A DNA stretch of 35,199 bases. Source: Clostridium sp. GTDB lineage: Bacteria; Bacillota; Clostridia; Clostridiales; Clostridiaceae. The position numbers and the translations under genes are program-made. Shown one piece after another: positions 1 to 35,199 of the stretch. The DNA lies in assembly GCA_031292145.1 (NCBI GenBank), contig JARLHR010000139.1, positions 1 through 35,199 on the forward strand, given 5' to 3'. The notes beneath the pieces are model-generated. The model did no database searches. It had not been told where the DNA came from and was given only the letters and a program-made list of their open reading frames with translations. Position 1 is the first letter of the stretch. Every line of letters begins with the position of its first letter.

Positions 1-50
1 ATAATTTTTAATGTATGATTTATTTAGTTGCATAAGTTAATTATACAATG

Positions 51-82
51 AATGTGAGTTCTTCGGAATTCACATTTTTTAT
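51..82 (+). terminator. UUCG-loop intrinsic terminator
   Basis: An 11-bp stem (51-61 with 66-76, one G-U pair) closes a TTCG tetraloop and runs into TTTTTTATTT. The T-tract direction fits termination of a rightward gene lying left of the window. Confidence 0.8.
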
Positions 83-95
83 TTCCACAAAAAAT

Positions 96-137
96 GAGCC
101 GCTACAAAACTAAACTATGTTAGTTTTGCAACAGCCC
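96..137 (-). terminator. Terminator of the leftward 197-3xxx gene group
   Basis: A long imperfect stem pairs 96-113 with about 120-137; its core is ACAAAACTAA against TTAGTTTTGC. Read on the minus strand it is followed by ATTTTTTG, so it should end transcripts from the lipoprotein gene and anything upstream of it. There is also a T-run on the plus side (137-143), so it could work both ways. Confidence 0.7.
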
Positions 138-196
138 CTTTTTTATATTGTTATACCAGCATAAGGAGGCTTAAAGATTTATTTTTCCATGTAGAA

Positions 197-772
197 TTAT
201 TTCTCTATTGTAACCACTGCATCAAAATCTCCACTCATTCCTTCTAGAACTTCTATACCTGATTCAATATGTCCCATATAAATTAGTCCACTTGCATATT
301 CCCTATCTTTATAGAAAACGGCTAAATTTCCCCATGGTGAATAGCAGGTAATATCACCCTTTTTAGGCGTATAACCATTTGGTGCATCCTGAGTTGACAT
401 TTTACTTGGGGGATAGGTGATTTTTTCTGCTCCTGCAAAATCTTTAAAACTCATGGTTAGTGGAAGCATATTCAAAAAATTCATAGTAGTTGGATTATCT
501 TCCATAACTGCTATTAATTCTTGATCCTTAATTTTTATTTTAATTCTTGTATCTTTCAAGTTTATTTCTCCTTTCAAATTCTCATTATTATCACTTTGAC
601 TCGCTTCCAACTTTGCTGTATCTGTTTGGCCTGAGCTGTTTTGTATCTGCTTTGTTTCTTGTTTGTTCTCATCCCTGCTTTCTTTAAAACAACCTGTAAT
701 AGATGTAGTAAATAACGTTAAAAAAAGCAATACTAATAATTTTTCATAACGAGTTCCTTTATGTCTAAACAT
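197..772 (-). CDS. Cyclophilin-like fold lipoprotein
   Basis: A 191-residue predicted lipoprotein. The N-terminus is basic, then hydrophobic (about residues 12-26), then a lipobox ITGC with Cys28 as the likely lipidation site. A polar Asn/Gln/Glu/Lys linker follows to about residue 75. The C-terminal ~115 residues resemble the cyclophilin-like domain found in small proteins near reductases and flavodoxins (motifs TMNFLNMLPLT, YTPKKGDITCYSPWGNLAVFY, and YASGLIYMGHIESG). It should face the outside of the membrane. GAGGAG 7 nt before the ATG supports the start. It lies 102 bp downstream of the aldo/keto reductase gene with no clear promoter between, so it may be the last gene of that operon. Substrate is unknown; peptidyl-prolyl isomerase activity should not be assumed. 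Confidence 0.72.
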   Translation of the reverse strand: MFRHKGTRYEKLLVLLFLTLFTTSITGCFKESRDENKQETKQIQNSSGQTDTAKLEASQSDNNENLKGEINLKDTRIKIKIKDQELIAVMEDNPTTMNFLNMLPLTMSFKDFAGAEKITYPPSKMSTQDAPNGYTPKKGDITCYSPWGNLAVFYKDREYASGLIYMGHIESGIEVLEGMSGDFDAVVTIEK

Positions 773-874
773 ATTTTATCTCCTCACTCATAACTTTGCT
801 ATTGCTTATGGATCTCCTCTATCCTATTCCCAAATAACATACAATGATTAAATAATTATTAATTATATACATAT

Positions 875-2029
875 TTAATTACCAAATAACTCAACTGCTT
901 GTTTCATTTTATTTATAATATCCACACCAAACGGGCAGTTTTTCATACACGCCCCGCATTCTATGCATTCACCTGCATGATGCTCTAACAGTTCATAATG
1001 ATTTTTTAGCGTTTCAGGAACTTCTTCTTGAATCAGCGCTAAATCTAAATATTTATTAACTAATGCAATGTCTATCTTTTTAGAACATGGAGCACAATGC
1101 CCACAGTACATGCAATGTCCACTAAATGCTTTTTTCGGAGCATTTGCAAGAACTTCACTATAATCTTTTTCTTTGCTGCTTGCATCATTATAAGAAGTAG
1201 CCGCAAATATTTGATTTATATTAGCTACTCCAACCATTACAGCTGCTACAGCTGGTCTTGTCAAACAATAATGTAAACATTGTACTGGAGTCAATGCTTT
1301 TTCGAAAGGTGATTCTTTATCACTTAATAGCACTCCAGCGGCATATCCTTTCATAACAGTTAATGCTACCCCTTCATTTTCACAAGTTCTATAAAGTTTA
1401 TCACGTTTCAAATCAATACCTTCATAAGTCCTATTTTTGAAGGTTGCTTCTTCGAATAATATGTTTACATCCTCACTAGCTGGTAACATATCATAAGCAG
1501 CATTAATACTAAATAAAATCACATCAACTATTCCTGTTTTAACAGCTTTAAAAGCAATATCTGGATTATGTGTTGATATTCCTATAGACTTAATAATCCC
1601 TTTTTCTTTTAATTCTTTTGCATATTTAATTATTTGCCCATTAAAAATGTTGTCAAAATCTTTTTGATCATCAACATAATGAATCATTCCAACATCCACA
1701 TAATCTAATTGCATTCTAGTTAAAAAGTCTTCATATCCTTCAACAATCTCATTAATATCTCTAGTTCGCCTATATTGCCCGTTATCCCAGATAGTACATA
1801 GATGTCCTTCAATAACAAAGCTCTCTCTAGGATATTTACTTAGCGCTTTTCCAACGTTACTTCTAACTTCTGGATTTGAATTATATATATCAAAAAAATT
1901 AATACCTTCACTCATTGCACAATCAATAATTTCTTTACAATCTTCATTGCTTTTGTTTTCAAATCCCTCACCACCAATACCAATGGCACTTACTTTAATT
2001 CCTGTTCTTCCCAAAACTCTGTATTCCAT
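875..2029 (-). CDS. Aldo/keto reductase with C-terminal 2x[4Fe-4S] domain
   Basis: A 384-residue soluble oxidoreductase. Residues 1-~285 form an aldo/keto reductase barrel (start LGRTGIKVSAIGIGGEGF; strand DVGMIHYVDD with the conserved His117; LKEKGIIKSIGISTHNP). The C-terminal ~90 residues hold two cysteine clusters, CMYCGHCAPC and CIECGACMKNCPFG, typical of a bacterial ferredoxin domain. The usual catalytic Lys is not seen: the strand reads FVIEGHLC, as I recall for this ferredoxin-linked clostridial subfamily. Electron transfer through the clusters, rather than simple NADPH chemistry, is therefore plausible. AAGGAGG overlaps the stop of the upstream PatB gene, indicating translational coupling in an operon. 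The substrate is not evident. Confidence 0.82.
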   Translation of the reverse strand: MEYRVLGRTGIKVSAIGIGGEGFENKSNEDCKEIIDCAMSEGINFFDIYNSNPEVRSNVGKALSKYPRESFVIEGHLCTIWDNGQYRRTRDINEIVEGYEDFLTRMQLDYVDVGMIHYVDDQKDFDNIFNGQIIKYAKELKEKGIIKSIGISTHNPDIAFKAVKTGIVDVILFSINAAYDMLPASEDVNILFEEATFKNRTYEGIDLKRDKLYRTCENEGVALTVMKGYAAGVLLSDKESPFEKALTPVQCLHYCLTRPAVAAVMVGVANINQIFAATSYNDASSKEKDYSEVLANAPKKAFSGHCMYCGHCAPCSKKIDIALVNKYLDLALIQEEVPETLKNHYELLEHHAGECIECGACMKNCPFGVDIINKMKQAVELFGN

Positions 2030-2042
2030 ATTCTGATCCTCC

Positions 2043-3206
2043 TTAAAGTCTTTCCAAAACCTTTTCCAACCTTTCTAAGCCCTCTATTAATAACTCTCTA
2101 GAGCATGCTATGTTTATTCGAATAAACCCATCTCCTGCTTCACCATATGTATGTCCATCACTAATTCTTAAATTGCCTTCTTCGAGAATTTTTCTACTAA
2201 GTTCTTTTGAACTTATTCCAAGACTTCTGCAATCAATCCAAATTAAATAGGTAGCCTCAGGTTTAATTACCTTGAATTTAGGAATTCTTCCATTTATAAA
2301 GGAAATTAGATACTCTCGGTTCCCTTGTAAATAATCCAATAATTGATCTAACCACTCTTCGCCCTCGTTATAGGCAGCAATTAAAGCTTCGATTCCAAAA
2401 ACATTAGGTTCTATTGCTTCATTAATATTAAGCGAGCGATTTACTTTTTTTCTGTACTCCTCATTAGCTACTATAATATTGGATGTTTTTAGTCCTGCTA
2501 TATTAAATGTTTTACTTGGTGCTGTACAGGTAATAGAGTTCATTAATAATTTTTCGCTTATTGATGCAAAGGGTATATATTTCTTTCCTTTATATACCAA
2601 ATCTCTATGAATTTCATCAACTAATATTAAAACGTTATGCTTAAGACATAGTTCACCTAATCTCTCAAGTTCATCTTTATTCCAGGCTCTTCCAACGGGA
2701 TTATGAGGATTACATAAAATGAAAATTTTTACTTTTTCATCTGAAACCTTTTTTTCAAAATCATTAAAATCAATTTCATAAAATTCACCATTGAATTTTA
2801 GTTCATTTAACACAATGTCACATCTATTATTTGTTATTGAAGTATCAAAATAGTTATATACTGGTGATTGAATCAAAACTTTATCTTCAGGCTCTGTAAA
2901 AGCTTGGACAACAGCCGAAAGTGATGGTATTACCCCTGTACTAGCTTCAATCCATTCCTTTTTTATTTTGAAATTATGCCTTTTAGCCCACCAATTAACC
3001 TCAGCTTCATAATAATTATCTGGAATAGTTGCATATCCAAAGATTCCATGTTGCACTCTTTTTTCTAAAGCATTAATAACTGGGTCTGCTGTTTTAAAAT
3101 CCATATCAGCTATCCACATTGGTATAACAGCTTTGTCTTGCGATGTATCCCACTTAGCACTATTAGTATTTCTTCTATTAATAATGGTATCAAAATCGTA
3201 CTTCAA
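2043..3206 (-). CDS. patB: PatB/MalY-type PLP C-S lyase (cystathionine beta-lyase family)
   Basis: A PLP-dependent fold-type I enzyme of the MalY/PatB class, which usually cleaves cystathionine or other cysteine conjugates to thiol, pyruvate and ammonia. Visible landmarks are the N-terminal MWIADMDF, FGYATIP, the CNPHNPVGR loop, the VDEIHRDL aspartate and the PLP lysine in TAPSKTFN (about Lys232). Length (~387 aa) is normal. The frame is open to an ATG at 3230, but a perfect AGGAGG at 3216-3221 lies inside that extension, 9 nt before a TTG at 3204-3206. I take the TTG as the start, giving MKYDFDTIINRR, which matches family N-termini. It sits between the DUF3737 and reductase genes in one leftward unit. 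The exact physiological substrate is unknown; aminotransferase annotations are common but less likely. Confidence 0.85.
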   Translation of the reverse strand: MKYDFDTIINRRNTNSAKWDTSQDKAVIPMWIADMDFKTADPVINALEKRVQHGIFGYATIPDNYYEAEVNWWAKRHNFKIKKEWIEASTGVIPSLSAVVQAFTEPEDKVLIQSPVYNYFDTSITNNRCDIVLNELKFNGEFYEIDFNDFEKKVSDEKVKIFILCNPHNPVGRAWNKDELERLGELCLKHNVLILVDEIHRDLVYKGKKYIPFASISEKLLMNSITCTAPSKTFNIAGLKTSNIIVANEEYRKKVNRSLNINEAIEPNVFGIEALIAAYNEGEEWLDQLLDYLQGNREYLISFINGRIPKFKVIKPEATYLIWIDCRSLGISSKELSRKILEEGNLRISDGHTYGEAGDGFIRINIACSRELLIEGLERLEKVLERL

Positions 3207-3237
3207 ATTTACTGACCTCCTCATAAACATTGCAAAC

Positions 3238-4077
3238 TCAATTTACTTTTCTAATAATTTGTATATTTTCAAAATCTAAGTCTTGATCATCAAGTATAAA
3301 TTCTTCAACATCCTCTACTTTTATTGTTCCGCTATACGGATTTTTAATACTTTTAACTGTATTTATTATTTCAGCTTGCACTGTGGAATATTCAAAACTC
3401 AAATCTGTATCGATCATTTCACAATTATCTAATATTAAGTTTTCTGCATAACACAATGGCTGTGTTCCAGAAATTTTACAGTTAACAAGTCTTAAATTCT
3501 TAGAATACCAGCCTAAGTATTCTCCATCTAAAACAGAATCATATACTGTAATATCTTCTGTATTCCAAAATGCATCCTTTGATTTAATGATACAATTTCT
3601 AACTATACCTTTTTTTACATGTTGAAATGAGTAATTTCCATCTAACTTAAAATTATTAATTTCAATATTAGCACCATGTAATAATAAATAATTACCATTG
3701 AAATTAGAATCTGAAATCTTAACATTTTTACAGTCCCATAAAGTTTCTTCTGTATGCATTATAGTTTTGTTAATTGTAATATTTTGAGCATCTCTAAAAA
3801 TTTTAGGTGCATCAACTTTACAATTATTCATTATGATATCACTTGTATACCAAATAGCTGCACGACTATCTTCTGAAAAATAGCTGTCATTAATTTCTAT
3901 ATCTTTGTTATGCCAAAACGGATACTTACTCCAAAATTTACAATTGTAAGCTTTTATATTTCTACTCTCTTTTATTGGAGATTCACCTGCTAAAAATACA
4001 CTATCTTTTATTTCCATATTAGCAGATTTAAATAATGGCCGTTCTCCTTCAAATGTTCCTTTTTCTATTAATTTCAT
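3238..4077 (-). CDS. DUF3737 family right-handed beta-helix protein
   Basis: A 279-residue protein made of repeated ~20-residue rungs with alternating short strands and Asn/Asp/Cys turns (for example IKAYNCKFWSKYPFWHNKDI, then INDSYFSEDSRAAIWYTSDI), the pattern of a parallel beta-helix. The opening GTFEGERPLFKSANMEIKDS and the GESPIKESRNI segment match what I know of DUF3737. There is no signal peptide or membrane segment, so it is cytoplasmic. Function is unknown; members commonly lie beside reductases and lyases, as here. It is the first gene of the leftward operon and lies directly behind the promoter at 4118-4148. Its stop is 31 bp before the PatB start and the gap holds the PatB ribosome site. 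Confidence 0.82.
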   Translation of the reverse strand: MKLIEKGTFEGERPLFKSANMEIKDSVFLAGESPIKESRNIKAYNCKFWSKYPFWHNKDIEINDSYFSEDSRAAIWYTSDIIMNNCKVDAPKIFRDAQNITINKTIMHTEETLWDCKNVKISDSNFNGNYLLLHGANIEINNFKLDGNYSFQHVKKGIVRNCIIKSKDAFWNTEDITVYDSVLDGEYLGWYSKNLRLVNCKISGTQPLCYAENLILDNCEMIDTDLSFEYSTVQAEIINTVKSIKNPYSGTIKVEDVEEFILDDQDLDFENIQIIRKVN

Positions 4078-4117
4078 AATGTTAAATCCTTTCTACTTGT
4101 CTTTACTTAATAAATAA

Positions 4118-4148
4118 ACTATAAACTATAAAGTTAACTCTAAGTCAA
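4118..4148 (-). promoter_or_regulatory. MerR-type promoter of the DUF3737-patB-AKR operon
   Basis: On the minus strand: TTGACT, 19 nt, TATAGT. The spacer carries TAGAGTTAACTTTA, a dyad centred on GTTAAC. An over-long 19-bp spacer with an internal dyad is the hallmark of MerR-family activated promoters. The same arrangement occurs at 4954-4984. Confidence 0.72.
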
Positions 4149-4229
4149 TACCTTTTTAGAATTTTTTAATAAATACAAAACTTTTACAAGATTTAATTTA
4201 TTGATTGCATATTATTTAATAATTAAACA

Positions 4230-4259
4230 TTGACCCATTAATGAACACATGTATATAAT
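4230..4259 (+). promoter_or_regulatory. Promoter of the tetR-family gene
   Basis: TTGACC (4230-4235), an 18-bp spacer and a perfect TATAAT (4254-4259). The inferred transcript start is near 4266, leaving a ~110-nt leader that contains two palindromes. Confidence 0.6.
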
Positions 4260-4267
4260 TGATTATA

Positions 4268-4303
4268 AACATTAACTTAATGTTTTCAATTGTTAAATTA
4301 ACA
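4268..4303. promoter_or_regulatory. Candidate TetR operators (two palindromes)
   Basis: AACATTAACTTAATGTT (4268-4284) is a perfect 17-bp palindrome around a central base. TGTTAAATTAACA (4291-4303) is a second perfect palindrome. They lie at and just after the predicted transcript start of the TetR gene, the expected place for autorepression. Confidence 0.5.
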
Positions 4304-4375
4304 CTATTTGTTAATTAATAAACAGATTAATTAATTTTGTTAATTATCTTTAAAGAAAGTTTGGTGAAATTCGCA

Positions 4376-4927
4376 ATGCCAAAAGTTGATAGAAGAATAT
4401 TAAAATCTCAAGACGCAATACAAAAAGCTGTTATTGAGCTTATGTCTGAAAAAAATTTTGATGACATTACAATACAAGACATTTCAGACAGGGCAAATGT
4501 CAGCCGTGGAACTATTTATCTTCATTATACGGATAAATTTGATTTATTAGATAAACTTATTGAGGCACATATAAACGAACTAAGCAAAATTTGTGACTCT
4601 GCATGGGATGCTGACATGAGTTATATAGATTCTGATTCGATGATGTTCAAATACTTTGAACGTAACTATTTGTTCTTTTCTACCATGTTAGCTAGTAAAG
4701 GTGCTCCATATTTCCGTTCGCGATACCTTAAGTTTGTCATCGATGGATTCAAGGTTGATTTAACTGTAACTGAAGGAAAAAATTATGGATTTAACGAAGA
4801 TATTATCCTTCAATTTATTGGCTCTGCTTACGTCGGAGTTGTAGAATGGTGGATTAATAATGGAATGCCTTATCCACCTCATGTCATGGCACAGCAAGTA
4901 GGCACATTATTAGAAAGAAATGTATAA
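4376..4927 (+). CDS. TetR/AcrR-family transcriptional regulator
   Basis: A 183-residue regulator. The N-terminal helix-turn-helix is clear (IQDISDRANVSRGTIYLHYTDKFDLLDKLIE), and the C-terminal part (FFSTMLASKGAPYFRSR ... YVGVVEWWINNGMPYPP) looks like the ligand domain of DhaS-type TetR proteins. The open frame starts further left with TTG or GTG codons, but GGTGA at 4363-4367 lies 8 nt before ATG 4376, and MPKVDRRILKSQDAI is a typical TetR N-terminus. It sits between the two MerR-type promoters, divergent from the DUF3737 operon. The palindromes in its own leader suggest autoregulation; whether it also affects its neighbours is unknown. Confidence 0.85.
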   Translation: MPKVDRRILKSQDAIQKAVIELMSEKNFDDITIQDISDRANVSRGTIYLHYTDKFDLLDKLIEAHINELSKICDSAWDADMSYIDSDSMMFKYFERNYLFFSTMLASKGAPYFRSRYLKFVIDGFKVDLTVTEGKNYGFNEDIILQFIGSAYVGVVEWWINNGMPYPPHVMAQQVGTLLERNV

Positions 4928-4953
4928 CTTTTTCTATTTTATTAAAAAAAGTA

Positions 4954-4984
4954 TTGACCTAGAGTTAACTTTAAGCTTTATAAT
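4954..4984 (+). promoter_or_regulatory. MerR-type promoter of the DUF362 ferredoxin gene
   Basis: TTGACC (4954-4959), 19-bp spacer with TAGAGTTAACTTTAAG, perfect TATAAT (4979-4984). Between the -35 and the end of the dyad it is nearly identical to the minus-strand promoter at 4118-4148, so both units probably answer to one regulator. Confidence 0.75.
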
Positions 4985-5026
4985 AGACTTGAACTAAATT
5001 AATTTTTTTAACAGAGGTGATTAAAT

Positions 5027-6157
5027 ATGGAAAAATCAAAAGTTTATTTTACAGATTTCCGTACAAAACTTGGCGAAGGTCTACCTACCAAGCTAAAAAG
5101 GCTTATTAAAGATGCAGGTATCGGACAAATAGACATGGATAATAAGTTCGTTGCAATCAAGATGCACTTCGGTGAACTTGGTAACTTAGGTTTTCTTCGT
5201 CCAAATTATGCTAAAGCTGTAGCCGACATGGTGAAAGAGCTGGGCGGTAAACCCTTTCTAACTGACTGCAATACCTTATACCCTGGCAGCCGTAAGAATG
5301 CCCTTGAGCATTTAGAATGTGCATGGGAAAATGGGTTCACTCCGCTTTCAGTAGGCTGCCCTGTTATTATTGCTGATGGATTAAAAGGTACTGACGATAT
5401 TACAGTACCTGTAATAGGTGGGGAATATATAAAAGAAGCTAAAATTGGCCATGCAATCATGGATGCTGATATATTTATCAGTCTAACTCACTTTAAAGGT
5501 CATGAAATGACTGGCTTTGGTGGTGCCATTAAGAACATTGGCATGGGCTGCGGTTCCCGTGCTGGAAAAAAAGATCAACATATTAATGGTAAACCTCATA
5601 TCATAGAAGATCAATGTCGAGGATGCCTAAGATGCCAGCGTGAATGTGCTAATAATGGTCTGTTGTTTGATAATGTAAAAAAGAAAATGTCTATCAACAC
5701 AAAAAATTGTGTTGGCTGCGGTCGTTGCCTAGGTGCATGTAATTTTAATGCAATTGAGTTTTCAAACTGGTCAGCCAGTGAAGAACTAAACTGCCGTATG
5801 GCAGAATACACCAAAGCAGTAGTAGACGGCCGCCCTTGCTTCCATATTTCTCTTATAGTAGATGTTTCACCTAACTGTGACTGCCACTGCGAAAATGATG
5901 CTCCAATCCTGCCAAATTTAGGAATGCTCGCTTCATTTGATCCTTTGGCACTTGATCAGGCATGCGTGGATGCCTGTATGTCGGCTACACCACTAGCTAA
6001 TAGCCAGCTGTCAGACAACATGAAAAAATCTAACTTTGTTGATCATCATGACCACTTTACAAACTCAACCCCTGAATCAGAATGGCGTACATGTCTGAAC
6101 CATGCAGAGAAGATCGGTATAGGTAGTCGTGAATATGATTTAATTGTTATAAAATAA
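5027..6157 (+). CDS. DUF362 domain protein with two [4Fe-4S] clusters
   Basis: A 376-residue cytoplasmic iron-sulfur protein. Residues 1-~190 are the DUF362 domain (IKMHFGELGNLGFLRP, FLTDCNTLYPGSR, LTHFKGHEMTGFGGAIKNIGMG). A ferredoxin insert follows, with Cys197/200/203/207 and Cys228/231/234/238, each in CxxCxxCxxxC spacing. The C-terminal third adds CDCHCEND and an acidic, Cys/His-rich tail. Such proteins are thought to move low-potential electrons, but no reaction is established. AGAGGTGA before the ATG supports the start. Its promoter is shared in design with the aldo/keto reductase operon, which also encodes a ferredoxin domain; the two could form an electron-transfer pair. That pairing is inference. 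Confidence 0.85.
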   Translation: MEKSKVYFTDFRTKLGEGLPTKLKRLIKDAGIGQIDMDNKFVAIKMHFGELGNLGFLRPNYAKAVADMVKELGGKPFLTDCNTLYPGSRKNALEHLECAWENGFTPLSVGCPVIIADGLKGTDDITVPVIGGEYIKEAKIGHAIMDADIFISLTHFKGHEMTGFGGAIKNIGMGCGSRAGKKDQHINGKPHIIEDQCRGCLRCQRECANNGLLFDNVKKKMSINTKNCVGCGRCLGACNFNAIEFSNWSASEELNCRMAEYTKAVVDGRPCFHISLIVDVSPNCDCHCENDAPILPNLGMLASFDPLALDQACVDACMSATPLANSQLSDNMKKSNFVDHHDHFTNSTPESEWRTCLNHAEKIGIGSREYDLIVIK

Positions 6158-6213
6158 ACTATATTCATAAAAACAAAAAATCAAAAGGTTACATTTCTGC
6201 ATAGCAGAAAACT

Positions 6214-6249
6214 GCCAATAATTCGTAGATATGTATATGAATTATTGGC
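6214..6249 (+). terminator. Hairpin downstream of the DUF362 gene
   Basis: A perfect 11-bp inverted repeat, GCCAATAATTC with GAATTATTGGC, with a 14-nt loop, lies 56 nt after the stop. The following sequence is only moderately T-rich (CTATTTGTTTTC), so it may terminate weakly. A small hairpin (TTTCTGCATAGCAGAAA) precedes it. Confidence 0.55.
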
Positions 6250-6419
6250 TGCTCTATTTGTTTTCATTTACCCTGCTTAAAGTATCTCTAAATTAAGTAA
6301 TTTACTTAATTTATAATGCAATTCCTCAAAAGAAGAATAAACTCCAGCTTCGCAAATTATATCTTCGGCTTAAAGTAATTAATATCTTCCTTTATAATTT
6401 GTAGCATTCCAAATATAAT

Positions 6420-6446
6420 AAAAGTGAGTGAAAAACACCCACTTTT
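6420..6446 (-). terminator. Terminator after fucO
   Basis: AAAAGTGAGTG pairs with CACCCACTTTT around an AAAAA loop, with one mismatch. On the minus strand the stem ends in TTTT and is followed by ATTAT, just downstream of the fucO stop codon. It should end the rhamnose catabolic transcript. Confidence 0.6.
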
Positions 6447-6454
6447 CTGTAATT

Positions 6455-7609
6455 TTATTTAAAAGCTTTTTTATAAATTTCTAATATTTCTTCAACATTT
6501 GTATCTCTTGGGTTACCTGGAGTACATGCATCAACAAATGCTGATTCTGAAAGTGCTTGTAAATCTTCTTCCTTAACACCAATTTCACTTAATATTTTAG
6601 GAATTCCCACATCTTCTGAAAGCTTTTTAACTGCATCAATAGCTGCCTTTCTATACTCTTCTTGAGACATGTTATCTACGCCTTCAACTCCCATTACTCT
6701 AGCAATTTCTCTATATTTTTCGCCAGTAGCATCTGCATTGTATTCCATAACATATGGTAAAATTACCGCATTTGCAATTCCATGTGGAGTATCATAGAAA
6801 GCTCCAAGTGGATGTGCCATTGAGTGAACAATGCCAAGACCTACATTACTAAAGCCCATACCTGCAACATATTGTCCAAGTGCCATATCTTCTCTTCCCT
6901 TTGGTTCATTATTTACAGCACTTCTAAGTGAACGTGAAATAATTTCAATTGCTTTTAAGTGCAATGTATCTGTTAATTCCCAAGCTCCTTTTGTAATATA
7001 TCCTTCAATAGCATGAGTTAAAGCATCCATACCAGTAGCTGCTGTTAATCCTTTTGGCATTGATGACATCATCTCTGAATCAACAACTGCTATTACCGGA
7101 ATATCATGAGGGTCAACACATACAAATTTACGTTTCTTTTCTTCATCGGTAATTACATAATTAATAGTAACTTCTGCTGCTGTTCCAGCCGTTGTTGGTA
7201 CTGCTATTATGTCAACACATTTATTTTTAGTTGCAGCTACGCCTTCAAGACTTCTTACATCTGAAAATTCAGGATTATTTATAATTATTCCAATAGCTTT
7301 TGCCGTATCAATTGATGATCCTCCGCCTATTGCTAATAAATAGTCTGCACCAGATTGCTTAAATTTTTCTATACCAGCTAAAACTACATTTATAGTTGGA
7401 TTAGCTTTTACTTCATCAAATATTTCAAAATCTAAATTATTTTCTTTTAATAAATCTGTTACTCTAGTAGCAACATTAAATTTTATCAAATCCTTATCAG
7501 TTACAACTAATGCTTTTTTGTAACATCTTACTTTAGCTTCTGTTACAACATTTGATATTGCACCTGCTCCTATATAGCTTGTCTCATTTAATACCATTCT
7601 GTTTGCCAT
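6455..7609 (-). CDS. fucO: Lactaldehyde reductase (1,2-propanediol oxidoreductase)
   Basis: An iron-dependent group III alcohol dehydrogenase that reduces L-lactaldehyde, the product of rhamnulose-1-phosphate cleavage, to L-1,2-propanediol with NADH. This disposes of electrons during anaerobic rhamnose growth. Visible features are the GGGSSID nucleotide loop (95-101) and metal ligands Asp195, His199 (GMDALTHAIEGY), His262 (VHSMAHPLGA) and His276 (DTPHG), each one position lower than in E. coli FucO. Length (384 aa) is normal. AAGGAG lies 11 nt before the ATG. It is downstream of rhaD, but the 351-bp gap suggests separate or modulated expression. Butanol- or glycerol-type dehydrogenases are relatives; the context favours FucO. 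Confidence 0.9.
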   Translation of the reverse strand: MANRMVLNETSYIGAGAISNVVTEAKVRCYKKALVVTDKDLIKFNVATRVTDLLKENNLDFEIFDEVKANPTINVVLAGIEKFKQSGADYLLAIGGGSSIDTAKAIGIIINNPEFSDVRSLEGVAATKNKCVDIIAVPTTAGTAAEVTINYVITDEEKKRKFVCVDPHDIPVIAVVDSEMMSSMPKGLTAATGMDALTHAIEGYITKGAWELTDTLHLKAIEIISRSLRSAVNNEPKGREDMALGQYVAGMGFSNVGLGIVHSMAHPLGAFYDTPHGIANAVILPYVMEYNADATGEKYREIARVMGVEGVDNMSQEEYRKAAIDAVKKLSEDVGIPKILSEIGVKEEDLQALSESAFVDACTPGNPRDTNVEEILEIYKKAFK

Positions 7610-7819
7610 AGTAAATCAATCTCCTTCAAGTTTAATATTATATAAATTCTAATTAATAAAATTTATTATCAATAAAGTTAGCTAATTTATAATTATTATA
7701 ACTATAAGCTTTTACATTTATATTGTTTTAACTAGCTGTTTTCTTGAATAATTGTCATATTTATTTAAAATACCATCTAATTTTTTACATAATAAATTTA
7801 TATACAATTTAAATCAAAT

Positions 7820-7960
7820 TATTACCCTCGAGAGGTCCCAAGGGTAATTTTAGGTTTTTCCATATTATGATATATTAATAAGTTATTCGAGGCTATTTAG
7901 TAATACGGAGATAGGTTTATACTTAACAAATATTTTTACCTTAGCCTCAAAATATCTTTA
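7820..7960 (-). promoter_or_regulatory. Structured spacer between rhaD and fucO
   Basis: Two pairings lie in this 351-bp gap (7610-7960). ATTACCCT ... AGGGTAAT closes a hairpin at about 7820-7848. GAGGCTA ... TAGCCTC encloses a ~60-nt region at about 7889-7948. Neither has a good minus-strand T-tract, so simple termination is not obvious. They could be mRNA-processing or stabilising structures, or a regulated element controlling fucO. The rest of the gap (7610-7820) is AT-rich with no gene. Confidence 0.35.
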
Positions 7961-8779
7961 TTAAGCTAAATAATCTTCTGAAATACTAACATTAAAATCT
8001 TTTGCTAAATCTCTAAAGTTTTGAGAAGTTATTGTTTGCTTCTTCCCACCCATAGATAATACTTTAACTAATATTTCAGCTGACTTTTCTACTGTGTCCA
8101 TAAGACCAAAAGTTAAATCTAAAGTTTCTCCTGAACAGAACATTCCATGATGTGCCCAAATTACAACGTCATGATCGTTCATTAATTCACCAGTGGCTTC
8201 AGCGATTGCAGCGCCTCCTGGAACCATCCAAGGAACTATGCCAATTCCACTTGGGAATACTACAGGACATTCTGTTGCCATTTCCCATAATTCTCTTGTA
8301 AAGACTGCTCCATCTAATGGTAATACAAAAGTTAATGCTATTACATTAGTTGTATGAGAATGCATTATAACTCTATGAGCACCATTAGTTTTTTCTACCT
8401 TTATTGAGTGACTCATTAAGTGTGATGGTAACTCACTTGTAGGTTTTGCACCATTTATTAAGCCCCAAACTATTTTATAGTTTTCACCTTTTTCATCTAT
8501 CTTAACTATTCCTGCATTTTCTTCTAAACACACTGTCATATTTCTTATAAATTTTCCACTTCCAGTTACTAAGAAATATTCATTAGCTAAGTTTTTAACA
8601 GTCACACCAATTGGAGTGTATGCTGCATCTTCACTAATAAATCCTTTAATTGCTGATACTTCATCTTCAGTTAATCTGTATGTTATGTTTCCGCCATTTC
8701 TTTCGTGCCAGCCTTTAAGCCAAGCATCCTCAGTTATCTTTTTAAAGTTTTGTATAAATTTCATATCTTCTAAAGCCAT
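7961..8779 (-). CDS. rhaD: Rhamnulose-1-phosphate aldolase
   Basis: A zinc-dependent class II aldolase that splits L-rhamnulose 1-phosphate into DHAP and L-lactaldehyde. Metal and catalytic residues are visible: Glu116 (PTSELPSHLM), His140 and His142 (VIMHSHTTN) and His211 (WAHHGMF), one position lower than in E. coli RhaD. WHERNGGNITYR near residues 24-35 is the conserved substrate-binding stretch. At 272 residues it is full length. It follows rhaA after 70 bp, in the same direction, and supplies lactaldehyde to FucO. Confidence 0.93.
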   Translation of the reverse strand: MALEDMKFIQNFKKITEDAWLKGWHERNGGNITYRLTEDEVSAIKGFISEDAAYTPIGVTVKNLANEYFLVTGSGKFIRNMTVCLEENAGIVKIDEKGENYKIVWGLINGAKPTSELPSHLMSHSIKVEKTNGAHRVIMHSHTTNVIALTFVLPLDGAVFTRELWEMATECPVVFPSGIGIVPWMVPGGAAIAEATGELMNDHDVVIWAHHGMFCSGETLDLTFGLMDTVEKSAEILVKVLSMGGKKQTITSQNFRDLAKDFNVSISEDYLA

Positions 8780-8849
8780 TTTTATTACCTGCTTTCCTAA
8801 TATAATTAAATGCTATATTTTTTCTTATAAACTAATTTCTTTAACCTAA

Positions 8850-10106
8850 TTACTTTCTTTTCGATAATTCAGTTTCTTCATATTCTTTTACTTCTTTAAT
8901 CCAGCTTTCAGCTACTGGTACATTATTCTTTTCACAATAGTAATTCCAAATATCGCCCATTGGGTAAGTTTTGAATTCTTCCATTAAAGCTAATCTTTCT
9001 GTGAAGTTTCCTGCGTCTTGTAATTCTCTTAATTTATCATTTGGTGTTAACATTGCATTTAATAATGCTTTTATCATATTTCTTGTTCCAATTGTCCATG
9101 CTGCTATTCTGTTAATACTTGCATCAAAGAAATCAAGGCCAATAATTACTCTGTCTAATGCACCATTTCTTACTATTTCTTTAGCTATTTCTTTAAGTTC
9201 ATCATCATAAACTACAACATGGTCAGAATCCCATCTAACAGGTCTACTTACATGAAGAGCAACTTTTTCATCAAATAATAGCATTGCTGAAAGCTTATCT
9301 GAAACAACTTCAGTTGGATGATAATGTCCTGTGTCCATTAATGACATTATGTTATTTTTAGCTGCATAACTTAAATAAAACTCGTTCGAACCAACTGTAT
9401 AAGCTTCTGCCCCTATTCCAAATACTTTCGATTCAACACAGTCAAGATTGTATTTTTTATCAATCTCAACTTTGAAAATTTCATCTAAAGATTCTTTAAG
9501 TCTTCTTCTTGGTCCTAATCTATCACTTGGAATATCTTTATATCCATCTGGAATCCAAATATTAGTTAAGCAAGTCTGACCTAATTCTTTACCAAAATAT
9601 TCTCCAATTTTTCTTGATGCTACTGCATGTCTAATCCAGAAATCTCTTATTTCTTTATTTGGGTGAGAAAGTGTTAATCCATCTGAAGACTTTGGATGTG
9701 AGAATATTGTTGGATTAAAATCTAATCCTAATCCTCTTTCTTTTGCCCATTCAACCCAGTTTGCAAAATGCTCTGGCTTAATTTCATCTCTATCTACAAA
9801 TTTTCCATTAGTTTCTAAATAAATTGCATGAAGATTTACTTTGTGTTTTCCTGGAATCAAGCTTAATGCTTTATCTAAGTCTTTTCTTAATTCTTCAGCA
9901 TTTCTAGCTGCACCTGGATAGTTTCCGTTACATTGAATTCCACCAGATAACTCATTTTGAGACACTTCAAAACCTTTTACATCATCACCTTGCCAGCAAT
10001 GAATTGATATTTTAACTTTATTAAGCGCCTCTAAAACTTTATCTACATCTATTCCCCATTTTTCATATTCTTTTTTAGCTATTTCATATTTCTCTTTAAT
10101 ATTCAT
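8850..10106 (-). CDS. rhaA: L-rhamnose isomerase
   Basis: Converts L-rhamnose to L-rhamnulose, a cytoplasmic metal-dependent TIM-barrel enzyme. The 418-residue length and diagnostic stretches fit RhaA throughout: [82 protein letters not shown] and [16 protein letters not shown]. These contain the His, Asp and Glu residues that bind the two metals. AGGAGG precedes the ATG. It lies between rhaB and rhaD in a leftward operon. Confidence 0.95.
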
Positions 10107-10194
10107 TTTTTTCCTCCTATTTATGTTGGAATTTTGTTAATACTCATTTTGTTGTTTAAGTAATTTATATTAATAAGACTATCAACAATTTAAT

Positions 10195-11598
10195 TTAGTT
10201 TGCTTTAAATACTTTAATCTCAAAAGATTCTTTGATAGCTTGTCTTGCTTCTCCTAAATCCTTTAAAACGTTTTTACTTATAAGCTGAGCAACAATATTT
10301 CCTATAGCTGTAGCTTCAACCGGTCCTGCTAATACTTCTTTTTCAGTAATTTTAGCAACTAATTCATTTAAAAGATTGTTTTGACAACCTCCACCAAAAA
10401 TATTTATTCTTTTGAATTCCTTTTCAAATACTTCTTCAAGATTTAAAACAGCTTTTTTATAACAATGAGCCAAGCTATTGAATACGCACATTGCAATTTC
10501 TCCAACTTCTTCTGGAACCCTTTGCCCTGTCTCTTCACAATATTTCTTTATTTCTTCAACCATATTTTCTGGTTTTAAGAATCTATCATCATCTACATCA
10601 ACTATTGAAGTAAAATCTGAATGTTCTTTTGCCAAATCAACTAACTCTGCGAAGGAATATTTATTTTCAAGATTTCTTCTAACCTCTTGAATTACCCAAA
10701 GCCCCATGATATTTTTTAAGAATCTGTATCTATAATCTATTCCACCTTCATTAGTGAAGTTATACTCCATTGCTTGCGGAACACAAATTGGAAATCTATT
10801 TTCAACCCCAATTAATGACCATGTTCCTGAGCTTAAGTAAATGCTATCACTGTCATTGCATACAGATGAAATAAATGCTGAACCAGTATCATGAGTTGCA
10901 GGAAGTATTACTTCCATATCAAATCCAAATTCATTTACTAACTCTTCTCTTAAATTTCCCAGACTTGTTTTTGGTAATTTTGTCTCTTGAAAAATGTCTT
11001 TGTTAATTCCAAGTTTTTTTAAGATTTCTTCATCCCAAGTTCTTTCAAATGAATTAACTAGTTGAGTCGATGTTGCATTAGTATATTCGTTGAATTTCTT
11101 TCCTGTAAGCAAGAAATTTAAATAATCTGGAATCATTAAGAAAGTTTTTGCCTTTTCTAATATTTCAGGATTGTTCTTCTTTATAGAAAGTAATTGATAC
11201 ACTGTATTAAATCTTTGGAATTGAATTCCTGTATATAAATACATCATATCTTTTGGAATAACCTTAAAAACCTCTTCCATCATGCCTTCTGTCCTGTCAT
11301 CTCTATAAGCAACTGCATTTCCAAGCATCTTATCGTTTTCATCTAATAAAACAAAGTCAACGGCCCAAGTATCTATACCGATACTCTTTGGAACTTTCCC
11401 TATTTCTTTGCATTTTTTAATTCCAACTTTTATATCCTTAAATAACTGTTCAATGTTCCAACAATATTCATTTCCTATTTTGCTGATTCCATTTTCAAAT
11501 CTATAAATTTCTTCTAAATTTATCTTTCCATCTTCTACTGAGCCTAATATATGTCTTCCACTAGAAGCTCCAATATCAATGGCTAAATAGTAATCCAT
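10195..11598 (-). CDS. rhaB: Rhamnulokinase
   Basis: An FGGY-family sugar kinase that phosphorylates L-rhamnulose to L-rhamnulose 1-phosphate with ATP. Landmarks are AIDIGASSGRH at the N-terminus (phosphate 1), the catalytic aspartate Asp237 in PATHDTGSAF (the same number as in E. coli RhaB), SSGTWSLIG, and IFGGGCQNNLLNELVA near the C-terminus (adenosine binding). The 467-residue length is normal. AGGAGG is 6 nt from the ATG. It is the first gene of rhaB-rhaA-rhaD-fucO, and its promoter region carries a cre-like site. Confidence 0.94.
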   Translation of the reverse strand: MDYYLAIDIGASSGRHILGSVEDGKINLEEIYRFENGISKIGNEYCWNIEQLFKDIKVGIKKCKEIGKVPKSIGIDTWAVDFVLLDENDKMLGNAVAYRDDRTEGMMEEVFKVIPKDMMYLYTGIQFQRFNTVYQLLSIKKNNPEILEKAKTFLMIPDYLNFLLTGKKFNEYTNATSTQLVNSFERTWDEEILKKLGINKDIFQETKLPKTSLGNLREELVNEFGFDMEVILPATHDTGSAFISSVCNDSDSIYLSSGTWSLIGVENRFPICVPQAMEYNFTNEGGIDYRYRFLKNIMGLWVIQEVRRNLENKYSFAELVDLAKEHSDFTSIVDVDDDRFLKPENMVEEIKKYCEETGQRVPEEVGEIAMCVFNSLAHCYKKAVLNLEEVFEKEFKRINIFGGGCQNNLLNELVAKITEKEVLAGPVEATAIGNIVAQLISKNVLKDLGEARQAIKESFEIKVFKAN

Positions 11599-11648
11599 AT
11601 CTTTCCTCCTGTTCTTTTGTATTTATTTTTCATTCACACTACACCTAA

Positions 11649-11676
11649 ATTATATTGCAGAAAGAAACCGTTTTTA
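11649..11676 (-). promoter_or_regulatory. rhaB promoter with cre-like site
   Basis: On the minus strand a TATAAT (11649-11654) lies ~50 nt before the rhaB start; the -35 region (TTAAAA) is poor, as expected for an AraC-activated promoter. AGAAACCGTTTTTA (11663-11676) matches 8 of 10 fixed positions of the CcpA operator TGNAANCGNTNNCA and overlaps the -35, so catabolite repression is plausible. Confidence 0.4.
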
Positions 11677-11768
11677 ATATCGTGGTTTGTTTAAATTATT
11701 ATCCTTATTTGCAAATCTACTTATCATGGATAACCAACATATATTCTAAACTCATGAGATAACTAACC

Positions 11769-11955
11769 GAAATAAAATACATTTGTGTTCCACAGGACTA
11801 TGAAAATTTCGCTGAAAGCACTAGGAGGCAAGTTGCACCCACTTTGGCTTGCTCCAACCATTCGGTTGGACAAGCGAAAGTGGAACAACCTACCTCTAAG
11901 TGCTTTTAGCATCGAAATTTTCAAATGCCTGCTTCACACAAATGTATTTTATTTC
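11769..11955. repeat. Fold-back structured repeat, complete copy
   Basis: A 187-bp element bounded by perfect 19-bp inverted ends (11769-11787 and 11937-11955). Inside, nested pairings follow: 11802-11811 with 11913-11922; 11811-11822 with 11899-11910; GTTG with CAAC; CCACTTT with AAAGTGG; and an apical TCCAACC/GGTTGGA hairpin. The whole can fold into one long branched hairpin. No coding sequence is convincing inside, and no target-site duplication is obvious. A second copy in the opposite orientation starts at 35030 and keeps the same pairings with different bases. It may be a MITE-like element, a structured RNA gene, or both. The rest of the 577-bp gap (11599-12175) is the rhaB promoter and AT-rich DNA without a gene. 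Confidence 0.75.
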
Positions 11956-12175
11956 TAGTGTAGATATTACCTAAGTTTAGTATAATTTCATAATAATTTA
12001 AGTTATAAGTCAAATTCAAAATTGGGTTATCTATAGCCAGCAAAAAAAAGTACTCTGTTGTTTTAATTGCTATAGAAAATAACTGTAGGTATTTTCCTAA
12101 TACAACTTTGCACAAAAGAGCACCCCTTATTTCAAATATGGACTACATTTTAAAAAAATATATATCTTAATTAAA

Positions 12176-13147
12176 CTATTTATTATTACATAAGTTAAGT
12201 TTATATTCCCTTGGTGTCATTCCAAATTTATCTTTAAATATCTTATAAAAATATGTTGGATTTTCATAACCTACTAACTCAATTAAATCAACAATAGTGT
12301 AATCAGTTGATTTAATTAACTCAACAGCCTTGCTTAACTTTTTTTCCTGCAATAATTCTTTAAATGTCATTCCTGTATGTTTTTTTATTAGTTTGCTGAG
12401 TTTGTAATCTGGCTGCTTTAGTTTTTGTGATAGTTCTAAAAGAGTTGCTGTATTATAAAACTCATCAATATATTTAAGACTTTGAATTATCAACATCTTT
12501 TCATAATTATCTACAGAATATATCTCTATATCCTGTGAGTTCTTTATTAACTCTACTATTAAAAGTCCTACGAGCAATTTTATTGTTGCTTTGCTCATTA
12601 TTGAAGGAGCATATAATTCATTTATTATTCTTTCTATTAAATCCTGAATATTGTTTCTTTCTGAAACTTTAAAATACAAATATTCGCCTTCTTCATAGTC
12701 TGTATATATTGTAGTTAATAAAAATTTACTTATAATATTTTCATTATCTAAAAGAGTTATTATGTAATCAAAAAATTCTGGTCTAACTATGAAGTTAATA
12801 ATTATATCTTCCTCACTTGACGCTTGTATTTCATGGGTTATATATTGATTCAAAAATATTAATTCGCCCTTTTGCAAAATTATTTCTTTATTATCGATGA
12901 TTTGAGTCAATTTACCTTGGTAAACATAATTAAATTCAATGTAATTATGCGTATGACTTGGAAAATTAATAAATCTTGTATGTTTCCTAATATCTATTAA
13001 TTCCCCTGGCGGTAATAACTTATTACTATCTATGATAAATTTCCCATCATCAGTGTAAATACTCTTATTAACGGAGTTTTCTCCACTTAATATTTTTTTT
13101 TCTTCTTCCGTTAAAGCTATTAACTTATCATGAATTTCTCTTACCAT
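12176..13147 (-). CDS. AraC-family regulator, probable rhamnose regulator 1
   Basis: A 323-residue regulator. The N-terminal part has a cupin sensor domain (FPSHTHNYIEFNYVYQGKLTQII ... LQKGELIFLNQYITHEI), and the C-terminal ~100 residues have two helix-turn-helices ending in the AraC signature (VDLIELVGYENPTYFYKIFKDKFGMTPREYKL). The cupin plus position upstream of rhaB and in the same direction suggest a RhaR/RhaS-like activator responding to rhamnose or a rhamnoside. It shares architecture with the second AraC gene at 20754. AGGAG 10 nt before the ATG supports the start. Ligand assignment is inference from context. Confidence 0.82.
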   Translation of the reverse strand: MVREIHDKLIALTEEEKKILSGENSVNKSIYTDDGKFIIDSNKLLPPGELIDIRKHTRFINFPSHTHNYIEFNYVYQGKLTQIIDNKEIILQKGELIFLNQYITHEIQASSEEDIIINFIVRPEFFDYIITLLDNENIISKFLLTTIYTDYEEGEYLYFKVSERNNIQDLIERIINELYAPSIMSKATIKLLVGLLIVELIKNSQDIEIYSVDNYEKMLIIQSLKYIDEFYNTATLLELSQKLKQPDYKLSKLIKKHTGMTFKELLQEKKLSKAVELIKSTDYTIVDLIELVGYENPTYFYKIFKDKFGMTPREYKLNLCNNK

Positions 13148-13278
13148 AAGCTTTATTCTCCTATCTCGTTACAAATATCATGAAAATATCAATACTCATT
13201 TAGATTTAAACCTTTACTTTTTATTTTCAATCACTTTCAAAAAAACATTTTAATTATGTTTATAATAACGAATTCCAA

Positions 13279-13347
13279 GATAATATACAACCAAAATAAA
13301 GTTCCTATATTTATGTCTGCCGAATATAGAAAAAATCACCAGTCAAA
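13279..13347 (+). pseudogene. Fossil 3' end of an AraC-family gene
   Basis: A short open stretch ends in SAEYRKNHQSK and TAG (stop 13345-13347). The last ~25 nt before the stop match the 3' end of the AraC gene at 20754-21818 (TEYRKNHQSSQNH) almost exactly, and both are followed by a hairpin beginning TTTTAACGACGATAAAA. Nothing upstream in this 316-bp gap continues the HTH domain. It is a decayed remnant of a second, once rightward copy. Confidence 0.6.
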
Positions 13348-13376
13348 ATAGTTTTACTGTTTATATAAATGTAAAT

Positions 13377-13407
13377 TTTAACGACGATAAAAATATCGTC
13401 GTTAAAA
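13377..13407. terminator. Bidirectional terminator
   Basis: A perfect 14-bp stem, TTTTAACGACGATA with TATCGTCGTTAAAA, and a 3-nt loop. It follows the fossil AraC end on the plus strand and the MBL-fold gene on the minus strand. A related hairpin follows the intact AraC gene near 21840-21873. Confidence 0.75.
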
Positions 13408-13463
13408 CACAATTTACTAAATAAGTAGTTCATATTATTTAAATATATTATCAAATTAATCAA

Positions 13464-14300
13464 TTACAGATTGATTTTCTCTTTAGAATAAATAATATTA
13501 CCAACTTCACCATCAAGTCGTTCAAATTGTGCATTTGCTTTTTTAGCTATATATGCTCTCTGTCCCATAAAATCAAATGGTACATCATCACTTTTACCTG
13601 CCTTAATATCTTCACATAATTGAATAATATTTGATAATAATTCTTTTGGTGTTTCTCCTGTTCCATGAGAAAGAAGAATTTTATCAAATCTTCCGTCTGT
13701 TTTTGATAATAAGTCCATCATAGACTTTTCATAGCTTGTCGTACCAAGAGAATACTTATCAAATAAGAAAGTTGCTTGATTTGCAGCATCTCCAGTCATT
13801 AGCATCCTTTCTTCTTTAATAAGAACTGCTATTTGTCCCGGTGTATGTCCAGCTGCGTTATAAATTTCCAAGGTTATTACTCCAAGATCAAATACATCTC
13901 CCTCCTTTAAATCTTTATAAGCAGATGAATTTTTTGACTGCACATAATCACTCTCTATAATCTTATCAAAATCTTTATATTGAGCCTTAACATAACCTTT
14001 ACGCACCTCAAAATCAATATGTTCCTTATAAACTTCATCATCAGCATGGTTCATGTATACTTCCTCAAAATTTGGTGCACCAGATGCATGATCTACATGT
14101 CCATGAGTAAGAATTACTATAACTGGCTTATCAGTAAGTTTACTTACATACTCATTTAGATTTCCGACACCTGTCCCAGTATCTATAAGGGCAGCCTTAT
14201 TGCTTCCCTCCACTAAATACATTAATTCACCAGTTGGACCAAAGATTCTAGTAATGTTTTCTGAAATTTTTTTTGATTTAAAGAAATTAGATGGTTCCAT
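13464..14300 (-). CDS. MBL-fold metallohydrolase
   Basis: A 278-residue cytoplasmic hydrolase of the metallo-beta-lactamase superfamily. The dinuclear metal site is complete: His66/His68/Asp70/His71 in THGHVDH, His152 (GHTPGQ), Asp171 (TGDAANQ) and His212 (SHGTGE). The general layout resembles glyoxalase II or lactonase relatives rather than RNases, but the substrate cannot be told from sequence. GGAGG 7 nt before the ATG supports the start. It lies between the AraC regulator and an esterase inside the rhamnoside locus, so a role with an acyl or lactone derivative of the sugar is possible but unproven. Confidence 0.85.
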   Translation of the reverse strand: MEPSNFFKSKKISENITRIFGPTGELMYLVEGSNKAALIDTGTGVGNLNEYVSKLTDKPVIVILTHGHVDHASGAPNFEEVYMNHADDEVYKEHIDFEVRKGYVKAQYKDFDKIIESDYVQSKNSSAYKDLKEGDVFDLGVITLEIYNAAGHTPGQIAVLIKEERMLMTGDAANQATFLFDKYSLGTTSYEKSMMDLLSKTDGRFDKILLSHGTGETPKELLSNIIQLCEDIKAGKSDDVPFDFMGQRAYIAKKANAQFERLDGEVGNIIYSKEKINL

Positions 14301-14374
14301 TATTATACCTCCATATTTTAAACTAAGATTTTATTAGTATTCCTCAAAATTGCATGTGCCTGATTTTAATTCCT

Positions 14375-14533
14375 CTAATTTAATTTCTCATTCCCCTTTT
14401 TTGAAATTGCTATTAACATTCCAAGTAATATAGATAAAAATGATGAAGTTAAAACTCTATATTCAGCTGGTAATAGAAATACTACTGTATGACATGGTAT
14501 CCAAATAAGAGGACATGTCTTTAACCAGCAAAT
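14375..14533 (-). pseudogene. Membrane-protein-like remnant, in frame after the esterase stop
   Basis: Directly after the esterase TAA the same frame stays open for 52 codons and ends at TAG (14375-14377). The peptide has two hydrophobic runs (LIWIPCHTVVFLLP and VLTSSFLSILLGMLIAI) and a basic tail (SKKGNEKLN), like the C-terminus of a small membrane protein. No start codon or ribosome site precedes it. The best reading is a truncated gene whose 5' part was lost when the esterase gene was placed here. Family not recognised. Confidence 0.4.
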
Positions 14534-15544
14534 TTATTTAATACTGAGTATTTTTTTTAACCAATTATGAGCTAGTTCAGGCCATACCGAAATTCCTTCA
14601 TCAGATTGTATTTTCATCTGAGATACTAATTTCTTCATTTCTTCTTTGAATATGTCTCTAACACTTACTCCTTTCGGAATTTCTCCCATCATATTAAATG
14701 GCGGCGGCAACTCCATATTATTATCTATCATAAATTGTATATTTTCATAATATTGCTGCATAGTATAATCTCTGCCAAAATTTCCAGAAGCCCAATCCTC
14801 GTTAGCTAACGACATTCCATGACCTCCATTTCCAAACACATGATGTTCAAATATTACTCCATGTTTTTTACATGCTTCTGCGTACAAATAGCTGTTTTCC
14901 ACTGGTACAGCTTCATCTGTTGCTGTCTGCCATAAAAACGTAGGTGGTGTATCCTTAGTTACTTGCTTTTCTAATGACATATATTCTAATTCCTTCTGAC
15001 TTGCATCTGTGCCTAAAAGTGCTCTAAAGGAATCCTTGTGGGCATATTCTCCTGAAGTAATAACTGGATATGATAAGATTACTGCATCTGGCCGATTACT
15101 TACCCCTTCATACTCTGAATCAAGCACTAATTCTCTTGCATCAAAATGCACTGCCAAGCTTCCAGTAAGGTGTCCCCCTGCTGAAAATCCACAGATAACC
15201 ACTTTATTTTGGTCAATGCAAAATTCTTCTGCTTTTTTTCTCACAAGCATAACAGCCTTGGATAAATCCTTCAAGGGCTGTAACTTTAGTGGTGTTGTCA
15301 TCAATAGATTGGTTGTATATGTAACAACAAATGCATTGTAGCCTTTGTTATAGAACTCCTCCGCTACAATTTCAGCTTCTGTGTCAGATACCACACAATA
15401 TCCGCCTCCCGGAACTACTATCATAGCTGGTCTTAATTTATCATTCTCCTCATGAATATAAGTAAAAATATTAGGTATAAATTCCCCTCTAACTGGATAA
15501 GTATATTCTTCTTTTTTCCATAATAAATAAGTTTCATTAATCAT
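14534..15544 (-). CDS. Alpha/beta-hydrolase esterase (BD-FAE/acetyl-esterase type)
   Basis: A 336-residue cytoplasmic serine esterase. The oxyanion motif VVPGGGY lies at 43-49, the nucleophile Ser121 in GFSAGGH, and the acid and base are probably Asp210 (WQTATDEAVPVENS) and His242 (NGGHGMS). This arrangement resembles acetylxylan or feruloyl esterase-like enzymes that deacylate plant oligosaccharides. The open frame reaches a TTG at 15559, but GGAGG (15553-15557) overlaps that codon and points to ATG 15542-15544 (MINETYLLWKK). It lies just downstream of the alpha-L-rhamnosidase, so it probably removes acyl groups from imported rhamnosides; that substrate is inference. Confidence 0.85.
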   Translation of the reverse strand: MINETYLLWKKEEYTYPVRGEFIPNIFTYIHEENDKLRPAMIVVPGGGYCVVSDTEAEIVAEEFYNKGYNAFVVTYTTNLLMTTPLKLQPLKDLSKAVMLVRKKAEEFCIDQNKVVICGFSAGGHLTGSLAVHFDARELVLDSEYEGVSNRPDAVILSYPVITSGEYAHKDSFRALLGTDASQKELEYMSLEKQVTKDTPPTFLWQTATDEAVPVENSYLYAEACKKHGVIFEHHVFGNGGHGMSLANEDWASGNFGRDYTMQQYYENIQFMIDNNMELPPPFNMMGEIPKGVSVRDIFKEEMKKLVSQMKIQSDEGISVWPELAHNWLKKILSIK

Positions 15545-15644
15545 CTTAATTTCCTCCAATCATTATAATCCGCCTAGAATTCAAAATTTCCTATTTGTTA
15601 TAATAACAAATTCTATCGTAAATTATTTCTATAACTTATTCAAA

Positions 15645-15676
15645 TAGGGATGTTATATAATTTTACAACATCCCTA
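15645..15676 (-). terminator. Hairpin between the rhamnosidase and esterase genes
   Basis: TAGGGATGTT pairs perfectly with AACATCCCTA across a 12-nt loop. On the minus strand it lies downstream of the rhamnosidase and is followed by ATTTG, a weak T-tract. It may lower readthrough into the esterase gene. Confidence 0.55.
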
Positions 15677-15749
15677 ACCTATACCTTTTTAATTTCACTT
15701 ACAAATTCATTTCTACTTCAGTGCTAGTTGGGATTAATATTTTCCACAT

Positions 15750-18632
15750 CTAAACTTTAACCCTGCATTTACTTAACTCTATCGCCAATGCATCAATCTG
15801 TTCCTGATTTAAAAGAGATAATGGTCCAAAAATAGGATTAGCTGTAAGTGGTTTATTTAGTGATAAATCAAGTAATTCAGGAATATTTTGAAAACCATCT
15901 AATTGAGAACCTATATATTTACGAAGAATTGCTATTCCTTCTTCATTTTCTAGTACATCTTTTAGAGAACTCTTTATATTTAAGTAAGGATAATAATCTC
16001 GAGTTGGCTTATAAGATATTTCAAGTCTGCCAGCCTCTACTTTTAATATTATGTTTCCATCCTTTTCTTCCATATTAAGAGGTTCATCGCCTTCGATAAC
16101 TATATCAGCAAGATTAGCATCTGGAAGGATTATTTCAGCCTCACAGTTAAATGGCACTTCAAAATTATATTTCACTTTTTCATCCTCCATCAATTCCCAA
16201 CTACTCACATAAGTTCCTGATGCTGATTTATAGTGAATACAAGCATTCTTCAAGTATGCAAATGGCTGCGGTTTAATAAGAGCTTTCTTAAATCCTGGTC
16301 CATCAAAAACTGGATTTAAGCCACAGATATCTCTTGCAATCCATTCCACTACAGAACCATATGCATAATGATTCATACTATTCATACCAGTACTGCTGAC
16401 AGATCCATCTGGATTTACTGAATTCCAGCGTTCCCAAATTGTAGTTGCTCCCATATTGACACTATATAACCAACTTGGGAAATCATCATTAATTAATAAT
16501 TTATAAGCAAAGTCATTTGCTCCTACACTGGAAAGTACTCTACATATGTATGGTGTCCCTACAAATCCAGTATCTAAATGTGTTCCTTTATCTACTAATT
16601 TTGTCTTTAAGGCTTCTGCTACTCGAGTGCGATGTTCTCGTGGAAGCAGATCCATAAATAAAGCTAATACATGTGCTGTCTGCGTATCTACACAAATCTT
16701 TCCGTTTGGAGTAATGTATTCATTACAAAATGCTGCTTTTATTTCTTCCTGAAGCTTTCTGTAATATGCAGCATCTACTTTCTTTCCAATGGCTTCTGCA
16801 GCATCACCAGTTAATTTCACTGAATAATAATAGTATGCAGTCGCAACATAATATTGATCTGTTCCTCCATTAAAAATGTCGCTTTTATCAGGGTTATCAA
16901 GCGCTAGCCAGTCTGCTATATGATTTCCTGTCTGCCAAAGACGCTTTCCGCCATCAGCCTCATCTTCTCTAATAATATAATCTACCCAGTCCTTCATAGC
17001 ATCATAATGCTTTTCAAGCATAGATTTATCTCCAAAATATAGGTAAGTAGTCCATGGAAGAATAGTTGCTACATCTCCCCAAGCACTTGAACCATGTCCT
17101 GTTCCTACTTCTCTCTGATTTCTCACGCGTGGTATAATTACAGGTACTGATCCATTAATTAATTTTTGTTCTTCTCTAAGCTCTTTCATATATTTATTAT
17201 AAAAGGCTGCTGTATTAGCAAAAAAGCTTGCTGTTCCTGAGAAAACCTGAGTATCGCCAGTCCATCCCATACGTTCGTCTCTTTGTGGACAATCTGTAGG
17301 AATATCAACAAAATTACCTTTTTGACCCCATTTTGCATTTAAAATCAGGCGGTTAACTCTTTCATCAGAAGTCTTAATTTCTCCTAACTCGTCCATATGA
17401 GAATGAATAGCGTATGCAGTAAAATCTTCCGGATTTACTTCCATACCTTCCACCTTTATATAACGGAAACCATAATAGGTAAAGTGAGGTCTTACATGAG
17501 CTGGTTTCCCATTAGATATATATTCATATTCTGCTTTTGCACTTCTTAAATTATCTCGATAAAAACATCCCTTTTGAAGAAGTTCTCCGTATTGTATTAG
17601 AACTCTATCATCTTTTGGAATATTGATATCAAATTCTACCCAGCCTGCCATGTTCTGTCCAAAATCTAGAACCATTTCGCCTTTTGAAGTAATTATTTTT
17701 TTTGGCTTAAAAGATTCATGCTTAATAATAGGAGGACTTAAACGCTCTTCCATAGATCCAAGCTTTAATTCTGCTGGCTTTACACCTGCCCAGCTATCAT
17801 CCTCACAAGTTTCCTTTGACCAGTCTGCTATTTCATTATTTGCATTATAATGCTCTCCATCATAAATTCCACTTTTAGAAACTGGTCCCGCGTAGGATTT
17901 CCAACTTTCATCAGTAGCAATTACAACTTGACTTCCGTCCTCTTTAGTTATAACAATTTCACATAAGAGCGCCATTCTGTCTCCATAAGTGTTTTCCAAT
18001 CCTCCAAGACCAAAACGTCCAGAAAACCATCCTTTACCGAGCATTGCACCAATAACATTCTTTCCATCCTTTAAATATTTTGTAACATCAAAAGTCTGAT
18101 ACTGCATCCAACAGTCATAAACAGAATAACCTGGAAGAAGATATTCTTCTGAAATTTTCTCTCCGTTAATTTCCATCTCATAAATTCCAGCCGCAGAAGC
18201 ATAAACTCTAGCAGATTTAATGTTTCCGTCAACCTCAAAAGATTTTCTCATATAAGGATGAGCATCTTTATCTAAATCTGGTGTAATCCAAATACCTTTC
18301 CATGGCTGACTAAGCTTTCCAGTTTCAAATGTTGCCGTCTCACTTTCGGCAACTTCTCCATTATCTCCTGTAACTTTAACCTTCCAATAATAACAAGTGC
18401 ATGGTTCAAGTTCTATACCAGGTCTAAAAGATCGGCTATCTGCGTCTTTACACTCACCACTGTCATATATAAAAGAATTATTATCAAATTTATTATCTTT
18501 ACTTATAATAACTCGTGCACTTTCTTGTTTTTTTGCATTAGTATCTTCCACAACCCATGAAAGACTTAAATCACTTATATTGCAACCAAGAGGATTTTTA
18601 AAATGATTAGCTCTCAATCTAACTATTTTCAT
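15750..18632 (-). CDS. Alpha-L-rhamnosidase, GH78, cytoplasmic
   Basis: Releases terminal alpha-L-rhamnose from glycosides by inversion. From the ATG at 18630-18632 it is 960 residues, with the usual GH78 order: N-terminal beta domains (WKGIWITPD, YEMEINGEKI, GMLGKGWFSGRFG-like), middle beta domain (DFGQNMAGWVEF), the (alpha/alpha)6 catalytic domain with the acidic motif TDCPQRDERMGWTGD at about 446-460, and the GATTIWERWNS motif near residue 740. A C-terminal beta domain follows, with an extra ~80-residue tail. GGAAGG 6 nt before the ATG favours this start over one 22 codons upstream. No signal peptide is seen, so it acts on imported substrate. It supplies rhamnose to RhaA. The natural aglycone is unknown. 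Confidence 0.92.
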   Translation of the reverse strand: MKIVRLRANHFKNPLGCNISDLSLSWVVEDTNAKKQESARVIISKDNKFDNNSFIYDSGECKDADSRSFRPGIELEPCTCYYWKVKVTGDNGEVAESETATFETGKLSQPWKGIWITPDLDKDAHPYMRKSFEVDGNIKSARVYASAAGIYEMEINGEKISEEYLLPGYSVYDCWMQYQTFDVTKYLKDGKNVIGAMLGKGWFSGRFGLGGLENTYGDRMALLCEIVITKEDGSQVVIATDESWKSYAGPVSKSGIYDGEHYNANNEIADWSKETCEDDSWAGVKPAELKLGSMEERLSPPIIKHESFKPKKIITSKGEMVLDFGQNMAGWVEFDINIPKDDRVLIQYGELLQKGCFYRDNLRSAKAEYEYISNGKPAHVRPHFTYYGFRYIKVEGMEVNPEDFTAYAIHSHMDELGEIKTSDERVNRLILNAKWGQKGNFVDIPTDCPQRDERMGWTGDTQVFSGTASFFANTAAFYNKYMKELREEQKLINGSVPVIIPRVRNQREVGTGHGSSAWGDVATILPWTTYLYFGDKSMLEKHYDAMKDWVDYIIREDEADGGKRLWQTGNHIADWLALDNPDKSDIFNGGTDQYYVATAYYYYSVKLTGDAAEAIGKKVDAAYYRKLQEEIKAAFCNEYITPNGKICVDTQTAHVLALFMDLLPREHRTRVAEALKTKLVDKGTHLDTGFVGTPYICRVLSSVGANDFAYKLLINDDFPSWLYSVNMGATTIWERWNSVNPDGSVSSTGMNSMNHYAYGSVVEWIARDICGLNPVFDGPGFKKALIKPQPFAYLKNACIHYKSASGTYVSSWELMEDEKVKYNFEVPFNCEAEIILPDANLADIVIEGDEPLNMEEKDGNIILKVEAGRLEISYKPTRDYYPYLNIKSSLKDVLENEEGIAILRKYIGSQLDGFQNIPELLDLSLNKPLTANPIFGPLSLLNQEQIDALAIELSKCRVKV

Positions 18633-18770
18633 AATTAACCTTCCATTTCTATTTTTAAATATAATTTGTATATGCTGCTTTAACTTATTAATTTTCAATA
18701 AACAGTATTCCAGATAACTCGGATGTTAAAATATAAATTATATACAGTTTTAAAATAATAGATAACCATT

Positions 18771-18811
18771 ACGTACCTTTTTCATTTAATATCTATTATA
18801 AAAAGGTACGT
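18771..18811. terminator. Hairpin between the symporter and rhamnosidase genes
   Basis: A perfect 12-bp inverted repeat, ACGTACCTTTTT with AAAAAGGTACGT, with a 17-nt loop. It has no T-run after it on the minus strand, so it may be a processing or stability structure rather than a true terminator. The remainder of the gap 18633-18952 holds a possible TATAAT for the rhamnosidase and no gene. Confidence 0.5.
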
Positions 18812-18952
18812 CCATAGTTTACTTCAATTTCTTTATTCAAGCTTTCCAATATTGTTTAAAGTTTTTCTAACCAATTTATTAGTTTTGTTCCAATTTATCC
18901 TCAAGCTCTTTAATACCGTTTTTAATATTTTTTCATTCCACAAAAATATATA

Positions 18953-20326
18953 TTAAGCATTATCTCTTTGTTGTGTTTCTTCTATCATTTGACTAAGTCT
19001 CTTTTCACTTAAATCATAGAATAGCATTAAAACTACTGCCACTATAGCTAATAAAGATCCTGCTACATTATATAAGAATGATATTCCCTTCATTGTGCCT
19101 GCGGATTGAGCAACGTTTGGAATATACCCAAAAGCAACTAATGCAATTCCTGCAATATACCCCGCTACACCTGATGCGCATTTTTGAAGGAATATAAATG
19201 TAGCACTTATTATACCTTCAGAACGTTTACCAAATTTCCAGTGAGCATAGTCAACAGTATCTGGTAACAATCCCCATACTAATGGTACAAACAAACCTGA
19301 TCCAATTGCTGAAAATACTGTTAATGTTAATATGGCATTAACATTTACACCTGCAAAATATTGACTAACATTGGTTACTATTACAATGCTCATTCCTAAA
19401 ATCAAAGCATTCCTTTTACCAATCTTACCAACTACTACTGGTACTAAAAGAATAGTCAAAATTAATGGAAGCATAGAAAGCAATCCTACAATTGGTATTA
19501 AATCTGGTCTTTGAACAGTGTACATTAAATAATACATTTGTGAATTATTTCTAATTGTAAAACCTGACATAAAGAATACAAATGCACCTGATAATAATAA
19601 TAAATATTTATTTTTTATTATAAGTGGAAATGCTTCTTTTAATGTTATTTTTTCATGTTGTTTCTTTATTACAACTCTTTCTCTTACTTTAAAAGACCAA
19701 ATCATAAAAAATACAAATCCAATTACAGCATATGCGCTTACTGTAAGGAAAAATCCTTTAGCTGGATTACCTCCCCCAAGCATTCCAACAAATGGCATTG
19801 TGCCAACTGCTACAATCATCATTCCTGTCATTCCTAAAAATTGAGCAAAATTATTAAGCTTAATTCTTTGAGGCTGGTCTTGTGTAATAGCTGGTAAAAT
19901 TGCCGTGCAAGGTAATGTTGCTACTGTAGTAAATATCATAGTTAATAAATATGTTACATATGCATATATCACTTTAACTGGCTCACTAAAATTTGGCACT
20001 GTGAAACACAAAACAGTTAATACACAAAATGGTAAACAGCCAAACATTACATATGGTCTGAATTTTCCCCATTTACTTTGAGTTCTATCGATAAAATATC
20101 CCATACTGAAATCAACTATCGAATCTAATACCCTCGCAACTAGAAACAAAGTTCCTGCTGTAATTGCACTGATTTTAAATACATCGGTATAAAAGAATAT
20201 TAAATACATATTAACTACTTGAATTAATAAATTAGCAGCAAAGGCGCCTCCTCCAAAAGCCATTTTTTCACCCAAATGTACTTTTACACTATTGTTAAGT
20301 GATGTATTAGTACTTACATTTTCCAT
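18953..20326 (-). CDS. GPH-family (MelB-type) sugar:cation symporter
   Basis: A 457-residue inner-membrane transporter with about 12 transmembrane segments. The N-terminal half has the MelB-type signature (VARVLDSIVDFSMGYFIDRT, then QSKWGKFRPY), with an Asp pair expected to bind the coupling cation. The start is ATG 20324-20326; an in-frame upstream ATG overlaps the ribosome site GGAGGG and is less likely. GPH carriers often import glycosides and oligosaccharides, and the gene lies directly upstream of a cytoplasmic GH78 enzyme, so a rhamnoside substrate is likely. Free rhamnose is an alternative, since no RhaT or ABC rhamnose transporter is in the window. Confidence 0.87.
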   Translation of the reverse strand: MENVSTNTSLNNSVKVHLGEKMAFGGGAFAANLLIQVVNMYLIFFYTDVFKISAITAGTLFLVARVLDSIVDFSMGYFIDRTQSKWGKFRPYVMFGCLPFCVLTVLCFTVPNFSEPVKVIYAYVTYLLTMIFTTVATLPCTAILPAITQDQPQRIKLNNFAQFLGMTGMMIVAVGTMPFVGMLGGGNPAKGFFLTVSAYAVIGFVFFMIWSFKVRERVVIKKQHEKITLKEAFPLIIKNKYLLLLSGAFVFFMSGFTIRNNSQMYYLMYTVQRPDLIPIVGLLSMLPLILTILLVPVVVGKIGKRNALILGMSIVIVTNVSQYFAGVNVNAILTLTVFSAIGSGLFVPLVWGLLPDTVDYAHWKFGKRSEGIISATFIFLQKCASGVAGYIAGIALVAFGYIPNVAQSAGTMKGISFLYNVAGSLLAIVAVVLMLFYDLSEKRLSQMIEETQQRDNA

Positions 20327-20414
20327 TTGTAATCCCTCCATTACATTTTTTAATTTATTGTTATTGAAATAAATACGAACTTGTACTATTCTATTTATGT
20401 GTTATTTTATTTCG

Positions 20415-20531
20415 GCACTCATGTTATAAGCTAAACTGAGTGTCATTTTTTATAATATAATTTCGCTTAATTATTTTTTACTATTAATAATAAATTCAAA
20501 CCTCCTATTTTTGATTTGCAAATCGTTTTCA
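20415..20531 (-). promoter_or_regulatory. Symporter upstream region with cre-like site and leader hairpin
   Basis: GCAAATCGTTTTCA (20518-20531) matches 8 of 10 fixed positions of the CcpA operator consensus. GGCACTCA pairs with TGAGTGTC (about 20414-20444), forming a hairpin that would lie in the symporter leader. -10 choices near 20450-20460 are AT-rich and have no good -35, consistent with an activator-dependent promoter. The rest of this 427-bp divergent gap serves both the symporter and the second AraC gene (possible TTGTTT-17-TAAATT at about 20680-20708). Confidence 0.35.
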
Positions 20532-20753
20532 ACTAGTTGTAGATAATTTATATTTGAAAAGCTCTTCATGTAAACATTTTAACACCTATTATTTCTTTCT
20601 TTAATGACTAATTCAAATATATTGTACAACTAACTCAAATGTATGTATTCGTTTTAAAACTACACAAACTAAAAATAAATTGTTTTTTATTTATTCTTAT
20701 GTTAAATTACTACCATGAATATTATGCAATAATTCTATAGTAAGGGTGATAAT

Positions 20754-21818
20754 ATGAATTCATTTGAACTTGATAATTTTTTGAGAAAACACACTTTTTA
20801 TGAAAAGTTTATTTTAAGCAATATAGATCCTAACAATATAAATTCTTTAAAATCTTTTATTAATAATACTGAATTTGATGAAAATATTATGAGAAAATTC
20901 CCTCTTCCTAATGATCAATCCATTGAAGAGTTTTTTATTGGCTTGAAGGAAAAGAATGCGACTATACTTACTCGAATGGATGATATTGTCTTCGTCTGTC
21001 ATCCAAGATTCGCTAAAACATCTGAACATCATCATAATTACATTGAAATGATTTATGTTTATTCAGGTGAATTTCATCAAACAGTGAACGGAAATAATAT
21101 TGTCATGAAAAAAGGCGAAGTTTGTATATTAGATACAAATGTATTACATTCAATCGAACCAACATCTGAAAACGATATAATAATAAATTGCGTTATGAGT
21201 AAAAAACACCTTGATGATATTTTGTTAAATCGCTTATCTGGAAACGATTTGCTTTCAAGTTTTTTTATTCATGCAATTTATCAAAGCAATGATTATAATG
21301 ATTATATGCTTTTTAAATCTGGAGATTATGAAAAGCTAGCCAAACTAATGGAAGCTGCTCTTTGTGAGTATTTTGATAATTCTCCTTGTTCAGATGAAGT
21401 TATCAATAGTTACATGGTAATAATTTTTTACGAACTTCTTAAAGTGTTTCAAAAACAATCTAATTTTGAAAATTACGATTTACTTAAAAACACAAAAATT
21501 ACAGATATAATTCTCTATATACAAAACAATTGTAAAGATGCAACTTTAGCTTCTGTCGCTGAACACTTTCATTTTCATCCAAATTATTTAAATTCAATAA
21601 TAAAGAAATTTCAAGGCAACAATTTCACATCTGTGCTGCAAGATGCAAAATTAAAAAAGGCCAGCTTTCTTTTGAAGAACTCAAATATTCCAGTTATTGA
21701 GGTTGCTAGAAGCATAGGTTATGAAAATACCAGCTTTTTTTATAAACTATTCAAAGATTATTATGGATGCAATCCTACTGAATATAGAAAAAATCACCAA
21801 TCAAGTCAGAACCACTAG
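20754..21818 (+). CDS. AraC-family regulator, probable rhamnoside regulator 2
   Basis: A 354-residue regulator divergent from the symporter gene. An N-terminal cupin sensor (EHHHNYIEMIYVYSGEFHQTVNG ... MKKGEVCILDTNVLHSIEP) precedes a linker and a C-terminal AraC DNA-binding domain (ATLASVAEHFHFHPNYLNSIIKKFQG; VIEVARSIGYENTSFFYKLFKDYYGCNPTEYRK). AAGGGTGATAAT before the ATG supports the start. Its location suggests it controls the symporter-rhamnosidase unit, while the paralogue at 12176 may control rhaB. A fossil of a closely similar gene's 3' end is present at 13279-13347. Confidence 0.83.
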   Translation: MNSFELDNFLRKHTFYEKFILSNIDPNNINSLKSFINNTEFDENIMRKFPLPNDQSIEEFFIGLKEKNATILTRMDDIVFVCHPRFAKTSEHHHNYIEMIYVYSGEFHQTVNGNNIVMKKGEVCILDTNVLHSIEPTSENDIIINCVMSKKHLDDILLNRLSGNDLLSSFFIHAIYQSNDYNDYMLFKSGDYEKLAKLMEAALCEYFDNSPCSDEVINSYMVIIFYELLKVFQKQSNFENYDLLKNTKITDIILYIQNNCKDATLASVAEHFHFHPNYLNSIIKKFQGNNFTSVLQDAKLKKASFLLKNSNIPVIEVARSIGYENTSFFYKLFKDYYGCNPTEYRKNHQSSQNH

Positions 21819-21895
21819 TAAAACAATTTAATTATATCTATTTTAACGACGATAAAACTCACGTGGTTAAAATTATAGATTTCTAAAAACTAATG

Positions 21896-21931
21896 AAGCT
21901 GAGGTTTTCTAATGCAAGAAAACCTCAGCTT
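21896..21931. terminator. Bidirectional terminator between araC-2 and the MATE gene
   Basis: A perfect 15-bp stem, AAGCTGAGGTTTTCT with AGAAAACCTCAGCTT, around a 6-nt loop, between two convergent genes. An imperfect hairpin beginning TTTTAACGACG (about 21840-21873) precedes it and is related to the one at 13377-13407. Confidence 0.85.
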
Positions 21932-21944
21932 ATATAATTTATTA

Positions 21945-23345
21945 TTACTTATTTACACAACTACATGCGCTTATATCATTCTCATCTTCATAATGCTCTT
22001 TTTCTAAATGTTCATTGTCTATTTTCCTTAAAATAATATAATATGCGCTAATAAGTGGAATACATGCTCCAAGCCATGCTAAAGGATTTGCTAAAGATAC
22101 TCCTAAAAAACCTAATGGTTTTGATAACATTATTGCGGCAAAGGTTCTCATTAATAATTCCATAATACCTGCTACTGTTGGAATAAAACTTTGTCCTAAG
22201 CCTTGAAGAGTGTACCTGTATATAAAAAGTAATGAAAGTAAAAAGTAACACAATCCATTGGAAGTTAAATACAATTGTGATAATGAAATAACTTCTTTTT
22301 GGTCAAATCCAACAAAAATTGCTGTCAAAAAATGTCCTGCGAATGTATTGATAAGCCCAACAATAATGCTAAAGGTTACTGATATGAGAATGCATTTTCT
22401 TACGCCTTGTTTAATTCTTTCAATTTTTTCAGCACCATAATTTTGAGCTGTATAGGTAGCCATTGTAATGCCAAAAGACATCATTGGCTGAATTGCAATA
22501 GTATCAATTTTTTGAGCAGCAGTATATGCAGCTACGGAAGCAGCACCAAGACCATTAAGTGCAAATTGTACTACAATAGCTCCAATTGCAATTATAGATG
22601 CTTGGAATCCCATTGGTAAGGACATCTTTATATGTTCAAAAAAAACACCTTTTGATATTTTTAAATCACTCTTTTTTAATTTAAGTATTGGTAAGTTTCT
22701 TTTTATGTACCACATACATAATAAAGTTGAAACTCCTTGTGCTATAATAGTTGCTAAGGCAGCTCCTTTTACACCCATTTTAAATATTAAAATAAAGCCA
22801 AACTCTAAAACTATATTTAAAATACAAGCTACTACTAAATATACTAATGGTGTTCTACTATCTCCTAAAGCTCGAATAATATTTGAGAAAAAATTAAAAA
22901 ACATTGATGCTATTATTCCAACAAATATAATAAATACAAAATTATAAGCATCATCTATAATTTCCACAGGTGTATTCATTATCTCTAATATAGGCCTAGC
23001 AAAAATTGTACTCATAGTAGTAAGAATTATAGTTACTACCATGCTAATTACAATACCTGCAAGGTAACTTTCTTTAACTGCGTGTTTATCACCTGCACCA
23101 AATTTTTGAGCCGTAATAATTGAAAGACCTGCTGTTAAACCTTGGGCAAATCCTAAAATCAAAAACATTATACTGCCTGTACAGCCAACAGCAGCTAAAG
23201 CATTAATACCTATAGTACGTCCAACAATAAATGTGTCAGCTATATTATAAAATTGCTGAAATATATTTCCTATTAATAATGGAACTGTAAATAGTAATAT
23301 TAATTTTGCTGGATTACCTTCTGTTAAATTTCTAGTGCCAGCCAT
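21945..23345 (-). CDS. MATE-family efflux transporter
   Basis: A 466-residue inner-membrane exporter with about 12 hydrophobic segments and internal two-fold similarity (starts LLFTVPLLIGNIFQQFYNIADTFIVGR; second half FGITMATYTAQNYGAEKIERI). MATE proteins move drugs or metabolites outward using Na+ or H+. The C-terminal tail is cytoplasmic and unusual in ending with a Cys-containing NDISACSCVNK. A GGGGGG-rich ribosome site precedes the ATG. Its promoter overlaps a Fur/PerR-like box, so expression may follow metal or peroxide status. Substrate unknown. Confidence 0.88.
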   Translation of the reverse strand: MAGTRNLTEGNPAKLILLFTVPLLIGNIFQQFYNIADTFIVGRTIGINALAAVGCTGSIMFLILGFAQGLTAGLSIITAQKFGAGDKHAVKESYLAGIVISMVVTIILTTMSTIFARPILEIMNTPVEIIDDAYNFVFIIFVGIIASMFFNFFSNIIRALGDSRTPLVYLVVACILNIVLEFGFILIFKMGVKGAALATIIAQGVSTLLCMWYIKRNLPILKLKKSDLKISKGVFFEHIKMSLPMGFQASIIAIGAIVVQFALNGLGAASVAAYTAAQKIDTIAIQPMMSFGITMATYTAQNYGAEKIERIKQGVRKCILISVTFSIIVGLINTFAGHFLTAIFVGFDQKEVISLSQLYLTSNGLCYFLLSLLFIYRYTLQGLGQSFIPTVAGIMELLMRTFAAIMLSKPLGFLGVSLANPLAWLGACIPLISAYYIILRKIDNEHLEKEHYEDENDISACSCVNK

Positions 23346-23399
23346 TAAACTTCCCCCCTAAAGTCATTTATAAAATTTCACTTATCTCTAGTCACATAA

Positions 23400-23428
23400 A
23401 TCATATGATAGATTATAATCATTATCAA
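23400..23428 (-). promoter_or_regulatory. MATE promoter overlapping a Fur/PerR-like box
   Basis: Minus strand: TTGATA (23423-23428), 17-bp spacer, TATGAT (23400-23405). The -35 and spacer overlap TGATAATGATTATAA (23413-23427), which has one mismatch to the Fur 7-1-7 box and one mismatch to the PerR box. Binding here would block RNA polymerase. Confidence 0.5.
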
Positions 23429-23523
23429 GGTGGATTTTACCAATCTCTCAAATGCTGTATAACACTACAAATTATACTCCATACATTTATAAAATGTTAC
23501 AATTAATTTTTCTATTAGGGAAA

Positions 23524-23544
23524 ATAACTAACCGAAATTAAATA
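23524..23544 (+). repeat. Solo end-like fragment of the structured repeat
   Basis: ATAACTAACCGAAAT (23524-23538) is identical to the sequence at the left edge of the complete repeat (11759-11773), and the following TAAATATATTT resembles the terminal repeat AAAATACATTT. No partner end is seen nearby. It stops just before the arsR -35 box. Confidence 0.4.
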
Positions 23545-23555
23545 TATTTTAAATA

Positions 23556-23605
23556 TTGACAGAAGCATTTATACCAGTTATAATCAATTCGATGATTATC
23601 GAATT
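23556..23605 (+). promoter_or_regulatory. arsR promoter and operator
   Basis: A consensus SigA promoter, TTGACA (23556-23561), 17 bp, TATAAT (23579-23584). Immediately after it lies the perfect palindrome AATTCGATGATTATCGAATT (23586-23605), covering the transcript start. This is the layout of ArsR/SmtB autorepression. Confidence 0.75.
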
Positions 23606-23632
23606 TTAATATTATAAGTTTGGAGTTATAAA

Positions 23633-23929
23633 ATGGATACTAAAGAAGCAGCAAAGATATTTAAGGCATTATCTAATCCCAATAGACTAGAATTATATTT
23701 AAAAATTTCCGAAGCCAATGAATCTAGTTTTGAAGCCAAAGGTGAATGCTTTGTTACAGATATTATCAACTCTTTTAATATTGGTGCTCCCACCATTTCA
23801 CATCATATTAAAGAATTGGTGAATGCCAATTTGATAAGTACAGAAAAAAAAGGTAAATTTTTAATCTGTAAAGTGAATGAGGAGTTAGTTGAAGAAGTTA
23901 GTCAACTGTTATCATTACAACATAAATGA
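23633..23929 (+). CDS. ArsR/SmtB-family transcriptional repressor
   Basis: A 98-residue winged-helix regulator (AAKIFKALSNPNRLELYLKI; ITDIINSFNIGAPTISHHIKELVNANLISTEKKGKF). The classic metal-binding ELCVCDL motif is absent: the equivalent helix reads GECFVTDI with one Cys, and there is one further Cys in the wing (LICKV). The signal may therefore be non-metal, or a metal bound elsewhere. Promoter and operator directly upstream suggest autoregulation. Similar half-sites occur upstream of the EFR1 gene, its likely target. The stop codon lies inside a 14-bp hairpin. Confidence 0.82.
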   Translation: MDTKEAAKIFKALSNPNRLELYLKISEANESSFEAKGECFVTDIINSFNIGAPTISHHIKELVNANLISTEKKGKFLICKVNEELVEEVSQLLSLQHK

Positions 23930-23965
23930 TTCTTAAAATAATTTATAAAGCATTTTAAGAATCAT
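23926..23965 (+). terminator. Hairpin overlapping the arsR stop codon
   Basis: ATGATTCTTAAAAT (23926-23939) pairs perfectly with ATTTTAAGAATCAT (23952-23965). The stem begins at the stop codon itself. There is no long T-run after it, so it may act as an attenuating or 3'-protecting hairpin. Confidence 0.5.
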
Positions 23966-24068
23966 TTAATAGTTATAGTGCTAGCAGATTGGCACTAAGA
24001 AGTCACAAAATATTTCAAAGCACTACTGAGTCTTAATATCGTAACACTATACTAAAAACCCAGTCAAA

Positions 24069-24104
24069 AATTCGATTATTGTCAAAGTGTTAAAATATCG
24101 AATC
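24069..24104 (+). promoter_or_regulatory. Split operator upstream of the EFR1 gene
   Basis: AATTCGAT (24069-24076) and ATCGAATC (24097-24104) are the two half-sites seen in the arsR operator, here inverted and 20 bp apart instead of 4. They probably bind the same repressor. No confident -35/-10 pair was identified in this 270-bp gap. Confidence 0.4.
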
Positions 24105-24201
24105 TTAGAAAATATATTAATTTATTTGGGCTTGCCGAAGTCAAATACAGTTATTGATCTCTAATCCCTTGACTGGTAATCCCCATCAATGGAGGTTTAT
24201 T

Positions 24202-24972
24202 ATGAAAATTTTTTATTTTACTGCTACTGGTAACAGTTTAGATGTTGCTAAAAGATTTGGAGGAGAACTCTACTCGATACCAAAAGTTTTAAAAGGCAAT
24301 AAATTTGATTTTGAAGATGAGAAAATAGGAATAATATTTCCTTGTTATTGCTTTGCTGCTCCCAATATTGTCCGCGAATTTATAGAGAAAGTGACATTAA
24401 AAAGCCCTTATATTTTTGTAATTATGACCTATGGAAATAAGCTTGGAGGCGGTACCAACTGGTTTGCAAAGTTTGCTAAGAAGAATACTATTCATATACA
24501 ATATGCTGATGGTTTGCTAATGATTGATAACTACTTGCCAATCTTTGATATCGAAAAACAGAAACTCAAACAAAAGAATATAGATGAAAATTTCAACCGC
24601 ATGTTAAGCGACATTAATCAAAATAAGCAATATATCAATAGTGGAACATTATTCGTTGATTCAATGGCGAGAAGCTCCATGCATGGTTTATTTAAAATAT
24701 TTCCAAATATTAATTCTGCTAAGAATTTTTCTGTTCAAAATAGTTGCAATAGTTGTGGAACTTGTGCCAAAGTATGTCCTCGCGACAATATTACAATTAA
24801 CAAAAATGCTGACAAGTCTAAACCAACTTACGGAGAAAATTGTGAATTTTGTCTTGCTTGTATAAACCTTTGTCCCCAAAAGGCAATACAATTAAAAAAA
24901 GAAAGTAATCCAAATGCACGATTTAAGAATGAAAATGTAACTTTAAAAGAAATTATTACAGCAAATGATTAA
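24202..24972 (+). CDS. EFR1-family flavodoxin/ferredoxin fusion
   Basis: A 256-residue electron-transfer protein. Residues 1-~150 form a flavodoxin-like domain that begins with the FMN phosphate loop (FYFTATGNSLDVAKRF). The C-terminal third carries two [4Fe-4S] motifs, Cys182/185/188/192 (SCGTCAKVCP) and Cys214/217/220/224 (CEFCLACINLCP). GGAGG at 24191-24195 lies 6 nt before ATG 24202; the frame is open 16 codons further left but MKIFYFTATGN is the family N-terminus. It follows arsR and has ArsR-like half-sites upstream. Redox partners are unknown. Confidence 0.87.
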   Translation: MKIFYFTATGNSLDVAKRFGGELYSIPKVLKGNKFDFEDEKIGIIFPCYCFAAPNIVREFIEKVTLKSPYIFVIMTYGNKLGGGTNWFAKFAKKNTIHIQYADGLLMIDNYLPIFDIEKQKLKQKNIDENFNRMLSDINQNKQYINSGTLFVDSMARSSMHGLFKIFPNINSAKNFSVQNSCNSCGTCAKVCPRDNITINKNADKSKPTYGENCEFCLACINLCPQKAIQLKKESNPNARFKNENVTLKEIITAND

Positions 24973-25011
24973 GTTTATTTCACTCTATATAGGTAATTAG
25001 TGTAATGCAAA

Positions 25012-25046
25012 AGGCAGTAAATTCATTTTTGATAAAATTACTGCCT
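25012..25046 (+). terminator. Terminator after the EFR1 gene
   Basis: AGGCAGTAA pairs with TTACTGCCT around a 17-nt loop, then AAAATTATT. The stem lies 40 nt after the stop. Further hairpins suitable for the convergent VOC gene are weak (ACTTTAAA/TTTAAAGT at 25145-25182). Confidence 0.55.
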
Positions 25047-25207
25047 AAAATTATTAAGAAATATCCTTCAACCCCCGATACTTCCTATAAATTGTTATCT
25101 TTTTTATTTTTAACTTTTTTCCTTTTTAAATTGTAAAACATTTAACTTTAAAAACATGTTTCTTCTAAAAAAAGTTTAAAGTAATTTTAGCCATGTCACC
25201 GCTAACT

Positions 25208-25570
25208 CTAAATATTCTCTAAAAACTGAATTCTTAATCCATTAGGATCTAACACATAGAAAAACCTTGTGTGTGGATTTGGCTGTATTGGTCCACTGTG
25301 AATAGCTATTCCCTTTTCTTTAACAAAATTCATCATTTCATCTACTGAATTAACTTCAAATCCAAGAGAAATGTGCTCTCCGTAAATTACTTCTTTTATA
25401 GCTTCATCGCATATAAGTTCAATTTTTGTTTCTCCATCTCCTAGAAATGCAATTTCTCTTCCTGGACCTGCATTAAATCTCTTGTTTACATTAATCCCAA
25501 CAATTTCTTCATAAAACTTTAAGGATTCCTCTAAATTTTTAACCTTTAATGTGCTCCAACAAAATTTCAT
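25208..25570 (-). CDS. VOC-superfamily (glyoxalase/dioxygenase fold) protein
   Basis: A 120-residue single vicinal-oxygen-chelate domain protein (WSTLKVKNLEESLKFYEEIVGINV; LGFEVNSVDEMMNFVKEKGI; FFYVLDPNGLRIQFLE). Putative metal ligands include the Glu in the last strand and a His in GEHISLGFEV. Such proteins range from lactoylglutathione-like lyases to antibiotic-binding or modifying proteins. GGGAGG precedes the ATG. It is the third gene of marR-MFS-VOC, 17 bp after the transporter, so a role in handling the compound exported by that transporter is a reasonable guess. Confidence 0.82.
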   Translation of the reverse strand: MKFCWSTLKVKNLEESLKFYEEIVGINVNKRFNAGPGREIAFLGDGETKIELICDEAIKEVIYGEHISLGFEVNSVDEMMNFVKEKGIAIHSGPIQPNPHTRFFYVLDPNGLRIQFLENI

Positions 25571-25587
25571 AATTTGTTCCTCCCTTA

Positions 25588-27000
25588 TTATTTTTTTCTA
25601 TTTAATCTTAAAAATGTTAAGGCTGCTCCCACTAAACTTATTATTCCTGCAGTTATATATACAATTTTCATACCATATATGAAGGCATCATTTCTTCCTG
25701 TTACATAATCTGTAACACGATATCCAATTTTAGAACTCATCATGCTATATAAAAGTGTTGTAGCCAAGGCTATTCCACATACCATTCCTAAGTTTCTTAC
25801 AAGTGCATTTACACTTCCTGCAATTCCGAGTTTATCCTTTGGCACTGTTGACATTATCAAAGAATTATTTGGTGATTGGAATAATCCCATGCCAATAGAC
25901 ATAATTCCAATAAATATTATCATAATTAGTAAAGTTGAATCTACATTTAAAGTAGACATTAATATTAATCCTAAGCTTATAAGTATTAGACCTATAAAGG
26001 TTAAGATCTCTGAACCAATCTTATCTGATAAAGCTCCACTAACAGGTGCTGCTACAGTTAAAAGCAAAGGATAAACCATGAGTATCAATCCAGTATGCTC
26101 AGGTGTATAGCTCATTACATCTTGAAGGTAAAAAGGTAAAATAATATTGTTGCAAAATATTGCTACAAAGGTTACAAATCCACAAAATATACTTAAGGAA
26201 AATAACTTATTACTAAATATTTGTAACTGTAATAGTGGATTTTCTCGTTTCTTTTCCACATAAATAAATGCTATAAAAGAAATAATTGCAACAATAAAGC
26301 TTGATAAAATTATTGGATCTGTAAAGCCACGGTTTAATCCTTCATCTAGAGCCCCAAAAAGTGGAACTATAGTTAGCATAAATAATATAGCGCCCACGCC
26401 ATCCAGCTTTCCCTTCACTGTTTTATGGCCTTTAGGTAATAACTTGATGGCATAAAATAAAGCTATTATACCAATTGGCACATTTATTAAAAATATAAAT
26501 TCCCAGCTGAATGCACCTACTATAAGTCCTCCGAGGCCTGGCCCTACTAAAGAGCCCAAAGCTACAGAAGTTCCTAAAAATCCTAGTGCTTTCCCTCTTT
26601 CATTTTGAGGAAATGTTTCTGTAATAATCCCTTGATTATTAGCCATAGTTCCAGCAGCACCAATAGCTTGTACTACTCTTGCTAAAATCAATATTGGAAA
26701 TGAACTTGTTATACCACATAGCAAAGATCCAAAGGTAAATAAGCCCAATCCAAACTTAAACATCTTGGCTTTTCCAAGCATATCTCCAAGCCTTCCAAAA
26801 ATAAGTACTGTCCCAGCTATAACTATTAAATAACTTGTTGCTACTAATTGGATACTGGATGTTGTTACATTTAAAGCAGTAGCCATTTTAGGTAATGCCA
26901 CATTTACAATACTGCCATCTAAGGCTGACATGAATGTGAACATTAAAACTATAATTAATATGGACCATCTGCTTCTATCCTTTTCTTTTTCTATTTCCAT
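25588..27000 (-). CDS. MFS drug efflux transporter, 14-TM DHA2 type
   Basis: A 470-residue inner-membrane exporter of the DHA2 (EmrB/QacA-like) group, with about 14 hydrophobic segments. Visible motifs are ALDGSIVNVALP in TM1, GRLGDMLGKAKMFKFG (motif A) and the RVVQAIGAAGTMANNQGII segment (motif B). It probably exports a toxic organic compound in exchange for protons. It lies 14 bp downstream of the marR stop and is followed by a VOC protein gene. AGGAGG precedes the ATG. The MarR operators upstream indicate substrate-induced expression. Confidence 0.9.
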   Translation of the reverse strand: MEIEKEKDRSRWSILIIVLMFTFMSALDGSIVNVALPKMATALNVTTSSIQLVATSYLIVIAGTVLIFGRLGDMLGKAKMFKFGLGLFTFGSLLCGITSSFPILILARVVQAIGAAGTMANNQGIITETFPQNERGKALGFLGTSVALGSLVGPGLGGLIVGAFSWEFIFLINVPIGIIALFYAIKLLPKGHKTVKGKLDGVGAILFMLTIVPLFGALDEGLNRGFTDPIILSSFIVAIISFIAFIYVEKKRENPLLQLQIFSNKLFSLSIFCGFVTFVAIFCNNIILPFYLQDVMSYTPEHTGLILMVYPLLLTVAAPVSGALSDKIGSEILTFIGLILISLGLILMSTLNVDSTLLIMIIFIGIMSIGMGLFQSPNNSLIMSTVPKDKLGIAGSVNALVRNLGMVCGIALATTLLYSMMSSKIGYRVTDYVTGRNDAFIYGMKIVYITAGIISLVGAALTFLRLNRKK

Positions 27001-27014
27001 TTAAATTCCTCCTT

Positions 27015-27455
27015 TCACTCCTCATCCTTTAACTTTTGGGTTCTATCTAAAATCTTTTTTAAGGACCTCGTAGTAATAAGCTTCTCTTCCTCAGTTAAAT
27101 CTTCTGTTACTAAGTTCACCAAAACTTGAATTTCCGCACGAATTTTAGGTATAAGCTCCTTAGATTTTGCTGTTAAATATAGCTTGCAAGCTCTGCTGTC
27201 TCTTTCATCTTGTTTTTTATATACAAAGTCTAGCCCAATAAGTTTTGTAATTGTTCTTGCTGACATTGCCTTATCATTGCCTATTTCTTTGCTTAGTTTA
27301 TTTTGGCTAATACCTTCATTTTTTTCTAAGATAAATATATAAGGATAGGAACCGCTGCTTAATTCGTATTTTTTTAAAACCTTATCTAAAAAAATTTGTG
27401 TGTTTCTAAAAATCTTACTATTAAGCATTATAAAATGCATGTTATCTCTTTCCAC
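27015..27455 (-). CDS. MarR-family transcriptional regulator
   Basis: A 146-residue winged-helix repressor (GISQNKLSKEIGNDKAMSARTITKLIGLDFVYKKQDERDSRACKLYLT is split between recognition helix and wing). The frame is open to TTG 27491, but that codon is part of an operator palindrome. AGGAGG (27464-27469) lies 8 nt before a GTG at 27453-27455, which I take as the start (MERDNMHFIMLNSK). Two identical palindromes flank its promoter, so it very likely represses itself, the efflux pump and the VOC gene. Confidence 0.85.
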   Translation of the reverse strand: MERDNMHFIMLNSKIFRNTQIFLDKVLKKYELSSGSYPYIFILEKNEGISQNKLSKEIGNDKAMSARTITKLIGLDFVYKKQDERDSRACKLYLTAKSKELIPKIRAEIQVLVNLVTEDLTEEEKLITTRSLKKILDRTQKLKDEE

Positions 27456-27479
27456 AGCTTTTTCCTCCTCTAAACTTAA

Positions 27480-27524
27480 TTGACTAGTCAACTATAGTTT
27501 ATCAATTGATTGTTGACTAGTCAA
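27480..27524 (-). promoter_or_regulatory. Twin MarR operators and promoter
   Basis: TTGACTAGTCAA occurs twice, at 27480-27491 and 27513-27524, 33 bp apart centre to centre (about three helical turns). On the minus strand the distal copy supplies TTGACT as the -35, followed after 17 bp by TAAACT; the proximal copy lies in the early transcribed region. Confidence 0.75.
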
Positions 27525-27645
27525 CCCTTTTATGTTTTATACGGTTAACTTTCTCATCTTAAAATCGCCATTTACTTAAATAAATTTTTCCGTATCTCCG
27601 TAAATCCTCCCTGCTCTATATAAGGTTGATTATTTGAAATAAATC

Positions 27646-27690
27646 GAGGCACCCAAAATGTTAAATAAATATAACATTTTGAGGTGCCTC
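27646..27690. terminator. Strong terminator after the second MFS gene
   Basis: GAGGCACC-CAAAATGTT pairs with AACATTTTG-GGTGCCTC (27646-27663 with ~27673-27690), about 17 bp with a small asymmetry. It lies 18 nt after the stop of the leftward MFS gene. Confidence 0.85.
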
Positions 27691-27707
27691 AATAAAAATC
27701 TGATATT

Positions 27708-28943
27708 TTACTGTGCAGAATCTACTTCATTATGAACTGAACTATTAAATATTAATGAAGTTAGTAGTGCGCCTATAAAAAATAGGATTCCTGCTGCAAT
27801 GTAAAGAACAGCTAATGAGAACTGACTTTTAAGCCAACCTGTAAGTGACATAGTAATGACCATGAACCCCATAAACATAGGATTTAATACTCCGTTTACC
27901 CTTCCTACAAATTCTGACTTTGTCAACTGTAGAATTAGTGTATTGATGCCAATCTGAATACAAGGCATAAAAAATCCATTAAAAAATTGAAACAAAAGTA
28001 TGATAACCCAGCTTGAGGATACTCCCAGTCCAATCATAGAAATAGCATTTACCACAAGTCCTATTGCAAGAAGTTTTTGAGGCATTATCTTCTTAGATAC
28101 TGTCATAATTAAGCCGCCACCAATAAACATAGCTGCTCCATTTACCATAAATAGTAATTGAAGATTTTCCTTAGGAAGGCCTAGTCTTTCAACAATTATG
28201 AAAATTCCAAGTGGCTGTACAATCCCAACAGCAAGGCCTGCTGCTGCAAAAACAGAGCCTAGTATAGTGAGAGCCCTTTCCTGCCAAACATAGTTGAAAC
28301 CTTCTTTTAATTCTTCCCAGAAATTAGTTGTAATCTTTTCTCTTTCAATTATCTTATCAGCAGGCAATAGAGTTAATACTAAAGCTGAGAGAAAGAAAGC
28401 TATTCCCATGATAGATATAGAAATATTTATTCCAAACTTTTGAAAAACAATGGTACCGAGCATTGGTCCTATAATCATAAAAATAGACATAAGAGTTTGG
28501 AAAATAGCCATTCCTGTTTGCATATAATCCTCTGGAACATGAATCTTAAATAATTTCATGGCAGAAGGCTGAGAAAACTGAGATAGAATTGACGAAATAA
28601 AGGTCACAAAAAATACAGCTTGCCAGGTTCCAAATATTATTGTAAGCAGAACTGCAAAAACCGAAATGGCACTTAATAAATCACACCAGACCATAGTACG
28701 CTTAGGACGCCATCTATCTGCAAAAGTTCCTCCTATAAATGAGAATATAAATATAGGTGCAAATTCAGCAACTGAAATTAAAGAAACTGCAATTGGATTG
28801 TTATTTGTTTTATCCATTACAAATAACAACAAAGCAAAGTTACGAACCCATATTCCTATTTGCAAAAAAATAGAAGAAACCATAATTACTTGAACAAATC
28901 GATTCCGAAAAAATGAAGACATTGTCATTGAAGATTCTGTCAT
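27708..28943 (-). CDS. MFS efflux transporter, 12-TM DHA3 type
   Basis: A 411-residue inner-membrane protein with about 12 hydrophobic segments. The opening FFRNRFVQVIMVSSIFLQIGIWVRNFALLLFVM and the motif-A-like GGTFADRWRPKRTM place it with macrolide/multidrug exporters of the DHA3 group. AAAGGAG before the ATG supports the start. It is a single-gene unit with its own terminator; a possible promoter is TTGATG-16-TATAGT at about 28995-29022. Substrate unknown. Confidence 0.86.
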   Translation of the reverse strand: MTESSMTMSSFFRNRFVQVIMVSSIFLQIGIWVRNFALLLFVMDKTNNNPIAVSLISVAEFAPIFIFSFIGGTFADRWRPKRTMVWCDLLSAISVFAVLLTIIFGTWQAVFFVTFISSILSQFSQPSAMKLFKIHVPEDYMQTGMAIFQTLMSIFMIIGPMLGTIVFQKFGINISISIMGIAFFLSALVLTLLPADKIIEREKITTNFWEELKEGFNYVWQERALTILGSVFAAAGLAVGIVQPLGIFIIVERLGLPKENLQLLFMVNGAAMFIGGGLIMTVSKKIMPQKLLAIGLVVNAISMIGLGVSSSWVIILLFQFFNGFFMPCIQIGINTLILQLTKSEFVGRVNGVLNPMFMGFMVITMSLTGWLKSQFSLAVLYIAAGILFFIGALLTSLIFNSSVHNEVDSAQ

Positions 28944-29125
28944 ATAATTACTCCTTTTACATTATTAAAATTAATATTGAATATTTTACTATACTACTAT
29001 ATCATAAATTTAAATTTCATCAAGTTAAAATATTATTCTAAATTGTATAAAAAGTATAGTTCACCCTTAACATATAAATGGAATTGTTATGCTTGTTGTA
29101 CTTATACATCTAAATAATTTAATTC

Positions 29126-29161
29126 AAAAAAGAGGTCCCTTCATGAGAATACCTCTTTTTT
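29126..29161. terminator. Bidirectional terminator of the thi operon
   Basis: A perfect 11-bp stem, AAAAAAGAGGT with ACCTCTTTTTT, with a 14-nt loop. It has T-runs on both strands and ends the leftward thi transcript about 115 nt after the tenI stop. Confidence 0.8.
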
Positions 29162-29168
29162 ATTGGTG

Positions 29169-29261
29169 ATAAGTTCTTGGTTGTGCTTAATAAGTTCCTA
29201 ATTGTGCTTCGAACTTTTTTTATCGGTTATAAGTTCTTGGTTGTGCTTCGCACTTTTTTTA
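29169..29261 (+). repeat. Tandem terminator-like repeats
   Basis: The 20-mer ATAAGTTCTTGGTTGTGCTT occurs at 29169-29188 and 29229-29248, with a variant (ATAAGTTCCTAATTGTGCTT) at 29190-29209. The last two units have a 39-bp period and each ends in a T7 run preceded by a small hairpin: AAGTTC/GAACTT in one, GTGC-TTC-GCAC in the other. The T-runs face rightward transcription although both neighbouring genes point left. Confidence 0.65.
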
Positions 29262-29275
29262 TTTGTGTATATTTT

Positions 29276-29872
29276 TTACACTAATACCCTTGGGTCTTTG
29301 CAATTCATTAATCCTGACATTATACAAATACCGTCTGCACCTGCATTAATAGCTTTTTGAGCATTGCTAAGTGAAATACCACCAATGGCAAAAACCGGAA
29401 TATTTACCGAACTACAAACTGATGATAAAAAGCTTAACCCTCTTGGTGGAATATCTTTTTTACAATCAGTAGCAAATATATGTCCTGCTGTAATATAAGT
29501 TGCGCCTAAATTAGCAGCTTCTACTGCTTCATTTACTGAATGAATAGAAGCTCCAACTTCATTAAATTCTTTATAAATATCTGGCTTAGATTTTAAAACA
29601 TGTAAAGGCAGATGAATCTTTTTACAATTAAGTTCTCTTGCTACTTTATAATAAGTATGTAATATACACTCTGTATTATTTTTTTCACATATTTTCATTA
29701 CCTTAGCTGCTAAATCCTTATAATCATTTTCAGATAAATCTTTTTCTCTAAGTACAATACTTACAGAGTTAATTTCTGATTTTTTTTCATTCAATGTACA
29801 TATGTTTTCTATCTGTGTTAAAAAATCATTATTGCAAAGATGACGATTGGTAATTGCTAAGATTTTATACAT
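29276..29872 (-). CDS. tenI: TenI-type thiazole tautomerase (ThiE/TenI family)
   Basis: A 198-residue TIM-barrel protein of the thiamine phosphate synthase/TenI family. The stretch TAGHIFATDCKKDIPPRGL closely matches B. subtilis TenI, with His131 at the place of its catalytic His. The magnesium/pyrophosphate Asp residues of ThiE are not visible: where ThiE has a VHLGQxD-like motif this has IHLPLHV. TenI aromatises the thiazole tautomer made by ThiG, which fits its place after thiH. ATG 29870-29872 overlaps the thiH stop by a few bases, indicating coupling; a GTG 12 nt upstream is the alternative start. Annotation as thiE is the main competitor. Confidence 0.75.
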   Translation of the reverse strand: MYKILAITNRHLCNNDFLTQIENICTLNEKKSEINSVSIVLREKDLSENDYKDLAAKVMKICEKNNTECILHTYYKVARELNCKKIHLPLHVLKSKPDIYKEFNEVGASIHSVNEAVEAANLGATYITAGHIFATDCKKDIPPRGLSFLSSVCSSVNIPVFAIGGISLSNAQKAINAGADGICIMSGLMNCKDPRVLV

Positions 29873-31019
29873 ATATATAATCACTCATAACTGTTTGAAG
29901 ACCTTGATTAACAATTGCATCATATACTTCTGATACTGTACGTGAGTCTGAAATCTCAAATTGTCCATCACCCTTAGCCTCATCGTCATCATGACCGCCT
30001 ATTCCAACTGAAACTCCTGCTGAAATTTTAGTTGCTGCAAGTCCAATTACATTATCACGAAAACGAGCGCATTCACGAGTGGATATTGTAATATTTGCAA
30101 AAGGCATAAATATTCTATATGCTGTAATTATCTGTAGAAGCTGCTTCTCATGTACATCCTTTGGATTAATTTTATCATTATTGATTATTGGACGTAACCT
30201 TGGACATGAAAAAGCAATTTCAGCATGGGGATACTTACGTTGAAGAAGGTATCCATGAAGTCCTGTTGCAAAAGCATCCTTACGAAAATCATCCAATCCG
30301 AGGAGTGCTGCAAATCCAACACCTCTCATCCCACCTTTTAATGCTCTTTCCTGTGCGTTAAAACGATAAGGGAAAATACGTTTGTGTCCCTCTAAATGTA
30401 GGGTTTCATATTTATCTGAATTATAAGTTTCTTGGAATACAGTAACAAAATCTGCACCACATTTACGTAAGTATTCATATTCATCTACATTCATTGGGTA
30501 TACTTCAAGACCAATTACCTTAAAATATTTTCTAGCTATTTTACAAGCTTCACCAATATAAGTAACATCAGACATACTACGGCTTTCACCAGTAAGAAGT
30601 AATATTTCTTGTAGTCCAGTACTCGCGATACTTTGCATTTCTTTTTCTATTTCCTCTGCATTAAGTCTCGCACGCTTAATTTTATTATGGCAGTTAAAAC
30701 CACAATAAATACAGTAATTTTCACAATAATTAGCAATATAAAGTGGTGTAAACATATAAACTGAATTACCAAAATGCTTACGTGTTTCTAATTTAGCACG
30801 CCTAGCCATTTCCTCAAGAAAAGGAAGCGCTGCAGGTGATAATAAAGCTGCAAAATCTTCAATATCTAATACATCTTTCCTAAGAGCCCTAAGCACATTA
30901 TCAGCAGTATATTTTTCAGAATCATATGCTTCCATTTTTGAGATAACCTGATCCATAACATTAGATTCAATCACCTCCATACCTTCCATATACTTCATAT
31001 GATCAATACGTTGTTCCAT
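29865..31019 (-). CDS. thiH: 2-iminoacetate synthase, radical SAM
   Basis: A 384-residue radical SAM enzyme that cleaves L-tyrosine to dehydroglycine (2-iminoacetate) for thiazole formation, releasing p-cresol. The cluster cysteines are Cys99, Cys103 and Cys106 in CENYCIYCGF. LLLTGESRSMSDVTYI and HGYLLQRKYPHAEIAFSCPRLRP are typical of ThiH. Use of ThiH rather than the O2-dependent glycine oxidase ThiO fits an anaerobe. AAGGAGGG 7 nt before the ATG supports the start, directly after thiG. Confidence 0.93.
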   Translation of the reverse strand: MEQRIDHMKYMEGMEVIESNVMDQVISKMEAYDSEKYTADNVLRALRKDVLDIEDFAALLSPAALPFLEEMARRAKLETRKHFGNSVYMFTPLYIANYCENYCIYCGFNCHNKIKRARLNAEEIEKEMQSIASTGLQEILLLTGESRSMSDVTYIGEACKIARKYFKVIGLEVYPMNVDEYEYLRKCGADFVTVFQETYNSDKYETLHLEGHKRIFPYRFNAQERALKGGMRGVGFAALLGLDDFRKDAFATGLHGYLLQRKYPHAEIAFSCPRLRPIINNDKINPKDVHEKQLLQIITAYRIFMPFANITISTRECARFRDNVIGLAATKISAGVSVGIGGHDDDEAKGDGQFEISDSRTVSEVYDAIVNQGLQTVMSDYIYV

Positions 31020-31032
31020 TTAAATACCCTCC

Positions 31033-31809
31033 TTAATCTGCAAGAAATCCAGTTAATGGTGATGAAGCTGAAGCACCGTTATCAAGTACACTACCAAGCC
31101 CTGAAAGATATGCGCCTCTTCCAGCGATTATTGCATTCTTAAAAGCATTCGCCATAGCTGGAATATTACCTGCTGTAGCAATTGCAGTATTAGCCATAAT
31201 AGCAGCGACTCCCATTTCCATTGCCTCACACGCCTGGGAAGGTCGTCCAATTCCTGCATCTACAATAATTGGAAGTTCAATTTCATCAACTAAAATTTTA
31301 ATAAAATCACGTGTAGATAATCCTTTGTTTGATCCAATAGGTGCAGCAAGTGGCATAATAGCGGAAGCTCCCGCATTTACCATATCTCTTGCAACATTTA
31401 GATCTGGATACATATAAGGCATTACTATAAAGCCCTCTTTTGCAAGAATTTCAGTAGCTTTTAGTGTTTCATAATTATCTGGCAGCAGATATTTTGAATC
31501 ACGAATAACTTCAATTTTAACAAAATCTCCACATCCAATCTCGCGAGCTAAACGAGCAATACGAACTGCTTCTTCAGCATTACGAGCTCCTGATGTATTT
31601 GGAAGTAATGTAACGTTTTTAGGTATATAATCTAAAATATTAGCAGTACCTCCCAAATTAGCACGACGCAATGCTAAAGTAATAATCTCAGCACCAGCAT
31701 TTTCAACTGCTGCGTTTATTAGATCAAGTGAATATTTCCCAGATCCTAATATAAATCGTGAATTAAATTCATGTCCACCTATAATAAGTTTATCAGTATT
31801 ATTTCCCAT
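31033..31809 (-). CDS. thiG: Thiazole synthase
   Basis: Condenses 1-deoxy-D-xylulose 5-phosphate, 2-iminoacetate and ThiS thiocarboxylate sulfur to the thiazole phosphate. A 258-residue TIM barrel with the Schiff-base lysine Lys98 (FVKIEVI). [54 protein letters not shown] and [14 protein letters not shown] are conserved ThiG segments. AAGGAG precedes the ATG, and the gene lies 27 bp after thiF. Confidence 0.95.
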
Positions 31810-31836
31810 GTTTTTTTGCTCCTTTATTTTCTAAAT

Positions 31837-32646
31837 TTACACCCCTGGGGTATCAAGTATTAATCTTAAAACCATATTTGCCTGATGACCTGCGCAAATA
31901 GATACACGTGGAGCCATTAGTCCTCGTCCTACCATAGCCCCATTTTCTCTATCACCACATAAATAAAAATTATCTGTTATTTTTTTTGTGATTATTGTAT
32001 TACTGCTTTCATACCCTGCCATTCCTGAAGCTGATACAATTTTCTTTAACGGATAACATTCAAGAAGAGTATTTACAAGCATAGCCTTAGCTATTGGATT
32101 ATCAAAAGCTTCACAAATAATATCATCATTTTCAAATAAGCCTTTCACATTTTCTTCAGTAACTTTAACAGTATCAATAATTACTTTAATAAATGGATTT
32201 ATTTCTTCAATTTCATTTTTTAATGCTTCTGTTTTATATAGTCCAAGATGTTTAATTTTATATTGCTGACGATTTAAGTTGCTCGGTTCTACAATATCAA
32301 AATCAATTAAGTGTAAGCTGCCTACTCCTGTTCTTGCTAAACTTACTGCTATATTAGAGCCAAGACCTCCAAGACCAGCAATTGCTACCTTGGAAGCTTT
32401 TACTTTTTCAAATACATGTGGCGTATGTCTTGCACACATCAAGCTTTCGAATTCATCTTGTGATGGCATTTTACCTTTTTCAATAAAGCTTACTTCATCA
32501 TTTTCACTAAGCTTATAGTCATCAAAGGTTTGAAATCCATTTAAAATAGATATTATATTTTTTTCATCATTATAATGTTTTTTACGCAAATCATGAAGAG
32601 TTAAACTATTAGTTGTTACTGTCTTACCATTAATCTTTATATTCAA
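31837..32646 (-). CDS. thiF: ThiS adenylyltransferase ThiF with ThiS-like N-domain
   Basis: An E1-like enzyme (269 aa) that adenylates the C-terminal Gly of ThiS. Residues 1-~60 form a ubiquitin-like ThiS-like domain (MNIKINGKTVTT ... DEVSFIEKGKMPS) lacking the GlyGly end. The nucleotide-binding domain has GLGGLGSN at 91-98, LIDFDIVEPSNLNRQ with Arg126 and the conserved acidic residue, and a SASGMAGY segment. The two CxxC zinc pairs of E. coli ThiF are not seen. The start is TTG 32644-32646, 8 nt after AGGAGG; that ribosome site is formed by the last codons of thiS. It lies 1 nt after the thiS stop, a tight coupling. Confidence 0.9.
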   Translation of the reverse strand: MNIKINGKTVTTNSLTLHDLRKKHYNDEKNIISILNGFQTFDDYKLSENDEVSFIEKGKMPSQDEFESLMCARHTPHVFEKVKASKVAIAGLGGLGSNIAVSLARTGVGSLHLIDFDIVEPSNLNRQQYKIKHLGLYKTEALKNEIEEINPFIKVIIDTVKVTEENVKGLFENDDIICEAFDNPIAKAMLVNTLLECYPLKKIVSASGMAGYESSNTIITKKITDNFYLCGDRENGAMVGRGLMAPRVSICAGHQANMVLRLILDTPGV

Positions 32647-32647
32647 A

Positions 32648-32845
32648 TCAGCCGCCTCCTACAAAACTTACAACTTCTATGACATCACCATCAATTAATA
32701 TTTTTTCTTCATATTGAGTTTTAGGAACAATAGAACCGTTACATTCAACTGCAACTAAAGAAATTTTATAACCTTCTCGCACTAGATAATCAGATAGACT
32801 CAAATTATCTGCATTGCTTATTTTATTACCATTTACAGTTATCAT
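32648..32845 (-). CDS. thiS: Sulfur carrier protein ThiS
   Basis: A 65-residue beta-grasp protein ending VVSFVGGG. The C-terminal GlyGly is adenylated by ThiF and turned into a thiocarboxylate that donates sulfur to ThiG. MITVNGNKISNADNLSLSDYL at the start is typical. GGGGAGGT precedes the ATG. First gene of thiS-thiF-thiG-thiH-tenI. The extra third Gly is within known variation. Confidence 0.93.
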   Translation of the reverse strand: MITVNGNKISNADNLSLSDYLVREGYKISLVAVECNGSIVPKTQYEEKILIDGDVIEVVSFVGGG

Positions 32846-32872
32846 AATTCACCTCCCCAAATTTTGATGAAC

Positions 32873-32927
32873 AAAAAAAGGCCACAAAAAGAACTACACC
32901 CGTGGTGGTGTACCCCTTCTTGTGACC
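32873..32927 (-). promoter_or_regulatory. thiS leader with intrinsic terminator (attenuator candidate)
   Basis: A ~21-bp hairpin pairs GGTCACAAGAAGGG with TTCTTTTTGTGGCC and inside that TACACC with GGTGTA, and ends in TTTTTTT (32873-32879). It stands between the thi promoter and the thiS ribosome site, so expression needs readthrough or antitermination. The leader before the hairpin is only ~25 nt and has no CTGAGA or other TPP-aptamer core. A computationally predicted 'thiS motif' RNA has been reported in Firmicutes; I cannot confirm this is a member. Confidence 0.7.
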
Positions 32928-32954
32928 TTAGTATTAGTCATCAATCTGTAACAC

Positions 32955-32983
32955 ATTATACCAATGTAATTATATAATGTCAA
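32955..32983 (-). promoter_or_regulatory. thi operon promoter
   Basis: Minus strand: TTGACA (32978-32983), 17-bp spacer, TATAAT (32955-32960). Both hexamers are consensus. Transcription should start near 32948, about 100 nt before the thiS ATG. Confidence 0.85.
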
Positions 32984-33038
32984 TATGGCATAAGCATATT
33001 AATAAGGCACAATCAAAAAAATAACAAGTTCCGTCATT

Positions 33039-34673
33039 CTACTTCTCGCTTAATATTTCCTCAATCATGATTTTTAAATTTTTGCCCTCTTCAAAATCTG
33101 AATCTAAGTTTAAAGATCTTTCTGTATACTCAAGTGCTCTATCAATTTGTTGTAAATTATAATAGCAAAGTGCAATTTCATAATTGGTTTCAGGGCACTC
33201 ACCATAAAATTCTAATGAAGATTCAAAAAATTTTAGAGCATCATTATCATGGCCAAGATAACCTAATATTGAGCCAAAATAATATCCTAAATCTCCCTCT
33301 TCGCCAATAGGGAAATAATGTTCCCAAACTTTATTAATTGCATCAATCAGCTCATCTTTCGGGAAATTTTCTTCAGTTGGTATTCTTTCAAGCAATATGT
33401 TATATAATTCAAGTAAGGTTCTTGCATCCCATACAGTAAACCTTAAGAAAGTCAAAAGTTCTTTGGTGGTTAAAGACTTACTTAAAGGCATAATTGCTTT
33501 TTTCATATTATAGAAGTCATCTGGTCCTATGGTTTCAATAATCTCGTTATAAGCCATTGAAGTCTCTACAAAATCATTATTATTCTTACTTAATAAAAAC
33601 AGAGATACATTTACATTTTCATGTTCATATATGCTATGTATGGCTTTTCCACCAAGCCCTTTAAAATATAGCTCTAAAGCATGGAAGTTGACTGTCATAG
33701 AAATACAGCCATGTTTTGATAAAAACGGATGATAATTTCCAAACATAGCTTCTTCATTTTTATAACCCTTGTCCGCAGATATTAGAATTATGTCATCATT
33801 AAATAACTTTCTTAATGTGGATATGCACCTTAAGCCAATTATAGGCATGTAAAACGCTGTATCCTCTAAAGAATTTTTATAGTGCACCAGTACATCATTA
33901 AAATTCTTATCTTCGTAATAATCATTGCCCTCAATTTTTTTATCTGTATAATAATAATCTAAACCTGCTAATATTGATTTATCATTAGGATCACCTTTTT
34001 CCTCTGGAGAAGTTACTGTAATTAAGCCTTCAAAAAGTTCTCCTCCACTCACATAAAAAGTATCTTGAGGAAGACTATCAAAGGTATAATTAGCAAATAA
34101 AATTAAAGGATTTTTCAGTTTACCACTTGATAAAACTTCACCGCTATTCCTAAGTCTAATCTCATCATCTTTAGCTATGTCAAAGGTTGCACAATCAAGT
34201 ACTCCAGATTCAAAGTAAGGCTTTAAAAAGCTATGTTTTTGCCAATATTCAATATTTCTCTCGGCAAAATCCGTTACTATGTATTTAAACTTTAGACCTT
34301 TTAGTGAAGAATTTTCAATCATATGTAAAAATCTTTTCAAAAAAGTATAGGTAAATCGTCCCACTCCTGCTGCAAGTTCCATTATGTAGATGACAGTATT
34401 TTTATCTATATCCTCCCTTTGAGCATAGTCTCGTAAGTATCCAAAGGCAGTTTTAGCATATTGGTTTGCAATATAGGGATTTGTTGTTATATATTGAGGT
34501 ACAATTCCTTTAATCCACGCCTCTGGCCCCTGATTTGCAAAGAATTCCGTCTGTAATTCCCATAACATTGACTGTGATAATGGCTTTTCAGCCTCAACTA
34601 TAGCTTCAGGATTCTCCTCATCTTTTGACTTAAGAGCCCTGGTAATATTATATTTCTTATTTTTTTCTGACAA
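33039..34673 (-). CDS. SAM-dependent methyltransferase-like protein with C-terminal TPRs
   Basis: A 544-residue cytoplasmic protein. An N-terminal QYITTNPYIANQYAKTAFGYL leads into a Rossmann glycine motif, YIMELAAGVGRF (about 96-107), then FKYIVTDFAERNIEYW and FANYTFDSLPQDTFYV. These resemble the MidA/NDUFAF7 methyltransferase group (DUF185-like). The last ~110 residues form two or three tetratricopeptide repeats (LGYLGHDNDALKFFESSLEF; YNLQQIDRALEYTERSLNL), suggesting a protein partner. The start is TTG 34671-34673, supported by GGGAGG 7 nt upstream. A possible promoter is TATACA-17-TATAAT near 34770-34800. The methyl acceptor is unknown. Confidence 0.7.
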   Translation of the reverse strand: MSEKNKKYNITRALKSKDEENPEAIVEAEKPLSQSMLWELQTEFFANQGPEAWIKGIVPQYITTNPYIANQYAKTAFGYLRDYAQREDIDKNTVIYIMELAAGVGRFTYTFLKRFLHMIENSSLKGLKFKYIVTDFAERNIEYWQKHSFLKPYFESGVLDCATFDIAKDDEIRLRNSGEVLSSGKLKNPLILFANYTFDSLPQDTFYVSGGELFEGLITVTSPEEKGDPNDKSILAGLDYYYTDKKIEGNDYYEDKNFNDVLVHYKNSLEDTAFYMPIIGLRCISTLRKLFNDDIILISADKGYKNEEAMFGNYHPFLSKHGCISMTVNFHALELYFKGLGGKAIHSIYEHENVNVSLFLLSKNNNDFVETSMAYNEIIETIGPDDFYNMKKAIMPLSKSLTTKELLTFLRFTVWDARTLLELYNILLERIPTEENFPKDELIDAINKVWEHYFPIGEEGDLGYYFGSILGYLGHDNDALKFFESSLEFYGECPETNYEIALCYYNLQQIDRALEYTERSLNLDSDFEEGKNLKIMIEEILSEK

Positions 34674-35029
34674 AACAATTCCTCCCTAAATATAAGGCAT
34701 ATTCAACAAAATAATAAGCCAGTATGCTAGTCTATTTTCCTTCATATGCCTAGAAATGAATTTCGACTAAAATATTGTTAACAAAATGATTATACTATTG
34801 GCATTGCATTATGTATAGACAGAATGAAAAAAAGCCATTCTTTTACGACTAGCTTTTAATCTTTACTTTTAAATTTTATAGATATCCAACGCATAAGCTA
34901 GACTTGTGTGGTAACTTACCGAAATCTATTTCTTAAATTGGATACCTATATAGATACCCACAACGTAATTTATACTTATGCTTGGTATTATATTCAGCAT
35001 TTACCATACTTAAGCGTATATAAAACAAA

Positions 35030-35199
35030 GAAATTGGATACATATTTGTGTAATAGGTATTGAAAATAAGCTGTTGAAGTTTCTTAATGGGAGGTTGTTC
35101 CATTTTTGCTTGTCCTGAGCTTGCCTCAGGAGCATGCGGAAATGGGTGCAACCTCCCATTTAGAAACTTCCAGCGAAATTTTCGCAGTCCTATGGAACA
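35030..35199. repeat. Fold-back structured repeat, second copy (cut by window edge)
   Basis: Starts with GAAATTGGATACATATTTGTG-like sequence (35030-35050), equivalent to the inverted end of the first copy, and runs off the window. It is in the opposite orientation to 11769-11955. Internal stems: GAAGTTTCT with AGAAACTTC; AATGGGAGGTTG with CAACCTCCCATT (perfect 12 bp); CCATTT with AAATGG; apical TCCTGAG with CTCAGGA. Sequences between stems such as TTGCACCCA, TGGAACAAC and GGACAAGC are shared with copy 1. The preceding 34674-35029 holds the methyltransferase promoter and a GTAACTTACCGAAAT motif (34911-34925) like that beside copy 1; no gene seen. Confidence 0.7.

Follow-up and report, generated by a model that had tools for sequence, protein, structure and literature searches.

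The RUP of Streptococcus pneumoniae is a 107-bp repeat that carries no gene, occurs in many copies, has terminal inverted repeats like those of IS630-type elements and lies at a TA target, as described in the accessible portions of two papers (PMC2229807, PMC3049150). A second pneumococcal repeat, BOX, is presented in the same portions of the latter as an assembly of boxA, boxB and boxC modules linked to ISSpn2, and a stop codon is encoded at its 3' end in 36 of 58 overlaps with coding sequences (PMC3049150). For the Correia (NEMIS) repeats of Neisseria, the available text reports terminal inverted repeats, TA at the ends and long stem-loops once transcribed (PMC2229807). A precedent of another kind comes from rRNA and microRNA genes, in which template-switch mutations are described, in the part of the source at hand, as producing concerted changes in stems, with loop inversion and the rewriting of an arm to match its partner named as their footprints (PMC8794818).

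Here we describe a MITE family of Clostridium that is unreported within the literature searched, which did not extend to subscription papers; that search found nothing joining C. beijerinckii with IS630, the papers that combine IS630, MITE and Clostridium look unrelated, and the accessible parts of PMC5217627 and PMC2267715 hold nothing on this repeat. Judged by the published descriptions, the family is like RUP (with IS630-Spn1) in its many gene-less copies, its terminal inverted repeats and the TA at its target, like the Correia repeats in its inverted ends, TA and long stem-loop, and like BOX in that the repeat can supply the stop codon of a gene. It differs from BOX, with its modules and its link to ISSpn2, and from RUP in its length (mostly 281 or 311-312 bp), its 184-nt covarying hairpin, its alternative cores and a placement at stop codons that is polar. 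With the template-switch mutations it shares arm repair, inversion of a loop and stems that change in concert, here in a mobile DNA element. We assign a probability of roughly 77% to the reading that this is a MITE moved by an IS630-family transposase, with arms that evolve in concert, a polar placement at stop codons and copies that are kept there.

The window, as we call the whole stretch of 35,199 nucleotides that was analysed, contains two copies of the element, the second inverted and cut by the contig edge (Table 1). A first-pass annotation, made from the letters alone, had located both copies correctly, and the stems that it quoted, together with their exchange between the copies, are confirmed by the sequence; the interval that it gave for copy 1 holds for the hairpin and not for the whole element, the mobile unit extending beyond it on both sides. 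Copy 1 folds into a single, near full-length hairpin of -100.5 kcal/mol (shuffled sequences -38.1 +/- 3.8, n = 200; z = -16.4), the apical design of which recurs in elements with differing lower stems. A mini-element adjoins copy 2, and one TA is common to both. Copy 1 has the start of an FGGY-kinase gene on one side and the end of an AraC-type gene on the other, and is an exception to the placement of the family in that it does not lie behind a stop codon.

Table 1. Positions of the element copies and their parts in the window
Feature	Position	Strand	Details
Copy 1, whole element, 311 bp	11725..12035	+	ends CATGGATAACCAA (diverged) ... TGGGTTATCTATA; pattern with at most 2 mismatches
Left shoulder of copy 1, including outer terminal inverted repeat	11725..11768	+	
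Hairpin core of copy 1	11769..11955	+	sequence, folding, covariation
Apical domain of copy 1	11831..11891	+	asymmetric internal loop GTTG-CAC-CCA / TGG-AA-CAAC; single-base C bulge
Right shoulder of copy 1	11956..12035	+	ATTTCTrGTGTAGATAT motif; outer terminal inverted repeat
Copy 2	34949..35199	-	hairpin, right shoulder and right end; left part beyond contig edge
Mini-element, 74 bp	34877..34950	-	both ends, without hairpin core; outer end matches TATAGATAnnCAA

Further copies, which the first-pass annotation proposed to collect with a covariance model, proved numerous both in the draft assembly that contains the window (G000, 282 contigs) and in related genomes, among them G008, G040 and G041. 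Searches of G000 with copy 1 and with copy 2 each gave at least 40 places (40 of 246 and 40 of 199 first-look candidates scored, respectively). A covariance model (R1), run at E 0.001 against 68 genomes of this genus, to which C. beijerinckii belongs, had matches in at least 17 of them, with up to 39 candidates scored per genome, and a closer search with the same model, 150 candidates being scored in each genome, yielded at least 137 matches in G040, at least 121 in G041 and at least 128 in G008. From 314 nhmmer places we kept 231 (length >165 nt, score >60), 226 of them distinct; the HUN142 locus L061 is excluded from this set, its coordinates coinciding with G041:C20. The process by which the arms evolve thus becomes measurable in the relatives of C. 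beijerinckii, where a genome holds more than 100 copies.

The shoulders that flank the hairpin, about 45 and 80 nt long, terminate in TATAGATAnnCAA...TTGnnTATCTATA; the first of these sequences occurs 193 times in G000, against 23 for a reversed control, and 99 times against 15 in G008. Ends of the form TAGATAnnCAA...TTGnnTATCTA, with at most two mismatches each, were both found around 102 of the 231 hairpins, giving element lengths of 233-348 bp with modes at 281 and 311-312 bp, and no further direct repeat was seen at the ends of these 102 copies. The same ends bound units of 47, 106, 180 and 185 bp, and a dedicated pattern search recovered 18 elements that have other lower stems and retain the apical design GTTG..CCA...TGGAACAAC; the pattern matches none of the main-family copies, the likeness to the main family being one found by reading the sequences.

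Movement of the element is seen at one locus, where an empty site, one of the checks suggested in the first-pass annotation, could be resolved: G041 reads TTTATTAGCATTTT and the filled site in G040 reads TTTATTA(TAGATACCC...TATCTA)TAGCATTTT, with the element in brackets and the TA duplicated. At the same site in G008, an element with a different core lies about 35-40 bp upstream, at a TA by reading. G040 also carries a 1200-bp unit with MITE-type ends (locus L293), situated between TATAGATATCCAA and TTGTTTATCTATA and containing two overlapping open reading frames, the first with winged-helix domains and the second with DDE_3. Genes of IS630 elements may be read through a frameshift, and both frames match NF033545 (NCBIfam IS630), at 80 and 107 bits, the cut-off for a whole protein being 100. 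Across the genus, PF13358 has matches in 14 of 68 genomes, and the G040 element was found adjoining a MITE. MITE-type ends adjoin the gene, with at most one mismatch, at 4 of the 15 PF13358 loci scanned (L293, L296, L304 and L309); the latter three are contig ends of G041 carrying C-terminal pieces of a transposase, of which two, on reading, run into a MITE-type end with differing flanks beyond it, and the third does so by pattern. Inside the terminal repeat, the ends of the G040 element and of the MITEs are only weakly alike on average: over the right 70 nt, mean identity is 0.71, compared with 0.63 when the MITE ends are shuffled, and over the left 46 nt it is 0.70, with 0.72 to the opposite end. 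Ends in common with an autonomous-looking IS630-family element, a TA duplication and many short, gene-less copies are the marks of an IS630-derived MITE, and these ends, the duplication and the empty site support the suggestion of the first-pass annotation that this could be a non-autonomous transposable element. An IS630-family (Tc1/mariner-like) transposase would move the MITE in trans. Zero PF13358 matches were found in the G000 draft, so that movement there now is conjectural, and G008 holds two broken pieces.

Concerted change of the two arms, first noticed between copies 1 and 2, is strongly borne out by an alignment of 75 oriented copies, in which both sides change in 36 of 54 pairs and 96.6% of cells pair. 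Sliding the partner by 1-3 columns lowers pairing to 38-47% and the covariation score from 0.387 to no more than 0.093, and paired changes number 565 cells against 161 in shuffles. The step from paired substitution to selection on the fold, which the first-pass annotation had taken, is a weak one because template switching leaves the same trace, as far as the accessible part of that source goes (PMC8794818).

When changes were scored against cluster majorities (136 of the 231 copies, in 7 clusters), 192 single breaks were counted in 6774 cells (51 G-T, 79 A-C, 62 other), alongside 48 double cells leading to a Watson-Crick pair and 1 leading to a non-pair. Distinct double events number 21, with pairing restored in 20, and 12 of these 20 have states absent from the other cluster majorities; by arithmetic, independent hits on the two sides, each at the rate of single changes, would yield about 1.4 doubles. 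Paired changes run mostly from one Watson-Crick pair to another. In one of the 231 copies the apical loop is an exact 8-nt inversion of a neighbour's loop, and in 2 of 231 the internal loop is 'healed', that is, rewritten to match the opposite arm. The inversion and both cases of healing are indicative of template switching from arm to arm, and much of the compensatory change would stem from such switching during DNA replication. Template switching as the sole cause is argued against by a stricter test for loop inversion, which found none, by the rarity of healing (no bulge in 231 copies, beside the two internal loops) and by single-sided changes that are about 30% rarer per site in stems (0.0142, 192/13548) than in loops (0.0199, 194/9751), as selection would likewise produce. 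Since covariation is here overwhelming in mobile DNA that bears template-switch footprints, a control is needed wherever such tests are applied to palindromic mobile DNA.

Placement of the family is polar, stop codons being much commoner at the left end than at the right. Of the 231 copies, 91 retain both ends and have flanks of 450 bp; a frame of at least 100 codons terminates no more than 60 nt from the left end in 45 of these 91 and from the right end in 5, one copy entering both counts. Discordant cases favour the left end in G040 (17 of 18), G008 (7 of 7), G041 (6 of 6) and G000 (9 of 11); the p value of 1.5e-9 for polarity is an overstatement because orthologues are counted separately. 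Gene direction was counted in the 121 of 150 full copies that lie between two genes: of the 121 genes preceding the left end, 92 are co-directional, and right-side genes divide 62 to 59. In 29 of the 89 left-end cases, the element itself contains the stop. A transposon hairpin landing behind a stop would join the 3' end of the gene and might then be kept, with ending, protecting or insulating the transcript as candidate roles.

Conservation in place was tested on 16 same-site pairs with shoulder divergence of at most 20%. In the 11 pairs behind stops, stems differ at 16 of 1183 positions (1.35%), loops at 23 of 824 (2.8%) and shoulders at 102 of 1394 (7.3%), with 3.5% divergence in the upstream flank. 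In the 5 pairs elsewhere, the contrast is slight, the corresponding values being 4.7%, 4.3%, 5.8% and 3.5%, a rate driven by a single pair (G008 3617803 / G040 3703766) that is 13% different and may represent a replacement. An alternative set comprised 15 non-redundant pairs selected for hairpins at least 93% identical, which biases it towards slow hairpins; neither set bears out unconstrained mutation of single copies. An orthologous trio at the same stop codon has four in-place double changes at 87% identity. That hairpins behind stops change more slowly than their own shoulders speaks, on few pairs, for keeping at gene ends, and selection may preserve some of the copies that have landed. 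We hold it possible, yet doubtful, that polar insertion or survival at stops turns the bulged hairpin into a host-kept 3' UTR with arms matched by template switching; if true, genes would have mobile tails, and the concerted evolution of arms could be watched in a natural system. Polar placement and slower hairpin change would allow one to ask whether transposons supply the 3' ends of bacterial genes.

A pure parasite with no host role, its polarity owed to tolerated or targeted insertion and its slow hairpins to arm correction or to the choice of pairs, is a serious contender that falls a little short of an even chance. It is consistent with the lack of a wobble preference and with a total change that, once both members of each double are counted, is equal in stems and loops (0.0214 and 0.0199 per site, respectively). 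Same-site pairs likewise look as if elements come and go: of the 32 in the same orientation (a further 8 are inverted, a second copy being involved in 3 of these, and rows repeat loci), 17 have hairpins 93-100% identical and 11 are less than 77% alike, with at least one flank more than 90% alike in 8 of the 11, and we read the dissimilar pairs, short of proof, as re-insertion or replacement. A host role is further opposed by the single breaks carried by the 17 close pairs (10 A-C, 7 G-T, 4 other), by the small number of pairs away from stops (n = 5) and by copy 1 itself. Against a pure parasite stand the loops of copies behind stops, at 2.8% compared with 7.3% in shoulders, as arm correction cannot slow unpaired positions.

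A functional RNA family, its stems selected for RNA folding and its spread due to transposition, we consider improbable, in spite of very strong covariation, conserved unpaired motifs and slower change behind stop codons. Covariation usually counts as the best proof of a conserved RNA, and here it is overwhelming in mobile DNA without the wobble signature: Watson-Crick-majority pairs in the 226 distinct rows contain 135 G-T cells against 252 A-C, so that a preference for G-U wobble over A-C mismatch, as expected under selection for RNA folding, was not found. The A-C excess results from a bias of G>A over C>T (26.6 vs 16.3 per 1000) that is seen in unpaired columns too, and selection on the minus strand, considered as a reason for the same excess, was rejected on this ground. 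Rfam 15 gave no match to the window at gathering score, two miRNA matches lying below threshold. As the origin of the family, the 'structured RNA' of the first-pass annotation finds no support, given the lack of a gathering-level Rfam match and of a G-U preference; what may survive of it is a role of single copies, as hairpins behind stops diverge less than their own shoulders.

A single-strand (HUH or attC-like) element, with the bulged hairpin as recombination substrate, is highly improbable: the bulge and internal loop are conserved and the apical design is present in the 18 other-core elements, but the inverted ends, the TA duplication, a DDE transposase element whose ends are the same and the distribution of Y1_Tnp, which has zero matches in G008 and a single broken piece in G000, all speak against it. 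The same search, made for Y1_Tnp (IS200/IS605) alone, leads us to reject this transposase as a partner of the IS630-type MITE, counts against membership in the IS200/IS605-derived palindromes (REP, PATE) and lends no support to an RNA tied to a mobile nuclease, another early suggestion.

Some further observations concern individual loci. An IS4-type transposase (L110) was rejected as a partner, since it matches once in G008 and not at all in G000 and has distinct ends of its own; this IS4-type element (DDE_Tnp_1; L110 2640-4184, G008) sits at the end of a MITE. At several orthologous sites, the elements of sister genomes are opposite in orientation or belong to different subfamilies, sometimes with one shoulder in common (for example, G008 2725465 / G040 2752646 and G040 2383178 / G041:C20 67183), as if residents were replaced or the sites were preferred targets. 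Two identical copies (L105 and L106, at G008:C1 2572789 and 2573331) lie 542 bp apart with near flanks alike, a tandem duplication that includes the element. A subfamily (L115, L127 and nine 250-nt R1 matches) that occurs in G000, G008, G040 and G041 has an apical loop enlarged by a further insert, about 67 nt long and foldable by eye. The ATTTCTrGTGTAGATAT motif of the right shoulder, found at window positions 11950-11967 and at 88 places in G000, resembles the core of Cas12a CRISPR repeats, presumably by chance. Copy 1 is surrounded by rhamnose-type genes (window positions 8850-18698), which comprise the FGGY kinase, a RhaA isomerase, an alpha-L-rhamnosidase and the AraC-type regulator.
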